This document shows, piece by piece, positions 1 to 64,000 of a DNA stretch of 64,000 nt. A program made the position numbers and the translations under genes. The notes under the pieces were generated by a model, which was given only the letters and a program-made list of their open reading frames with translations, was not told the origin of the DNA and did not search any database. Source of the stretch: an uncultured Phycisphaerae bacterium. Lineage in GTDB: Bacteria; Planctomycetota; Phycisphaerae; UBA1845; Fen-1342. The stretch spans positions 1 to 64,000 of the forward strand of contig CALGJV010000031.1 in the NCBI GenBank assembly GCA_937928595.1, written 5' to 3'. Numbering within the stretch: the stretch's first letter is position 1; every line of letters begins with the position of its first letter.

Positions 1-1149
1 GTGTTCGAGATGCCGAACACCCACCCGCCGACCCGCAGCGCCGCCGAACTCAAGCAGAAATCCGCGCTGGCGCACGAGAAGGCCTGCGTGGATTTCGGCC
101 TCTATGGCCTGCTGGCCGAGGACAATGTGGGCGAACTGGAAGGCCTGGTCGCCGCCGGCGCCAACGCCTTCAAGTGCTTCATGGGCAACACCTTCGGCAA
201 CCTGCCCTCGCCCTCCACGGGCGCGATGCTGGAGGCGTTCGAGATCCTGGCGCGGCACGGCCACCGAATCTCGCTGCATGCCGAGACCGCCTCCATCATG
301 GCCTGGCGGCAGGAGCGGCTGCGCGCCGCCGGCCGCAACGATCCGCTCGCGCACATCGCAGCCAGGCCGGATATCGTGGCGGTCGAGGCCGTCTCCCGCG
401 CCGCGGTGCTGGCGGAATGGACCGGCGCGCGCATCCATGTGCTGCACATGTCCTCGGCCGCCGAGTTGCGGCCGCTGGTGGAAGCCAAGGCGCGCGGCGT
501 GGACATCACGGGCGAGACCTGCCCCTGCTACCTGCTGCTGACCTCGGCCGACTACGCGCGCCTCGGAAGCATCATCCGCGTCAACCCGCCGGTGCGTGAG
601 GCGCATGATTCCGCGGCCATCTGGGACGCGCTGCGCTCCGGCGTCGTGGACATGATCGCGACCGACCACGCGCCGCACCTGCCCGAGGAGAAGATCAAGG
701 ACATCATCTGGGAGGCCGATTGCGGCTTCCCCGGCGTCGAGACGCAGATGCCGCTGATGCTGACGCAGGTGAACGCCGGGCGCCTGACGCTCGAGCAATA
801 TGTCCGCGCGTCCGCGGAAGCGCCGGCGCGCGCCTTCGGCCTCTCGCCCAGGAAGGGCCGCATCGAGCCCGGGGCGCACGCCGACATCGCGGTGGTGGAC
901 ATGGCACGGCGCGAGACGGTGCGCGCCGCCACCCTGCATTCGCGCGGCAGGATCACGCCGTTCGAGGGCACCGAAGTGCAGGGCGTTCCCGTCCACACTC
1001 TCGTCCGCGGCCGTTTCGTCCAGCGGGACCGGCGGCTGGTGCCGGGCGTCGCCGGCTGGGGCCGGCAGGTGACCGGCGTCCAGAACATGCCCGCGCCCGC
1101 CCCGCGCAACACCGACCGCTCGCTTGCCGCCGAGATCGCCAGGGCATGA
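1..1149 (+). CDS. Dihydroorotase-family amidohydrolase, 5'-truncated
   Basis: The 382 visible residues are the C-terminal part of a cyclic amidohydrolase of the dihydroorotase/allantoinase/hydantoinase family. Visible landmarks, numbered from the window edge, are EMPNTHPPT at 3-11, a candidate carboxylated lysine in NAFKCFMG (K58), the metal histidine in LHAE (H93), HVLHMSS (H146, H149) and IATDHAPH with the metal aspartate D222. The first metal HxH motif and about 70-90 N-terminal residues are missing, so the gene begins left of the window and base 1 is not a true start. Substrate is not certain: dihydroorotase in pyrimidine synthesis is likely, but related enzymes act on allantoin or hydantoins. 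It lies in the alphaproteobacteria-like part of the window. Confidence 0.85.
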   Translation: MFEMPNTHPPTRSAAELKQKSALAHEKACVDFGLYGLLAEDNVGELEGLVAAGANAFKCFMGNTFGNLPSPSTGAMLEAFEILARHGHRISLHAETASIMAWRQERLRAAGRNDPLAHIAARPDIVAVEAVSRAAVLAEWTGARIHVLHMSSAAELRPLVEAKARGVDITGETCPCYLLLTSADYARLGSIIRVNPPVREAHDSAAIWDALRSGVVDMIATDHAPHLPEEKIKDIIWEADCGFPGVETQMPLMLTQVNAGRLTLEQYVRASAEAPARAFGLSPRKGRIEPGAHADIAVVDMARRETVRAATLHSRGRITPFEGTEVQGVPVHTLVRGRFVQRDRRLVPGVAGWGRQVTGVQNMPAPAPRNTDRSLAAEIARA

Positions 1150-1230
1150 TCGGCCCGCCGCGCCTTCCGGGGTGAACGGGCCGGCGGGAATCGGCTAGGC
1201 TCCCGGTCGCGGCGCGGGCGGAGAGAGGCG

Positions 1231-4128
1231 TTGGACGGCAGCCTGTCATCGGCGGTGCAGAGCGTTCCGGCACCCGTGCCTGCGGGGCGACGGCGGCGCG
1301 GCGTGTCCATCCGCGTCCATCTCGTGCTGTTCGTGCTGCTCGCGGTGGTGCCCGCCTTCGCGCTGGCATGGCTCGCGGCGCTGGAAGGGGCGACGGCGGT
1401 CAGAACCGAGCGCCTGCGGCTGTTGCGCGAGGCCTCCGCGCTGGTGGCCGTACAGTCGAGCGACGGGGACATCGCCCTGTCGCCCCGCGCCAGCCGCGCC
1501 TGGCTCGCCGCCATCATCGGCCCGGACGGGCAGGTGTCCGGCGGCGATGCCGGCTTCGTCGAGAGCCTCTCAGGCTTCTTCGCCGACCTTTTCGTGAACC
1601 ATCCTGACCTGGTGCCTCCGGAGGGCGGCATCCTCACCGGCGGCGGGCCCGACGGCCACTCCTGGCGCTTCGCCTTCAGCCCGTTGCCGGGGGGCAGCGG
1701 CTTCTTCGCCGTGGCGGCGATGCCCGAGGCCGCCATCACCGCGCCGCTCGAAGCCCATGTCGTCACGCTGCTCCTGTCCGGCGGCGGCGTGCTGTTCGGC
1801 ACCAGCCTGCTGATCGCCCTGCACGCCGCCCGCCGCCTCGGCGGCCCGATCGCGGAGGTGGAGCGGGCCGCGCGCGCCTTTGCCCGCGGCGACGCCGCGG
1901 TGCCGCCCGCCGGCAGCGGCGTCGGCGAGGTGGATGCGCTGGCCGAGACGCTGGCCCGCGCGGCCGGCGAGCGCCTGGCGCGCGAAGCCGAGCGCCTCGC
2001 CATCGCCGCCCGGCTCGAGATGGTGCTCGCCACCACGGGCGATGCGGTGCTCGCGCTCGATCCGGCCGGCAAGGTCATCTACCTGAACCGGCAGGCGGCC
2101 GCGATGCTGCCCGCCGGAGTGCGGGGAGCCGGACGATCTGCCGCCGAACTGTGGCCGGCCGGCCCGGTGCCCGACCTCGTCGAGCGGGTCACCGCCGCCG
2201 GCGGCCGGGCTCGCGCGACCGGCTTCGACCCCGACCAGGGCCGCTGGATCGAGGCCGAGGCCCTGCGCGACGCCGACGGCATCACCCTGTTCCTGCGCGA
2301 TGTCACGCAGGCCCGCGCGCTCGAGGAGGCGCTGCGCGCCGGCCGAGCGCAGCTGCAGGCGGTGCTCGACCACCTGCCGATAGGGGTGCTGCTGGTCGGT
2401 GCCGACGGCCGGCTCGAGTTCGCCAACCGCCAGGCCGCGGACCTGCTGGGCGAACCGCTGGATGCAGGGCGGCTGCTGGCCACCGATCTCCGCACCGTCG
2501 CCCTCGCCGAGGCGCTGGCCGCCGACGGCTCGGCCCGCGGCGAAGTCTGGATCCGCCGGCGCGTGGGCGAGGACGTGCTGCTCCGTTTTGCCGCGGCCCC
2601 GTTGCCAGCGTCGGCGGGCGGCGCGCGGGCGACTGTCGTCGCCGTCACCGACCTGTCGGAGGAGCGGCGCGCGGCCGATGCGCTCCGCGAGAGCGAGATC
2701 CGCTTCCGCACCCTGGCAGAGGCGGTGCCGCAGATCGTCTGGTCGGCGGCGCCGGAAGGCGGCATCGACTACGTGAACCCGCGCTTCGCCGAGTTCACCG
2801 GCCTCGACATGCCGTCCGAGGCCGCGCCGGGCGGTTCCGCCACCCACCCGGAGGACCGCGAACAGGCCCGCAGCGCCTGGACGCGCGCCCTCGCCTCCGG
2901 CGAGCCCTTCGTCTTGGAATACCGCCTGCGCGGCGCGGCCGGCGAATGGCGCTGGTTCTCGGCCCAGGCGCTGCCGGCGCGCGAGCCGGGCGGGCGCATC
3001 ACCCGCTGGATCGGCGCGGCGACGGACGTGACGGACCTGATCGCCGCCCGCGTCGCGCTGGAGAACCAGGTGATGGCCGAGGCTGCGGCCCGCCAGGCCG
3101 CCGTCGCTGCCGCCGAGGCCCTGGCCGCGTCCGAGGAGCGCTTCCGTCGATTCGCCGAAGCCAGCCCGGACGTGCTCTGGATTGCCGACGGCCCGGGCCG
3201 CCGCTACGACTACGTGAGCCCCGCCTTCGAGCGGATCTGGGGCGCGAGCCGCGGCGATCTGCTCGGCAACCCGCGGCTCTGGGCGGCCAGCATCCATCCC
3301 GATGACCGCCCCCGCGTCGCCGTGGCGCGCGGCGGGGGCGGCGATGCGCCCTTCGCCGGGTTCGACTGCGAGTACCGGATCCTCCGCCCGGACGGGCAGG
3401 AACGCTGGATCCGCGAGATCGGCTTCCCGGTGCTGGACGCGGCCGGCAGGCTCGCCCGCCGCGGCGGCTTCGCCCGCGACGTGACCGCCGCAAAGCAGGC
3501 GGAGGAACGGCAGACGCTGTTGATCGCCGAGTTGAACCACCGCGTGAAGAACACGCTCGCCACCGTGCAGTCGCTGGCGCTGCAGACGGCCCGGGGCCTC
3601 GCGACGCCCTCGGACCCGCTCCGCCGCTTCCTGGCCGAGTTCCAGGCCCGCCTCCTCGCGCTGTCCCGCGCGCATGACATCCTGACGGCCCGCACCTGGT
3701 CCGGCGCGATGCTGGACGAGGTGGTCGCCGCCGCCCTCTCGCCCTGGCGCCCGGACGATGGCGTCGGCAAGCCGAGGATCGAGGTCGAGCGCGGCCCGCC
3801 CGTCTGGCTGCCGCCGAAGGCTGTACTCGGTCTGTCGCTCGGCCTGCACGAGCTGGCGACGAACGCGCTGAAGCACGGCTCCCTGACGGTGCCGGCGGGC
3901 CGTGTCATCCTCGGCTGGACCAGCGAGCCCGACCAGGGCGTGCGGCTGCGCTGGGTCGAGCGCGGCGGGCCGCCGCCGAAGCCCCCCGAGCACCAGGGCT
4001 TCGGCACGCGGCTGCTGCAACGCGGGCTGCCGGGCGAACTCGGGCCGGGCAGCACCGTGGCCTTCACCTATCTGCCCGAGGGGTTGGAGGCGGAGATCCG
4101 ATTCCGGGCCGGCACCGCCCCGCCATGA
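1231..4128 (+). CDS. Membrane multi-PAS sensor histidine kinase (HWE/HisKA_2 type)
   Basis: Encodes a 965-residue membrane sensor kinase. Two transmembrane segments (about 28-50 and 176-200) enclose a periplasmic domain of roughly 125 residues and are followed by a HAMP-like linker. Four PAS-like domains follow, near residues 262, 372, 488 and 638. The phosphoacceptor motif ELNHRVKNTLATVQ places the histidine near residue 770, and an HATPase domain contains HELATNALKHG near 871. This is the HWE/HisKA_2 architecture common in Alphaproteobacteria. The TTG start follows a GGAGAGAGG stretch; a GTG 24 bases downstream is an alternative. The stop overlaps the response regulator start by ATGA, so the two are co-translated and probably partners. 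The signal is unknown. Confidence 0.88.
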   Translation: MDGSLSSAVQSVPAPVPAGRRRRGVSIRVHLVLFVLLAVVPAFALAWLAALEGATAVRTERLRLLREASALVAVQSSDGDIALSPRASRAWLAAIIGPDGQVSGGDAGFVESLSGFFADLFVNHPDLVPPEGGILTGGGPDGHSWRFAFSPLPGGSGFFAVAAMPEAAITAPLEAHVVTLLLSGGGVLFGTSLLIALHAARRLGGPIAEVERAARAFARGDAAVPPAGSGVGEVDALAETLARAAGERLAREAERLAIAARLEMVLATTGDAVLALDPAGKVIYLNRQAAAMLPAGVRGAGRSAAELWPAGPVPDLVERVTAAGGRARATGFDPDQGRWIEAEALRDADGITLFLRDVTQARALEEALRAGRAQLQAVLDHLPIGVLLVGADGRLEFANRQAADLLGEPLDAGRLLATDLRTVALAEALAADGSARGEVWIRRRVGEDVLLRFAAAPLPASAGGARATVVAVTDLSEERRAADALRESEIRFRTLAEAVPQIVWSAAPEGGIDYVNPRFAEFTGLDMPSEAAPGGSATHPEDREQARSAWTRALASGEPFVLEYRLRGAAGEWRWFSAQALPAREPGGRITRWIGAATDVTDLIAARVALENQVMAEAAARQAAVAAAEALAASEERFRRFAEASPDVLWIADGPGRRYDYVSPAFERIWGASRGDLLGNPRLWAASIHPDDRPRVAVARGGGGDAPFAGFDCEYRILRPDGQERWIREIGFPVLDAAGRLARRGGFARDVTAAKQAEERQTLLIAELNHRVKNTLATVQSLALQTARGLATPSDPLRRFLAEFQARLLALSRAHDILTARTWSGAMLDEVVAAALSPWRPDDGVGKPRIEVERGPPVWLPPKAVLGLSLGLHELATNALKHGSLTVPAGRVILGWTSEPDQGVRLRWVERGGPPPKPPEHQGFGTRLLQRGLPGELGPGSTVAFTYLPEGLEAEIRFRAGTAPP

Positions 4129-4481
4129 GCCGCAGTGCGCGGATTCTTGTCGTCGAGGACGAGGCGATGGTGGCGATGCTGCTCGAGGACACGCTGAACG
4201 ACGCGGGCTTCCAGGTGCTCGGGCCTGCGGCGACGGTGGCCGAGGCGATGGCGGTGCTGGATGCGGAGCGCCCGGCGGGCGCGGTGCTCGACATCAACCT
4301 CGGCGGCGAAACGAGCGCGCCCGTCGCCGACAGGCTCGCCGCCGAGGGCGTCCCGTTCCTGATCTGCTCCGGCTACGGCGCGTCGGGCGTGCTGCCGGCA
4401 CACGCGGCGCGGCCCGTGCTGGCCAAGCCCTACGACCCGGGCGAACTGCTGCGCACCATGCGGCGGCTGCTGGCCGGCTGA
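4125..4481 (+). CDS. Single-domain response regulator
   Basis: This 118-residue protein is one receiver domain with no output domain. It has the acidic pair in VVEDEA (residues 9-14), the phosphorylatable aspartate D56 in AVLDINLGG and the conserved lysine K101 in LAKPYDPGEL. Single-domain receivers of this sort commonly accompany HWE kinases and relay phosphate or act by protein contact. Its start overlaps the upstream kinase stop by four bases, which indicates translational coupling and makes that kinase the likely phosphodonor. A downstream target cannot be named from the sequence. Confidence 0.9.
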   Translation: MSRSARILVVEDEAMVAMLLEDTLNDAGFQVLGPAATVAEAMAVLDAERPAGAVLDINLGGETSAPVADRLAAEGVPFLICSGYGASGVLPAHAARPVLAKPYDPGELLRTMRRLLAG

Positions 4482-4586
4482 GTGGGTTGCGCTGCAGCGC
4501 GGCGCTTCCCATCTCGCGCCGGGTGTCTGGGGTTCCGCGCGGCCTGTCGCCGCGGCGCCGGACCAGGCTTGGGGGTCCGGTGTCGC

Positions 4587-5564
4587 ATGGACACATCGGT
4601 CGCGGTGCCGCTTCTGCTTGGCCTCGTGCTGCTGATCGGCGGGGGCGAGGTGCTGGTGCGCGGCGCGGTCGGGCTTGCCGAGCGGCTCGGGGTTTCACCG
4701 CTCCTGATCGGGCTGACGGTCGTGGCGCTCGGCACCTCCGCGCCGGAACTGGCCGTCAGCGTGCAGGCGGCGCTGGCGGGCTCGCCCGGCATCGCCATCG
4801 GCAACATCGTCGGGTCCAACATCGCCAACATCCTCGTCATTCTCGGGCTGTCGGCGCTGCTGTGCCCCATCGCCGTCGCGTCCCGCGCGCTCACGCGCGA
4901 CGGGCTGGTGATGCTGGCGACGGCGGCGGGCTATGCCGTGCTGGCAGCCGCCTGGGGGCTGGACCGCGTGGTGGGCGCGCTGCTGCTGGTCTCGGCGATC
5001 GTCTATCTGACCCTGACGGTGCGGGCGGAGCGGCTATCGACAACCGACCACGGCGCCGTGTTCGACAAGGCTGCCGCATTCGAGGAGGTCGGGCCGGGGC
5101 GGCTCCATCGGCTGCACGGGGTGCTGAAGCCACTGCTGTTCCTGGTCGCCGGCCTCGTGCTGATCGTCTTCGGCGGGCGGCTTCTGGTGCAGGGAGGGGT
5201 CGCCCTGGCGCAAGGCCTCGGCGTGTCGGAGGAGGTGATCGGCCTGACGATCATCGCCGTCGGCACCTCCCTGCCCGAACTGGTCACCTCGGTCATCGCC
5301 GCCATCCGTCGCCACGCCGACGTCGCGCTCGGCAACGTCATCGGCTCGAACATCCTGAACGTCCTGGTGATCGGCGGCGTGACCTCCACGATCGCGCCTG
5401 TCGTCGTGGTGCCGCAGATGCTGTGGCTCGACATGCCGGTGATGGTGGCGGTCACGCTGCTCTGCCTCGTCTTCGCGCGCAGCGGCTGGCGCATCGGGCG
5501 GCGGGAGGGCGGGTTGATGCTGGCGCTCTACGCGGCCTATGTCGGCGTTCTTCTGGCAATCTGA
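4587..5564 (+). CDS. Calcium/sodium antiporter, CaCA family
   Basis: A 325-residue polytopic membrane protein with the two inverted alpha repeats of the CaCA cation exchanger family. The first carries GTSAPELAVS followed by GNIVGSNIANI (about residues 49-85). The second carries GTSLPELVTS followed by GNVIGSNILNV in the C-terminal half. The acidic residues in the GTSxPE motifs bind the cation. Length and hydrophobic pattern match bacterial YrbG/CaxA-type exchangers, which use a Na+ or H+ gradient to expel Ca2+. The ATG at 4587 is the first methionine before the first helix. Ion specificity cannot be told from sequence alone. Confidence 0.9.
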   Translation: MDTSVAVPLLLGLVLLIGGGEVLVRGAVGLAERLGVSPLLIGLTVVALGTSAPELAVSVQAALAGSPGIAIGNIVGSNIANILVILGLSALLCPIAVASRALTRDGLVMLATAAGYAVLAAAWGLDRVVGALLLVSAIVYLTLTVRAERLSTTDHGAVFDKAAAFEEVGPGRLHRLHGVLKPLLFLVAGLVLIVFGGRLLVQGGVALAQGLGVSEEVIGLTIIAVGTSLPELVTSVIAAIRRHADVALGNVIGSNILNVLVIGGVTSTIAPVVVVPQMLWLDMPVMVAVTLLCLVFARSGWRIGRREGGLMLALYAAYVGVLLAI

Positions 5565-5696
5565 CCGGGCGCGCGGCCCATCCGCAACATCACCCGGCGG
5601 CTGTGGCGGGCCGGAGCCGGGATGCTGCCACCGCGCACATCCGGTTGACGTCCCCCGCTGCCGGCCCCAAGCCGCCCAGGACGACAGGACGCGACG

Positions 5697-6899
5697 ATGA
5701 AGCAGGACCCCGCCGACCGCTGGCTGACCGAGGGCGCGGCGAAGCACCGCGCCGGGGACCTTGGCGGCGCCGAGGCGCTGTACCGCCGCGTGCTGGCCCG
5801 CCGCCCGATGGATGCCAACGCGCTGAACCTGCTCGGGCTGATCGCCCGCGCGCGGGGCGATGCAGGACAGGCCGTGGCGCTCTCCGGCGAGGCGCTGGCG
5901 CGGCGCCCGGACAGCCCGGTGTTCCTCGCCTCCCATGGCGCCGCGCTCGCCGAGGCCGGCCGCCCTGCCGAGGCGCTGCGCTTCCTGGCCGAGGCCGCCC
6001 GGCTGCGCCCGGAGGACGCGGTGAACCTCCGCAACCTCGGCCAGGCGCTGTCGGACACCGGCCGCGCCGCCGAGGCGCTGCCGCCGCTGCGCCGCGCCGC
6101 TGCCCTCTCGCCCGGGGAGCCGGAGCCGCCGCTGGCGCTGGCCCATGCGCTGCGCCAGCTTGGCCAGCGTGAGGAGGCGGTGCGCGCCGCCCGCGCCGCG
6201 CTGGCCGCAGCAGGCGAACGGCCGATCGCCGCCGAGGCGCGCTTCCTGCTGGCCGCCCTCGGTGCCGAGTCCCCGCCCGACCGCGCACCCGCCACCTATG
6301 TGCGCGACGTGTTCGACCGCTACGCGCCCCGCTTCGACGCCGACCTGACGGGCACGCTCGGCTACGCGACGCCCGCTGCCCTGGCGGCGCTGCTGGAGCG
6401 GGCCGGCGCGGCGAAGGACGGGCGGGCGGAGGCGTTGGACCTCGGCTGCGGCACCGGCCTGTCGGGCGTGGCGCTCGCGCCCTTCGCGGCACGGATCGAG
6501 GGCGTGGACCTGTCGCCCCGCATGCTGGAGGCGGCGCGCGCCCGCGACCTGTATGCCGCTTTGTACGAGGCCGATCTGCTGGCTTTCCTGCCGGCCCGCG
6601 CCGCGTCGTTCGACCTCGTGTTCGCCGCCGATGTGCTGAACTACCTCGGCAACCTCGCGCCCGCCTTCGCCGGCGCGGCGGTCGCGCTGCGGCCGGGCGG
6701 GAGGCTGGCGTTCAGCGTGGAGACGGCGAAGGCCGACGCGGTCGAACTCGGCGAGGGCCTGCGCTACCGCCACCCGCCCGCGCATGTCGCGGCGCTGCTC
6801 GAGGCCGCGGGCTTCACCGTGGAAGCGCGGGAGGACGCGGTGCTGCGGCAGGAACGTGGCGCACCGGTGAAGGGCGTGCTGTTCGTCGCGCGGCGCTGA
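5697..6899 (+). CDS. TPR-repeat protein with SAM-dependent methyltransferase domain
   Basis: A 400-residue two-domain protein. Residues about 8-200 are alanine-rich tetratricopeptide repeats with the A-x-LxLGLIARARGD pattern. Residues from about 230 form a class I methyltransferase fold with the SAM-binding glycine motif LDLGCGTGLSG near 247 and the following acidic residue in GVDLSPRMLE. TPR-methyltransferase fusions of this kind are common in Alphaproteobacteria and usually unassigned. The substrate is unknown. The start is an ATG after the GACGACAGGACGCGACG spacer. It converges with the flhG-like gene, whose 3' end lies only six bases away. Confidence 0.85.
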   Translation: MKQDPADRWLTEGAAKHRAGDLGGAEALYRRVLARRPMDANALNLLGLIARARGDAGQAVALSGEALARRPDSPVFLASHGAALAEAGRPAEALRFLAEAARLRPEDAVNLRNLGQALSDTGRAAEALPPLRRAAALSPGEPEPPLALAHALRQLGQREEAVRAARAALAAAGERPIAAEARFLLAALGAESPPDRAPATYVRDVFDRYAPRFDADLTGTLGYATPAALAALLERAGAAKDGRAEALDLGCGTGLSGVALAPFAARIEGVDLSPRMLEAARARDLYAALYEADLLAFLPARAASFDLVFAADVLNYLGNLAPAFAGAAVALRPGGRLAFSVETAKADAVELGEGLRYRHPPAHVAALLEAAGFTVEAREDAVLRQERGAPVKGVLFVARR

Positions 6900-6905
6900 T
6901 CCCGC

Positions 6906-7706
6906 TCACGCCCCTGGCCGCCCCTTCGAGATCGCCTCCGCGATCCTGTCCACGTCATTGCCGGCGGTGCTGGACGGATGCCGCGTCAACAGCGGCGCCT
7001 GATTGCGGATCGCCTCCTTCACCTTCGGGTCGCGGCGGATGATGCCGGCCAGCGGCACCTCCCGCCGCAGGAAGCGCCGCGCCGCCTGCGCCAGCGTCTC
7101 GTAGGTGTGGCGGCCGGAGGACAGATCCTGCGCCTGGTTCACCACGATGGACACCGCCGATCCCGGCGCGTCCTGCTGGTGAAGCTTCAGCACCGCGTAG
7201 GCGTCGGTCAGGCTGGTCGGCTCGTCGGTCGCGACCACCAGAAGCAGGTCGGCGGAGGCCGCCATGCGGCGCGTGGCGGAATCGAGCCCCGCGCTCAGGT
7301 CCACGATCACGTCCTGCCAGCGCGTCGCGGCGTCCGGCAGCAGCGCCACCGCCGCATCCAGCGCCGCGGGGTCGAGCGCCGCCAGGCTGCCCGAGCCGGA
7401 GCGCCCGGCCAGGATGTCGAAGCCCGCGGTCGGCAGGTGCAGCGCCGCCTGCGGCAGCGCGACGCGCCCGGCCAGCACGGCGCCGATGTCGTGCGCCGGA
7501 GAGAGGCCGAGCTGCACGTCCACGTTCGCAAGCCCCAGATCCCCGTCCAGCAGCAGCAGCCGCCGCCCGCGCTTCGCCAGCGCCTGCGCCAGAGTGATCG
7601 CGAACCAGGTCTTGCCGACGCCACCCTTGCCCGAGGCGATGGCGATGATCCGCCCGCGGGACGGCGCGGAGAGCGGCAGCGGAAGCGCGGCGAGGGAGGC
7701 ACTCAT
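6906..7706 (-). CDS. flhG: MinD/ParA-like ATPase, FlhG family
   Basis: A 266-residue deviant Walker A ATPase. The P-loop SGKGGVGKTWF spans residues 25-35 and LLLDGDLGLANVDVQLGL (51-68) matches the MinD/FlhG switch region. FlhG controls flagellar number and position by acting on FlhF and the basal body. The gene overlaps the end of flhF by four bases and belongs to an flhA-flhF-flhG transcription unit, which supports the assignment over a chromosome-partition role. The N-terminal DQAxxLR helix that FlhG normally uses to stimulate FlhF GTPase is not visible before the P-loop, so regulation of FlhF may differ. Confidence 0.82.
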   Translation of the reverse strand: MSASLAALPLPLSAPSRGRIIAIASGKGGVGKTWFAITLAQALAKRGRRLLLLDGDLGLANVDVQLGLSPAHDIGAVLAGRVALPQAALHLPTAGFDILAGRSGSGSLAALDPAALDAAVALLPDAATRWQDVIVDLSAGLDSATRRMAASADLLLVVATDEPTSLTDAYAVLKLHQQDAPGSAVSIVVNQAQDLSSGRHTYETLAQAARRFLRREVPLAGIIRRDPKVKEAIRNQAPLLTRHPSSTAGNDVDRIAEAISKGRPGA

Positions 7707-8599
7707 GCGGCGTTGTCCTCGAGCAGCAGCGGTTCGCCGGCAAGCCGGCGCGCGAGCAGGGAAGGGGTGAGGGGGATGAGCCCGTCGGCGGGCCCCGGCC
7801 CGCAGCCGGCCTCGGCGAAGGCGAGCGGGCCGGCCCAGGCGGCCGCCAGCACCGAGCCGAGACGTCGCGCCTGGTCCAGCCGCGTCGGCACCAGCAGGCG
7901 GCTGCCCAGCAGCGCGTAGGCGCGGGCGAGTTCGGCCGCCTCGTCCGCGTCGAGCCCTGCGGGCAGAACGGCCACCACCTCGGCCTCGGCGGCGCGGATG
8001 AGGGCGACGAGAAAGGCGGCGTCGGCGGCGTCGAACGGGTCGGTCCCCGCGGTGTCGATCAGCACCGGCTGCCCGGGCGCGCGGGCGGCGAGCGCCTTGC
8101 CGAGCGCCGCCGGCGTCTGCGCCACCGTCACCGACAGCCCGAGGATGCGCGCGAAGGCGGTCAGCTGCTCGGCAGCGCCCGCGCGCCTCGCGTCGGTCGT
8201 GACGAGCAGCGGCGGCGTTCCGGCCAGCACCGCGCGGGTGGCGAGTTTGCCGGCCGTCAATGTCTTGCCCGCGCCGGGCGGGCCGGCGAGCAGCAGCGGG
8301 CGCGCGCTGCCGTCCGGCAGCGCGACGAAACGGAACTCCCGCGCCAGCGCATCCTCGACGCGCTCCCCTCCGAGCCGCGCCGCCAGCGCGGCAGGCAGGT
8401 TGTGGCGCGCCAGCGGCGTCGCGCGCGCGGCGGGCGCGACGATGACGGGCTCATCGAGTGGCGGCTCGCAGGCGGCGGAGACCTCGACGCTGCGCCCCTG
8501 CCTGCGGATGCCGAGGATCACGGCGTCCGGGCCCAGTTCCCGGCGGATGTCGGCCAGCGCTTCGGCGGTTGTGGCGGCGCGGAAGACCTTGAGGCGCAT
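7703..8599 (-). CDS. flhF: Flagellar SRP-like GTPase FlhF
   Basis: A 298-residue SRP-family GTPase. The N-terminus, MRLKVFRAATTAEALADIRR, is the FlhF-type start. The G1 P-loop is GPPGAGKT (about 106-113), the SRP-type motif is TTDARRAGAAEQL (about 125-137), G3 is IDTAG (171-175) and the G4-like site is PTRLDQARR (228-236). FlhF places the flagellum and recruits early export components. The start is fixed by the ATG one base after the flhA stop (TGA-C-ATG). The protein is short for the family, with a reduced B-domain linker, as in many alphaproteobacterial FlhF proteins. The G4 element reads TRLD instead of the usual TKLD. Confidence 0.85.
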   Translation of the reverse strand: MRLKVFRAATTAEALADIRRELGPDAVILGIRRQGRSVEVSAACEPPLDEPVIVAPAARATPLARHNLPAALAARLGGERVEDALAREFRFVALPDGSARPLLLAGPPGAGKTLTAGKLATRAVLAGTPPLLVTTDARRAGAAEQLTAFARILGLSVTVAQTPAALGKALAARAPGQPVLIDTAGTDPFDAADAAFLVALIRAAEAEVVAVLPAGLDADEAAELARAYALLGSRLLVPTRLDQARRLGSVLAAAWAGPLAFAEAGCGPGPADGLIPLTPSLLARRLAGEPLLLEDNAA

Positions 8600-8600
8600 G

Positions 8601-10670
8601 TCAGACGACACCCACGGTGCGGATCCGCGCGCGCGGATGGATCTCGCTCTGCGCCAGCACCGGCGTGGCTGGCCGGAACCGCTCGACGATCGCGCGGACA
8701 TGCGCCCGCACCGCGCCCGAGCACACGAGCACAGGGGATTCGCCGGAGGCGACCGCGGCATCCAGCGTGTCGCGCAGGCGCTGCATGAACTCCGACAGGC
8801 GGTTGGCCGGCATGGCGAGCTGACGGTCCTCGCCCTGGCCGGTGATGCTTTCGGCGAAGGCGCTCTCCCATTCCGGGGAGAGGGCCACCATCGGCACATA
8901 GCCGCCCGCGCCGCGCACCGACTCGCTGATCTGCCGCGCCAGCCGCATCCGCACCACCGACACCGTGCCCGGCACCGAGCGTATGCCTGAGGCGGCGGCT
9001 TCCTGGATGCCTTCCAGGATGGTCGGCAGGTCGCGGATCGAGACCCGTTCCGCCAGCAGCGCCTGCAGCACGCGCTGCACGGTGCCGACGCTGGCATGCG
9101 CCGGGATCAGGTCCGACACCAGGCGCTGGTGCTCGCGCGGGAGTTCGTCGAGCAGCTTCTGCGTCTCGGCATGGGACAGCAGCTCCGCCATGTTCTCGCG
9201 CACCACTTCCGTCAGGTGGGTGGCGAGCACGCCCGAGGCGTCCACCACCGTGCAGCCGCGCGCCAGCGCCTCGTCGCGGTGCTGCTCCTCGATCCAGAGC
9301 GCGGGCAGGCCGAAGGTCGGTTCCGTCACGCGTTCGCCCGGCAGCGAGGGCACATTGCCAGACGGGTCGATCGCGAGCACGAGCGGCGGGCGCAGCCGGC
9401 CGCGCCCGGCCTCGATCTCCTTCACGCGCACCACGTATTCGTCCGGGTCGAGGCGCAGATTGTCCTGGATGCGGACGGCGGGCAGAACAAAGCCCATCTC
9501 CTGCGCGATGGTCTTGCGCAGGCCGCGGATCTGCTCGGTCAGCCGTGGCGCGTCGCCGGCGGCGAGCGCGAGCAGCCCGTAGCCGAGTTCGACGCGCAGC
9601 AGGTCGATCTGCAAGGAGGCCGTGACGGGCGCCTCGGCGGCTGCGTCCGGCTCCGGCGGCGGCGCCGCGGCCGCCGCCTTCTCCTTCCGCCAGCGGTGCC
9701 AGGACGCCGCTCCCGCGCCACCCGCCAGCAGCATGAACGGGATGAACGGCATACCTGGCAGCAGCGCCATCACCGCGGCCGCGCCGGCTGCCACGCCGAG
9801 CGGCTTCGCCGTGCCGCCTAGCTGGCCGAACAGCGCCTTGTCGGCCGAGCCCTCCGTGCCGCCCTTCGTCACCACCATGCCCGCCGCGACCGAGACGAGC
9901 AGCGCCGGGATCTGCCCGACCAGCCCATCACCGACCGTGAGCGTCGAGAAGGTGGTCACGGCCTCTCCAAAGGGCATGCCATGGCGCACGATGCCGATGG
10001 CTATGCCGGCCAACAGGTTGATGAAGGTGATGATGAGGCCTGCGATCGCGTCCCCGCGCACGAACTTCGCGGCACCGTCCATCGCGCCGAAGAAGCTGCT
10101 CTCGTCGGACAGCTCCTTGCGGCGCTTGCGCGCCTCGTCCTCGCGGATCAGGCCGGACGACAGGTCGGCGTCGATCGCCATCTGCTTGCCGGGCATCCCG
10201 TCCAGCGTGAACCGGGCCGCGACTTCGGCGATGCGCGTCGCGCCCTTCGTGATCACGATGAACTGGATCACGGTCACGATCAGGAAGATGATCACGCCCA
10301 CGACCAGCGAGTTGGCGGCCACGAACGAGCCGAACGCTTCGACCACGTGGCCGGCGGCCGCGGTGCCCTGCGCCCCGTTCGCCAGGATGAGCCGCGTCGT
10401 GGCCGTGTTGAGCACCAGTCGGAAGAGCGTGAGGGCCAGCAGCAGCGACGGGAAACTGGAGAACTCCAGCGGCCCGCGGATGTACATGACCGTCATCAGG
10501 ACGATCGTGGTCAGCAGGATGTTGATGAGCAGCAGAAAGTCGAGCGTGATCGTCGGGAGCGGGATCAGGATGACGAAGATCAGGGCCGCCGCGCACAGCG
10601 GAAACAGCAGCCCGCGGTTCTGCCCGACGAAGCGCACCAGCGGGTTGTTTTCCAGACTGAGCGTCGCCAT
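8601..10670 (-). CDS. flhA: Flagellar export gate protein FlhA
   Basis: A 689-residue inner-membrane component of the flagellar type III export gate. The first half (to about residue 330) has multiple transmembrane helices and the FHIPEP signature region with RIAEVAARFTLDGMPGKQM and SSFFGAMDGAAKFVRGDA. The C-terminal cytoplasmic domain includes the conserved stretch LLAERVSIRDLPTILEGI. The start at ATGGCGACGCTC is preferred because an in-frame extension upstream encodes low-complexity arginine- and proline-rich sequence unlike FlhA. It leads the flhA-flhF-flhG unit and is the last gene before the taxonomic break in the window. Confidence 0.93.
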   Translation of the reverse strand: MATLSLENNPLVRFVGQNRGLLFPLCAAALIFVILIPLPTITLDFLLLINILLTTIVLMTVMYIRGPLEFSSFPSLLLALTLFRLVLNTATTRLILANGAQGTAAAGHVVEAFGSFVAANSLVVGVIIFLIVTVIQFIVITKGATRIAEVAARFTLDGMPGKQMAIDADLSSGLIREDEARKRRKELSDESSFFGAMDGAAKFVRGDAIAGLIITFINLLAGIAIGIVRHGMPFGEAVTTFSTLTVGDGLVGQIPALLVSVAAGMVVTKGGTEGSADKALFGQLGGTAKPLGVAAGAAAVMALLPGMPFIPFMLLAGGAGAASWHRWRKEKAAAAAPPPEPDAAAEAPVTASLQIDLLRVELGYGLLALAAGDAPRLTEQIRGLRKTIAQEMGFVLPAVRIQDNLRLDPDEYVVRVKEIEAGRGRLRPPLVLAIDPSGNVPSLPGERVTEPTFGLPALWIEEQHRDEALARGCTVVDASGVLATHLTEVVRENMAELLSHAETQKLLDELPREHQRLVSDLIPAHASVGTVQRVLQALLAERVSIRDLPTILEGIQEAAASGIRSVPGTVSVVRMRLARQISESVRGAGGYVPMVALSPEWESAFAESITGQGEDRQLAMPANRLSEFMQRLRDTLDAAVASGESPVLVCSGAVRAHVRAIVERFRPATPVLAQSEIHPRARIRTVGVV

Positions 10671-10736
10671 GCGGCCGGGGGCTCCATCCCACGCGGCGGA
10701 CGGCGGCCCGTGCACCGGCGGGCCACGACCGAGCGT

Positions 10737-10756
10737 CCGTCCGTCTGATCGGACGG
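10737..10756. other. Perfect inverted repeat between flhA and the thiF-like gene
   Basis: CCGTCCG (10737-10743) and CGGACGG (10750-10756) form a seven-base-pair stem with a six-base loop TCTGAT. It sits 67 bases upstream of the flhA start. It could be a leader hairpin or an operator of flhA. It lies inside the 200-base interval in which the two taxonomic parts meet, so its ownership is uncertain. Confidence 0.4.
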
Positions 10757-10872
10757 CCCTCCCCGGGGGGCGCATGGGCCGCGCGCGACCTGCGCGGCCG
10801 CGCAAGCAAGACCCGCGCGGCGCAGCGCGGCTAAAGATGCGCGGGCGTCCGGGCCGTCCGGAGGCGGCGCGC

Positions 10873-11949
10873 TCAGACGCCCACGTATTTCGCCACGATG
10901 CCCCGGGCGGCGGCCGCGTCGCGGGTCCCCTGCACGATCGCCCGCCCGTCGGCGAACAGCGTCACCGTGTACGCGTCCGCCTGGAAGCGGAGCAGGAACT
11001 CGTTGCCCTTCGCCCGGGCCGACGCCGGGAGCCGCCGGCTGAGCGCCCGCAGATCCACCGCGGTGCCCTCCGGCGGCAGCACCTGCACCGCGTCGCGCCC
11101 GCACAGCGCCGTCGCCGCGGACGCCCGCGCGCCGTCGAGGAACTCGTACCGGCCCTGCCCGCAGCACGCGCACCGGCCCGGCTCGTGCGCTGCCTGCACA
11201 CGGACCGCCCGCACCCGTCCGGTCCACACATCGATGGTCAGCAGCCGCCCGTGCAGCGCGTCCGCCCGCCCCGCAAGCAGCTTCAGCGCCTCGGTGGCCT
11301 GGAAGCTCGCGACGACGCCGGCCGCCGTCGCCAGCACGCCGGCCGTGTCGCACGTCGGCAGCGACCCCGGCGGCGGCGGCTCGTCCCAGAGGCACCGCAG
11401 GCAGGGGGTCTGTCCGGGGACGACCGCCAGCACGCGGCCCTCCACGCCCACGCAGGCGCCGTAGACCCACGGCACACCGCCCTGCACGGCCACATCGTTG
11501 ACGAGATAGCGCGTCTCGAGATTGTCCGTCCCGTCCAGGAGCAGGTCGGCGTCGGCGCACAAGGCGCGGGCGTTGCGCGGCCCGAGGTCCGCGACCACCG
11601 GCTCCACCTCGACCGCCGAGTTCACCCGCCGCAGCTTCCGCGCCGCCGCTTCCGCCTTCGGCAGGCACTCGCTTACGTCCTGCTCGTCGAACAGCATCTG
11701 CCGCTGGAGGTTGTCGAGCTCGACGAAGTCGCGGTCGATCAGTCGCAGGTGCCCGATGCCCGCGCGGACGAGGAGACTCGCCAAGGTGCCGCCCAGGGCC
11801 CCGCACCCGACCAGCGCGACGCTCGTGTGCCGGAGCCGGCGCTGCCCGTCGAGCCCGAGCTGCGGCAGCCGGATCTGGCGGCTGTAGCGCGCCAGGTCGG
11901 GGTAACGGGCAAACGCGTCGTCGGGGATACCGGGCACCGCGGACCTCAC
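10873..11949 (-). CDS. ThiF/MoeB/HesA-family E1-like adenylyltransferase
   Basis: A 358-residue E1-like enzyme that adenylates the C-terminus of a sulfur-carrier or ubiquitin-like protein (ThiS or MoaD type). It has the nucleotide-binding GCGALGG (48-54), the ATP/Mg site DRDFVELDNLQRQ (72-84), two zinc CxxC pairs (C183/C186 and C260/C263) and a candidate catalytic cysteine in PTCDTAGVL (C200). A C-terminal extension of about 90 residues follows. The GTG at 11949 overlaps the upstream stop as GTGA and is preferred; an in-frame ATG at 11982 would lengthen the overlap. No thiS, moaD or pathway gene is adjacent, so thiamine or molybdopterin use is open. Confidence 0.85.
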   Translation of the reverse strand: MRSAVPGIPDDAFARYPDLARYSRQIRLPQLGLDGQRRLRHTSVALVGCGALGGTLASLLVRAGIGHLRLIDRDFVELDNLQRQMLFDEQDVSECLPKAEAAARKLRRVNSAVEVEPVVADLGPRNARALCADADLLLDGTDNLETRYLVNDVAVQGGVPWVYGACVGVEGRVLAVVPGQTPCLRCLWDEPPPPGSLPTCDTAGVLATAAGVVASFQATEALKLLAGRADALHGRLLTIDVWTGRVRAVRVQAAHEPGRCACCGQGRYEFLDGARASAATALCGRDAVQVLPPEGTAVDLRALSRRLPASARAKGNEFLLRFQADAYTVTLFADGRAIVQGTRDAAAARGIVAKYVGV

Positions 11950-12368
11950 GACGCGGGCCGCGCGGGACGCAGGGAGTTCCACGCATCGCGGGCGGCCGCG
12001 GAGTTGAACAGCCCGAACAGCACGAGCAGCAGACCCTGGCTGTCGGAATAGAGCAGCCAGATCGCGCCCACCACGAGGCAGAGCAGTGTTGCGAGCACGG
12101 CCAGCACCAGGTCGGCCAGCAGCACCCCCGGCAAGCGGAGCAGCGTCATGCCCGCGACGGCCAGCAGCCCGATCCCGATCAGCCGCGCCCCCCAGACGAA
12201 CGCCGTGACCGACCCGTCATACACGCGCTCGCCGCTGATCTTGACCAGCCCGAGCCCGAAACCCACGTACAGGAACAGCAGCGCCGACACGAGGGTGATT
12301 AAAGGCGACGGGACGCGCGGCGGCGGCGATCGCGGCCCGGACCACGGACTCGGCTGCGGTACGCTCAT
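11946..12368 (-). CDS. Small multi-pass membrane protein, unknown
   Basis: A 140-residue protein with a proline-rich N-terminus followed by three or four hydrophobic segments, starting at about residue 22 (LITLVSALLFLYVGFGLGLV). No family is recognised. Its stop overlaps the probable GTG start of the E1-like adenylyltransferase by four bases, so the two are co-translated. Whether they work together is not known. Confidence 0.6.
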   Translation of the reverse strand: MSVPQPSPWSGPRSPPPRVPSPLITLVSALLFLYVGFGLGLVKISGERVYDGSVTAFVWGARLIGIGLLAVAGMTLLRLPGVLLADLVLAVLATLLCLVVGAIWLLYSDSQGLLLVLFGLFNSAAARDAWNSLRPARPAS

Positions 12369-12581
12369 GCGCTCTCCTGCGGGCGAAGTCGCGACCGCGC
12401 GGCCCGGAGATCACCCCCGGCCGCCCATGCCGCGCATCGTAACGAGCCGGTGCCGGCGGGTCACGAGCGGAGCCGCGCGGCCCCGGGCCGGCAGCAAAGC
12501 AGCCGGAGACGACGCGCATAGGGTCGTCTCCGGCCGCGCTCAGGAGGTCGACAGTCGTGGAGCGCCCGCCGCGGGCCGGGT

Positions 12582-12824
12582 TCAGGCCAGCGGTGCGGCG
12601 AACTCGAGATTGATGGCCTTCACCGTGGTCGTCTGGTCGTCGTCCTGGGCCTGAAGCGACTCGATGAACGCCTGGATGAACGTCGTGGCCAGCCCGGTGG
12701 CGGCCTGGCCGACGCCGGTCAGGACGGTGTCCCGCACCGTCGGATCACAGCCTGAAAGCGCGAACACGCTTCCGGTCGCGGCCGTCAGCAGCCACTTGCG
12801 GCTGCGGCTCATGGGCGAACGCAT
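12582..12824 (-). CDS. Small putative lipoprotein
   Basis: An 80-residue protein with a short basic N-terminus, a hydrophobic signal and the lipobox ALSGC, so the mature protein is probably lipid-anchored outside the inner membrane. The mature part is mostly helical, with VGQAATGLATTFIQAFIESL and an acidic QAQDDDQ stretch. The ATG at 12824 is chosen because GGAG lies six bases upstream; an in-frame ATG two codons earlier directly abuts the GGAG. No function is recognised. Confidence 0.65.
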   Translation of the reverse strand: MRSPMSRSRKWLLTAATGSVFALSGCDPTVRDTVLTGVGQAATGLATTFIQAFIESLQAQDDDQTTTVKAINLEFAAPLA

Positions 12825-12997
12825 GTACATCTCCTTGCTCAGCGGACACCCCGGAACTGCCGGGCCGGGGCCGACTGCGGCGGCGCTGGCCGCCACCCTT
12901 TTGAGTATCGGCTGGGCCCGGTGACAGGTTCATTCTGCGGACGTTTCGTCAGCTGGGACGCGGATTCGCGCCCGCGCCGCGCGGCATCCGAGGCGCA

Positions 12998-14377
12998 CTA
13001 TTCGCCGAGGTCGTCCGGCGGCATTTCCGGCGGCGGTTCCGGCTGCGGTACGGGCGGATTCGGGACCGGCGGATTGGGCGTCGGGGCCGGCGGTGACGGC
13101 GCCGCGCCGCCCGACTTGGGTCCCGGCGTCGACGGACGACCGCCGCCCGCGGCCGGCGCGCCCTTGCTCGGCGGAGCCTTACCGGCAGCCTCGGCGGCCT
13201 GGCGCTGCGCGCGAGTGGGCAGGCGCTCGAGCCGCGGCTTGAGTTGCCTCTCGAAAATACGGCCGACCGGCTCGAGCAGCTTCTGGCGCTGCTGTTGAAT
13301 CTCCATCATCGCCTTCGTCTTGTCGGTCTCGCCGCTGAGGAGTTTCAGGCGCTCGTCCAGCCGGTCGAAATCGGCCTTGCGGCGCGACATGTAGCCGCGG
13401 GCCTGATCCTGGCACTCCCTGAGGATGGAGTTGGCCTTCTGAGACTGGGCTTCGTCGAGCTGGTAGCGCTGGATGAACTCCCGGACATAAGCCTCCCACT
13501 GGCCTTCGAAGCCCGCGCTGGCCGCGGCGGGATTGGCCACCGCCCCGCGCGGGATCCGCCCGCCGGGCGCGTTGACGACGCCGCCCGGCGTCGGGGGCAC
13601 CGGGGTCGGGTTGGGCACGGCGACACCACCGGAGGGCGCAGGAGCGGGCTCCGGCCGGCCGGGCGTGCGGGTCCGCGGATTGGGCGGGCCGCCGCCGGGC
13701 TTGGCGGGCGTGGCGTCCTTCGCGGGCGGCGGGCTGATCACGTGGCCGCCGGGGGGCGTCGCCGGGGGAGCGGACACCGGCGGCGGGGGCGGGGGCGGCA
13801 GGGGCAGAGTGCTTTGCCCCACGTTGCGCGGGGCGGGCCGGTCAAGACGGTCGCCGCGTCGGAACTCCTCGACGGTCATTTGGCCGGTCACGATCCGCTG
13901 AAGCTGTTCCTCGGTACCGGCGAAGCTCTCGTACATCTGGCGGAGATCCTCATCATGAATCTTCCGCTGCTCGTCGGTCAGGATCTCGCGCCATTGCGCG
14001 TTTCCCTCGATGATGATCTGTTTGGCCTGCTCGTAGAGCGGGAGCGCTTTCTTGCCCCACTGCACGAGCTCGGTCGCGTCCATCTCGCCGCCGCTGCGCA
14101 CCTCGAACATGCGATCCACCAGCGCGAACAGCTCGTCGCGATGCTGCGCCAGGAACTCGTCGCACTTCGCCTTGAGGAAATCCTGCGTGTACTGGTCCTG
14201 TTCCGGCGTCAGGTTGTACCGCCGCGCCAGCATCCGCGCGTGGTTGTCGATCAGCGCGTCGATGTTCAGCAGGCTGGCGAAGCCCCGCCGTCCGCCTTCG
14301 TCCTGTGCCGCCGCCCATCCGGCGCCCAGCGCCGCGACCACCAAGCCCCCGATCCAGACGCGCAGCAAACCGGACAT
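12998..14377 (-). CDS. Secreted protein with two helical Spy-like segments and proline-rich linkers
   Basis: A 459-residue exported protein. It begins with a signal peptide ending near WAAAQD. A helical region (about 35-175) contains LTPEQDQYTQDFLKAKCDEF, which resembles the LTxxQ motif of Spy/CpxP-like periplasmic proteins. A linker of about 100 residues rich in proline and glycine follows, then a second helical region with YQLDEAQSQKANSILREC and a proline-rich tail. The two helical segments may be related copies. This duplicated layout is not one I can name. The role is probably periplasmic or envelope-associated. A minus-strand TATAAT lies about 65 bases upstream. Confidence 0.7.
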   Translation of the reverse strand: MSGLLRVWIGGLVVAALGAGWAAAQDEGGRRGFASLLNIDALIDNHARMLARRYNLTPEQDQYTQDFLKAKCDEFLAQHRDELFALVDRMFEVRSGGEMDATELVQWGKKALPLYEQAKQIIIEGNAQWREILTDEQRKIHDEDLRQMYESFAGTEEQLQRIVTGQMTVEEFRRGDRLDRPAPRNVGQSTLPLPPPPPPPVSAPPATPPGGHVISPPPAKDATPAKPGGGPPNPRTRTPGRPEPAPAPSGGVAVPNPTPVPPTPGGVVNAPGGRIPRGAVANPAAASAGFEGQWEAYVREFIQRYQLDEAQSQKANSILRECQDQARGYMSRRKADFDRLDERLKLLSGETDKTKAMMEIQQQRQKLLEPVGRIFERQLKPRLERLPTRAQRQAAEAAGKAPPSKGAPAAGGGRPSTPGPKSGGAAPSPPAPTPNPPVPNPPVPQPEPPPEMPPDDLGE

Positions 14378-14442
14378 GCGACCATCTCCCGGGCGCCGCG
14401 GCGACAGGGAACACCCCGGCCGGCCGAAGCGGACGCCAACGT

Positions 14443-14448
14443 ATTATA
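14443..14448 (-). promoter_or_regulatory. TATAAT -10 element for the secreted Spy-like gene
   Basis: A perfect TATAAT on the minus strand lies 66 bases before the start of the secreted Spy-like gene, in otherwise GC-rich sequence. No good -35 hexamer is seen at 16-18 bases, so the assignment rests on the -10 alone. Confidence 0.4.
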
Positions 14449-14546
14449 AGGAGATCGGCTCTCGCGGTTGCGGTGTTCGCTCCGGGCGGGCCGCCCCCGC
14501 CCTGCGGGGACTGAAAACGATTCGCGTGCCGTTCGAGGGTCTCGCT

Positions 14547-15197
14547 GTGTCGCAGAAAGCGCTCCCGCCGCCTGCTGCCTGTATCTTCGATCTCGACGGC
14601 ACGCTCGTCGATTCGCTCCGGGACATCGCCGAGGCGGCCAACGAGTGCCTTGAGCTACTCGGCATCCCACCGCGCCGCATCGCGGATTATCGGTACCTGG
14701 TGGGCGAGGGTGTCCCGATGCTCGTGCAGCGCTTGCTGGGCGAGTCGCACCCGCACTGCGTCGCGCGCTGCACGGAGCTTCTGCGCCCGGCATACCGCAC
14801 CCGCGTGCTCCGGCACACGCGGCCGTACGCGGGCGTGCCCGACCTCGTCGGACGGCTGCATGCGCGCGGCGTCCCGCTCGCGGTGCTTTCGAACAAGCCG
14901 CACGACATGACGGTGCGGATCGTCCGGACGTTCTGGCCGGAGGCGTTCGCGGCGGTGCAGGGGTATGTGGAGGAGCGTTACCGCAAGCCCTCGCCGCACC
15001 ACGCGCGGGAGATCTGCGCGGCGCTGGGTGTGGACCCGGCGGCGACCTGGGTCATCGGCGACACGCCGACGGATGTGGCCACGGCGCGGGCCCTGGGCGG
15101 CGTCGCCATCGGCGTCACGTGGGGTTTCCGCACGCGGGCCGACCTGGCCGCGGCCGGCGCCGACCGGATCGTGGACCGGCCCGACGAGCTGGGGTAG
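14547..15197 (+). CDS. gph: HAD-superfamily phosphatase, phosphoglycolate phosphatase-like
   Basis: A 216-residue HAD hydrolase. Motif I is FDLDGTLVDS (nucleophile and acid/base aspartates about residues 15 and 17), motif II is in LSNKPH, the motif III lysine is in RKPSPHH and motif IV is IGDTPTDVATA. A helical cap with CLELLGIPPRR and VGEGVPMLVQRLL resembles Gph, which removes phosphoglycolate formed by DNA repair or oxygenase activity. The GTG at 14547 has GAGG eight bases upstream and is preferred over an in-frame GTG at 14526. Substrate specificity within this cap class is not secure. Confidence 0.8.
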   Translation: MSQKALPPPAACIFDLDGTLVDSLRDIAEAANECLELLGIPPRRIADYRYLVGEGVPMLVQRLLGESHPHCVARCTELLRPAYRTRVLRHTRPYAGVPDLVGRLHARGVPLAVLSNKPHDMTVRIVRTFWPEAFAAVQGYVEERYRKPSPHHAREICAALGVDPAATWVIGDTPTDVATARALGGVAIGVTWGFRTRADLAAAGADRIVDRPDELG

Positions 15198-15231
15198 GGA
15201 CGGGCCGCGCCGGCGTCGCGGGAAGAGAACG

Positions 15232-15283
15232 GCGGGCCCCGCGTCGCGGCCGTCGCAGTGCGACGGGGCGGCGTGGGGCCCGC
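15232..15283. terminator. Nested hairpin between convergent genes
   Basis: An outer nine-base-pair stem, GCGGGCCCC (15232-15240) with GGGGCCCGC (15275-15283), encloses an inner seven-base-pair stem, CCGTCGC (15250-15256) with GCGACGG (15260-15266). It lies between the convergent ends of gph and hppA and would form in either transcript. There is no T-tract, so it is a candidate bidirectional 3'-end structure, not a classic intrinsic terminator. Confidence 0.55.
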
Positions 15284-15317
15284 GTGCTGTGCCGCGGCGT
15301 TACGGCCGCGATCCGAG

Positions 15318-17957
<2,640 letters not shown>

Positions 17958-18302
17958 GCCTCGACTCCCGTAGTGCGAAACAAGACCAGGACCTGCCATC
18001 CGGTGGTGGCACCGCCGCGCCAGGCTCGGCGGCCGCCGAGGACCGGATGCGGCCGCCGTCGCTCCGACCGCGCCGAAGCAGACCGGCCGCACCCGCCGTC
18101 AGGGGCAGCCCAGACGAAGCGCGGAATATAGGCGAACACAAGGGGCATTCAAGGGCCGGGGGCGAAATGGAGGAGTTTCGGGCGCGCCCGGGCGGAATCG
18201 ACCGGCACGTCACCCCCTTCCCCCACGGGCCCGCACGATAACCACCCCCGCTCCGGTGCGCCGGAGACGGCGGTCGGCGGGGCCTGCGGACCGGCCGGGG
18301 GG
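17958..18302. other. Intergenic region between rpsU and hppA
   Basis: No coding sequence is supported here. It holds the upstream region of hppA and the 3' end of the rpsU transcript, with one hairpin at 18251-18266. No convincing -35/-10 pair for hppA was found. Confidence 0.5.
18251..18266 (-). terminator. Hairpin downstream of rpsU
   Basis: CTCCGG (18251-18256) and CCGGAG (18261-18266) form a six-base-pair stem with loop TGCG, 37 bases past the rpsU stop on the minus strand. No T-tract follows, so it is a weak terminator or 3'-stabilising hairpin. Confidence 0.4.
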
Positions 18303-18494
18303 CTAGAAGGGGTACATTTCCTTCGCGATGCGCTTCAGCGACTTGCGCTGCTTGCGGCGGCGACGCTCGGACGGCTTCTCGTAGTAGCTGGTGCGCTTGA
18401 TGTCGCGCGTGAGCCCTTCCTTCTCGCAGAGCTTCTTGAAGCGCCGCACCATCTGCTCGACCGATTCGTTGCCGCGAACCTTGACCTTGATCAT
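18303..18494 (-). CDS. rpsU: Small-subunit ribosomal protein bS21
   Basis: A 63-residue basic protein of the 30S subunit. MIKVKVRGNESVEQMVRRFK at the N-terminus and the basic run SERRRRKQRKSLKR toward the C-terminus are typical of bS21, which sits near the 3' end of 16S rRNA and helps translation initiation. The ATG at 18494 is fixed by alignment to the family start. Longer in-frame extensions upstream are low-complexity shadow sequence. A minus-strand TTGCAA/TATTAT promoter lies about 70 bases upstream. Confidence 0.95.
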   Translation of the reverse strand: MIKVKVRGNESVEQMVRRFKKLCEKEGLTRDIKRTSYYEKPSERRRRKQRKSLKRIAKEMYPF

Positions 18495-18903
18495 GCCCAC
18501 CAGGCCTTTCGCAGTACCCAGTTCATCATCGACCCCTGACAGGGGAAACGTTGTCCAGACTGGCCATAATAGCCCCGGAGGCGCTGAACTTGCAAGCGCG
18601 TCAGCCCCGGGAGCAGTCGCATCTTCACCGGGTCGGCACGTTCGGGGTATTCCCTGAGATGGGGGCGATGTTCGGTATCCGGCCCGACCGTCGTGCGCGC
18701 GGGCTTCGGCCCCTCCCGGGCGGCGCGGAGCCCGAGAGCCGGCGAGCCTCCTTGCCTGCGGGCATTCGGACGCGCCGGCCCGGGGGGCGGCGTCCGCCGG
18801 GGGCCCGCCGGCTGTCGCGGCCGCTCGGCGCGGCGGTAGAATCCGGGGCCGGCCGGGAGTGCCGCAGGGCGAGAGAGTCGGCGTCGGCCGGGCGAAGGTC
18901 GGT
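18495..18903. other. Divergent intergenic region between rpsU and the Ser/Thr kinase
   Basis: This stretch of about 410 bases separates two divergent genes and contains no supported gene. It holds the rpsU promoter and a leader hairpin in which CCCCT (18533-18537) pairs with AGGGG (18541-18545). The half nearest the kinase is GC-rich without a clear promoter. Confidence 0.5.
18566..18595 (-). promoter_or_regulatory. Sigma-70-type promoter of rpsU
   Basis: Read on the minus strand, TTGCAA (18590-18595) and TATTAT (18566-18571) are separated by 18 bases. The predicted start point is about 65 bases before the rpsU ATG. These AT-rich hexamers stand out in the surrounding GC-rich DNA. Confidence 0.6.
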
Positions 18904-21900
18904 ATGAGTGGTTCCCCGCACCGCGAGCGCGCGTCAGGGCCCGGGGCGGCTGCGCCTGCGGGCAGCGGTACCGGGCCGGACGAGCGGACGCTCATATCCG
19001 GCAGCGGGGTGCCGGCGGACGACGTGACGGCGACGGTGCCGACGATCGCGGGGTACGAGCTGCGGGAGGAGATCCACCGGGGCGGGCAGGGGGTCGTGTA
19101 CCGCGCGGTGCAGCTCGGAACGAAGCGCGAGGTGGCGCTGAAGGTGCTGCTGGAGGGGCCGTTCGCGAGCGAGAGCACGCGGCGGCGGTTCGAGCGGGAG
19201 ATCGAGCTGGCGGCGGCCCTGCGGCACCCGAACATCGTGACGATTCTGGATTCGGGACTGAGCCTGGGGCGCTACTACTTCGCGATGGAGTACATCGCCG
19301 GGGAGCGGCTGGACCGCTACCTCGCGCGGCAGCGGCCGCCGCTGCGCGACTGCCTCCTGCTGTTCGAGAAGATCTGCAAGGCGGTGAACTTCGCGCACCA
19401 GCGCGGGGTGATCCACCGCGACCTGAAGCCGCCGAACATCCTGGTGGATGCGGAGGGGGAGCCGCACGTGCTCGACTTCGGACTGGCCAAGCACGTCAGT
19501 ACGCGGGCCGAGGGGGAGTCGACCGTGCAGATGCTCTCGACCAGCGGACAGATTCTCGGCACGGTCGCGTACATGTCGCCCGAGCAGGCGCTGGGCTCGC
19601 CCGACGTCGACGTGCGCAGCGACGTGTACTCGCTGGGCGTCATCTTCTACGAGGCGCTGACCGGCCAGCCGCCGTACGCCGTGACCGGGCCGCTGGGGGA
19701 GGTGCTCAACCGGATCGCGCACGACGACGCCGTCAGTCCGCGCTCGATCACGGCCCGGCTCTACGGCGCGCCCAAGATCAGCGACGAGCTGGCGACCATC
19801 CTGCTCAAGGCGCTCGAGAAGGAGCCGCCGCGCCGTTACCAGACCGCCGGCGAGCTGGCCCGTGACCTCCGCCGCCTGCTGGACGGCGACCCGATCGAGG
19901 CCAAGCGCGCCAGCGGCCTGTATATGCTGAAGAAGACGCTGCGGCGTTACCGGCTTCAGGCCGCGTCCGCCGGGCTGATCCTGGCGATGCTGATCGGCTT
20001 CCTGATCACGTTCGCGGTGCTGTTCACGAGCGAGCGCGACGCGCGGCAACGCGAGCGGGAGCAGGCCCAGGAGCTCGAGCGGGCCAAGGCCCGCACCGAG
20101 GCGGCGCTGGCGGAGGCCGAACAGCAGCGCGCGGAAGCGCAGGTCCAGCGGGCGGAAGCGCTGGCGGCCCAGCGGGAGCTCGAGCGCGCCCTCGTGCGGC
20201 AGCACATCCAGCGCGGCGACCTTGCGCTGACGCGCAGCGAGCTGAGCGAGGCGCGCGACAGCTACTGGGCGGCGTATCTGCTCGATCCCGGGCCGGCCGC
20301 GACCTGGGCGCTGCGCCGCTATTACCTCCAGACCGCGGAGTACGACAGCGAGCGGCTGGCCCTCCAGCTGAACGGACCTGCCTGCCTCGGCGCCCGCGGG
20401 CGGCTCGGGGCGGCGTGTACGACGCCGCTCGGGGTGACCGTGCGGGACCTGGAAGAGGCGGCAACGCTGGCGTGGCTGGCCGTGCCCGGGCCGGTGACGG
20501 AGCTCGCCGTCGGGGACGATGGTGCAGTCGCGGCGGCGGGCGCGGGCTGGGTGCGGGTGTGGCCGGCAGGAGCCAGCGTGCCGCGTGTGGCGGCGGCGCT
20601 GCCGGAGGGCTTCGGGCTGCACGCGCTCTTTGCCCTGCCGGGCGGGGCGGAGGCGGTCGTGGTGGGACGGCGACAGGTTCTGCGGCTGAGTGACGCGGGC
20701 CGGCCGCCGGTGGGGATTTCGTTGCGGGGCGTGGCGGCGGGCCGCGCCGACTACGCACCGGGTCTGCGCCGCGTTGCGGTGCCGACCTCGGTGGGGGTGG
20801 AGCTGGTGTCGGTGGACGAGGCCACCGCGGACGTGGTGTGGGTGGCGAAGAGCGCCCCGGCGCGCGCGGTGCGGTTCGAGGGGGACGAGCTGCTGGCGGT
20901 CCTGGCCGACGCCGTGTACGTCGCGCCGGTTGCGGAGTTGGAGCGTCGCGCGTGGACGCGGTTTCTCGAACTGGACGAACCCTGGGACCTGTTCGACCTG
21001 CGGCACGGGGTCGGCGCGATCGTGACGGCCACGCATGGGGGGCGGTTCGCCTACTTCGAAACCGGGGCCCCGCGGGGCAGCGCACAGCTGACGCGGGAGC
21101 GCATCGAGGAGCTCCGCCTGGTGAGCGGCGACCGGTCGGTCATGACGCTGGACGGGCGCGGGACGGTGTCGCGCTGGATCGAGGCGGAACGCGTCGCGCA
21201 GCGGCGGGCGATCTACGCCGGGGAAGTGGCCGCCTGGGCGACGTCGGCCGACGGCAGCACCGTGTTGTTGGCGACGCCCGACGGCCGCGTGCTGCTCTAT
21301 CGGCCGGCGGAGGCGGCGCTGCCGCGCACGCTGCTCCGGCCGAGGTTGCTGGGTGTCGGGGGCGGGGACCTGGCGCTGGCCCTCAGCGACGACGGCAGCC
21401 GGGCGCTGATCCGCGACCGGGCGGTGCTGCGGTTCGTGGACGTGGCGCGGGGGGAGGCTCGGCCGCTGGTCTGGCGGCACCCGCGGCTGACCGAGCCGTC
21501 GGCCGTATCGCTCAGCGGCGACGGCGCGCTGGCGGCGCTGCTCACGCGGAGCGGGCTGGGCGACGTGCAGCGGATCGTGGTGCTGCCGTGGCGCACGCCG
21601 GAGATGCCCGCCGAGCCGCCCGCGGGGCGCAACTTCGTCGGCGCGTTGGTGCGCGACATCGTGTTTGCGCCGCTCAGCACGCGTCTGCTCGTGGTCCGGT
21701 CGAACGGCGAGCTGCTCTTCTACGACGCGCGCGAGCTGCGCGACGCCGAGTCCCGCGGACTGCCGGGCGGCGCGGGGCCGCCCTGGCTGGAGCTGGAGGC
21801 GCCGCCGACGCAGGTGGCGTTCAACCGCAGCGGCGAGTACCTGGCGGCGGCGGGCGAGGACAACGTGCTGCGGATCGTGCTCGTGCCGCGGGCCAGCGTG

Positions 21901-22989
21901 CTGCACCGGGTGCCGTTGCCGCTGCCGGTCGCCGCCCTGGCGTTCAATCCGCAGGACGACGTGCTGCTGGCGCGGCTGGTTGACGGCACGGTGCGCCTGA
22001 TCGACCCCGCGACGGGGGAGTCGGTGGCAGCCTGGGCGCAGCCGGCGCGCACTCCGCGGCCGCTGGCGGCGTGGCTGGCGGTCGAAGACGGTCTGCTGCT
22101 GGGGGACGAGACGGGCGTGTACGAGCAGCGCTACCGCGACGCGGATGTGCTCATCGAGCGCAACCGCGCCCACGCGCGCGAGCGCGAGGTGCTGCGGCTC
22201 GTGGCGGACGGGCGTTTCGCGGCGGCGTGGAATGCGGCCGAGGCTGCGGGGCTTGGGTCGGACATGCTGGAGAGCATCGCCGAGCTGGCGCTGCGGCGAC
22301 GGATTCGGCTGCCCGCGGGGTGGACCGCGCGGCTGCTGGACGATCGGACGCCGCAGCGTACGTGGCTGCGTTTGGGTCATGCGGCCTACGACGGTGAGGA
22401 GTTTGCCCTGGCACGGGAGTGGCTCGAGCGGGCCCGGGAGCTCGGGGACGACGGGCTGGACGCCGTCACGCTCCAGCGCCTCGCCGAGTGTGCGTACCTG
22501 GCGGAGGACTACGCCGCCGCGGCAACCGGGCTGGCCGCGGCGCAGGCCGCGGCGGACTTTCCGCCGGCGCGGCTGCCGACCGTGTTGCTGGAGCGGGTGG
22601 CGGCCCTGATGCTCGCGGGGCGGCCCGCCGAAGCGCGGCAACTTGCGGTGCGGCTGGGCGAGTCCGAGACGTTGACGCGGAGCGGTGACCTGGTGGCGAC
22701 GACTGCGGCTCGTATTATCGGACGTTTTATGACCGGACTGGAGAGTGAGAGCATCGTGTCGGCCGGGCTGGACGGGTTGTTGGCGTCGTTCGCGGACCGG
22801 TCGCTGGATTACCGCGACGACGTGCACTTCTTTGCGGGAGAGCTGCTGCGGCGGCGCGGACGGCTGGAGGAGGCGGCCGTGCTCTACCAGCGGTGCATCG
22901 ACGTGGCGCGGGATATTTGGCCGGCGAGCTGGTCGCGGCATCGGTTGGCGCAACTCGCGGCGGGGGCTCGCCCGCAGGAGGCGCCATGA
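18904..22989 (+). CDS. Membrane Ser/Thr protein kinase with propeller-like and TPR-like extracytoplasmic domains
   Basis: A 1,361-residue Hanks-type kinase. The cytoplasmic kinase domain (about 50-330) has the glycine loop RGGQGVVYR, catalytic lysine K80 in VALKVL, the loop HRDLKPPNIL (D173, K175, N178) and DFGLAK (D191). One transmembrane helix lies near 354-376, followed by a charged coiled coil rich in E, R, Q and A (about 377-440). A long region (about 460-1060) with repeated short beta-strand blades such as LALALSDDGSRALIRD resembles a WD40-like propeller. A TPR-like helical C-terminus follows. Such kinases are frequent in planctomycetes. The stop overlaps the purD start (ATGA), so the two are translationally coupled. 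The ligand and targets are unknown. Confidence 0.88.
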   Translation: MSGSPHRERASGPGAAAPAGSGTGPDERTLISGSGVPADDVTATVPTIAGYELREEIHRGGQGVVYRAVQLGTKREVALKVLLEGPFASESTRRRFEREIELAAALRHPNIVTILDSGLSLGRYYFAMEYIAGERLDRYLARQRPPLRDCLLLFEKICKAVNFAHQRGVIHRDLKPPNILVDAEGEPHVLDFGLAKHVSTRAEGESTVQMLSTSGQILGTVAYMSPEQALGSPDVDVRSDVYSLGVIFYEALTGQPPYAVTGPLGEVLNRIAHDDAVSPRSITARLYGAPKISDELATILLKALEKEPPRRYQTAGELARDLRRLLDGDPIEAKRASGLYMLKKTLRRYRLQAASAGLILAMLIGFLITFAVLFTSERDARQREREQAQELERAKARTEAALAEAEQQRAEAQVQRAEALAAQRELERALVRQHIQRGDLALTRSELSEARDSYWAAYLLDPGPAATWALRRYYLQTAEYDSERLALQLNGPACLGARGRLGAACTTPLGVTVRDLEEAATLAWLAVPGPVTELAVGDDGAVAAAGAGWVRVWPAGASVPRVAAALPEGFGLHALFALPGGAEAVVVGRRQVLRLSDAGRPPVGISLRGVAAGRADYAPGLRRVAVPTSVGVELVSVDEATADVVWVAKSAPARAVRFEGDELLAVLADAVYVAPVAELERRAWTRFLELDEPWDLFDLRHGVGAIVTATHGGRFAYFETGAPRGSAQLTRERIEELRLVSGDRSVMTLDGRGTVSRWIEAERVAQRRAIYAGEVAAWATSADGSTVLLATPDGRVLLYRPAEAALPRTLLRPRLLGVGGGDLALALSDDGSRALIRDRAVLRFVDVARGEARPLVWRHPRLTEPSAVSLSGDGALAALLTRSGLGDVQRIVVLPWRTPEMPAEPPAGRNFVGALVRDIVFAPLSTRLLVVRSNGELLFYDARELRDAESRGLPGGAGPPWLELEAPPTQVAFNRSGEYLAAAGEDNVLRIVLVPRASVLHRVPLPLPVAALAFNPQDDVLLARLVDGTVRLIDPATGESVAAWAQPARTPRPLAAWLAVEDGLLLGDETGVYEQRYRDADVLIERNRAHAREREVLRLVADGRFAAAWNAAEAAGLGSDMLESIAELALRRRIRLPAGWTARLLDDRTPQRTWLRLGHAAYDGEEFALAREWLERARELGDDGLDAVTLQRLAECAYLAEDYAAAATGLAAAQAAADFPPARLPTVLLERVAALMLAGRPAEARQLAVRLGESETLTRSGDLVATTAARIIGRFMTGLESESIVSAGLDGLLASFADRSLDYRDDVHFFAGELLRRRGRLEEAAVLYQRCIDVARDIWPASWSRHRLAQLAAGARPQEAP

Positions 22990-24236
22990 ACGTGCTGGTG
23001 ATCGGATCGGGCGGGCGTGAACACGCGCTGTGTTACGCGTTGCGCCGCAGTCGGGGGCTCGGACGCCTGTTCATCCTTCCGGGCAACGCGGGCACCGCGG
23101 AACTTGGCACCAACGTGCCCGGGGACCCGAGCGATTTCCAGTTGGCGCTCGAGGTGGCCCGGCGCGAGGACATCGGCCTGACGATCGTCGGCCCCGAGGA
23201 TCCGCTGGCCGCCGGTATCGTGGACGCGTTCGAGGCGGCCGGTCTCCGGATCTTCGGTCCGACGGCGGCCGCGGCCCGGATGGAGTCGGACAAAGCGTTC
23301 GCCAAGCAGCTCATGCGGCAGTACGCGGTGCCGACGGCCGACGCGCGGATCTTCGACGATTTCGAGCTCGCGCGCGAGTACATCGCGACGCGGGACGAGG
23401 CGGTGGTGGTGAAGGCGGCCGGACTGGCGAAGGGCAAGGGGGTGATCGTTTGCGCGGATCCCGCCGACGCGATCCTGGCCGCGGAGCGAATCCTGGTGGA
23501 CCGGGTGTTCGGCGACGCCGGGGCGCGCATCGTGGTGGAGGAACGGCTGCTGGGGAGGGAGGCGTCGCTGCTGGCGATCGTGGACCGCCACACGTCGTAC
23601 CTGCTCGAGCCGGCCCAGGACCACAAGCGGCTGGGAGACGGCGACACCGGCCCGAACACGGGCGGGATGGGGGCGTTCTGTCCGACGCCGCTGGTGACGG
23701 AGGCGGTGCTGCGGCAGGTGCAGACGCAAATTCTTGTGCCCGTGCTCGATGCGCTGGTCCGCGAGGGGATCCCTTACCGCGGCGTGTTGTACCTGGGCCT
23801 CATGCTCACGTCGGCCGGTCCGAAGGTGCTCGAGTTCAATTGCCGGTTCGGCGACCCGGAAGCCCAGGCGATTCTGCTGCGGCTGCGCTCGGACCTGTTG
23901 GAGCTGCTGAACGCCGCGGTGGACGGGCGTCTGGAAGAGGCGGTGGTGAGCTGGGACCCGCGGCCCGCACTGTGTGTCGTGATGGCGTCGGCCGGGTACC
24001 CGGAGGCCGTGCGAACCGGCGTGCCGATCACCGGCCTGCCGCCGGCGGCGGAGGACGCGGTCGTGTTCCACGCCGGGACGCGGCGCGTGGGCGACGCGGT
24101 GGTGACGGCCGGGGGGCGGGTGCTGGGCGTGACGGCGCTGGGGGCGACGCTGGCGGATGCGCGACGGCGGGCGTATGACCTGGTCGCCCAGATCCGCTTC
24201 GAGGGGGCGCAATACCGCACCGATCTGGGGGCCTAG
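22986..24236 (+). CDS. purD: Phosphoribosylamine-glycine ligase (GARS)
   Basis: A 416-residue ATP-grasp enzyme that joins glycine to phosphoribosylamine in de novo purine synthesis. The N-terminus MNVLVIGSGGREHALCYAL is diagnostic. The ATP-grasp core carries VVVKAAGLAKGKGVIVC and LEPAQDHKRLGDGDTGPNTG, and the metal site lies in EFNCRFGDPEAQ. Length is normal for the family. The ATG overlaps the stop of the upstream Ser/Thr kinase by four bases and the glyoxalase-fold gene follows after 13 bases, so all three probably form one operon. Confidence 0.96.
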   Translation: MNVLVIGSGGREHALCYALRRSRGLGRLFILPGNAGTAELGTNVPGDPSDFQLALEVARREDIGLTIVGPEDPLAAGIVDAFEAAGLRIFGPTAAAARMESDKAFAKQLMRQYAVPTADARIFDDFELAREYIATRDEAVVVKAAGLAKGKGVIVCADPADAILAAERILVDRVFGDAGARIVVEERLLGREASLLAIVDRHTSYLLEPAQDHKRLGDGDTGPNTGGMGAFCPTPLVTEAVLRQVQTQILVPVLDALVREGIPYRGVLYLGLMLTSAGPKVLEFNCRFGDPEAQAILLRLRSDLLELLNAAVDGRLEEAVVSWDPRPALCVVMASAGYPEAVRTGVPITGLPPAAEDAVVFHAGTRRVGDAVVTAGGRVLGVTALGATLADARRRAYDLVAQIRFEGAQYRTDLGA

Positions 24237-24249
24237 GCGGAGAACGGCC

Positions 24250-24687
24250 ATGTTGACCATCGGCGATATCTACATCTTCGTCAGCGACTTCAACCTGGCC
24301 CTGCGCTTCTGGCAGGACGGTCTCGGGCTCGAGGTCGCCGAGCAGGAGGTGACGAAATCGAGCGCCTTTGCCGTGCTGGAGTTTCCCGACGGCGGGCCCG
24401 CCCTGCGTCTGTTCGGCGGCGTGGCGCCGTGGCCGCCGGGCCAGCGGCCCGAGACCGGCAGCCGCCCGATGGTCCAGTTCGACGTGCTCACGGACACGTT
24501 CGACGAGACGCTCGTGCGAGTGCTCGAAGCGGGCGGACGGACGGCCGGCGAGGTTGAGGAATACGACGGCAACCGGATCGTGTCCGTGGCCGATCCGGAT
24601 GGCAACACCTTCGACCTCGTGGAGTTGCCGCCGGAGGCGGAGGATGGCGTTGCCGGCCGGTCGGGGGCCCGCGACGAGGTCGAGTGA
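24250..24687 (+). CDS. VOC (glyoxalase/bleomycin-resistance fold) family protein
   Basis: A 145-residue protein of the vicinal oxygen chelate fold. Two beta-alpha-beta-beta-beta modules are recognisable: the first starts IGDIYIFVSDFNLALRFWQDGLGL, and the second includes MVQFDVLTDTFDETL and ends SVADPDGNTFDLVEL, the usual C-terminal signature. The family includes glyoxalases, dioxygenases and resistance proteins, so activity cannot be assigned. It lies 13 bases after purD on the same strand. Confidence 0.8.
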   Translation: MLTIGDIYIFVSDFNLALRFWQDGLGLEVAEQEVTKSSAFAVLEFPDGGPALRLFGGVAPWPPGQRPETGSRPMVQFDVLTDTFDETLVRVLEAGGRTAGEVEEYDGNRIVSVADPDGNTFDLVELPPEAEDGVAGRSGARDEVE

Positions 24688-24905
24688 ACGCGGCCTGCGC
24701 CGCATGCGGGGCTTGGGAGTCGCGGGTCGGGTGCGCGACGCGCGGGACGGGCGAGAAGCGTCGCATCGGCGGTGATAATTTTGGGCGGTGAGGACCGATA
24801 GACAGAGGGAGGAGTGTGGAGCGGGTCGTGTTCATGGCCGCGCCACCGCCCGGTTCGGGGTGAGGAGCATGTCTGCGGGGAGGCCGGAAGCGCCGGAGGT
24901 CGAGC

Positions 24906-26522
24906 GTGGCCGACAACGAACGCGCCGAGGCTCAAGCGTTTCCCGAGTTCGAGGAGCGGCTGCCGCGGGCCGTCGTGCTCGGCCAGGCCGCGGAAGTTGA
25001 AAGTCACCCGTTTTTACCCCGACTGCTTGACGCGTTGCCGGACGCGGTGCTGCTCCTGAATTCGCGGCGGCAGATCGTCTTCGCCAATCGGGAGATGCAG
25101 CGAGTTCTGGGCGATCGCCCGCGGGAGGCGATCGTGGGGCTCCGCCCGGGGGAGGCGCTGGGCTGCGCCCATGCCGGCGACGGGCCGCGCGAGGGCGGGA
25201 CGTCGCCGGCGTGTCGTTTCTGCGGGGCGCTGGCGGCGTTTCTGGAGAGTCAGCGTGCGGCCGCGCGGGCGTGCCGCAGCAGCCGGCTGTTGTGCGCGGG
25301 TGCGGATGGTCCGCGAGCCTACGACGCGTTGGTCGTGGCGACGCCGGTGACGCTGGACGGGCACACGTTTACGCTGCTGGTGTTGCGGGACCGCGAAGCG
25401 GAGTGGCGGCGTGCGGTGCTGGACGGGGTTCTGTTCCACGACGCGCTGAACCTCGCGGGGGCGTTGCAGGGACTTGTGCAACTGCTCATGGCAGAGCGGC
25501 GGGAGCGCGCGCGGGGGCTGCTCAACCGCCTGAGACACATCACCGGCCGTCTGGTGGCGACGCTGCGTGAGCACCGGGATTTCGCGGCGGCGGAGCGCGG
25601 ACAGCTCCAGGCCGAGCCGGAGTCCGTGCCAGTGGCGGCGGTGCTGTCGGAACTGGCGACGTTGTACACGACCCACCCCGTCAGCGCGCGGCGGCGGATT
25701 CGGCGGGCGTTTCAGGTGCCGGCGGACGCGTGCGTGTGGGCGAACCGGAACCTGTTGCTGCGGGTTCTGGGCAATTTGCTCAAGAATGCGCTGGAGGCGA
25801 CGCGTCCGGGCGGGACGGTCACGGTGACGGCCGAGGCTGTGGAGGGGGGGCGGGTGCGGTTCGGGATCCACAACGCAAGAGCGATGCCGCCGGAGGTCCA
25901 GGCGCAAGTTTTTCAGCGTTCGTTCAGCACGAAGGGGGATCCGGGGCGGGGGCTGGGCACGTTCAGCGCGAAACTGCTGACGGAGCGGTATCTGCGGGGA
26001 GAAATCGGTTTCACGAGCACGGAAGCCGAGGGGACCACGTTTACGGTGACCTTGCCGGCGGCCAGACGAATCGCGTCGGTCGCGCAAGGCGGCACGGAAA
26101 CGCGGCTGGACGGGGTTTCGATCCTGTTGGCGGACGATGACCCTGACAGCCGGTGGCTGGGATTGCATCTGCTGGAGTCGGCCGGAGCGACCGTGAAGGC
26201 GGTGAGTGACGGGGTCGAAGTGCTGGCGGCGGTGCAGGCCGGAGAGCGGTTCGATCTGGTGCTCCTGGACATGCGCATGGCGCGGATGGATGGCATCGCC
26301 ACGGTGCGGGCGCTGCGCGAGCGCGGATACACCGGGGCGTTGGTGGCGCTTACGGCCAGCGGACGGATCGCGGCGGACGTGTGGCGGGCGTCCGGCGGCG
26401 ACGCCTGGCTGGATAAGACGCTTGATCCGCCGGAACTGTTGGCGGCGCTGGGGGAGCTGGTTTCGGTACGTCGATGCCTGCCGCGACCGGAGGCTGTCGG
26501 CAGCCTGACGACGGGCATTTAG
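24906..26522 (+). CDS. Hybrid PAS-histidine kinase-response regulator (first paralog)
   Basis: A 538-residue soluble hybrid kinase. A PAS-like domain begins LPDAVLLLNSRRQIVFANRE and carries a cluster C87-x-H89, then C103-x2-C106. The phosphoacceptor helix has FHDALNLAGAL (H178, followed by Asp), and the ATPase domain has LGNLLKNALEATRPGG and GRGLGTFSAKLL. A receiver domain with D455 in LLDMRMARMDG and a DKTLDPPEL terminus follows. No transmembrane segment is seen, so it senses inside the cell. The GTG start has GGAGG six bases upstream. It has a downstream paralog of the same layout, and 280 bases separate the two. Signal and output are unknown. Confidence 0.85.
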   Translation: MADNERAEAQAFPEFEERLPRAVVLGQAAEVESHPFLPRLLDALPDAVLLLNSRRQIVFANREMQRVLGDRPREAIVGLRPGEALGCAHAGDGPREGGTSPACRFCGALAAFLESQRAAARACRSSRLLCAGADGPRAYDALVVATPVTLDGHTFTLLVLRDREAEWRRAVLDGVLFHDALNLAGALQGLVQLLMAERRERARGLLNRLRHITGRLVATLREHRDFAAAERGQLQAEPESVPVAAVLSELATLYTTHPVSARRRIRRAFQVPADACVWANRNLLLRVLGNLLKNALEATRPGGTVTVTAEAVEGGRVRFGIHNARAMPPEVQAQVFQRSFSTKGDPGRGLGTFSAKLLTERYLRGEIGFTSTEAEGTTFTVTLPAARRIASVAQGGTETRLDGVSILLADDDPDSRWLGLHLLESAGATVKAVSDGVEVLAAVQAGERFDLVLLDMRMARMDGIATVRALRERGYTGALVALTASGRIAADVWRASGGDAWLDKTLDPPELLAALGELVSVRRCLPRPEAVGSLTTGI

Positions 26523-26802
26523 CGGTTCGCGTGCGGCGGTGCTGACCGGATGACGGGGGGCTACGGCCGACGGTCGGGGGTGGTGGGTTGCTGCTCCGTG
26601 GCCGCCGGGCCGTCGGGACCGGGACGGGGACGCGTTTATTGTGACCATCGGGCCGATCCAGACGGCCGTGCTGGGGTTCTTCGATGTGGGGGTCGGCTTG
26701 TGTCGATAGGTAAGGGAGTGCCGGTAGCCGCTTTGGCTTGGGCTCGGGTTCGTAGGGCGAAAGGTTGCACGGTCGACGGCGCGGCACGGGAGGTCCGTGG
26801 GC

Positions 26803-28404
26803 ATGGATTCGAACGAGCAGCCTGAAGCGCCCGGTACGACTTTTCACGCCCCGGCCGAGCGCGCGCCCGCCGACGCGGTTGGCACGCAGGCCCGGATGGT
26901 GGCCGACCAACCGCTCCTCTGTGCGGTATTGGATGCGTTGCCGGACGGCGTGCTCCTGCTGAACGCGCAGCGTCAGATCCTGTTCGCGAACGAAGCCGCG
27001 CGGCTGCTGCTCGGGGGGGGGCCGGGCGAAGCGTTGCTGGGCCTGCGGCCGGGCGAGGCTCTGCACTGCACGCACGCGGAGGAGGGGCCGGGCGGGTGCG
27101 GCACCAGTGAGTCGTGCCGGTGGTGCGGCGCGGTCAATGCCATCCTGGACAGCCAGCGGACGGGGACGAAGGCGAGCCGCAACGGCTGGTTGTCATGCGA
27201 CTGCACGGCCGGCCCGCGCGCGCTGGACGTGGCGATCCTGGCATCACCGCTCGAGCTGGACGGCCGGTCGCTGACCCTGTTGACGTTGCGCGACCGCGAA
27301 GCGGAGTCGCGGCGGGCCGTGCTCGAACGCGTGTTCTTCCACGATGTGCTGAACCTGGCCGGCGCGTTGCGGGGGCTCGTGCGGGTGTTGGCCGACAATC
27401 CACAGGAAGTGTCGCGGGGCCTGCTCAACCGCCTGGGTCACATCAGCGACCGCATCGTGGCGGCGATTCGCGAACAGCGCGATCTGACGGCCGCGGAGCG
27501 CGGGGAGCTTGAGCCGCAGCTGGGGCCGGTACCGGTCGCGGCGGTGTTGACCGAGCTCGAGTCGCTCTACGCGAGTCACCCGGTTGCCGCCGGGCGCACG
27601 GTCCGCTGGCGGCGGGTTGCGCCGGCCGACCTCTGCGTGCGCGCCGACCGCGGGCTGCTGCTGCGCGTGCTGGGCAACCTGCTGAAGAACGCGTTGGAGG
27701 CGACGCCGGTGGGCGGGGCGGTGACGGTGACCGCGGAGGCGGCCGCCGACGGGCGGGTGCGGTTCCGCGTGCACAACCCGGGGCACATGCCGTTGGATGT
27801 CCAGGCGCAGGTCTTCCAGCGGTCGTTCAGCACGAAGGGCGGGACCGGCCGCGGCCTGGGGACGTTCGGCGCGAAGCTGCTGACGGAGCGGTACTTGGGG
27901 GGGCGGATTGGTTTCACCAGCACGCCGGGCGAGGGCACGACATTCACTGTCACGCTGGTCGCCGCGGTGGCGGAACCGCGAAGGACTCCGGAAGGTGCGG
28001 ACCGCGCGAACCGACTGGCGGGCCTGTCCGTGCTGCTGGCCGAGGATGATCCCGACTGCCGCTGGCTCACAAGGCGCGTGCTCGAGTCGGCCGGCGCCCG
28101 CGTCACCGAAGTCGGCGATGGCGCGGGCGTGCTCGCTGCGGTGGAGCGCGGCGAAGCCTGCCACCTGATCCTGCTGGACGTCGAGATGCCGCTCCTGGAC
28201 GGGCTCACTACAGCCCGGACCTTGCGGGCCCGCGGGTTCAGAGGCCCGATTCTGGCACTGACGGCGCGCGGTGGCGGCGCGCGGGACGCCGCGCGGGCCG
28301 CCGGCTGCGACGGGTGCCTGGACAAGTCCCTTGAACCGCGTGACCTGGTCGCCGCCGTGGCTCAGCAAGTCGGGCACTTGTGCCCCGCGGGCGAGCCGCG
28401 GTGA
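26803..28404 (+). CDS. Hybrid PAS-histidine kinase-response regulator (second paralog)
   Basis: A 533-residue paralog of the preceding gene with the same domain order. Its PAS cluster is fuller: C89, H91, C99, C105 and C108, the middle cysteine (C99) being absent from the first copy. The phosphoacceptor is FHDVLNLAGAL (H180), the ATPase domain has LGNLLKNALEATPVGG and GRGLGTFGAKLL, and the receiver aspartate is D459 in LLDVEMPLLDG. The ATG at 26803 is preferred because the GGAGG lies nine bases upstream; a GTG two codons earlier is too close to it. The four Cys and one His could bind a metal or Fe-S centre, which is inference. Confidence 0.85.
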   Translation: MDSNEQPEAPGTTFHAPAERAPADAVGTQARMVADQPLLCAVLDALPDGVLLLNAQRQILFANEAARLLLGGGPGEALLGLRPGEALHCTHAEEGPGGCGTSESCRWCGAVNAILDSQRTGTKASRNGWLSCDCTAGPRALDVAILASPLELDGRSLTLLTLRDREAESRRAVLERVFFHDVLNLAGALRGLVRVLADNPQEVSRGLLNRLGHISDRIVAAIREQRDLTAAERGELEPQLGPVPVAAVLTELESLYASHPVAAGRTVRWRRVAPADLCVRADRGLLLRVLGNLLKNALEATPVGGAVTVTAEAAADGRVRFRVHNPGHMPLDVQAQVFQRSFSTKGGTGRGLGTFGAKLLTERYLGGRIGFTSTPGEGTTFTVTLVAAVAEPRRTPEGADRANRLAGLSVLLAEDDPDCRWLTRRVLESAGARVTEVGDGAGVLAAVERGEACHLILLDVEMPLLDGLTTARTLRARGFRGPILALTARGGGARDAARAAGCDGCLDKSLEPRDLVAAVAQQVGHLCPAGEPR

Positions 28405-28471
28405 AGCGCCTCGGGCGCGCGACGACGGGTGCTTCTCAGGGCCCGCCCCGGGCCGCATAATTCGCCGCACC

Positions 28472-29053
28472 ATGACATCAGACTCCAAACGTGGTGCGCT
28501 GGTCGTGATCAGCGGCCCCTCGGGCGCCGGCAAGACCTCGATCTGCAACGAGCTGCTGCGAAGAATCCCGAACAGCCGTTGGTCTGTCTCGGTGACGACG
28601 CGGCCGCGGCGGGGCACGGAGGTCGACGGGCAGGCGTACCACTTCATCTCGGCCGCGGAGTTCGAGCGGCTGCGGGCGGCGGGGGAGCTGTTGGAGTCCG
28701 CGGAGTACCTCGGCAACCTCTACGGGACGCCCCGGCGGCCGGTGGAGGAGGCGCTGGCGCGGGGGGAGGTGGTGATCATGGAGATCGACGTGCAGGGCGG
28801 GGCGCAGGTCGCCCAGAAGATGCCGGACTCGATCCGCGTGTTCGTGCTACCGCCGACGATGGAGACGCTGAAGGCCCGTCTGGCGGGAAGGCACACGGAG
28901 ACGGCCGCCCTGCAGGCCAAGCGGCTGGCGGAGGCCGATGGGGAGATCGCCTTCGCCCGGTCGAGCGGGCACTACCCGTACTTCATTACGAACGATATAC
29001 TGGAGGATTCGGTAAACGAGGTCCTGCGGATCATACGCGAGAAGACCGGATGA
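28472..29053 (+). CDS. gmk: Guanylate kinase
   Basis: A 193-residue enzyme that phosphorylates GMP to GDP with ATP. The P-loop ISGPSGAGKTSI (residues 12-23) and the GMP-binding VTTRPRRGTEVDGQAYHF are characteristic, and the C-terminus SGHYPYFITNDILEDSVNEV is typical. The stop overlaps the rpoZ start by four bases, giving the widespread gmk-rpoZ-coaBC gene order. Confidence 0.95.
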   Translation: MTSDSKRGALVVISGPSGAGKTSICNELLRRIPNSRWSVSVTTRPRRGTEVDGQAYHFISAAEFERLRAAGELLESAEYLGNLYGTPRRPVEEALARGEVVIMEIDVQGGAQVAQKMPDSIRVFVLPPTMETLKARLAGRHTETAALQAKRLAEADGEIAFARSSGHYPYFITNDILEDSVNEVLRIIREKTG

Positions 29054-29286
29054 TCGAAGCGCTCAAGCACGACGCCATCATCGAGAAGGTGGGGGGGCGG
29101 TTCAAGCTGACCGCGCTGATTCAGAAGCGCTGGCTGGAGCTGATGCGCGGCGCTCGCCCGATGGTCGACACCGCCGGCCTCACGCCGATGGAGGTGGCGA
29201 TCGAGGAAATCCTCCAGGACAAGATCGCCATCGACTACGAGACTTCGCCGGGGCTGCGTCCGGATGAACCCGACGCCGGCGCCTGA
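29050..29286 (+). CDS. rpoZ: RNA polymerase omega subunit
   Basis: A 78-residue protein between gmk and coaC, the standard place for omega. It has the helical core RFKLTALIQKRWLELMRGARP and the terminal helix MEVAIEEILQDKIAIDYE seen in planctomycete and deltaproteobacterial omega proteins. It promotes assembly of the polymerase beta-prime subunit. It overlaps gmk by four bases at its start and the coaC frame by 23 bases at its end, so expression is tightly coupled. Confidence 0.85.
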   Translation: MIEALKHDAIIEKVGGRFKLTALIQKRWLELMRGARPMVDTAGLTPMEVAIEEILQDKIAIDYETSPGLRPDEPDAGA

Positions 29287-29866
29287 CCCTGCCCCGCCGC
29301 TGCGCGGCTACGAGCTGCTGGTGTGCGTCACCGGCGGAGTGGCCGCCTACAAGGTGGCCTTCCTGGTCTCCCGGCTCGTGCAGGACGGTTGCGGCGTCAC
29401 CGTGGCGATGACGCGCGCCGCCCGCCGCTTCGTCGGGGCCACGACGTTCCAGGCCCTGACCGGCCGCCCCGTCCTCACCAGCCAGTGGCACGCCCGCGAC
29501 CCCGGCGCGATGGAGCACCTGCGGCCGAGCGAGACGGCCGACCTGCTGCTGGTCGCCCCGGCCACGGCGAACATTCTGGGGAAGCTCGCGGGGGGCATCG
29601 CCGACGATCTGGTCAGCACGCTGCTGCTCGGGGCGGATTGTCCGGTGATGCTGGCCCCGGCGATGAACACCCGCATGTGGCGGCACCCCGCGGTAGAGCG
29701 CAACGTGCGATTCCTGCGGGAACACGGGCTGCAAATCGTGGGGCCGGCCGAGGGACACCTCGCCTGTGGCACGAGCGGGCCGGGCCGCATGAGCGAGCCG
29801 GACGAGCTCTACGCCGCGGTGCGGGCGGCGCTGCTGGGGCGTCCTCCCCGGCGCGCGGCGCACTGA
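29264..29866 (+). CDS. coaC: Phosphopantothenoylcysteine decarboxylase (CoaC domain only)
   Basis: A 200-residue flavoprotein of the HFCD family that decarboxylates phosphopantothenoylcysteine in coenzyme A synthesis. It shows the FMN-binding start LLVCVTGGVAAYKVAFLVSR, the core HLRPSETADLLLVAPATAN and the substrate-binding MLAPAMNTRMWRHPAV. The usual bacterial CoaBC continues with a synthetase domain (CoaB). Here the protein stops shortly after GPGRMSEPDEL, so CoaB must be encoded elsewhere. It overlaps rpoZ by 23 bases in another frame. Confidence 0.88.
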   Translation: MNPTPAPDPAPPLRGYELLVCVTGGVAAYKVAFLVSRLVQDGCGVTVAMTRAARRFVGATTFQALTGRPVLTSQWHARDPGAMEHLRPSETADLLLVAPATANILGKLAGGIADDLVSTLLLGADCPVMLAPAMNTRMWRHPAVERNVRFLREHGLQIVGPAEGHLACGTSGPGRMSEPDELYAAVRAALLGRPPRRAAH

Positions 29867-29900
29867 GGCATGGCCGGTCGGCGGGGGGCGTCTCGCGGAA

Positions 29901-30374
29901 TCAGGCGTTCGGTGCGGCGGGTGGCGGCGGCGTGCCTTCGACGCGGCGCCCCAGCAAGCGCACGACGACCGCGTCGCCGCTGGCGACCCACTTCCCGCCG
30001 ACCTGCTGCGTCTGCAAGTTGATCAGCGCGTTGGCGCCCTTCTGCACCGCCAGCGCTTTGGCCAGCTCGATCGCCGTCACGGAGGATGCGCACCCGTCGG
30101 TGAAGACGGTCTCCACCTGGCGCACGATCGTGAAACCCGCGATCCGGTTGGTGGAGCTGGTGGCCGCGATCTGGCTCGCCAGCCGGCGGATTTCCTCCTG
30201 TCGCAAACGCACGGCGTCGTAATCCCGCCGCAACTCGGCCCGCCGCCGGGCCTCGGCGGCCGCCGCCCGCCGCCGACCGATCACCCGGAGCACCAGAACG
30301 AGCACCACGAACGCGGCCGCGCCGAGCACGATCCGGCGGACGAGCGGGTCTGCGATGTTCAGCCATTCGGGCAT
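29901..30374 (-). CDS. Membrane-anchored YbjQ-like protein, unknown
   Basis: A 157-residue protein with one N-terminal transmembrane helix (about 14-33), a charged RRAAAAEARRRAELRRDYDA coiled segment and a C-terminal domain containing KALAVQKGANALINLQTQQ. That pattern resembles the YbjQ/UPF0145 fold, in which a GANA segment lines a pentameric ring. The start has GGAG seven bases upstream. Function is unknown. Confidence 0.6.
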   Translation of the reverse strand: MPEWLNIADPLVRRIVLGAAAFVVLVLVLRVIGRRRAAAAEARRRAELRRDYDAVRLRQEEIRRLASQIAATSSTNRIAGFTIVRQVETVFTDGCASSVTAIELAKALAVQKGANALINLQTQQVGGKWVASGDAVVVRLLGRRVEGTPPPPAAPNA

Positions 30375-30600
30375 GCGGGGGCTCCTGGGGCGCCGACATC
30401 GTAACGTACGGCGAAGCGTCCGGCAGGATTGCAGGTTCTGCGGCGCTGCGCAAGACGTGCCCGGGAGCGGGGCTTCGGGCAGGCGGGTCGGTCGTGCGGG
30501 CATCGGGGCGACAAGTCTTTGTGAAAGCCGGCCTTATGGCTCGGGCGCGGCGCTGGTGCGCGACGGGGCGGACACGCTGGCACACCCCCTGCTCTCTGAC

Positions 30601-30612
30601 CGGCACGTGCCG
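30601..30612. promoter_or_regulatory. Perfect 12-base palindrome upstream of the flagellar operon
   Basis: CGGCACGTGCCG is a perfect palindrome 60 bases before the first gene of the flagellar cluster. It could be an operator for control of the operon. No matching promoter hexamers were identified, so this is a candidate only. Confidence 0.35.
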
Positions 30613-30671
30613 TGGGGTTCGTCCGCACGGAGGCGGTGGCCACGGCCCATCGGCGAAGGAGTTGCGTCGTG

Positions 30672-30914
30672 ATGTACCGACGGTGGCCAGACACGTTGGA
30701 CCGGACGCCGACCCCGTCGTCGCCGCACGGCCGGGTGGCCGGCAGCAAGCCGCCCACCCCGGCCGGTCGCGGCTCCGCGCCGCAGGACTGGAGCGAACTG
30801 GGACGACGGGTGCTGGCGGAGGCGTGGCGGCGAACCACGGACGAGCTCGCCGCCCGGGCGATGCCCGCGCAAGAGCCCGTCGTCCCCGCTCCGGGCCGGG
30901 AGGGTACCGCATGA
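30672..30914 (+). CDS. Small protein at head of flagellar operon, unknown
   Basis: An 80-residue proline- and arginine-rich protein with one predicted helix (WSELGRRVLAEAWRRTTDEL). It has no recognised domain. Its TGA overlaps the flgF start codon (ATGA), and GGAG is placed for either the ATG at 30672 or the GTG immediately before it. Coupling to flgF suggests a real gene with a flagellar or regulatory role, but the sequence does not show which. Confidence 0.5.
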   Translation: MYRRWPDTLDRTPTPSSPHGRVAGSKPPTPAGRGSAPQDWSELGRRVLAEAWRRTTDELAARAMPAQEPVVPAPGREGTA

Positions 30915-31663
30915 TCTACGGCCTGTACCAATCCGCCGCGGGGCTGCTGACGACCGATTATCGCCAGGCGGTGCTCGCCAACAACCTGGCGAACGCGGAC
31001 ACCGTCGGGTTCAAGCGGGACATTCCGGTGCTGGCCGAGCGGGTGCCGGCGTCGGAGGCCGGCGTACGGAGCGGACCGTCGGATCCGAGCCTGTCGGGCC
31101 TGACCGGCGGTCTGTGGCTGGGGCGAACGCACACCGATTGCAGCCCCGGGCCCGCGGTGGCGACGGACAACACGCTGGACCTGGCGCTCCAGGGGCCGGG
31201 CTTCTTTGTCGTGAGCGTCAACGGGCAACCGCTGTACACGCGTGACGGCCGTCTGATGGTGCGGGAGGACGGCCGGATCGTGGCCGCCTCCGACGGAGCG
31301 GAGGTGCTGGGTCGCGGCGGCGCGCCGTTGCAGGCCCGCCGCGCGGGCGGACCGTTGGCGGTGGACGAGAACGGCGTGATTCGGCAGGACGGCCGGCGGA
31401 TCGGGCAGCTCGCGCTGGTGGACTTCAGCGACTACGGCGCTCTGCGGAAGGTGGGGGCGACGCGGTTCGCCGCGCCGGACGAGGCGCTGGCGCCGTGCAG
31501 CGCGCTGGTGCACTCGGGTTACGTGGAGAGTTCGGGCGTCCGGCCGATCGCCGAGCTCGTGGAGATGATGGCGGCGGCGCGGGCGTATCAGATGAACGCG
31601 CAGATGGTTTCGCTCCAGGACCAGACCATCGGACGGTTGATCAGCGGCGCGCTGCGGGCGTAA
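30911..31663 (+). CDS. flgF: Flagellar proximal rod protein FlgF-like
   Basis: A 250-residue rod/hook-family protein. It has the N-terminal disordered-helix signature MIYGLYQSAAGLL, then NNLANADTVGFKRD, and the C-terminal coiled-coil signature VESSGVRPIAELVEMM with ARAYQMNAQM. FlgF is a rod component between the basal body and FlgG. Position directly before flgG and the length support flgF over flgG. The start overlaps the upstream small gene by four bases. Confidence 0.88.
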   Translation: MIYGLYQSAAGLLTTDYRQAVLANNLANADTVGFKRDIPVLAERVPASEAGVRSGPSDPSLSGLTGGLWLGRTHTDCSPGPAVATDNTLDLALQGPGFFVVSVNGQPLYTRDGRLMVREDGRIVAASDGAEVLGRGGAPLQARRAGGPLAVDENGVIRQDGRRIGQLALVDFSDYGALRKVGATRFAAPDEALAPCSALVHSGYVESSGVRPIAELVEMMAAARAYQMNAQMVSLQDQTIGRLISGALRA

Positions 31664-31706
31664 CGCCCGCGCGCGGCCGGTTTTCAGGACAGGAGTACGC
31701 GCGGCC

Positions 31707-32507
31707 ATGGCAGTGACAGCGCTCTACACCGCGGCGACGGGCATGCAGGCCATGTCCACCAAGATCGACGTGATCGCGAACAACATCGCGAACGCGGACA
31801 CGGTGGGCTTCAAGGCTTCGCGCGCCAACTTCGAGGATCTGATGTACCAGATCCGCAGCCAGCCGGGCGTGCAGACCAGCGAAGAGACGTCGACGCCGCT
31901 GGGCACGCTTGTGGGCCTGGGGGTCGCGGTCAGCAACACGCAGACGATCTTCAAGCAGGGTTCGGTCATGGACACGGGCGAGCCGCTGGACGTCGCGATC
32001 GAGGGCGACGGGTTCTTCCAGATCGAGCTGCCCGGGGGCGGCACCGGGTACACCCGCGCGGGCAACTTCGTGAAGAACGTCGACGGTCAACTGGTGCTGG
32101 GCAACAGCGTCGGCTACCGGCTGAGGGATTCGCCCACGATTCCCGCGGATGTTCCGAGCAACGCGATCAGCATCACCAGCGACGGCCGCATCGTGGCGAC
32201 CATGACGGACGGCACACAGCAGGACCTCGGTCAGATCGTGCTGGCGCGCTTCGTCAACCCGGCCGGCCTGCTCCAGCAGGGCGCGAATATCTACACCGCG
32301 ACGCAGGCTTCCGGCGACCCGATCGAGGGGCCGCCGCTGTCCAACGGCCTCGGCCGGCTGTTGCCGCATTCGCTGGAACAGAGCACGACCGAGGCGGTCA
32401 CCGAGCTGGTCGAGCTGATCAAGACCCAGCGGGTCTTTCAGATGAACTCGCAGACGATTCAGGCCGCGGACGAGTCGCTCCGCACCATCGCGTCGCTGCG
32501 GCGCTAG
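31707..32507 (+). CDS. flgG: Flagellar distal rod protein FlgG
   Basis: A 266-residue distal rod protein, normal length. It begins MAVTALYTAATGMQAMSTKI, carries IANNIANADTVGFKASRANF, and ends with LEQSTTEAVTELVELIKTQR and FQMNSQTIQAADE. This is the family's N- and C-terminal helix pair that forms the rod. An SD (AGGAG) precedes the ATG. It continues the flagellar operon into flgA. Confidence 0.95.
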   Translation: MAVTALYTAATGMQAMSTKIDVIANNIANADTVGFKASRANFEDLMYQIRSQPGVQTSEETSTPLGTLVGLGVAVSNTQTIFKQGSVMDTGEPLDVAIEGDGFFQIELPGGGTGYTRAGNFVKNVDGQLVLGNSVGYRLRDSPTIPADVPSNAISITSDGRIVATMTDGTQQDLGQIVLARFVNPAGLLQQGANIYTATQASGDPIEGPPLSNGLGRLLPHSLEQSTTEAVTELVELIKTQRVFQMNSQTIQAADESLRTIASLRR

Positions 32508-32538
32508 GTGACGCCGCGGATTCGGACAGGAGCCGGCG

Positions 32539-33609
32539 ATGAGACGGCACATGGTGATCCTGGTGCTCGCGGGCCTGGCGGCCGCCGCGGCCGCGTTGGG
32601 CGGCGAGCCCGGCGTCAGCCGCGTGAAGCTGCGGCCGCAGGTCACGGTGACCGGCGCAGCGGTCACGCTGGGCGACGTGCTCGTGCTGAGCGGGGCGGAG
32701 CCGGACGTAGTCGCCCGCCTCGAACAGGCGCCGCTGTCGGCGCGGCCCGGTCCGGCGGGCGAACGGCTCGTCGTGACGCACGAGCAAATCCTGCGGCGTC
32801 TGGACGAGCTGGGCGTCAACCTGGCGCACGTGCTGGTCGCGGGGGCGCTGGCGTGCGAAGTCACCCACACGCCGGCGGCGGACGCGCCGGGATCGGCGGC
32901 GACCGAGGCGTCGGCGGCGTCGGACGCGTTGCGCCCGGCGACGGCGGTCGACGGAGCGGGCCGGACGCTCGCGGACGTGCTGCGGGCGCAGACCGCCGCC
33001 GAGTTCGCGCGCCTGGGGGGCACGGTGGACCTGGCGTTCGAGCGGGCGGGGGCGGAGCTGCTCGAGCTGACGACGCCGCCGTGGGAGTTCGCGGTCACCT
33101 CGCGGACAGGGGCCGGTCGGCTGGGCCTGCGCGAGTTCCGCGTGGTGATCCGGCGGGACGGCCGCGTCCAGCGCACCGCGACGCTGACGGCCCAGGTGCG
33201 GCTGTCGCGGCCGGTGGTGGTCGCGGCACGGCCGCTCAGTCTGGGCAACATCGTGCAACGCGACGACGTGCGGCTCGAGACGCGGGTGTGCGACGAGGGC
33301 CCGCCGGAAGGTCTGGGCCGGACGGAGGAAGTGATCGGACAGCAGGTGCGCCGCTTGGTGCCGGCCGGGGCGATCGTGACGCCGGACGCGCTCAAGTCGG
33401 TGCCGCTGGTGCAGCGCGCGCGGCCGGTGACGGTGCTGAGCGAGACCGGCGGCGTGCGGGTGCGCGTGACGGGCGTGGCCCTGGACGACGGCGCGTACGG
33501 CGACGCGGTGCGCGTGCGGCTGGGGGACGCGCGCAACAGCCGGCAGACGCTGCGCGGCGTGGTGACGGGGCTGGGCACGGTGCGGCTGAACACGGAGGCA
33601 ACGCCGTGA
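32539..33609 (+). CDS. flgA: Flagellar P-ring assembly chaperone FlgA
   Basis: A 356-residue exported protein with a signal peptide (about 1-22) and a C-terminal SAF-like domain, recognisable by SRPVVVAARPLSLGNIVQRD, RLVPAGAIVTPDAL and a terminal VRLGDARNSRQTLRGVVTG. FlgA is the periplasmic chaperone for FlgI polymerisation into the P ring. It is longer than E. coli FlgA because of an N-terminal domain of about 190 residues with two low-complexity alanine-rich stretches. Its stop overlaps the flgH start (GTGA). Confidence 0.88.
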   Translation: MRRHMVILVLAGLAAAAAALGGEPGVSRVKLRPQVTVTGAAVTLGDVLVLSGAEPDVVARLEQAPLSARPGPAGERLVVTHEQILRRLDELGVNLAHVLVAGALACEVTHTPAADAPGSAATEASAASDALRPATAVDGAGRTLADVLRAQTAAEFARLGGTVDLAFERAGAELLELTTPPWEFAVTSRTGAGRLGLREFRVVIRRDGRVQRTATLTAQVRLSRPVVVAARPLSLGNIVQRDDVRLETRVCDEGPPEGLGRTEEVIGQQVRRLVPAGAIVTPDALKSVPLVQRARPVTVLSETGGVRVRVTGVALDDGAYGDAVRVRLGDARNSRQTLRGVVTGLGTVRLNTEATP

Positions 33610-34370
33610 GAGCGCGGTGGTCGTTCGGACTGGCGGTGGTCGCGGGGCTGGTGCTCGGACTGCTGGCGCCGGCGGCGCCGGCCCAGGACAACTCGCTGCG
33701 GCGGCGGCCGACGGCGGCGCCGACGTCGCAGCCGGCCGACGGCGCGGCGTTCGCGGCGGCGGTGCGGCCGGCCGAGCGGGCGGCGCCGCGCGGCGCGCGG
33801 CCGCGGGCCAACACGGTGCTGCTCGCGGCCTCGCCGATCGCGGTGGCGCCGCCGGACCCGGAGCAGATCGAGGTCGAGCGGCTGGTCACGATCATCGTGC
33901 GCGAGAGCAAGACCGCGACGACCGACTCGAAGATGGAGTCGAAGAAGGACTGGTCGCTGGACACGGCGCTGAAGGAGTGGATCCGGTACAGCGACTCGGA
34001 CGGGCTGGTGCCGGCGAAGTTCACGGCGGGCAAGCCGGCGGTGCAGTTCGAGCACAAGGACGACTACGGCACGAACGGCAAGTACGACCGCAAGGATGAG
34101 CTGACGACGCGCATCACGGCGCGGGTCATCGACGTGAAGCCGAACGGCAACCTCGTGCTCGAGGCGCGCAAGACGATCAAGATCGACGAGGAGGGGTACA
34201 CGATCACGCTGACGGGCGTGTGTCGGGCCGAGGACGTGACCCCGCAGAACACGGTGCTCAGCACGCAGATCGGCGACCCGGAGATCTACGTGCAGCACAC
34301 CGGCGCGGTGCGGGATGCGACCCGCCGCGGGTGGGCGAAGCGGGCGCTGGATTTCCTGCGGCCGTTCTGA
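33606..34370 (+). CDS. flgH: Flagellar L-ring protein FlgH, without lipobox
   Basis: A 254-residue L-ring protein of the outer membrane. The family core is VERLVTIIVRESKTATTDSK, DELTTRITARVIDVKPNGNL, EARKTIKIDEEGYTITLTG and RAEDVTPQNTVLSTQI. FlgH is normally a lipoprotein, but the signal here (residues 1-26, ending AAPAQ) has no cysteine, so it is probably cleaved by signal peptidase I and not lipidated. A proline- and alanine-rich linker follows. The GTG start overlaps the flgA stop. Confidence 0.9.
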   Translation: MRARWSFGLAVVAGLVLGLLAPAAPAQDNSLRRRPTAAPTSQPADGAAFAAAVRPAERAAPRGARPRANTVLLAASPIAVAPPDPEQIEVERLVTIIVRESKTATTDSKMESKKDWSLDTALKEWIRYSDSDGLVPAKFTAGKPAVQFEHKDDYGTNGKYDRKDELTTRITARVIDVKPNGNLVLEARKTIKIDEEGYTITLTGVCRAEDVTPQNTVLSTQIGDPEIYVQHTGAVRDATRRGWAKRALDFLRPF

Positions 34371-34400
34371 CGTGGCCGCGGTCGGACAGGAAGGGTGACC

Positions 34401-35537
34401 GTGAAACGCAAGGGCAGCCTGGTGCTGACGGGACTCCTGGGGCTGGCGGTGGCCGCGCCGGCGGGCGAGGTGCGCGTGCAGGACGTCGCGCGGCTCCAGG
34501 GCCAGCGGACGAACAAGCTCATGGGGTACGGGCTGGTGGTCGGGCTGGCGGGCACCGGCGACGGCGAGAAGTACGCCGCGACCATGCGGGCCCTGATGCG
34601 GCTGCACCAGCGGTTCCACGCGCCGGCCGTGTCGGACGCGGACCTGAAGGGCAACCGCAGCGTGGCGCTGGTGGTCGTCGAGGCGACGATTCCCGAGTAC
34701 GGGGCGCGCTCGGGGCAGAGCGTGGACGTGGTCGTGTCGGTCCTGGGCGCGGCCAAGGGCCTCAAGGGCGGGCAACTGCTGAGCACGCCGCTGCAATACG
34801 CGCTGTTCGACGAGAACGATCCGGCGACGCAGGTCATCTACGCGATCGCGCAGGGGCCGCTCGAGGTGCCCGACGAAAAGAACCCGACGCGCGCCATCAT
34901 CCGGGGCGGCGCCACGCTGGAAGAGGATTGCATCTACAGCTTCATCGCCGACGGGGCGATCACGCTCGTGCTGGACGACTCGCACGCCGGCTGGGCCTGG
35001 GCCCACCTGCTGGCCCGGGCGGTCAACCACGAACTGGCCGCGCCGGCCGGCGCGGGCCGCGCGGCCGACGCGTCGGCCGAGGAGCCGGCCGTGGCCCTGG
35101 GCCCGAAGGAAGTGCGCGTCCGCATTCCGACGTACGAGCGGGACCAGCCCGCCGGGTTCGTCAGCCGCGTGCTCCAGACGCCGCTGTTCATGCTGCCGCC
35201 CCAGCCGGCCCGCGTCATCATCAACCGGACCACGCGCAACATCTCGTTCACCGGCGCCGTGACGGTTTCGCCGACGGTGCTGCAGCTGCCCGGGCTCGGC
35301 AGCATCGTCGTCGGGCGACCGGCCGCGCCGGACGGAGTACCGGGGGACCGCACCCCCCCAGCGGCGGGCAGCCCGCCGGCGGCGCCCGCGGCGGGGTCCG
35401 GCCGCGGCGAGGTGGTCGGGTTCGCCGAGCTGCTGGAGGCGCTGGCCGCCATCAAGGCGTCGCCCGCGCAGATGGTGGACGCCGTCGAACATCTGCACAA
35501 GACCGGATCGCTGCACGCGCAGCTCCAGTACGAGTAA
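34401..35537 (+). CDS. flgI: Flagellar P-ring protein FlgI
   Basis: A 378-residue periplasmic ring protein of normal length. A signal peptide is followed by RLQGQRTNKLMGYGLVVGLAGTGDG, the FlgI hallmark, and by SVDVVVSVLGAAKGLKGG and RVIINRTTRNISFTGAV. The P ring is the peptidoglycan-level bushing around the rod. Residues near 310-335 form a proline-rich insertion (PPAAGSPPAAPAAGS). The GTG at 34401 is favoured because AGGAAGG lies five bases upstream; an in-frame GTG at 34395 overlaps the SD. Confidence 0.95.
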   Translation: MKRKGSLVLTGLLGLAVAAPAGEVRVQDVARLQGQRTNKLMGYGLVVGLAGTGDGEKYAATMRALMRLHQRFHAPAVSDADLKGNRSVALVVVEATIPEYGARSGQSVDVVVSVLGAAKGLKGGQLLSTPLQYALFDENDPATQVIYAIAQGPLEVPDEKNPTRAIIRGGATLEEDCIYSFIADGAITLVLDDSHAGWAWAHLLARAVNHELAAPAGAGRAADASAEEPAVALGPKEVRVRIPTYERDQPAGFVSRVLQTPLFMLPPQPARVIINRTTRNISFTGAVTVSPTVLQLPGLGSIVVGRPAAPDGVPGDRTPPAAGSPPAAPAAGSGRGEVVGFAELLEALAAIKASPAQMVDAVEHLHKTGSLHAQLQYE

Positions 35538-35541
35538 CGCC

Positions 35542-35949
35542 ATGATCGCACCGGTGGACAACGCGACCGCTTGCCCCGCGGCCCTCGACAGCCGCGGCGC
35601 CGCCGCGCTGCGCACGCTGCGCGCGGCGGGCCGGCCGCCGAGCGCGGCGTCGCCGGCCGTGCGGCACGAGGCGGCGGCGCAGCTCGTGTCCGAGCTGTTC
35701 CTCAAGCCGCTGCTGGCCGACCTGCGGGAGTTCCCGTTCGGTCGGGAGCTGGCGGGCGGCGGGCAGACCGAGCGCATCTTCGGCGCGCAGCTGGACGAGC
35801 GGCTGGCCGACCAGGTGGCCCGCGCGGACCGCGGGCTGGTGCGGCAAGTCGTGCGTGAACTGGAAGGAACCGCGCCCGCGCCGGGCGCCGACCGGGCCCA
35901 CTGGCCGGCGGCGCAGGCGGCGCGCCGCGCGCCGCAGGAGGCCCTGTGA
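35542..35949 (+). CDS. Rod-binding protein (FlgJ N-domain type)
   Basis: A 135-residue protein related to the N-terminal rod-binding half of FlgJ, with QLVSELFLKPLLADLREFPF and TERIFGAQLDERLADQVARA. The muramidase domain of enterobacterial FlgJ is absent, as in many bacteria where the cap protein is separate. It probably acts as the rod cap. Its stop overlaps the next gene's GTG. Confidence 0.78.
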   Translation: MIAPVDNATACPAALDSRGAAALRTLRAAGRPPSAASPAVRHEAAAQLVSELFLKPLLADLREFPFGRELAGGGQTERIFGAQLDERLADQVARADRGLVRQVVRELEGTAPAPGADRAHWPAAQAARRAPQEAL

Positions 35950-36506
35950 ACACCGCTGCCGCCACACCGGCCGTCGCCGCGGAGCCCGTGCGGCTTTCGA
36001 CCGCGTACCTGCCGCCGCTGCGCGAGCTGCTGGACTACCTCGCGACGCTGCACGGCCTGCTCGTGGAGCTGGTCGAGCAGTCGCGGCGCAAGCTGGACGC
36101 GCTGCGGCGCGCCGACCCGGCGGCGCTCGATGCCTGCACGGCGGCCGAGGCCGCTCTGCTGCGGCAGGTGTTCGCGGCCGCGCAGGGACGGGCGGCGGTT
36201 CTTGCGCGCCTGGCGCAGGCGCTGCACGTGCCGGACGCGCGGGCGCTGCGGTTGAGTGCCGTGGCCGACCTCGTGCCGGAGCCGCTGGCGTCGACGGTGC
36301 GGGCCCGCTGCGCGGCGGTGGCGGCCCAGGCGGGCGAATTGCAGCGGAAGAACCGCGTGGCGGCGGAAGTGGCACGCAGTCTGCAAGAGCACCTGCGCGG
36401 CGTGTTCGCGGAACTCGCCGCGGCGAGCCGCGAGGCGCGCGGCTACGGCCCGGAAGGCCGGCCCGCGGCGGGCGGCCGGCGGACGTGGATGGACGCGGTC
36501 GGGTGA
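35946..36506 (+). CDS. flgN: FlgN-like flagellar export chaperone
   Basis: A 186-residue all-helical protein with PLRELLDYLATLHGLLVELV, EQSRRKLDALRRADPAALDA and a conserved glutamate in TAAEAALLRQVFAAAQGRA. The layout matches FlgN-type chaperones, which carry FlgK and FlgL to the export gate. Position immediately before flgK-flgL, with three bases separating it from flgK, supports this. The GTG start overlaps the rod-binding gene stop. Confidence 0.75.
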   Translation: MNTAAATPAVAAEPVRLSTAYLPPLRELLDYLATLHGLLVELVEQSRRKLDALRRADPAALDACTAAEAALLRQVFAAAQGRAAVLARLAQALHVPDARALRLSAVADLVPEPLASTVRARCAAVAAQAGELQRKNRVAAEVARSLQEHLRGVFAELAAASREARGYGPEGRPAAGGRRTWMDAVG

Positions 36507-36509
36507 CGC

Positions 36510-38219
36510 ATGGCGATCTTCGGCACCTCATTCCAGATTGGACGCAGCGCCTTGCAGGCGTACCAGACGGCGCTGGCCGTCAGCGGCCAGAACATCGCCA
36601 ACCTGGGCAACGCCGATTACGCGCGGCAGTCGGCCCGGCTCGCGGCGATGCACGGCGGGCTGACGCCGGGCGGGATCGCCCCCGGCACGGGCGTGCTGGT
36701 TACGGGGCTCGAGCGCCACGTCGATGCCGCGGTCGAGGCGCGCCTGCGGGCGGCCCTCGGGAGCCGCAGCGGCTCCACGACGCTGCACACGCAGCTGGGG
36801 CGCATCGAGGGGCTCTACAACGAACTGACGGACACCGACCTGTCCACGCAGCTCAGCCAGTTCTTCGGCAGCTTCGCGGACCTGCAAACCGACCCGAACG
36901 AGCCGGCCGCGCGCAGCCGGGTGCTGGCGTCGGCCGACGCTCTGCTCCGCACGCTCCGGCGCCAGCGGTCGGGGCTCGTCGACCAGTACGGCGACCTGAA
37001 CCTCAGTCTCCAGGAGACCGTGCGGCAGGCCGACGCGCTGGCGCGGCAGATTGCCGAGCTGAACGGCCAGATCGTGATCCAGGAAGCCGGCGCCAACGGC
37101 GGGGCGGGCGCGCTGCGCGATCGCCGCGACGCGGCGCTGCGGCAACTGGCCGAGCTGATGGACATCCAGAGCCGCGAGCAGCCCAACGGAGTCGTCAACG
37201 TGTACATCGCGAGCGAGCCGCTGGTCGACGGGACGCGGGCCCGCGGCCTGACCACGTCGCAGGACGTCGCGGACGGCCTGCGACGGCTGACGGTGCGGTT
37301 TGCCGACACGAACAACCCGGTCCGGCTGCGCGACGGCACGTTGGCGGGCCTGGTCCAGGCCCGCGACACGCACGTGCGCGGGCAGATCGACCAGCTCGAT
37401 CGGCTGGCGCGCGGGCTGATCTACGAGGTGAACCGCGTCCACAGCAACGGGCAGGGGCTGATCGGCTACACGACGCTGACGAGCCGCTATCCCGTCGCCG
37501 CCGCGAACGCCCCGCTGAACAGCGCCGCCGCGGGCCTGCCGTTCCCGGTGGAGAACGGCACGTTCCTCGTGCAGGTGCGCGACCGCGCCACCGGGCAGGT
37601 GACCACGCACCAGGTCGAGGTCGACCTGGACGGGCTGAACGGCGACGACACGACGCTGGCGAGCCTGGCGCAGACCCTGGACGACCTGCCGGGACTGGTG
37701 GCCCGCACGACCGTCGACGGCCGGCTCGAGCTCAAGGCCGACGGCGGCTACGAGCTGTCGTTCGCGGAAGACAGTTCCGGCGCGCTGGCGGCCCTCGGCC
37801 TGGCCGGGTTTTTCGAGGGCGATTCGGCGGCCACGATCGCGGTGCAGGAGGCGGTCCGCGGCGACGCGCGGCTGATCGCCGCGTCGCTGAGCGGCGCGCC
37901 GGGCGACGGGGCGAACGCCGGGCGGCTCGGCAGCGTCGGGGCGACGGCCAGCCGGCTGCTCGACGGGCGCAGCGTGCTGGACTTCCACGGGCTGATGACG
38001 GACGAGCTGGCGGTCGCGACGGCGGCCGCGCAGACCGGCAGCGAGGCCGCGGACGCGGTGTACAGCAGCCTGCTGTCGCAGCGCGAGGCGCTGAGCGGGG
38101 TGAACCTCGACGAGGAGGCGCTGAACCTGACGAAGTTCGAGCGGTCGTTCCAGGGCGCGGCCCGGTATCTGACGGTACTCGATTCGCTCAGCGGTGAGTT
38201 GCTGAGCCTGGTGCGGTAG
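36510..38219 (+). CDS. flgK: Hook-filament junction protein FlgK (HAP1)
   Basis: A 569-residue junction protein. The N-terminus SALQAYQTALAVSGQNIANL and the C-terminus SGVNLDEEALNLTKFERSFQ are the FlgK signatures, and both ends form the D0 coiled-coil domain. A central region of about 200 residues is variable. It joins hook to filament together with FlgL, which follows directly. No truncation is seen. Confidence 0.93.
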   Translation: MAIFGTSFQIGRSALQAYQTALAVSGQNIANLGNADYARQSARLAAMHGGLTPGGIAPGTGVLVTGLERHVDAAVEARLRAALGSRSGSTTLHTQLGRIEGLYNELTDTDLSTQLSQFFGSFADLQTDPNEPAARSRVLASADALLRTLRRQRSGLVDQYGDLNLSLQETVRQADALARQIAELNGQIVIQEAGANGGAGALRDRRDAALRQLAELMDIQSREQPNGVVNVYIASEPLVDGTRARGLTTSQDVADGLRRLTVRFADTNNPVRLRDGTLAGLVQARDTHVRGQIDQLDRLARGLIYEVNRVHSNGQGLIGYTTLTSRYPVAAANAPLNSAAAGLPFPVENGTFLVQVRDRATGQVTTHQVEVDLDGLNGDDTTLASLAQTLDDLPGLVARTTVDGRLELKADGGYELSFAEDSSGALAALGLAGFFEGDSAATIAVQEAVRGDARLIAASLSGAPGDGANAGRLGSVGATASRLLDGRSVLDFHGLMTDELAVATAAAQTGSEAADAVYSSLLSQREALSGVNLDEEALNLTKFERSFQGAARYLTVLDSLSGELLSLVR

Positions 38220-38239
38220 GGCGTGAGGGTGCCAGCGGC

Positions 38240-40150
38240 ATGAGCGTGACCTCGGTCAATCCGCCCCGCGTGAGCTTCACCCTGCGGACGTTCAATCTGC
38301 AGGAAGGGCTGCGGCGCAACAGCCTCGGGCTGTTCCGCGTGCAGAACCAGCTCGCCAGCGGCCTGCGCTTCCAGCGCCCCAGCGAGGACGTGCTGCGGGC
38401 GGCGGCGACCGTCAAGTTCGACCAGCGTCTCGACCAGCTCGGTCAGGTGGGGCGGAACCTCGAGCGCGTGAACGGCGTCCTGACCGAGGTCGAGTCGGCG
38501 CTGCAATCGGCCGTGGACCTGTTCCGCCAAGCGCAAACGCTCGCCCTCCAGTCCGTGGACGACGGCACGACCGCGGACGAGCGCAAGGCGCTGCTCCCGG
38601 TCGTGAACTCGGTGCTGGACCAGCTGCTCTCGATCGGCAACCGCCGTTACCTGAACAATTACCTGTTCGCCGGACAGCAGGTGCAGCCGCCGTTCGTGCT
38701 GGGTGACGACGGCGTGGTGTATACCGGCGACGCGGGCCGGCTCGAGACGATCATCGACACCGACATGAGCACCGGGACGTACACGATCCCGGGCACGGAG
38801 TTCTTCGCGGCGACGTCGTCGCAGGTGGTGGGGGCGGTCGACCTCGACCCGGTCGTCGAACGCCGCACGCGGCTGAGCGACCTGCGGGGCACGACCGGCA
38901 CGGGCGTGGAGCTCGGTCGCGTGCAGATCGAGGTCGGCTCCGACGCATACGTGGTCGACCTGACGGGCGCGGCGACGCTGGGGGACGTGATCGACCGGCT
39001 CAACGCGGCGCTGTCGCCGACGCTGCGCGTGGACCTCGGCGCGCGGGGGCTGGCGATGACGCAGGGGCCGCCGCCGCTGCGCGTCAGCGTCACCGACCTG
39101 AACGGCGGGCGCACGGCGCGCGACCTGGGCCTGGCCGGCAGCTTCAGCGGCGTGCTGTTCGCGGGCGGGGACCTGGATCCGCGGTTGACGCGCCTGACGC
39201 CGCTCCGCACGCTGCGCGGCGGCAACGGGCTCGACACGTCCGCCGGCTTCGTGATCCGCAACGGCACGAAGTCGGCGACGATCGACCTGAGCGGCGCGAC
39301 GACCGTCGAGGACCTGCTCAATCGCGTGAACCTCCCGGACCTGGGCGTCTGGGGCCGGATCGCGGCGGACGGGCGCCGGCTCGAGATCGTCAGCCGGGTC
39401 TCCGGCGCGGAGCTGCGCATCGAGGAGCACGGCGGCACCGTCGCGACCCAGCTCGGACTGCGGTCGCTGTACGCGGGCACCCCGCTGGCGGAACTGAACG
39501 GCGGCCGGGGTGTGCGCACCGTCGCGGGCCCGGACCTGCGGATCACGACGGCCGACGGGAGCACGCTGGACGTGGACCTGGACGGCGTGCGCACCATGCA
39601 GGACGTCATCGACCGGCTGAACGCCGCGGGGGGCGGGCGGATCACGGCGGGGCTGGCGAGTTTCGGCAACGGCCTCCAGATCACGGATCACACGGCGGGC
39701 GGCGGCACGTTCGGCGTGACGGCGCTGCAGGCGTCGCCCGCCCTGGGGGACCTGGGATTGGACGTGGCGGCCACGGGCGCCCTGCTCGTGGGTCGCGACG
39801 TGAACCCGTACACCGTGGACAGCCCGTTCACGGCGCTGCTGGAGCTGCGCCGGGGACTGGCGACGGACGCGCGGACGGACCTGTCGCGCGCGGCCGAGCG
39901 GGTGGAGCGCGTGCTGCGGAACATGCAGCGGGTGCAGGGTGAGGTGGCCTCGCAGGCCCGCCTGATGGCGGAGCGGACGGACCGCGTGGCGGCGGAAGCC
40001 AACGCGATCGAGGTCTTGCGCAGCGAGGCCCGGGATCTGGACTTGGCGGAGGCGGCGGTCCGCTTCCAGCAGCTCCAGACGGCGTTGCAGGCGAACCTGG
40101 GCGCCGCCTCGAAGACCTTGAACCTGTCGCTTCTGGACTACCTGCGCTGA
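38240..40150 (+). CDS. flgL: Hook-filament junction protein FlgL with three central IN repeats
   Basis: A 636-residue protein, about twice the usual FlgL length. The N-terminal helix has QNQLASGLRFQRPSEDVLRA and the C-terminal helix has VRFQQLQTALQANLGAASKT, both typical. The extra length is a central insertion with three related motifs of the flagellin hook IN type, starting near residues 213, 321 and 416, for example ATLGDVIDRLNAA, TTVEDLLNRVNLP and RTMQDVIDRLNAA. They would form surface domains on the junction. The gene follows flgK by 20 bases. Confidence 0.9.
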   Translation: MSVTSVNPPRVSFTLRTFNLQEGLRRNSLGLFRVQNQLASGLRFQRPSEDVLRAAATVKFDQRLDQLGQVGRNLERVNGVLTEVESALQSAVDLFRQAQTLALQSVDDGTTADERKALLPVVNSVLDQLLSIGNRRYLNNYLFAGQQVQPPFVLGDDGVVYTGDAGRLETIIDTDMSTGTYTIPGTEFFAATSSQVVGAVDLDPVVERRTRLSDLRGTTGTGVELGRVQIEVGSDAYVVDLTGAATLGDVIDRLNAALSPTLRVDLGARGLAMTQGPPPLRVSVTDLNGGRTARDLGLAGSFSGVLFAGGDLDPRLTRLTPLRTLRGGNGLDTSAGFVIRNGTKSATIDLSGATTVEDLLNRVNLPDLGVWGRIAADGRRLEIVSRVSGAELRIEEHGGTVATQLGLRSLYAGTPLAELNGGRGVRTVAGPDLRITTADGSTLDVDLDGVRTMQDVIDRLNAAGGGRITAGLASFGNGLQITDHTAGGGTFGVTALQASPALGDLGLDVAATGALLVGRDVNPYTVDSPFTALLELRRGLATDARTDLSRAAERVERVLRNMQRVQGEVASQARLMAERTDRVAAEANAIEVLRSEARDLDLAEAAVRFQQLQTALQANLGAASKTLNLSLLDYLR

Positions 40151-40365
40151 CGGCGCGGGGCGGCGTCCGGTTGGGCCGGGCGCCGCACGAGGACCGACGA
40201 GACGTGCCGGTCGGCGGCGTGGCTCCGCCGCCCGGCGCGGGTTGACTCGCGGAGGGCGAGTTGGGCGCCGGAGGTGCCCGGCCCGCCGCGCGGACAGGAT
40301 GACCGGCCGAGGTGGCCGGCCGCGCGCCGGACCGACCGCTGGGACGGAGCCACAGGAGCACGGAC

Positions 40366-40815
40366 ATGCTCATCGAGACGGTACGTTTTGGCCCGCTGGA
40401 AGTGGACGACACGAAGATCTTGGAGTTTCCCGACGGACTGCTGGGATTCCCCGGGTGCCGGCGCTTCGCGCTGCTCCAGACCTCGCCCGATCCGGTCCTG
40501 TTCTGGATGCAGTCGGTGGACGACCCGGCGCTGGCCTTCGTGGTGTGCGATCCGCTGGACTTCGTGCCCGACTACCAGGTGCCGATCCGCAAGGACGACG
40601 TGGAGGCCCTGGGGCTGCAGGACCTGAGCGATTGCCAGGTGCTGGTGATCGTGAACCGGGTGGACGGTGCGTACACCGCGAACCTGCTGGGGCCGTTGGT
40701 GGTCGGCACGCAGACGCGGCGGGCGCGGCAGCTGGTCCTGTCGGACAAACGGTACAGCACGCGGCACCGCCTGCTGGCGGCGTCGCAGGACCACGCGGTC
40801 GCCCGCTCGGCCTAG
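40366..40815 (+). CDS. fliW: Flagellar assembly factor FliW
   Basis: A 149-residue protein with the FliW core LEFPDGLLGFPGCRRFALLQ, FWMQSVDDPALAFVVCDP and ANLLGPLVVGTQTRRARQLV. FliW binds cytoplasmic flagellin or CsrA: when flagellin is exported, free FliW sequesters CsrA and releases flagellin translation. Its position beside csrA and the flagellin genes matches this partner-switching circuit. The ATG has an AGGAG SD. Confidence 0.94.
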   Translation: MLIETVRFGPLEVDDTKILEFPDGLLGFPGCRRFALLQTSPDPVLFWMQSVDDPALAFVVCDPLDFVPDYQVPIRKDDVEALGLQDLSDCQVLVIVNRVDGAYTANLLGPLVVGTQTRRARQLVLSDKRYSTRHRLLAASQDHAVARSA

Positions 40816-40855
40816 CCGCGGCGGGAAGGACTGGCGTTGCGCAGGAAGAGGTGGC

Positions 40856-40890
40856 TATAATGACCGCGGGCGTAGTTCAAGTTCTTGAAC
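40856..40890 (+). promoter_or_regulatory. TATAAT element with an adjacent palindromic operator ahead of csrA
   Basis: A perfect TATAAT lies at 40856-40861, between fliW and csrA. GTTCAAG (40875-40881) and CTTGAAC (40884-40890) form a perfect inverted repeat with centre TT just downstream, where the transcription start would be expected. This looks like a repressor operator placed over the initiation region. A -35 is weak (TGGCGT at 18 bases). Confidence 0.5.
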
Positions 40891-40942
40891 GGCAGGAATC
40901 GCGCCATGCGCGCCGCGCTCAGGCCCCGTCCTTCGCTCGGCA

Positions 40943-40961
40943 ACCCGGCGGAGCGCCGGGT
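40943..40961 (+). promoter_or_regulatory. Leader hairpin with GGA loop ahead of csrA, candidate CsrA site
   Basis: ACCCGGCG (40943-40950) and CGCCGGGT (40954-40961) form a perfect eight-base-pair hairpin whose loop exposes GGA (40950-40952). GGA in a hairpin loop is the CsrA recognition feature. The csrA SD region downstream (GGAAGGAG) has two more GGA copies. Together they suggest autoregulation of csrA. Confidence 0.45.
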
Positions 40962-41031
40962 GGCCGCGTGCCGTCTGTTCCGATTCCTGTCCGACGACGC
41001 ATCGGCCTAATCCAGCAGGAAGGAGCCGCGG

Positions 41032-41280
41032 ATGTTGGTGCTTTCAAGACAACGCGACGAGTCGATCATCATCGGCGACAACGTGCAGATCACGATCGTC
41101 GATATCCGGGGGGACAAAGTCCGGCTGGGCATCGAGGCGCCCGCCGAAATACCCGTGCATCGCAAGGAAGTCTTCGACGCCATTCAGCGCGAGAACCGCA
41201 AGGCCGCCGGCATGACCGCCGACGACCTGCCGGCCGGTCCGCCTGCCGCGCGGCCCGCCCGCGAATCCTCCGCTTCCTGA
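41032..41280 (+). CDS. csrA: Carbon storage regulator CsrA
   Basis: An 82-residue RNA-binding translational regulator. [20 protein letters not shown] and [20 protein letters not shown] are diagnostic, including the RNA-contact residues L4, R6 and R44-like positions. It represses flagellin translation by covering the SD and is antagonised by FliW. It lies directly between fliW and the first flagellin gene. A short low-complexity tail follows the conserved domain. Confidence 0.96.
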
Positions 41281-41358
41281 CCCCGCGCTGCCCGATCGGC
41301 GTCTCCGCTCTCATCACCCCGTTCCCCTCAGCCACGAACCGTTCAAGGAGGATGGCCA

Positions 41359-42786
41359 ATGGCTCGCATTAACACGAATGTCTCTGCGCTCACGGCCCGC
41401 CGCAACCTGAACTCGGCGTACCGCAGCCTCAACGGCACCCTCGAACACCTCAGTACCGGCCTGCGCATCAGCCGCGGCAAGGACGACCCAGCCGGCCTGA
41501 TCGTGTCCGAGCGGTTGCGGACCGAGATCGGCTCGGTCGGCCAGGCCCAGTCGAACACGCAGCGCGCCAAGCTGATCGTGTCCACGGCCGAAGGGGCCCT
41601 CGACGAGGTCGCCTCGCTGCTTAAGGACATCCAGCAGAAGATCGTCGAGGCCGCCAACCGCGGCGCGTTCTCCGACGACGAGCTGCGCGCCAACCAGCTC
41701 CAGATCGACTCGGCGATCGACAGCATCACCCGGATCGCGAACACGACCAGCTTCGCCGGGCGCAAGCTGCTCGACGGGTCGCTGGCGTACTCGACGAGCG
41801 GCGTGAATCTGGCGGCGGTGCGGTCGCTGCGGATCAACGCCACGCAGTTCGGTCAGCTGGCCAACATGCCGGTCGCCGTGAACGTGATGCGCGCGGCCTC
41901 GCAGGCCACGCTCACGTTCCCCTTCGCGGCGCTCGCCCCCGGCGCCAGCAACGTGACGATCGAGCTGGTCGGCCGCCGCGGCGTGACGACCATGACGTTC
42001 GCCAGCGGCACGCCGGCCTCGACGGTCGCCAAGGCGATCATCGCCGAAGCCGACGCCACCGGCATTTCGGCGACGCTGTCCGCGGGCGGCGCGGCCGGTT
42101 TCCGGCTGTACAGCCGCGGCTACGGCAGCAAGGAATTCGTGAAGATCCGCGTGCTCTCGCAGTCCGGCGACTTCCCGACCGCGGGCGGGACGAACGGGAA
42201 GGAGGACACGGGGTCGGACGCCCTGGCCACCATCAACGGCACGCTGGCCGGCGCCGACGGCAACAACTTGACGATCAAGAACTCCAGCATCGACCTGGAG
42301 CTGGCCGTCGCGCCCTCGACCTATCAGACGGCCTTCACGATCACCGGCGGCGGGGCGCTGTTCCAGGTCGGACCGCAGGTCAACACGAACCAGCAGGTCA
42401 ACCTGGCCATCGACGCCGTGACGGCTTCGCGGCTCGGCAACGACACCGTGGGCTACCTGGCGCAGGTCAAGACCGGACAGGCCCTCGCGCTCAGCACGCA
42501 CCGCTTCCACGAGGCCGGGCTGGTCGTGGAAGAGGCCATCCGGCAGATCTCGATGCTCCGCGGTCGGCTGGGCTCGTTCGAGCGCAACACGCTCGAGACG
42601 AACATGAACCAACTCGGGATCACGCAGGAAAACCTGACCGCGGCCGAGTCGGCCATCCGCGACGCGGACTTCGCCTACGAGACCTCGCGGCTGGCCCGCG
42701 ACCAGATCCTCGTCAACGCGGGCACGACCGTGCTCACGCTGGCGAACCAGACCACGCAGTCCGTCCTGCGGCTGCTGGGCGGCTGA
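41359..42786 (+). CDS. fliC: Flagellin (first copy)
   Basis: A 475-residue filament protein. The N-terminal D0/D1 is MARINTNVSALTARRNLNSA with LSTGLRISRGKDDPAGLI, and the C-terminal D1/D0 is SAIRDADFAYETSRLARDQI. The central part includes an IN-type element around VTIELVGRRGVTTMTFASGT. A strong SD, AAGGAGG, precedes the ATG and contains GGA, so CsrA control is possible. It follows csrA by 78 bases. A paralog follows about 360 bases later. Confidence 0.95.
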   Translation: MARINTNVSALTARRNLNSAYRSLNGTLEHLSTGLRISRGKDDPAGLIVSERLRTEIGSVGQAQSNTQRAKLIVSTAEGALDEVASLLKDIQQKIVEAANRGAFSDDELRANQLQIDSAIDSITRIANTTSFAGRKLLDGSLAYSTSGVNLAAVRSLRINATQFGQLANMPVAVNVMRAASQATLTFPFAALAPGASNVTIELVGRRGVTTMTFASGTPASTVAKAIIAEADATGISATLSAGGAAGFRLYSRGYGSKEFVKIRVLSQSGDFPTAGGTNGKEDTGSDALATINGTLAGADGNNLTIKNSSIDLELAVAPSTYQTAFTITGGGALFQVGPQVNTNQQVNLAIDAVTASRLGNDTVGYLAQVKTGQALALSTHRFHEAGLVVEEAIRQISMLRGRLGSFERNTLETNMNQLGITQENLTAAESAIRDADFAYETSRLARDQILVNAGTTVLTLANQTTQSVLRLLGG

Positions 42787-43143
42787 GCGGCGCGTCGCGC
42801 GCGGCCGCGCCGGCCGCACGTGCCCCGGAATCGCCGTGGGGGCGGCGGGGTGCGGGCGGCCGGCCGCTTTTTTCGAGCGGGCCGGGGGGCCGATAAGAGC
42901 GGGCGGCGGGCGGCGGCGGGGGCCGGTCCGCGCCCGCGGCCCCGGGCGGGGGCGGGAGCGAACGGGGCGGGGCGGGGGTTTTTCTAAAGCGCGCCACGGG
43001 TCGCGACGATGCCCCCTGTGTCAGTCAGAGCGGACGGTCACAGGAGCCGTCGGCAGCGCTCGTGACGACGTGAAGTCAGCCGGCATGCGGCCGCGATTCC
43101 CAGCGGGGATCCCGCCCGTGCCCGCCCGTGGAGGCGCAGGTCC
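42787..43143 (+). other. Intergenic region between the two flagellin genes
   Basis: This stretch of about 357 bases is extremely GC-rich and holds no supported gene. Its first part contains the terminator of the first flagellin. A T5 run lies at about 42979-42984, in a G-rich stretch. No convincing sigma-28 or sigma-54 promoter for the second flagellin was found. Confidence 0.5.
42809..42873 (+). terminator. Intrinsic terminator after the first flagellin gene
   Basis: GCCGGCCGC (42809-42817) is complementary to GCGGCCGGC (42856-42864) and a T6 run (42868-42873) follows three bases later. The second arm can also fold locally as GCGG-CCGG-CCGC directly against the T-run. Either form fits a Rho-independent terminator. 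Confidence 0.6.
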
Positions 43144-44565
43144 ATGAGTCGCATCAACACCAATGTCTCATCCATCATCGCGCAGCGCGTGCTGGGGACG
43201 CAGAATGCCCGACTGAACCAGTCCCTGCAACATCTGAGCACGGGCTTGCGCATCAACACCGGCAAGGACGACCCGGCCGGCCTGATCGCCTCGGAGACGA
43301 TGCGGGTCGAGATGCGGGCCATCCAGGCGGCCCAGACCAACATCTCCCGCGCGACGAACGTCGTGGCGGTGGCGGAGTCGGGTCTGGCGGAGGTGCACCG
43401 GCTGCTCAACGACCTCGAGGATCTGGTCGACCGCACGTCGAACGAGGCCGGCATCAGCGTCGAGGAGCGGAACGCGAACCAGCAGGAGATCGACCTGATT
43501 CTCTCGTCGATCAACCGCATCGCGAACTCGACAGAGCTCCAGGGGCGCAAGCTGCTGAGCGGGGAACTGGCCTTCACGACCTCGGCGGTCAACAGCACGC
43601 AGGTGACCGACCTGCGGATCAATGGGGCGCGCGTCCCCGAGCAGGGCACGCGCGTCGTCAACATCGAAGTGCTGGTCTCGGCCCAGCTCGCCCGGGTCAA
43701 CTACGCCGGCGGCGCGGTGGGCTCGGCCCAGACGATCGAGATCACCGGCAACCTGGGCACCGAGCGCATCACGCTGGCCAGCGGCGCCACGACGGCCAAC
43801 CTCGTGTCGGCCGTCAACATGTCCAAGCACCTGACGGGCGTGTCGGCCACGCGGATCAACGCGACGTCGGCGGTGTTCACCAGCACGGCCTACGGCTCCT
43901 CCCAGTACGTGAAGGTGCGTGTGCTGAGCGGCACGGCGTTCGCGGCCGGTCTGGGCGGCACCCTGGTCGAGGACAACGGCCAGGACGTGCGCGTCAACAT
44001 CAACGGCCAGGCCGTCACCGGCGACGGCTTGAGAGTCAGCGTCCGCAACTCGATCATCGATGCGGACATCACGCTGTCGCCGAGTTTCGCGACGCAACTG
44101 AGCACCGACTCGACCTTCGGCATCACGGGCGGCGGCGCGCGGTTTATGATTTCGCCCCGGCTCGACCTGAACTCGCTCGCGGCGATCGGCATCAGCTCGG
44201 TGACGACGGCGAACCTGGGCGACGCCAACGTCGGCTACCTCTACTCGCTCGGCACCGGCGAGGCCAACGCCATGAGCGAGAAGAACTTCTTCACCGCCCA
44301 GCGCATCGTCCGCCAGGCGCAGCAGCAGGTCGCCAACCTGCGCGGCCGCCTCGGGTCCTTCCAGAAGAACACGCTCGAAACGACGGCCGCCTCGCTGCGG
44401 ATCCAGTATGAGAACGTGGCGTCGGCCGAGAGCACGATCCGCGACACCGACTTCGCCGAGGAGACGAGCAACCTGACCCGCTCGCAGATCCTCGTCCAGT
44501 CGGCCACGAACGTGCTGCGGCTCGCGAATGCGGCGCCGCAGCAGGTCCTGGCGCTGCTCCAGTAG
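43144..44565 (+). CDS. fliC: Flagellin (second copy)
   Basis: A 473-residue flagellin paralogous to the first copy. The N-terminus has MSRINTNVSSIIAQRVLGTQ and LSTGLRINTGKDDPAGLIAS; the C-terminus has STIRDTDFAEETSNLTRSQI. The centre again holds an IN-type element (IEITGNLGTERITLASGATT). Both ends needed for filament packing are intact, so both genes are probably functional. A GGAGG SD precedes the ATG. A strong terminator hairpin follows. Confidence 0.95.
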   Translation: MSRINTNVSSIIAQRVLGTQNARLNQSLQHLSTGLRINTGKDDPAGLIASETMRVEMRAIQAAQTNISRATNVVAVAESGLAEVHRLLNDLEDLVDRTSNEAGISVEERNANQQEIDLILSSINRIANSTELQGRKLLSGELAFTTSAVNSTQVTDLRINGARVPEQGTRVVNIEVLVSAQLARVNYAGGAVGSAQTIEITGNLGTERITLASGATTANLVSAVNMSKHLTGVSATRINATSAVFTSTAYGSSQYVKVRVLSGTAFAAGLGGTLVEDNGQDVRVNINGQAVTGDGLRVSVRNSIIDADITLSPSFATQLSTDSTFGITGGGARFMISPRLDLNSLAAIGISSVTTANLGDANVGYLYSLGTGEANAMSEKNFFTAQRIVRQAQQQVANLRGRLGSFQKNTLETTAASLRIQYENVASAESTIRDTDFAEETSNLTRSQILVQSATNVLRLANAAPQQVLALLQ

Positions 44566-44611
44566 ACGAAGCGCCGTCCGCGACTCTGCCTCCTGTGCCT
44601 GCGGAACCACG

Positions 44612-44648
44612 CGCCGGCCCCGGTCCCCGCCGGGGTCGGCGTGTTTCT
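44612..44648. terminator. Strong hairpin terminator between flagellin 2 and cls
   Basis: CGCCGGCCCCGG (44612-44623) and CCGGGGTCGGCG (44630-44641) form a 12-base-pair stem with one G-U wobble and a six-base loop. TGTTTCT follows on the plus strand. It lies between convergent genes and probably ends the flagellar transcript; it may also serve the opposite strand. Confidence 0.7.
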
Positions 44649-44667
44649 GCGCCGGCGGCCCCGGCCC

Positions 44668-46116
44668 TCACAGCAGCGGCGTGAGCAGGCGGGCCGCGCC
44701 CTCGCCCAGCCGTTGCGGCAGCGGGCGGTTCCGCCACACGTCGCGCGCCCGCACCGGGCGCGCCCCCGCGCAGAACCGGTCGATCGTTGCGCTCAGCCCG
44801 CGGGCCGTGGGCGCGTCGTACAGCAGCGCGGTGATCTCGAAATTCAGGCGGAAGCTGCGCACATCCATGTTCGCCGAGCCGAGCATCGACCAGCGCTCGT
44901 CCACCGTGACCAGCTTCGAGTGCAGCACGCCGCCGCCGTACTCGTAGATCTCCACGCCGTGTTCCAGCAGCTCCGGGTAATAGCTGCGCCCGGCCCACAG
45001 CGCCAGCCGCGAATCGCTCCGCGACGGCAGCACGATGCGGACCTTCACCCCCCGGAAGCACGCGCTCGCCAGCGCCATCCGCACGGCCGGGTCCGGCACG
45101 AAATACGGCGTCGCCACGCGGATCGACTGCCGCGCCGCGGCGAAGGCGGCGAACACCACCTGCGCCAGCACGCTGACCGAGTGGTCCGGCCCGGACGGCA
45201 CAATCTGTACCAGCGACGCGCCCTGCCGCGCCGGCACCGGAAAGTACGCCTCCCGCTCCAGCGGCTCCCGCGTCGCCAAGTACCAGTCCTCCGCAAACGT
45301 CTCCTGGAGAAACGCCGCCGCCGGCCCGCTGACCCGCATGTGCGTGTCGAACCACGGGCTCAGCGCCCGCCGTCGGCCCCGGTACTCGTCCCCGATGTTC
45401 TGGCTCCCCATGAACGCCACCTGCCCGTCCACCACGGCGATCTTGCGGTGGTTCCGCAGATGAACGCTCGGTCGCCGACCCACCGCCAGCGGCCGCAGCG
45501 GCAGGAAGAACGCCACCCGCACGCCGGCCGCGCGCAGCGGCCGCAGAAACGACGGCCGCAGGCTCCAGCTCCCGACGGCGTCCAGCAGCAGCCGGCACTC
45601 CACCCCGGCCCGAGCCCGCTCGACCAGCAGCTCGGCGAAGTGCCGCCCGGTCTCGTCCGACCGCCAGATGTAGTACTCCAGGTGCACGTGGCGGCGGGCC
45701 GCGCGGATGGCGGCCTCGAGCGCCGCGTAGGTCTCGTTGGCCTCCTCGAGGATGGTCACCTCATTGCCCGCGGTCACGGGAACGCCGGCCAGACGCTGGC
45801 CGATCTGGGCGATCGGCGCCAGGTCGGGCGGGAGGTCGGCCGCGGCCGCCGCGGCGCCGCCGAGCCCCTGGCGCTCGGCCCAGTCCTGGAAACGGGCCAA
45901 CAGGTGCGCGACGCGGCGCCGTCGCCGGCTGGATTTGCGCCGCAGGCGGGCCGAGTCGAGCAGCCAGTACAGCACCAGCCCCACGCCGGGCAGCAGGAGC
46001 AGCGCCAAGATCCACGCCACCATGGCGGCGGGCTCCTTGCGTCGCTGAAGCAGAAACCCGATCGTGACCAGCGCGAGGACGTAGTTGGCGACGCTGGCGG
46101 CCGCCCAGAAGGTCAT
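44668..46116 (-). CDS. cls: Cardiolipin synthase, phospholipase D family
   Basis: A 482-residue membrane enzyme that condenses phosphatidylglycerol into cardiolipin. Two N-terminal transmembrane helices (about 5-22 and 33-50) are followed by two PLD catalytic motifs: HLRNHRKIAVVDGQVAFMGS (about residue 218) and VLHSKLVTVDERWSMLGSAN (about residue 397), each with HxKx4D. Length is normal. It is the last gene of a five-gene minus-strand operon headed by an ECF sigma factor, which suggests induction under envelope stress. Confidence 0.93.
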   Translation of the reverse strand: MTFWAAASVANYVLALVTIGFLLQRRKEPAAMVAWILALLLLPGVGLVLYWLLDSARLRRKSSRRRRRVAHLLARFQDWAERQGLGGAAAAAADLPPDLAPIAQIGQRLAGVPVTAGNEVTILEEANETYAALEAAIRAARRHVHLEYYIWRSDETGRHFAELLVERARAGVECRLLLDAVGSWSLRPSFLRPLRAAGVRVAFFLPLRPLAVGRRPSVHLRNHRKIAVVDGQVAFMGSQNIGDEYRGRRRALSPWFDTHMRVSGPAAAFLQETFAEDWYLATREPLEREAYFPVPARQGASLVQIVPSGPDHSVSVLAQVVFAAFAAARQSIRVATPYFVPDPAVRMALASACFRGVKVRIVLPSRSDSRLALWAGRSYYPELLEHGVEIYEYGGGVLHSKLVTVDERWSMLGSANMDVRSFRLNFEITALLYDAPTARGLSATIDRFCAGARPVRARDVWRNRPLPQRLGEGAARLLTPLL

Positions 46117-46147
46117 GCGGGCAGTGTCGACCGCGCCGCCGCGGGCG

Positions 46148-46639
46148 TCAACGCGCACGCGTGAACGGGGTCGGGTCCGCGGGCAGCACCAGCGCTCCGC
46201 GACCCCCGCGCCAGCCGCGCCCGGCGCGCTCGTGCGAGCCGTCCTCCTCGACGCGCGCAAGGCGGCTTCTCCCGAGCCACACGGCGCCGCTCACCACGGC
46301 CGCCACGGCGATCAGCGTCACGAGGCCCAGGACCCACTCGCGACCGCGGCTCACTCCGGTCGGCGCCCGGCGGCCGGCCCGGACGCACACGCCCGTCCAC
46401 GTGCACACCCAGCCCCAGTGCAGCGCGACGTGCAGGAGGAGGAGCGCTGCGAGCGCAACGGCCAGCCAGAAATGCACATCGCCCCAGTCATGCCGCGTGA
46501 GCCCCCAGAGCGACAGGCCGTGACCGCCGCGGCTGCCGGGCGGCAGGACGTACCGCAGCCACAGGCCCGTCACGATCATGGCCAGCATGACCAGGAGCGC
46601 GAGCGCGTCGACGATGTAGTTGAGAATGTGCGTGCGCAT
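46148..46639 (-). CDS. Membrane protein with four helices, DUF4405-like
   Basis: A 163-residue integral membrane protein with three or four helices. Conserved-looking histidines lie in HDWGDVHFWLAVALAALLLL and HVALHWGWVCTW, which resemble the DUF4405 / cytochrome-b-like membrane family. Haem binding is possible but not shown. The ATG at 46639 has GGAG five bases upstream; a GTG two codons earlier overlaps the SD. It lies 31 bases from cls and 28 from the CnrX-like gene. Confidence 0.7.
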   Translation of the reverse strand: MRTHILNYIVDALALLVMLAMIVTGLWLRYVLPPGSRGGHGLSLWGLTRHDWGDVHFWLAVALAALLLLHVALHWGWVCTWTGVCVRAGRRAPTGVSRGREWVLGLVTLIAVAAVVSGAVWLGRSRLARVEEDGSHERAGRGWRGGRGALVLPADPTPFTRAR

Positions 46640-46667
46640 GGCCACTCCTGCTCCGGGGGCACCGCGT

Positions 46668-47249
46668 CTACGGTTGCCGGCCGGGGCCGCCGCCGCGTCG
46701 CCCGCCGCCGCGTCCGCCCGGACCGCGATCCGCGGGCGGGCCGCCCGCGCCGCGTCCGTCGCCCGGATCGAGCCCGTCGGCCGCGCCGTGTCGCCAGCGG
46801 AAGCCGCGGGCCTCGCGCACGCCGGTCGCGAAGTGGCCCAGCAGCCGTGTCCGCTGCGCCGGCGTCAGGTGCGGTCGCAGACTCACCAGGTACTCGGCGA
46901 CGCGCCGCTCCACGGCCTGGTGGGCGGCGAGCACCGCGTCAACCTGCGCCAGCAGCTCGGTGTCGGTCGTGGTCCCGGATTCGAAGGCGGCGGCCAGGCG
47001 TGACCGCGATGCCTCCAGTTCGGCCTCGAGGGCCGCGCGGTCGCGCTCGAAGTCGGCCTCCAACGCGCGGACGGCCTCCCGTTGCGCGGGCGTGAGTCGC
47101 AGCCAGTCGAGCAGCCGCGTGGGACGCCCCGCGGCTCCGGTCGGCGCGGGGGTGGCCGGCGGCTGCTGCCACGCGTATGTCACCCAATACGAGCCGGCGG
47201 CGCACGCCAGCGCCAGGGCCGCCAGCAGAATCGTGCGCGGCGTCTTCAT
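46668..47249 (-). CDS. Periplasmic Spy/CnrX-like protein
   Basis: A 193-residue protein with an N-terminal signal anchor (about 7-25) and a helical hairpin domain containing LDWLRLTPAQREAVRALEAD and LRPHLTPAQRTRLLGHFATG. The two LTPAQ motifs are the mark of the Spy/CpxP/CnrX fold, used as chaperones or metal sensors. A glycine-rich tail follows. It overlaps the anti-sigma gene stop by four bases, which recalls the CnrYXH sigma-antisigma-sensor arrangement. The ligand is unknown. Confidence 0.75.
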   Translation of the reverse strand: MKTPRTILLAALALACAAGSYWVTYAWQQPPATPAPTGAAGRPTRLLDWLRLTPAQREAVRALEADFERDRAALEAELEASRSRLAAAFESGTTTDTELLAQVDAVLAAHQAVERRVAEYLVSLRPHLTPAQRTRLLGHFATGVREARGFRWRHGAADGLDPGDGRGAGGPPADRGPGGRGGGRRGGGPGRQP

Positions 47250-47716
47250 GAGGCGTCCTCCGTCCCGCCGCCGTCCGCGTCGAGGTCCGACAGCGCGGCG
47301 TACAGGCCGACCGGCGACATCGTCACCAGCAGCTCCACGTCGGGTCCGGCCGTCGCGAGGTCCGGTCCGACCGGGGCGGGTGCCGGGCCGGCGCCGCGCA
47401 GCGTCCATTCCGCCGCGCCGTACCCGGTGCCGATGCCGATTAGCACCGCGGCCGCGACGCGTACGGGCGTACGGCTCCAGATTCGCAACGGTTCTGCCGG
47501 TCGTTCGTTCAACCGGCGGACGACGGCCGCCGCCAGGTCACCCCCGGGGGTCCGCTCGCGGTCGGCGCCCAACACGGACCACAACCCCCGCTGGGCCCGG
47601 ACGCGGGCGGCGCAATCGGGGCAGGCGGCCGCGTGGGCCTCGAGGGCGGCCGCGTGCGCGGGCGGCAGCTCGCCGCTCACCAGGCGGATGACCTCGGTCG
47701 GTGTCAGGTGCGACAT
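47246..47716 (-). CDS. Zinc-finger (ZAS-type) anti-sigma factor
   Basis: A 156-residue membrane anti-sigma factor. The N-terminal motif H28-x3-C32-x2-C35 in HAAACPDCAARV is the ZAS zinc site that binds the partner sigma factor. One transmembrane helix lies about residues 85-104 and a short periplasmic tail follows. It lies 17 bases downstream of the ECF sigma gene, the normal partner order. Confidence 0.85.
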   Translation of the reverse strand: MSHLTPTEVIRLVSGELPPAHAAALEAHAAACPDCAARVRAQRGLWSVLGADRERTPGGDLAAAVVRRLNERPAEPLRIWSRTPVRVAAAVLIGIGTGYGAAEWTLRGAGPAPAPVGPDLATAGPDVELLVTMSPVGLYAALSDLDADGGGTEDAS

Positions 47717-47733
47717 GGCTGCTCCACGTGTAG

Positions 47734-48327
47734 TTAACGCCGCGGCCCCGGGGGTTCCGGCGGCGGGTCCATCAGATCCGCGAGGCGTTCGCGCAGGGTC
47801 GCGTAAGCCCGCACGAGGCATGATTCAACGGCTGAAACGCTCCAGCCGGTCACGGTAGCGATGTCCTTATGGGACAGCTCGTGGTAGCGGTGCAGGATCA
47901 CCGCGAGCCGCTGTCGATCGGGCAGGGCCGCCACGGCGGCGCGGACCCGCTGGGTCCGCTCGTCGGCTTCCATCGCCGTCGCGGCGTCGGGAACGGTCGC
48001 TGCACCGTCGTGCTCCTGTTCCCGACGGCGTGCCCGGGCGAGCCCGCGGCGTCGATCCCAGCACAGGTTCGCCACCAGCCGGTACAACCACGTCGTGAAA
48101 CGCGCTTCGGGTTGGTACATCGCCGCCGACCGGTAGAGCTTCACGAACGCGTCCTGTGCCACGTCCTCGGCAAGGTCGGCGCGGCCGAGAAAACGCTGCG
48201 CCAGCCGGATGACGCGCTCCTGATGCCGCTGCACGATCGGCGTGAGCGCGGCGGTGTCGCCGGCCGCGAGCCGCCGCATCAGCTCTTCGTCGGACTCATC
48301 GTCGTGGGACGGTGCGATCGGGACCAT
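47734..48327 (-). CDS. ECF-family RNA polymerase sigma factor
   Basis: A 197-residue sigma-70 family factor with regions 2 and 4 only. Region 2 includes FLGRADLAEDVAQDAFVKLY and FTTWLYRLVANLCWDRRR; region 4 includes LPDRQRLAVILHRYHELSHK and the helix-turn-helix VTGWSVSAVESCLVRAYATL. It heads the operon sigma, anti-sigma, CnrX-like, DUF4405-like, cls and probably transcribes it. The ATG follows GGCGAG; longer in-frame starts exist but encode shadow sequence. Confidence 0.9.
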   Translation of the reverse strand: MVPIAPSHDDESDEELMRRLAAGDTAALTPIVQRHQERVIRLAQRFLGRADLAEDVAQDAFVKLYRSAAMYQPEARFTTWLYRLVANLCWDRRRGLARARRREQEHDGAATVPDAATAMEADERTQRVRAAVAALPDRQRLAVILHRYHELSHKDIATVTGWSVSAVESCLVRAYATLRERLADLMDPPPEPPGPRR

Positions 48328-48396
48328 CTCGCCAGCGCTCGCGCGGCGCCGCCCGGAAATCGCCGCAGGCGGGCGGCCCTTGGCGGCGTTGCATGG

Positions 48397-48432
48397 GCGG
48401 TCGCGGGCATTGTGACGGGCTCCCGCGACTGC
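48397..48432. promoter_or_regulatory. Eleven-base-pair inverted repeat between the ECF operon and a divergent lipoprotein
   Basis: GCGGTCGCGGG (48397-48407) pairs with CCCGCGACTGC (48422-48432) with one wobble and a 14-base loop. It lies 70-105 bases upstream of the sigma gene and 70-110 bases upstream of the divergent lipoprotein gene, so it could be a shared operator or a leader hairpin. Confidence 0.45.
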
Positions 48433-48504
48433 GGCAATCGGCCTGCGGCGCTGGGCCTGGCGGGCGGTGCCGTTCGTGGACGCCCGTCCCATCGGAGAGC
48501 GACC

Positions 48505-48807
48505 ATGCGAGGCGTCTTGAGCGTGCTGGGTGTCGCGGCGCTGCTTGCGCTGGCCACGGGGTGCGATCTGAACAACGTGCCGGCCGAGGCCAAGGCCCTG
48601 CTCGCCACGGCCAAGGGGCCGGTGCCCGAGCTGGCCGGCGGCGATCAGCTCCAGATCCAGGAGCGCCTGCGGCTGCGCGACGAGTCCTGCACCAACGAGG
48701 GGGACATGGTGCGGAATCGCTACAGCCACGCGTACGGCGGGAGCAACGGGAATGGGTCGGGCGGCGGGAGCGGCGGCGGGCAGGGCCCGGGCGGCTCCGG
48801 CCGATAA
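48505..48807 (+). CDS. Small lipoprotein with glycine-rich tail
   Basis: A 100-residue putative lipoprotein with signal MRGVLSVLGVAALLALATGC and lipobox ALATGC. A helical middle (PAEAKALLATAKGPVPELAG) leads to DESCTNEGDMVRNRYSHAYG and a glycine-serine tail. No family is recognised. It is transcribed away from the ECF operon across a region with an inverted repeat, so joint control is possible but not shown. Confidence 0.6.
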   Translation: MRGVLSVLGVAALLALATGCDLNNVPAEAKALLATAKGPVPELAGGDQLQIQERLRLRDESCTNEGDMVRNRYSHAYGGSNGNGSGGGSGGGQGPGGSGR

Positions 48808-48945
48808 GTTCACGTCTCCGGTGAGAACCCCCAACGACACGGGCGGTGCGGCGCGCCGGGCTGCCCGTGTCGCCCACAGGCGGATGCCTGCGGCCGAACG
48901 ACGCGGATGACGCAGAGCGGATTATCGCGGCCCGGGGTCGCCCGG

Positions 48946-50520
48946 TCAGTCCGCCGTCTGGAGCCGCACCGCCTGAAGCGCCTCCCGAGCCCGCGTCACG
49001 CTTTCGTGCAAGCGCTGGGCCGAGTCTGCATCGGCTGAAGGATTGATGTCGGGGGCACCGGCCGCCCACGAGCCGGCGACCGTTTCGTCTCCGGCGAGCG
49101 CGTGCGCTTCGCACGCCACCGGAACGGCCGGGGCGGTGTCGGGCGCCGGGTCCGGCTCGGTCGCGTCGAACGACACGGGCAGCGCCTCTCCGGTGCCGGG
49201 CTCATCGCGCAGGATCTCGTGCACGAGGCTTGCCAGCGGACGCGCCCGGCGCCGCAAGGTGGCCTGGCGCATGGCGAGGGTCCGTTCGCGGACGGTCAGC
49301 TCGTTCAGACGCCGTGCGATGGCCCGCGCCTCGTGGGACAGTGCGGTGAGCCGCTGCTCGGCGAGGCCGGTCTGCCGCAAGGCTTCGGCGTGCTGCTCGG
49401 CCACCTTCATGGCCTGCGCGTCGAGCGCTGCCCGCCGGGCGGCGGTTTCGGCGCGGCGGCGTCGGAGGGCGCGCACACGCCGAACGAGTGCGGCGCGCTG
49501 TGTCGCGAGCCGCGCGGCGCGTTGCTCCAGCGCGGCCGCGCGGCCGCGGAGGTCGGCGGCCGCGGCGCTGAGTTCGGCCTGTTGGCGCTCCAGCGCGGCG
49601 GAGCGCTGGGCATGCTCCTCGGCCTGACGCTGGACCCGGTTGACGCGGTGCTCCAGGTCGGCTTCCTGCGCGTCGAGACGGGCGGCGCGTTCCTGGAGCT
49701 CCGTCTCCCGCTCGTCGAGCTGGGCCGTCCGCGCGGCGATTTCTTCGCTCTGCGCGACCAGTTCCACGGAGCGGCGGTCCAGATCGCGGCTGCGGTCGCG
49801 CAGCTCGTCGGCCAGGGCGTCGAGGGTCCGGCCGCGTTCTGCGAGGTCCGCCAGGCGGGCCGCGAGGTCGCGTTCGCGGTCGTCCAGTTCGGCGGCGCGG
49901 GCGTTGTTCCGATCCGTCTGACTCTGCAAGTCGGCGCCGCGCTGTTGCAACTCGCTCGCTTCGGCGGCGAGGCGGGTCGCGCGGGTCTCGAGCTCGAGCT
50001 GCCGCTCGTCCAGCCGGGCCATCCGGAAGGCGATCTCCTCGCTGCGCGCGACGAGCTCGGCGGAGCGCTGGTCCATTTCGCGGCTGCGGTTCCGCAGCTC
50101 ATCGGTCAGGGCGTCCAGTACGCGGCTGCGTTCGTCGATGTCGGCCGTGCGGGCGATGACGTCGCCCTCACGGCTCTCCAACGTGGACCAGCGCGCTTCG
50201 AGTTCGGCGTTGCGGGCGGCGAGTTCCTGGCAGGCCTGGTTGAGCTCGGCGGCGACGGCTTCGCTCTGGGCGATACGCTCCGCCAGGTCGGCTTCGCGGG
50301 CATCGAGCTCGGCGGCCCGTCGCTCCAGGGCCGCGTGCCGCGGCCCCAGTTCGTCCCGCAGACGCCGCAGGGCTTCCGCCCGCTCGGAGAGCTCGCGGCA
50401 CAACCGCCGCCACCGCTCGGTCCGCGTGTGCGGCACGCTGTCGGGCTGCGGGTCGCCGCGCGCTTCGAGCACGCCCTGGCCGTTGCGAGGACTCGTCGCC
50501 TTCCGCGAGCTGGCTGGCAT
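48946..50520 (-). CDS. Long coiled-coil protein with internal repeats
   Basis: A 524-residue, almost wholly alpha-helical protein rich in E, R, A, Q and L with heptad-like periodicity. It has no signal or transmembrane segment, so it is probably cytoplasmic. Two related units of about 98 residues can be aligned, for example DELRNRSREMDQRSAELVAR and DELRDRSRDLDRRSVELVAQ, followed by SEEIAFRMARLDER and SEEIAARTAQLDER. No domain is recognised. Similar proteins act as cytoskeletal or scaffold elements, which is inference only. The C-terminus (about 60 residues) is less regular. Confidence 0.7.
   Translation of the reverse strand: MPASSRKATSPRNGQGVLEARGDPQPDSVPHTRTERWRRLCRELSERAEALRRLRDELGPRHAALERRAAELDAREADLAERIAQSEAVAAELNQACQELAARNAELEARWSTLESREGDVIARTADIDERSRVLDALTDELRNRSREMDQRSAELVARSEEIAFRMARLDERQLELETRATRLAAEASELQQRGADLQSQTDRNNARAAELDDRERDLAARLADLAERGRTLDALADELRDRSRDLDRRSVELVAQSEEIAARTAQLDERETELQERAARLDAQEADLEHRVNRVQRQAEEHAQRSAALERQQAELSAAAADLRGRAAALEQRAARLATQRAALVRRVRALRRRRAETAARRAALDAQAMKVAEQHAEALRQTGLAEQRLTALSHEARAIARRLNELTVRERTLAMRQATLRRRARPLASLVHEILRDEPGTGEALPVSFDATEPDPAPDTAPAVPVACEAHALAGDETVAGSWAAGAPDINPSADADSAQRLHESVTRAREALQAVRLQTAD
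49640..50113 (-). repeat. Two 294-base in-frame repeats within the coiled-coil gene
   Basis: The string CGCAGCTC followed by similar sequence occurs at 49799 and again at 50093, exactly 294 bases (98 codons) apart, and similarity extends over about 150-180 bases in each copy. The protein copies align without gaps over about 50 residues, showing tandem duplication inside the gene. Confidence 0.65.
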
Positions 50521-50849
50521 GGCACACCTCGTCGAGGGCACATCGCCGCCGCCGTTCACAGCGCCGGCAGCGCCTCACGGGGTGCATCGTCCGAAAGCAG
50601 TGGCCTGTTAACCTGCGCGACCCGGCCAATTTCGGGGCGGACCGATACACGGGCGTGGCCGGCCGATAACGTCCGATTTCCGCCGCCGCGGCCGCCCGGC
50701 GTGCGGACCGGGGGCGGGTTGCGGCACGCGTCGGCGCGTCCGAACGCGGCGGTCCGACCCGCCGCGGGGGCGGCCGGGAATGGGTGTAACGTCCGAGAAT
50801 GCGGGGGTACGATGCGGGGCCGGGCGCGACCGGCCTGGTGGAGATGGCG
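50521..50849. other. Intergenic region between coiled-coil and hydrolase genes
   Basis: About 330 bases between divergent genes, with no supported gene, tRNA or clear promoter hexamers. An alternative start of the hydrolase (50799) would shorten it. Confidence 0.4.
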
Positions 50850-51626
50850 ATGCTGCCGCGGCGCGAGCGCGTTCAGTTTCCGGGGAGCCTGGGGCACCCG
50901 CTGGTGGGCCGGCTGGACCGCCCGCCCGGCGAGCCGCGGGCGTGGGTGCTGATGGCGCATTGCTTCACGTGCGGGAAGGACCTGAAGGGGATGAACTGGA
51001 TCGCCCGCGAGCTGGTGGACCGGCGCATCGCGGTGCTCCGGTTCGACTTCACGGGGCTGGGGGACAGCGGCGGAGATTTCGCGGACACGAGCTTCACGTC
51101 GAATGTGGACGATCTGGTGGCCGCGGCGGACTGGCTGCGGGCCGCGCACCGCGCGCCCGGCTTGCTCGTCGGCCACAGCCTCGGCGGCACCGCGGCGCTG
51201 GTGGCGGCGGGCCGCGTGCCCGAGGTGCGGGCGGTCGCGACGATCGCGGCGCCGGCGGACACGGGCCACATGCGGGCGTTTCTGGCGCGGCAGGCGGCGG
51301 ACCTCGCGCCCGACGCCGCGGCGGAAGTCGATGTGATGGGGCGCGCGGTGCGCATTCGCGGGCGCATGATTGCCGATCTCGACCGGCACGACGTGGCCGC
51401 GGCGACGGCAACGCTCGGCCGCCCGCTGCTGGTGCTGCACTCGCCGGAGGACACGGTCGTTGACATTGCGGAAGCTCGGCGGATCTTCGAGGCGGCCCGA
51501 CACCCGAAGAGCTTCGTCGCGCTGGACGGCGCCGACCACCTGCTGGTGGAGCGTGAAAGCGACGCGCGCTTCGTCGCCGAGCTGCTGACCGCCTGGGCCG
51601 GGCGCTACGCGGCCGCGGCGGGGTGA
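50850..51626 (+). CDS. Alpha/beta hydrolase (OsmC-associated hydrolase type)
   Basis: A 258-residue serine hydrolase. FTCGKDLKGMNWIARELVDR and RFDFTGLGDSGGDFADTSFT match the hydrolase half of the bifunctional hydrolase/OsmC proteins. The nucleophile is S110 in GHSLGG; the acid and histidine lie in HSPEDTVVD and DGADHLL. The OsmC domain that normally follows is absent, and the protein ends after the hydrolase fold. The ATG at 50850 has GGAG six bases upstream; an ATG at 50799 would add 17 residues. The substrate is unknown. Confidence 0.8.
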   Translation: MLPRRERVQFPGSLGHPLVGRLDRPPGEPRAWVLMAHCFTCGKDLKGMNWIARELVDRRIAVLRFDFTGLGDSGGDFADTSFTSNVDDLVAAADWLRAAHRAPGLLVGHSLGGTAALVAAGRVPEVRAVATIAAPADTGHMRAFLARQAADLAPDAAAEVDVMGRAVRIRGRMIADLDRHDVAAATATLGRPLLVLHSPEDTVVDIAEARRIFEAARHPKSFVALDGADHLLVERESDARFVAELLTAWAGRYAAAAG

Positions 51627-51755
51627 GAGCTCCCGGCGGCTTGCTTTCGGACGCGGGGGGTCTAAGCTTTGTCCCGGCGCGGTTCGGCTCGGGCCGCCGG
51701 CGTGGCCGCTCGGGCGCACGCCGCCCGCGCGGCGGCGGGCGTGGAGGAACAGGCG

Positions 51756-52544
51756 GTGAAGGACATCGCGTTGGGCCTGATGACGGGGAAGAAGGGGGCG
51801 ATCTTCGGCGTGGCCAACGACCGGTCGCTGGCGTGGCAGATCGCCGAGCGTCTGCACGCGGAAGGCGCGGAGCTCGCCTTCACGCACCTGCCCCCGCCGA
51901 AGATGGAGCGGCGCGTCCGGCTGCTGGCCGAGCCCATCGGCGCGACCTGCATCGTGCCGTGCGACGTGACGGACGACCAGCAGATCAAGGCCGCGTTCCA
52001 GGAAATCAACCGCCAGATCGGCCCGCTCGACTTCCTCGTCCATTCGATCGCGTACGCCGATCGCGCGGCCCTGCACAACCCGTACTACAAGACGTCGCGG
52101 GCGCACTTCGCGCAGGCGATGGACATCAGCGTGTACTCGCTGGTCGCGCTGTGTCAGCACGGTCTGCGCTACCTGAACGAACACGCCAGCGTGCTCACGC
52201 TGACGTACCTGGGGTCGAACAAAGTCGTGCCGGGCTACAACGTGATGGGGGTCTGCAAGGCCGCGCTCGAGTCGTCGGTCCGCTACCTCGCGGGCGAGCT
52301 CGGCCGCGAGAAGAGCATCCGCGTCAACGCCCTGTCGGCCGGGCCGGTCCAGACGCTGTCCGCCGCGGGCGTGGGCGACTTCGACAAGATCCTCCGGCAC
52401 TACCCCAACAAGGCCCCGCTGCACCGCAACATCCGGCCGGATGAGGTCGGCAACAGCGGCCTGTACCTGCTGAGCGAGCTGTCGAGCGGCGTGACCGGCG
52501 AAGTGCACTTCGTCGATTGCGGTTACAACATCGTCGGCTGGTAG
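51756..52544 (+). CDS. fabI: Enoyl-[acyl-carrier-protein] reductase (NADH)
   Basis: A 262-residue short-chain reductase for the last step of fatty-acid elongation. It has the FabI nucleotide motif GVANDRSLAWQIAERL and the catalytic Y161-x6-K168 in YNVMGVCKAAL. IRVNALSAGPVQTLSAAG and the C-terminal FVDCGYNIVGW also fit. The GTG at 51756 has GGAGG eight bases upstream. The triclosan-type target residues lie in the usual region. Length is normal. Confidence 0.95.
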   Translation: MKDIALGLMTGKKGAIFGVANDRSLAWQIAERLHAEGAELAFTHLPPPKMERRVRLLAEPIGATCIVPCDVTDDQQIKAAFQEINRQIGPLDFLVHSIAYADRAALHNPYYKTSRAHFAQAMDISVYSLVALCQHGLRYLNEHASVLTLTYLGSNKVVPGYNVMGVCKAALESSVRYLAGELGREKSIRVNALSAGPVQTLSAAGVGDFDKILRHYPNKAPLHRNIRPDEVGNSGLYLLSELSSGVTGEVHFVDCGYNIVGW

Positions 52545-52609
52545 CGCCGGAGGCGTGGCGAAGTCGGCCGGTCGGTCGTATGCTGCCGACCCAGCGAGGA
52601 GTCCGGCCC

Positions 52610-53242
52610 GTGCCCAAATCCGAGCCCGCCCGACCGACGCCGCCCGAGAAGCAACGGCCGCGGCGTCGCTCCGGCGCGTCCTGTGCGGCAGGGGTGGTCG
52701 TGCTGCTGAGTGTCGCCGGTTGCGGGCGTCCGGGGGTTTTCACGCTCCAGCAACCGACGGCGCCGCCCGCGCAGCAGCGGCTGACGCTCGTGGCCCAGTC
52801 GGCCGCGTGCGCGCCGCGCGAGGGCCGCGTCGCGTGCGTGCTCGGCTTCCCGTTGCCGGGCCGTGATCGCCCGCGCGCGTTCGTGGTGTACCTGGACCTG
52901 CCGTGCACGGGCGCGACCGTGCGGCTGCATCCGACCGACGCGGACGCGGGCCGCGGCCTGCTCATCCAGGAGGTCGGGCAGCTCGCGGGCCGCACGGACT
53001 TCTCGGGCGGCTGGGCGCGGATTCAGCCGGATCGCCTGGTGCGCGGCCGATACCGGATCGAGCTGCACGCCTACGGTCCCGGCGGCGTCGTTCTGCACGG
53101 CGCGGCCGCGGCGGCCGAGGCCCCGCGGCTCGTGCGGGCCTTCGAGCGCGAGTATGCTGCGGACGTGGCGACGCTGGGCCCGCCGCGCGACGAGACCGCC
53201 GCGCGCGGCGCCGCCGTGTTGACGGGGGCGACGGGCGAGTAG
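52610..53242 (+). CDS. Putative lipoprotein, unknown
   Basis: A 210-residue predicted lipoprotein: a basic N-terminus, a hydrophobic core and lipobox SVAGC. The mature domain contains RPRAFVVYLDLPCTGATVRL and RLVRGRYRIELHAYGPGGVV, suggesting a beta-rich fold. No family is recognised. The GTG at 52610 is preferred because GGAG lies eight bases upstream; an ATG at 52580 is in frame. It follows fabI on the same strand. Confidence 0.6.
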   Translation: MPKSEPARPTPPEKQRPRRRSGASCAAGVVVLLSVAGCGRPGVFTLQQPTAPPAQQRLTLVAQSAACAPREGRVACVLGFPLPGRDRPRAFVVYLDLPCTGATVRLHPTDADAGRGLLIQEVGQLAGRTDFSGGWARIQPDRLVRGRYRIELHAYGPGGVVLHGAAAAAEAPRLVRAFEREYAADVATLGPPRDETAARGAAVLTGATGE

Positions 53243-53459
53243 TCGCCACGCCGGGCGCTTGCTTTTGTCGGCCCGTGCGGGGCCCGTGCTTTGCCGCCGC
53301 CCGCGTAGAACGGGCGGCGGGGGGCGTGCGAGCCGGCGCCCATGAGCGGCGCGAAACGATCCTCGGCGCGAACCCCGCGGCCGTGAAGGGCTGCATGTTC
53401 GGGCTCGACCAGCTGAAGCTCGAGCCGGCGCGTGAGGACGGGAGCCGCGAGGACGCACG

Positions 53460-54782
53460 ATGCGACTGGCTGTTGTGGGTACGGGCTATGTCGGGCTGGT
53501 ATCGGCCGCCTGCTTTGCGGACAGCGGCAACCACGTGACCGCGGTCGATACGGACCGCGCGAAGATCGAGACCCTGCGAACGGGGGCGTGCCCGTTTTAC
53601 GAGCCCGGCCTGGAGGACATCGTGCGACGCAACCTCGCGGCCGGCCGCCTCCGCTTCACGACCGAGCTGGCGGAGGCGGTGGCCGGGGCGCGGGTGGTCT
53701 TTCTCGCGGTCGGCACGCCGCCCCGGTCGGACGGGTCGGCGGACCTGGCGGCGCTGGAGGCGGCCGCGACGGCCACTGCGGCGGCGCTCACCGGTCCGGC
53801 GGTGGTCGTGAACAAGAGCACGGCGCCGGTGGGGACGGCGGCCCGGCTGGAGGAGCTGATTGCGGCGCGGACGAAACACCGCTGCCCGGTGGTGAGCAAC
53901 CCGGAGTTTCTCAAGGAGGGCGCGGCGGTGGCGGATTTCCTTCGCCCGGACCGGGTGATCATCGGCGCCGACGACCGGGCCGCGGGCGACGAGGTGGCGG
54001 AGCTGTACCAACCGTTTCTGCGGAACAACCGGCCGCTGCTGCTGATGAGCCGGGCGGCCGCGGAGCTGACGAAGTACGCCGCGAACGCGTACCTGGCGAC
54101 GCGCATCAGCTTCGTGAACGAGATCGCGGAGCTGTGCGAGAAGCTGGGCGTGGACGTAAACGAGGTGCGGCGCGGCATGGGCACCGACCAGCGGATCGGC
54201 CAGCACTTCCTGTACCCCGGCCTGGGCTACGGCGGGAGCTGCTTTCCGAAGGACGTGCAAGCGCTGGCGAGCTTCGGGCGGGCGGCGGGGGCCGACTGCG
54301 GGCTGCTGGAGGCCGTGCACCGGCGGAACCTGGCGCAGCGCGCGAACCTGCTGGCGCGGATCGTGGCGCGGCTCGGGCCGGACCTGCGCGGGCGGCGCCT
54401 CGCGGTGTGGGGGCTGGCGTTCAAGCCGGAGACGGACGACGTCCGCGAGGCGCCGGCGCTGACGCTGATCGAGGGGCTGCTGGCGGCCGGGGCCGCGGTC
54501 GCGGTTCACGATCCGCGGGCGATGGGGTCGACCCGGCGCGTGCTCGGCGACGCGGTGGCCTACCACGCCGATCCGTACGAGGCACTGGTTGGGGCGGACG
54601 CGCTGGTGATCGCCACCGAGTGGATGGAGTTCCGCAGCCCCGACTTTGAACGCATCGCGGGGGCTCTGCGCGAGCCGCTGATCTTCGACGGGCGGAACCT
54701 GTACGAACCCGCGACGATGCGGCGGTACAATATCGAGTACCACAGCGTCGGCCGCCCGTCGGTCGCGCCGCGGCGCGGCTGA
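53460..54782 (+). CDS. ugd: UDP-glucose 6-dehydrogenase
   Basis: A 440-residue NAD-dependent enzyme that oxidises UDP-glucose to UDP-glucuronate for cell-surface polysaccharides. The NAD motif is VVGTGYVGLV (4-13), the conserved lysine is in AELTKYAANAYLA, and the catalytic cysteine is C261 in GYGGSCFPKDV. The C-terminal domain carries GLAFKPETDDVREAPAL. All catalytic residues are present and length is normal. Confidence 0.95.
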   Translation: MRLAVVGTGYVGLVSAACFADSGNHVTAVDTDRAKIETLRTGACPFYEPGLEDIVRRNLAAGRLRFTTELAEAVAGARVVFLAVGTPPRSDGSADLAALEAAATATAAALTGPAVVVNKSTAPVGTAARLEELIAARTKHRCPVVSNPEFLKEGAAVADFLRPDRVIIGADDRAAGDEVAELYQPFLRNNRPLLLMSRAAAELTKYAANAYLATRISFVNEIAELCEKLGVDVNEVRRGMGTDQRIGQHFLYPGLGYGGSCFPKDVQALASFGRAAGADCGLLEAVHRRNLAQRANLLARIVARLGPDLRGRRLAVWGLAFKPETDDVREAPALTLIEGLLAAGAAVAVHDPRAMGSTRRVLGDAVAYHADPYEALVGADALVIATEWMEFRSPDFERIAGALREPLIFDGRNLYEPATMRRYNIEYHSVGRPSVAPRRG

Positions 54783-54801
54783 ACGCTCCGCGAGGTGCAC
54801 C

Positions 54802-55878
54802 ATGCCCCGCCTGACCCCGCAGGTCGTCGCGCTGGCGGACCTGCTCGCCGAGCACTCCGCGCCGGCGGCTCCCGAGCTCGTCCGCGCCGAGGAGGGCGGC
54901 GCTGTCCGCTGCCTGGCCTGCGCGCATCGCTGCCGGGTGCTGCCGGGGCGCGACGGCGTCTGCCGGGTGCGCTTCAACCGCGCCGGCACGCTGCGCGTGC
55001 CGCACGGCTACGTGGCCGGCCTGGCGGTCGACCCGATCGAGAAGAAGCCGTTCTTTCACGCGTACCCCGGGCGGGAGACGCTGTCGTTCGGCATGCTCGG
55101 CTGCGACCTGCATTGCTCGTACTGCCAGAACTGGATCACGAGCCAGGCGCTGCGGGACGCCCGCGCGATCTCGGCTCCGCATTTCGTCACGCCCGAGGAG
55201 CTCGTGCGGCTCGCGCAACGCTACCGCTGCCCGGCGCTGACCAGCACGTACAACGAGCCGCTCATTACGAGCGAGTGGGCGGTCGAGATCTTCCGGCTCG
55301 GCCGCGCCGCGGGGCTCGCGGGCGCGTACGTCTCCAACGGCCACGCGACGCCGGAGGTGCTGGAGTACCTGCGGCCGTACGTGTCGCTCTACAAGGTGGA
55401 CCTGAAGTCGCTGAACCCGGACACCTACCGGCGGCTGGGCGGCGGCCTCGAACACGTGCTGGCGACGATCCGGCGGTTGAAGGAGCTCGATTACTGGATC
55501 GAGCTCGTGACGCTGCTCGTGCCGGGGCTCAACGACAGCGATGACGAGCTGCAGCGCATGGCGGCGTTCATCGCCGGGGTATCACCGGACATCCCCTGGC
55601 ACGTCACGGCGTTCCACCCGGACTACAAGCTCGCCGACCCGCCGGCCACGCCCGCCGAGACGCTGCTGCGGGCGCATGCGATCGGCCGCCGGGCCGGATT
55701 GCGCTTCGTGTACGCCGGCAACCTGCCCGGACGGGTGGGCGAGCTCGAGAACACGCTGTGCCCGGCGTGCGGGACGCTGCTGATCGAGCGGCGCGGATTC
55801 GAGGTGCGGCAGAACCGGCTCTGCGCCGGGCGCTGTCCCGATTGTGCGACGGCCGTTCCCGGCGTATGGGAGAACTGA
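54802..55878 (+). CDS. amrS: AmmeMemoRadiSam system radical SAM enzyme AmrS
   Basis: A 358-residue radical SAM protein. An N-terminal cysteine-rich segment (CLACAHRCRVLPGRDGVCRV) is followed by the cluster motif C101-x3-C105-x2-C108 in GCDLHCSYCQNW, then YNEPL and LYKVDLKSLNPDTYRRLGGG. The C-terminus adds CPACGTLLIERRG. This is the AmrS family, which usually occurs with AmmeMemoRadiSam subunits A and B; neither partner is visible here. The reaction is not established. It follows ugd by 19 bases. Confidence 0.88.
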   Translation: MPRLTPQVVALADLLAEHSAPAAPELVRAEEGGAVRCLACAHRCRVLPGRDGVCRVRFNRAGTLRVPHGYVAGLAVDPIEKKPFFHAYPGRETLSFGMLGCDLHCSYCQNWITSQALRDARAISAPHFVTPEELVRLAQRYRCPALTSTYNEPLITSEWAVEIFRLGRAAGLAGAYVSNGHATPEVLEYLRPYVSLYKVDLKSLNPDTYRRLGGGLEHVLATIRRLKELDYWIELVTLLVPGLNDSDDELQRMAAFIAGVSPDIPWHVTAFHPDYKLADPPATPAETLLRAHAIGRRAGLRFVYAGNLPGRVGELENTLCPACGTLLIERRGFEVRQNRLCAGRCPDCATAVPGVWEN

Positions 55879-56006
55879 CGTCCGCCCGCGCGGCCCGCAG
55901 CCCCGGTCGGCACTGCGAAGGCCGCCGGGGCTGCGGTGTTGCGTCGGGACTGTGTTGCCGCGGGGAACGCCGGCGCCGCCGCGCGGCCGGGTTCGCTGCG
56001 CCGGGC

Positions 56007-58043
56007 TCAGCCGGGCCGGCCCGAACTGCTCAGCGGACCGGCGTACACGCCCATGTACCATTCGTCCGTGTTGTCACCGGCGCCGGCCGGGAGCTCGGTG
56101 CTCGTGGTCGTGCTGAGGTCGCTGACGGCCGCCGCTGCGACGCCGGCGGGCGTGATCGCGAACACCGTGTCGCCGATGAACGCGCCGCGGCGCCAGGGGT
56201 TCCACCAGTACGGGTACTGCGAACTGCGGACGGCCGGCAGGCGGCCGAGCTCGGTGAAGCCGGACGGCGTCACGCGATAGCACACGATGCCCTCGAACAG
56301 GAGGTTCGGCATGTAGTCGGTGAGCCAGGGTTCGGCGGTGCCGGTCCAGAGCTGCACGGGCAGTGCCAGCAGGCCGCTCTCGCCGCTCTCGGGCAGGAAG
56401 GTGAACGCCTTGTGCGTCTGGCTCACGTCGGACTCGGATCCGTAGCCGCCGAGTTCGAGCTGCTGGACCAGCGTCGGGTTGGCGGGGTCGGTCGTGTCGA
56501 ACAGCGAGAGCTGGATGGCGTTGCGAAGCGTACCGCCCCAGGAGGCCGTGATGGTCGTGCGCCCCACGCCGATCAGCCGGTTCGCGCCGAGCGGGTGCAG
56601 GTAGTCGCTGTAGCCCGGCACCTTGAGTTCGCCGACGACGGCCGGCGCCGCGGGGTTCGACAGGTCGAGCACGAACAGGGGGTCGATCTGGCGGAACGTG
56701 ACGAGGTAGCCGCGCGTCCCGAGGAAGCGCGCGGCGTAGAGCCTCTCGTTCGGGGCGATGCCGTCGACGCTGCCGAGGATCGCGAGCTCGCCGGCGCTTT
56801 CGCCGAGCACGAAGACGGCGTTGCGGGGCACCTCGCTGTCGACCGCCTGCGCGGTCGCGTCGCGGCTGGAAACCGCGACGTCACCACCGAATCCGCCGGT
56901 GAAGGCCGGCGGGATGTGCGTGGCCAGTCGCAGGTGGCCTTCAAACTCGCCGAGCGAGAACTGGTTGAGCAGGCGGCCCGGCACCGTCCCGCTGGCGACG
57001 TACTCGGCCACGCCGTCGGCGTTGAACCGGAGCTTGTGGACCGCAGTCCGCGTCCGGAACGCGCCGTCCACCGCCCAATCGGGATCGGTGAGGTACAGCG
57101 CCGCGGTGGAGGCGTAGAGGGTGCCGACGTTGGCCATGATCGCGACCGAGCCGACCGTCTGCGTGATGTCGGCCGCGTCGAGCGTGAGGACCGCCGTCGC
57201 GCAGTAGCCGGCGGGCGACTCGGGCCGGTACCAGTTCTCGGGCGGCACGAGCGGTGCGGGAGCGCCCGCGGGCCGCTGTCGCGGGAGGATGTCGGCGAGC
57301 GTCAGGGCGTCGATGGCCCGCGGCGTCGGGTTGGCGGGCAGCTCCGGGGCGATCGCCAGCACGAGAATGAGGCGGCTGCCGGTGATGCGCGACGAAACGA
57401 GGCAGCCGTCGAGTTCGTTGCGGGCGACCAGCGCCGGAGCGGCGGGGTCCGCGATGTTCACGCTGTAGACGACGGTCGCTGCGCCGACGTGATACGGCGG
57501 CCAGATCATGAGCTCGGGGCCGCCGCCGCCGGCGTAGCTGTACTTCTGGCCGAGCGCGATGAGCCGGTCGCGGCCGACGAGGTAGAGGGCCTCGATGAAC
57601 GCGTCGAACTCGAGGGCCCCGACCTGCGCGAGCCCCAGGTTCGGTGCGGCGCGCACGATGCGGAGTGTGCGGTTGCGGGCGATGTAGAAGTGCGCGCCGT
57701 CGGACTTGAAGAGGTCGCTCTCGTCGACGCCCTCCTCCTGGAGATTGGTCGTGGAGTACGGCGTGCCGCTCGAATTCCCGGCGCCGTCCTCGGCTGCCCC
57801 GGCGCCGCCGGCGGCTGGTGCGAGGGCGAGCGTGTCGAACAGGGTGCCAAGCGCGCCGCGCGTGTAGCGGTTCGACTGCGCGCGGGCCTGGGACTTGAAG
57901 TAGCTCAGGAGCTCATCCTGGGAGCTGAAGCGCCGCAGGGCGGCCTTGCCCTCGTCGCCTCCGCCGGGCGGCCGCGGGCAGCCGCCGAGCAGAAGGAGTC
58001 CGAGCGTGGAGAGACCGAGTCCTAGCGCGAGGCAGCGTCGCAT
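56007..58043 (-). CDS. Beta-propeller domain lipoprotein
   Basis: A 678-residue predicted lipoprotein with signal LALGLGLSTLGLLLLGGC (lipobox LLGGC). The N-terminal part has SYFKSQARAQSNRYTRGALG. A long beta-propeller-like region follows with repeats such as LIALGQKYSYAGGGGPEL and GYLVTFRQIDPLFVLDLSNP, typical of the secreted beta-propeller domain family (DUF2048-like/PF09826). GGAG lies eight bases before the ATG. Its function is not known; such proteins are usually envelope-associated. Confidence 0.78.
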   Translation of the reverse strand: MRRCLALGLGLSTLGLLLLGGCPRPPGGGDEGKAALRRFSSQDELLSYFKSQARAQSNRYTRGALGTLFDTLALAPAAGGAGAAEDGAGNSSGTPYSTTNLQEEGVDESDLFKSDGAHFYIARNRTLRIVRAAPNLGLAQVGALEFDAFIEALYLVGRDRLIALGQKYSYAGGGGPELMIWPPYHVGAATVVYSVNIADPAAPALVARNELDGCLVSSRITGSRLILVLAIAPELPANPTPRAIDALTLADILPRQRPAGAPAPLVPPENWYRPESPAGYCATAVLTLDAADITQTVGSVAIMANVGTLYASTAALYLTDPDWAVDGAFRTRTAVHKLRFNADGVAEYVASGTVPGRLLNQFSLGEFEGHLRLATHIPPAFTGGFGGDVAVSSRDATAQAVDSEVPRNAVFVLGESAGELAILGSVDGIAPNERLYAARFLGTRGYLVTFRQIDPLFVLDLSNPAAPAVVGELKVPGYSDYLHPLGANRLIGVGRTTITASWGGTLRNAIQLSLFDTTDPANPTLVQQLELGGYGSESDVSQTHKAFTFLPESGESGLLALPVQLWTGTAEPWLTDYMPNLLFEGIVCYRVTPSGFTELGRLPAVRSSQYPYWWNPWRRGAFIGDTVFAITPAGVAAAAVSDLSTTTSTELPAGAGDNTDEWYMGVYAGPLSSSGRPG

Positions 58044-58267
58044 TCCGTGTTCTCCTCTTCCGGTGCGGTTCCCGCGGAGGGTGGAGCCTTCCTTTTCATC
58101 GGCGCGGCGTGCCGCGCGGCTGGGCGGGTGGCCGGCTTTCCGCTGCGGGCCGCGGGACCGACGTAAGTGTTGTACGCGGGCTCCGGGTGTCCAATCGAGT
58201 GGGGGCGGCGCGGGTGGGGTGGCAAGAAAGTCGGGGGACCGGGCAAGGGTGGGCTGTGTGATCGTCT

Positions 58268-58273
58268 TATAAT
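58268..58273 (+). promoter_or_regulatory. Upstream TATAAT, possible distal rRNA promoter
   Basis: A perfect TATAAT lies about 110 bases before the proximal promoter -10. No good -35 was found. It could be a distal rRNA promoter P1. Confidence 0.35.
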
Positions 58274-58358
58274 ATGTCGCTTTTTGCGGATTCATGTTGA
58301 ATGGAACCGGTCCCGAGAAATCGAGTTGTGGGAGGGGATTTTTCGGCTCGGAAGGGAC

Positions 58359-58386
58359 TTGCAAAGCGTGGCAAGGGTGGTACTAT
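58359..58386 (+). promoter_or_regulatory. Proximal 16S rRNA promoter
   Basis: TTGCAA (58359-58364) and TACTAT (58381-58386) are spaced by 16 bases and sit in a stretch that ends 28 bases before boxA. This is the best sigma-70-like promoter for the rRNA unit. Transcription would start near 58393. Confidence 0.65.
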
Positions 58387-58413
58387 ACGGGGCCCCGGTG
58401 GAAGCGCCGGGAC

Positions 58414-58425
58414 GGTCTTTGACAA
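58414..58425 (+). promoter_or_regulatory. boxA-like antitermination element
   Basis: GGTCTTTGACAA resembles the rRNA boxA core TGCTCTTTAACA. It sits between the promoter and the 16S, where boxA recruits the Nus antitermination complex, and would let polymerase pass the leader hairpin that ends in TTTT. Confidence 0.6.
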
Positions 58426-58445
58426 GTAAACAGTGGACGAAGCCG
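58425..58445 (+). other. 16S pre-rRNA processing stem, 5' arm
   Basis: AGTAAACAGTGGACGA (58425-58440) is exactly complementary to TCGTCCACTGTTTACT (60315-60330). After one bulged A, GCCG (58442-58445) pairs with CGGC (60311-60314), for 20 base pairs in all. This leader-trailer stalk encloses the whole 16S and is the classical RNase III processing structure. Confidence 0.85.
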
Positions 58446-58636
58446 AGAGAGTGCGGCGTGGCGGCGGCCCCCCTGCGTGACTGGGGGCGGTCGCGGCGCA
58501 TCCGAAGATCGAGAGTCCGGTTCGGCCCCACGGTGTGTGTGGTCGGGTCGGGCGGCTCGCGCATTCTCGACACGCAGCGGAATGCTGAGCTCTCAATCAG
58601 TCGCAAGGCGGCCCTCGGGCCGTTTTGGCTGATATT

Positions 58637-60219
<1,583 letters not shown>

Positions 60220-60232
60220 GGGGATACCTGGA

Positions 60233-60251
60233 CGGCGAGCTCCGCTCGCCG
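60233..60251 (+). other. Hairpin in the 16S trailer
   Basis: CGGCGAGC (60233-60240) and GCTCGCCG (60244-60251) form a perfect eight-base-pair stem with loop TCC, 17 bases after the mature 16S 3' end. It lies inside the region enclosed by the processing stem and may help 3' maturation. Confidence 0.6.
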
Positions 60252-60310
60252 ACGGAGTCAGCGCACTTTCACGCGGTCCTGCGGGCCGCGTCCCGGTCGC
60301 TTGCGGCCGG

Positions 60311-60339
60311 CGGCTCGTCCACTGTTTACTCTTTTTTTT
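60311..60339 (+). terminator. 16S processing stem 3' arm with T8 terminator tract
   Basis: CGGC plus TCGTCCACTGTTTACT (60311-60330) is the 3' arm of the leader-trailer stem, and after one C a run of eight Ts (60332-60339) follows. A T8 run is exceptional in this GC-rich DNA and marks the likely end of the rRNA transcript. It indicates a monocistronic 16S unit. Confidence 0.75.
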
Positions 60340-60383
60340 GCGCGGGCCGGGTGCCCGCCCCCACGCCGATCGGTGTTCACGCT

Positions 60384-61055
60384 ATGCACACCTGGAAAAC
60401 GCACCTGACGGCTGTGCTGCGCCGCCTGGCCGAGACTCACGGCGACGCGCCCCTCGCCGAGATCGAGCGCATCCTCGCCGGCGTCTTCGAGGCCCGGAGC
60501 GTGCGCTTCGTGGTCGCCCATTCCACCGACCGCGCCGCGCCGCTGACCCTGCGGGCGCTGCTCGACCGCCCCTTCGATGCGGTCATCGAGCTCCAGACGC
60601 AACTGATGGGGCTGCCGGCCGGCGGCGGGCGCACGGCCCCCGGCAGCGTGTCCCGCTTTCAACCCGGCGATGCCCCCCCGGCGCCTGAGCCCTCGGCCGA
60701 GGCTCGCTGCGACGAGTTCATCCGCGAATTCGCCCGCCTCGAGCAGCGCCACGAGTTCATGTGGGCCGGCTACATCGTCCGGGAGCTGCTGCCGCGCGTG
60801 GGGTTCCCCGACGCCGAGGCCAAGGTCGTGCTCGACCGCCTCCGCATGGACGGCATCCTGCACATGACCAAGGTGCCGAATCCGAAGAACCCCCACTTCC
60901 CCGCCACCGGCGCCAGACTGAACCGCCAGCACCCCCGCGTGATCGCGGTCCTGCGTGAGCCGCCCGCAGCCGAGGCCTCCCAGGACGCCGCCCAGCCCGA
61001 GGGTGCGGCGGGGGCCCCGCGGGGCGAGCCGCACGCGGCCTCGTCGGCTGTCTGA
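60384..61055 (+). CDS. Unknown protein with winged-helix-like C-terminal segment
   Basis: A 223-residue soluble protein. The first half has VLRRLAETHGDAPLAEIERI and RALLDRPFDAVIELQTQLMG. The C-terminal part, MWAGYIVRELLPRVGFPDAE with VLDRLRMDGILHMTKVPNPK and RLNRQHPRV, has the shape of a winged helix-turn-helix with a beta wing, so DNA or RNA binding is possible. Glutamate- and alanine-rich linkers surround it. It starts 45 bases after the rRNA T-tract. No family is recognised. Confidence 0.6.
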   Translation: MHTWKTHLTAVLRRLAETHGDAPLAEIERILAGVFEARSVRFVVAHSTDRAAPLTLRALLDRPFDAVIELQTQLMGLPAGGGRTAPGSVSRFQPGDAPPAPEPSAEARCDEFIREFARLEQRHEFMWAGYIVRELLPRVGFPDAEAKVVLDRLRMDGILHMTKVPNPKNPHFPATGARLNRQHPRVIAVLREPPAAEASQDAAQPEGAAGAPRGEPHAASSAV

Positions 61056-61069
61056 CCGACGGCAGGGGG

Positions 61070-61170
61070 CCCCTGAAACGATCGGCCGGAGCGGCCCGGC
61101 CGCGCGGGCTGATCGTGCGTATCCTTCAGGGGATTTTCGGCGGCGGGCCCTGAAGTCGAAGGGCCGACTT
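61070..61170 (+). promoter_or_regulatory. Nested leader hairpin with alternative pairings
   Basis: CCCCTGAA (61070-61077) pairs with TTCAGGGG (61125-61132). Directly inside, ACGATC (61078-61083) pairs with GATCGT (61111-61116) and GGCCG (61084-61088) with CGGCC (61097-61101). The arm TTCAGGG (61125-61131) can instead pair with CCCTGAA (61148-61154). A further hairpin, AAGTCG (61153-61158) with CGACTT (61165-61170), overlaps that second partner. The sequence thus offers mutually exclusive folds, as in riboswitches and attenuators, ahead of a tiny ORF. Confidence 0.5.
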
Positions 61171-61239
61171 GTCCGATAAAGATTGCGACGGGCCACTGAT
61201 GGTGGCAAAGACCTGTTGACCTGCGAGAGGAGCTACAAC

Positions 61240-61332
61240 ATGGCGTTTCTGAGCTGGCTTGAGCCGTTCCTGGGGATCTTTGGCGCGCTGCTGTCGGGGA
61301 TCCTCGGCTTCATCGGCATGTTCCTGACGTAA
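61240..61332 (+). CDS. Small hydrophobic peptide, 30 residues
   Basis: ATG at 61240, preceded by GAGAGGAG with seven bases of spacing, opens a 30-codon frame ending TAA at 61332. The sequence MAFLSWLEPFLGIFGALLSG continues with ILGFIGMFLT and is almost wholly hydrophobic, suggesting one membrane-inserted helix. A structured leader lies upstream and CGCCGGCCGGCG (61334-61345) directly after the stop. No family is recognised. It could be a small membrane protein, a toxin-like peptide or a leader peptide; expression is not shown. Confidence 0.45.
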   Translation: MAFLSWLEPFLGIFGALLSGILGFIGMFLT

Positions 61333-61567
61333 TCGCCGGCCGGCGGTGACATCACCATCACCACCTCCCCTGCGCTGATGCGGGACGGGGCCGGGCGGCG
61401 CGGCAACGGGGGCGCGCCGCCCGATTTGCGCGCCGGTCCGGCCCTGGGGGACTCCACGCACCCATTGAGAGACGCCCGCCGGCCTTGTGGGGCCGGCGCG
61501 AGTGCCCGTGAGCTGCTCCCCAAGATCTGGTCCAGGCGTCATGAGAGTCCGTTGCCCGGCCGCGGCC

Positions 61568-62374
61568 TCAGCCGCGCACCGCCACCACGTCCAGCAGTCG
61601 CGGGACCAGCGCCATCGCGGCGGCCGCCAGCCGCGGCAGCCGGCTGGTCCACACCTCCGGCCGCGGGCGGCGCAGACAGCGCAGCACGGCCCGCGCGACG
61701 CGGTCCGGGTCCTGGAGGAGCAGCGCCGGCACGTCGTCATACGCGCGGGCGGCGTCGAGCGGCCGCCCGGATTCCGCCGCGGCCCGGTCCGCGAACCCCG
61801 TCCGCGTCATGATCGGGTGGACCGACGAAACGGCGATGCGGTGCGGCCGCAGCTCGAGGGCCATGGCCCGGCAGACGTGGTGCTGGGCGGCCTTCGTCGC
61901 CGAGTAGGCGGAGAAGCGGATTAGCGGAAAGAGCGCCAGCGCGCTGGAGCACATGAGCAGGTGACCCGGACGGGCGGCGGCGATGAGCCGCCGGGCCGCC
62001 TGTTGCAGCAAGTCGACGGCAGCGAAGAAGTTGACGTCGAAGATGCGGCGCAGCTCCGCGTCGGACGTTTCGTGCATGGCGCGACGGAAGCCGTAGCCGG
62101 CGTTGGCGAACACGACGTCGAACTGGCCCAGGGCGGCCTCTGCCGCATCCAGCAGCCGCCCGCTTTCGCCGGGCGCCGCGACGTCGCCGGCGACCGTGAC
62201 GGCCGTGCGGCCCGCGGCGCGCACCCCATCGGCGACGGATGCAAGACGGGCGGTGTCGCGGCCGTGGAGCACGACGTGCAGCCCGGCGCGGGCGGCGGCG
62301 AACGCGGTCGCGGCGCCGATGCCCGAGCTGGCCCCGGTGATGACAATGACTCGGTCGGTCAACTCCTGCGCCAT
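61568..62374 (-). CDS. Short-chain dehydrogenase/reductase
   Basis: A 268-residue classical SDR. The nucleotide motif is VITGASSGIGAATAFAAARA, with FANAGYGFRRAM and the catalytic YSATK (Y-x3-K) preceded by the serine in CSSALALFPLIRFSAY. The C-terminus is longer and hydrophobic (AAAAMALVPRLLDVVAVRG). NAD(P) preference and substrate are not clear. The ATG at 62374 gives the proper family start, while the longer open frame upstream is not conserved. Confidence 0.85.
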   Translation of the reverse strand: MAQELTDRVIVITGASSGIGAATAFAAARAGLHVVLHGRDTARLASVADGVRAAGRTAVTVAGDVAAPGESGRLLDAAEAALGQFDVVFANAGYGFRRAMHETSDAELRRIFDVNFFAAVDLLQQAARRLIAAARPGHLLMCSSALALFPLIRFSAYSATKAAQHHVCRAMALELRPHRIAVSSVHPIMTRTGFADRAAAESGRPLDAARAYDDVPALLLQDPDRVARAVLRCLRRPRPEVWTSRLPRLAAAAMALVPRLLDVVAVRG

Positions 62375-62505
62375 ACGCGGATTGTACGCGGCCGGTCGCG
62401 CAGCACGCGGCACGGCGACCCGGAAGCGAGCGGGCCCCCGACCGCCGGAGCGACCGAGGGCCCGGATGCTTGAGACTGTCCCGCCCGTGGGGCGGCGCGG
62501 CGCGC

Positions 62506-62967
62506 TCAGATTTCGTACACGCGTCCGGCCTGCTGGAGGCTGCCGCGTATCGCGGGATCGACGATCTGCTCGAAGACGGCCTGGACTTCGGCCATCACGA
62601 CGGCTTCGACGCCGTCCGGTAGCACGACCACGGAGGGGTCCTCCACGGCGGCGATCAGCAGTCGCTCCAGACTTTCGAACGTCGTGACACCGTTGGCCTG
62701 CATGACCTTGATCACGGCGTCCGCGAGCGCGTCCGACACGTCCGGCAGATCCTGGCCGGAGAACTCCTCCGCCAGGGCCATGATCATCTGGATGTCATCC
62801 GGATTGAGGGCCCCGAGATTGTTGGAGAGGACCTTGCTGAGGGCCTGGATCGGGCTGCTGCCGCCCTGAAACTCGCCGATGCGGGGATCCGTGGACGGGC
62901 CGATACAGCCCCCCGCCAGCAACCCCGCGCCGAGCAACACGAAGCCGACGAGCATCCGCACGCGCAT
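62506..62967 (-). CDS. Putative lipoprotein, unknown
   Basis: A 153-residue predicted lipoprotein with lipobox LLAGGC. The mature part is helical: PIQALSKVLSNNLGALNPDD, MIMALAEEFSGQDLPDVSDA and VEAVVMAEVQAVFEQIVDPA. GGAG lies six bases before the ATG. No family is recognised. It lies next to another lipoprotein gene of similar style. Confidence 0.62.
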   Translation of the reverse strand: MRVRMLVGFVLLGAGLLAGGCIGPSTDPRIGEFQGGSSPIQALSKVLSNNLGALNPDDIQMIMALAEEFSGQDLPDVSDALADAVIKVMQANGVTTFESLERLLIAAVEDPSVVVLPDGVEAVVMAEVQAVFEQIVDPAIRGSLQQAGRVYEI

Positions 62968-63018
62968 GTGTGCCTCCTTGCACGTTCCTGACGCCGGGGC
63001 GCGGCCGCCGCGACCGGC

Positions 63019-63552
63019 CTACGGCAGGCGGGGCAGCAGCCGCTCCGGGTCGAAGTCGATGAAGACCCCTTGCAGGTCGTTCGACGTCACGTCGCCGGGG
63101 ATCTCGAGGCCGCTGTCGAGCACGGCCTGGAGATCGTCCTTGCTCTCGATGTAGTTGTTGTTGAAGAATTCCCAGACGGCGGTGGCCTGGACGTCCGACC
63201 AGCCGACGTTGAGCACGTCGTCCACGCGGCTGGCCTCGTCGCTGTAGACCTGGATCTCGTCGGGCGTGAGCGACAGGAAACTGGGCTGCACGACTTTGTA
63301 GTACGCGGACCGCAGGTCGCCGCCGAACTGGTTCGCCAGGCGCTCGCTGCGGAGCAGCGCGTTGATGGTCTCCGGCGAGAAGCCCAGCGCGGCGAGCTGC
63401 TGCCGTTTTTCGTTCGGCGTCAGGGCGCTGTTGTTGCGGATCGCGTCGACCTGCTTGAGCGTGGCCGAATTGAGAGTGGGGTAGTTCTCGGGCGGGCAAC
63501 CGACCGTCAGCACCGCCGCCAACACGAGCAATGACATGCCGAGAGTGCGCAT
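63019..63552 (-). CDS. Putative lipoprotein, unknown
   Basis: A 177-residue predicted lipoprotein with signal MRTLGMSLLVLAAVLTVGC. The mature part has EKRQQLAALGFSPETINALL, an acidic helical SLTPDEIQVYSDEASRVDDV and VWEFFNNNYIESKDDLQAVL. The SALTPNEKRQQLAALG segment resembles short LTP-type helical motifs but no family is certain. It precedes the 62506-62967 lipoprotein gene by 51 bases on the same strand, so they may be an operon. Confidence 0.62.
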   Translation of the reverse strand: MRTLGMSLLVLAAVLTVGCPPENYPTLNSATLKQVDAIRNNSALTPNEKRQQLAALGFSPETINALLRSERLANQFGGDLRSAYYKVVQPSFLSLTPDEIQVYSDEASRVDDVLNVGWSDVQATAVWEFFNNNYIESKDDLQAVLDSGLEIPGDVTSNDLQGVFIDFDPERLLPRLP

Positions 63553-63725
63553 GAGTCGCGGGTTCCTGTGAGTGCGGCCGCGTGCGCCGTCCGCCCATGC
63601 CTACGCGCTGCACGCGCCCGCCGGTATCATACGGGCGACACCGGCGGGTCGAAACTTCAGCCCCGGCCCGACGGCCGAACCGGCAGGCACCGGCCGACCG
63701 GCAGGTCACCGGCCCGGAGGACCGC

Positions 63726-64000
63726 ATGCGCGTCGCGATCGTCGGCTTCCCGTACTCCGGCAAGTCCTCCGTCTTCCGCGCCCTATCGGGTTTGCCGGCC
63801 GATCATCTGAAGCTCGCCGAGGAGAACCTGGCGGCCGTGCACATTCCCGAGCCGCGGCTGGACTTGCTCGAGGAGGTGTTCAAGCCGAAGAAGCGGACCG
63901 AGGCGACGATGGACTTCGTCGACCTGCCCGGCAGCGCGGAGGGCGACGTGGGGAAGGCCGGGCTCGAGAAGCACCTGCCGACGCTGCGGCAGTGCGACGC
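63726..64000 (+). CDS. YchF/Obg-like GTPase, 3'-truncated
   Basis: The first 91 residues of a GTPase, cut by the right edge. G1 is GFPYSGKSSV (residues 7-16) and G3 is DFVDLPGSAEG (about 63-73), followed by GKAGLEKHLPTLRQCD. The start and the pattern resemble YchF-type Obg family GTPases. The domain that would separate YchF from related proteins lies outside the window. Confidence 0.7.
   Translation, partial: MRVAIVGFPYSGKSSVFRALSGLPADHLKLAEENLAAVHIPEPRLDLLEEVFKPKKRTEATMDFVDLPGSAEGDVGKAGLEKHLPTLRQCD

Follow-up and report, generated by a model that had tools for sequence, protein, structure and literature searches.

The locus analyzed here raises the question of whether five closely spaced genes form a single stress operon with cardiolipin synthesis as an output, or whether a smaller regulatory circuit lies next to a lipid gene. 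The reading that we favor, with moderate confidence, is a three-part transmembrane ECF circuit that would feed back on its own inhibitor and sensor and control a small envelope regulon.

The five-gene array and the position of cls

Within the 64-kb window (i.e., the whole stretch of DNA that was analyzed), the minus strand encodes, in order, an ECF sigma factor (47734-48327, 197 residues from an ATG start; Pfam Sigma70_r2, 2e-16, and r4_2, 1e-14), a membrane anti-sigma factor of the ZAS (zf-HC2) type (47246-47716; zf-HC2, 6e-6), a Spy/CnrX-like sensor (46668-47249; Metal_resist, 1e-15, and LTXXQ, 4e-7), a DUF4405 b-type cytochrome-like membrane protein (46148-46639; Pfam DUF4405, 1e-15), and a cardiolipin synthase (cls; 44668-46116; PLDc_2, 1e-41, and TIGR04265). 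The intergenic distances are 17, -4, 28, and 31 nt, the negative value being an ATGA overlap of the anti-sigma and sensor genes. An earlier note on this DNA had described five genes in this order with gaps of less than 32 bases, and the minus-strand coordinates agree. It had placed the sigma start at 48432, a position that has no in-frame start codon; the ATG at 48327 is the likely start, and the region above it contains a divergent promoter-like site. Absent from the note were a divergent gene for a small lipoprotein (48505-48807, plus strand, lipobox ...ALATGC-D) and two conserved promoter-like dyads. The spacing is operon-like, as had been proposed, but a single five-gene transcription unit is doubtful because one dyad sits in the gap between the sigma and anti-sigma genes. 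Elsewhere in the window, a csrA-like gene (41032-41280) and two flagellin-like genes (41359-42786 and 43144-44565), all on the plus strand, are convergent with cls, and a repetitive coiled-coil protein of 537 residues with weak RNase_Y_N similarity is encoded at 48946-50559 (minus strand).

Searches with the Spy-like and anti-sigma proteins recovered the sigma, anti-sigma, and Spy-like genes in identical order in 19 relatives within the order, a few of these loci being cut by contig ends. An alignment scan of named genomes with the sigma factor yielded 80 loci, in 47 of which anti-sigma and Spy-like genes come after sigma; these are mostly from Phycisphaerae, with some from Desulfobacterota, Ignavibacteria, and Nitrospirae. 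As a module, the three genes are conserved in Phycisphaerae and in a small number of further phyla. The survey of gene order suggested earlier thus returned a divided result, with the first three genes conserved in order and the order including cls not conserved.

The cls product scored 386.9 bits against the NCBIfam model TIGR04265 (bac_cardiolipin; cut-off 290) and carries two HKD motifs (HRKIAVVD and HSKLVTVD), which identify it as a cardiolipin synthase; the gene is intact and is the sole copy found in this genome. Among about 100 other loci examined, some of them truncated, none had cls beside the module. No dyad precedes cls in the window, and the best match before cls in relatives was weak (13.6 in L129, a genome that yielded no sensor). 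In three relatives, cls lies 57-86 nt behind a 374-codon gene that we take, by its sequence, to encode citrate synthase, and in another genome (G013) the module has DUF4405 nearby while cls is on a different contig. The simplest reading is that the adjacency of cls is lineage-specific, possibly with read-through from DUF4405.

Compatible with the three-part circuit is a recent recruitment, in which cls would have moved behind DUF4405 in this lineage alone and read-through would link an envelope redox response to cardiolipin. The distance of 31 nt on the same strand, the lack of any terminator-like site seen before cls in the window, the single copy, and the citrate synthase neighbor in three relatives are all consistent with such a move; adjacency by itself may be accidental, and we regard recruitment as a serious but minority possibility. 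The stronger proposal of the earlier note, that the five genes are a membrane-lipid stress operon whose regulated outputs include cardiolipin synthesis, draws on the tight spacing of all five genes and shares with recruitment the missing terminator and the intact sole copy. It is unlikely, as it found no support in either a conserved cls linkage or a shared promoter, and the arrangement of cls behind citrate synthase in three relatives also argues against cls as part of the response.

A conserved dyad and the genes that it faces

The dyad, CCGCAGG-N16/17-CGTTYAA, was found by aligning upstream regions. At all 19 genome loci it occupies the sigma/anti-sigma gap, 16-20 nt 5' of the anti-sigma ATG and with a Shine-Dalgarno sequence in between, and this distance holds whatever the length of the gap. 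The gap dyad reached a score of at least 15 in 41 of the 47 named loci. Because these loci come partly from the same genomes as the 19 relatives, counts were also made for held-out loci (i.e., those not used for building the matrix); at the same threshold the dyad was present in 28/34 of them, compared to 1/33 relatives without a Spy-like gene (Fisher, 7e-12), the single exception being a locus that is truncated after sigma (L276). The copy in the window, CCGCCGG-N17-CGTTAAC (47733-47763, minus strand), overlaps the sigma stop codon and ends 16 nt before the anti-sigma ATG; it is a weak, degenerate variant (PWM score 12.4, per-placement p 5e-6) in the expected place, and is the predicted sigma-dependent promoter of the anti-sigma gene. 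No dyad in the sense direction was found 5' of sigma at score 15 in any of the 47 named loci. Among the loci compared, the dyad is confined to sigma modules of this kind and keeps its placement, from which we infer that it is a sigma-dependent promoter. A genome-wide search with the strict pattern returned mostly chance matches within genes and little excess outside the module locus, so the regulon is probably small.

The second dyad, CCGCAGG-N17-CGTTGCA (48363-48393, plus strand), lies 5' of sigma and faces away from it toward the divergent exported gene, here the small lipoprotein whose ORF begins 111 nt 3' of the dyad. This copy is conserved where a divergent gene is present: 19 loci with both motif and divergent gene and 11 with no motif and a co-directional gene were concordant, and 8 loci were discordant. 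The link is imperfect, as five of the loci without the motif carry a reverse-strand upstream gene; three of the discordant loci (L287, L288, and L306) nevertheless have a short divergent ORF behind the dyad. The divergent genes behind the dyad encode GCD lipoproteins (at the equivalent place in L101, L102, L104, L111, and L116), DUF2202 proteins, DUF5666-DUF2202 pairs, and small exported proteins rich in R/G or K/R. Signal peptides and family membership are shared among these dyad-associated targets, and the lipoprotein of the window is a predicted target of the sigma factor, the second dyad being the predicted sigma-dependent promoter of its gene.

Read in reverse, with TTGAACG as the -35 element, the dyad would instead specify sigma autoregulation and an antisense transcript running from the gap across the sigma gene. 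TTGAAC is similar to common ECF -35 elements, and the upstream copy would then drive sigma. This reading is nonetheless very unlikely, given that the upstream copy tracks the divergent gene in the 30 concordant loci (19 + 11) against 8 exceptions, that the gap copy keeps its distance to the anti-sigma ATG as the gap varies, and that copies in trans face DUF4405, lipoprotein, and DUF5666 genes; in addition, the CGTCTAA variant of some relatives is similar to known ECF -10 elements. An antisense (excludon) reading of the gap motif was dropped on the strength of the orientation and distance analysis.

Sigma factor, anti-sigma factor, and CnrX-like sensor

The sigma factor of the window is 46-60% identical to its orthologues and has Sigma70_r2 and r4_2 with no further sigma region, the composition of an ECF sigma factor. 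Its partner has putative zinc ligands at H3, H28, C32, and C35, the last three being invariant in the alignment, and conforms to the ZAS pattern H/C-x24-H-x3-C-x2-C with one transmembrane segment, as judged by eye on the sequence; it is thus of the zf-HC2/ZAS type and not of the CnrY class, which has no zinc motif. An S-x-TGL-like motif is conserved near the periplasmic end of the aligned anti-sigma proteins.

The Spy/CnrX-like protein is predicted to consist of an N-terminal transmembrane anchor, a helical hairpin with two LTxxQ motifs, and an R/G-rich tail. A profile of the family matched NccX/CnrX in the PDB (E 8e-6), and the AlphaFold (AF2) model, with pLDDT >90 in the core, was nearest to CnrX and then to CpxP, ZraP, and Spy (E about 1e-3, probability 1.0). 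The earlier suggestion that the sigma and anti-sigma genes are accompanied by a CnrX-like sensor is borne out by these matches, and a CnrX-fold sensor adjoining the two genes is the arrangement of CnrYXH-type systems. Many relatives have a tandem pair of Spy/CnrX-like matches 3' of the anti-sigma gene (L281, L282, L284-L286, L291, L293, L295, L298-L300, L302, L305, L309, and L312), where the window has one. A true Ni/Co sensor of the CnrYXH type governing metal efflux is very unlikely despite the sequence and fold match to CnrX/NccX and the acidic residue usually found at the E63-equivalent position of the 19 Spy-like sequences, since the remaining Ni/Co ligands are poorly conserved in those sequences (H42 and H46 in 0/19, H119 in 5/19, and M123 in 2/19), the anti-sigma factor is of the zinc ZAS type, and no RND efflux pump was found among the genes read beside the module in the window.

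We favor instead the three-part circuit, which is known CnrYXH-type signaling in a new version, with a ZAS anti-sigma factor and a dyad before the inhibitor. CnrYXH of Cupriavidus metallidurans likewise encodes together an ECF sigma factor, a membrane anti-sigma factor, and a membrane-anchored periplasmic sensor of the CnrX fold. The systems differ in that the module described here has a zinc ZAS protein in place of CnrY, does not conserve the Ni/Co ligands, is ordered sigma-anti-sigma-sensor with a predicted promoter in the sigma/anti-sigma gap, and has DUF4405, DUF2202, and lipoproteins as predicted outputs rather than the CnrCBA pump. The helical hairpin and two LTxxQ motifs are shared with Spy, CpxP, and ZraP, but the sensor of the window adjoins ECF sigma and anti-sigma genes, not a two-component system, and has a predicted transmembrane anchor. 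A zf-HC2 anti-sigma factor with HxxxCxxC is common to ECF sigma/ZAS pairs of the RsiW and ChrR type; the module differs in having a CnrX-like protein as its third component, along with a predicted promoter that is conserved before anti-sigma but not before sigma, where none was found. An operon of Azospirillum brasilense that is annotated as rpoE8, a hypothetical gene, and a "periplasmic heavy metal sensor" (PMC12826043) is by annotation the same kind of trio, compared here by description only.

Candidate outputs and the proposed circuit

The histidine-rich membrane protein of the earlier note, DUF4405, does appear to belong with the system. The same dyad directly precedes DUF4405 genes in six other genomes or loci (G030, G045, L282, L285, L304, and L309), and for this reason DUF4405 is probably a genuine output of the sigma circuit. 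In the window protein, H56 and H70 are invariant across 19 sequences, with H50 and H74 also conserved in its own subfamily; the domain together with conserved transmembrane histidines is that of a b-type cytochrome. Heme b binding has been demonstrated for a member of the DUF4405 family, which is related to the ferrosome protein FezC (PMC11334425), and by likeness to that member the window protein is b-type cytochrome-like and may bind heme b. Comparison of a structural model of the DUF4405 protein with the PDB gave no informative match. The domain and the invariant histidine pair are common to the window protein and these cytochromes; unlike in the ferrosome and DUF4405 systems, no apbE (flavinylation) or fez genes were recognized among the genes read beside the module, and ECF control is predicted. 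In L304 (2797-3818), a DUF4405 gene lies between sigma and anti-sigma, immediately behind the gap promoter. The tails of CnrX-like sensors and DUF4405 proteins have an R/G-rich motif (GRGWRGGRG-like) in common (L109, L282, L285, and the C-terminus of the window DUF4405).

DUF2202 (ferritin-like) proteins were found in 5/61 genomes, all of them module-positive (p 8e-5); that of the window's own genome is at a contig edge (G000:C44:18-431). Together, the DUF4405 and DUF2202 associations point to periplasmic metal/redox homeostasis, with the signal left unnamed. A literature search, with most subscription-journal papers out of reach, found no paper on DUF2202 and none describing the dyad promoter.

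In the circuit that we propose, the zinc-binding membrane anti-sigma factor would hold the ECF sigma factor, and the membrane-anchored periplasmic sensor probably contacts the conserved periplasmic tail of the anti-sigma factor. An envelope metal or redox signal would then cause the sensor to free sigma. As the dyad precedes the anti-sigma/sensor genes and exported genes and none points toward sigma, freed sigma most likely raises its own inhibitor and sensor, a negative feedback, and also drives a small regulon of envelope genes that would serve iron/heme redox homeostasis. DUF4405 of the window would ride directly in the anti-sigma/sensor transcript, and cls beyond it may receive read-through without being a conserved member. 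Such a circuit probably serves envelope metal/redox homeostasis. More tentatively still than the recruitment of cls taken by itself, the module could represent a widespread, undescribed ECF family that unites a zinc anti-sigma factor and a CnrX-like sensor, feeds back on inhibitor and sensor only, and controls a periplasmic iron/heme redox regulon (DUF4405, DUF2202, DUF5666, and lipoproteins), the sole cls having been recruited in this lineage.

The conserved and interesting part of the locus is the CnrX-like ECF circuit with its predicted inhibitor promoter and its candidate DUF4405/DUF2202/lipoprotein regulon, and not the combination of sigma with cls, which is not conserved. Its wiring, with a predicted promoter before the inhibitor and none found before sigma, is unlike the usual self-activating ECF loop. 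The dyad supplies the predicted promoter of an orthogonal ECF sigma factor and makes unnamed genes of uncultured Phycisphaerae a testable regulon, and two poorly understood groups, the DUF4405 cytochromes and the DUF2202 ferritin-like proteins, are tied to one sensory circuit.

Several further features were noted around the dyad in relatives. Divergent exported proteins of different families (L280, L308, L309, and L101) have in common an RxxDG[ST]C-like motif, of which the window lipoprotein (48505-48807) has the version DESC. At 5541-7158 of the Ignavibacteria loci L350/L352, two dyads stand before PAP2-like and DUF5666-like genes, with anti-sigma and Spy genes beyond, which is the same logic in another phylum. 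A TPR protein and a polyferredoxin are encoded close to the module in L107 (5396-7443), and a TPR protein in L188 (1622-2497) has the dyad 91 nt upstream; together these genes suggest a further electron-transfer target.
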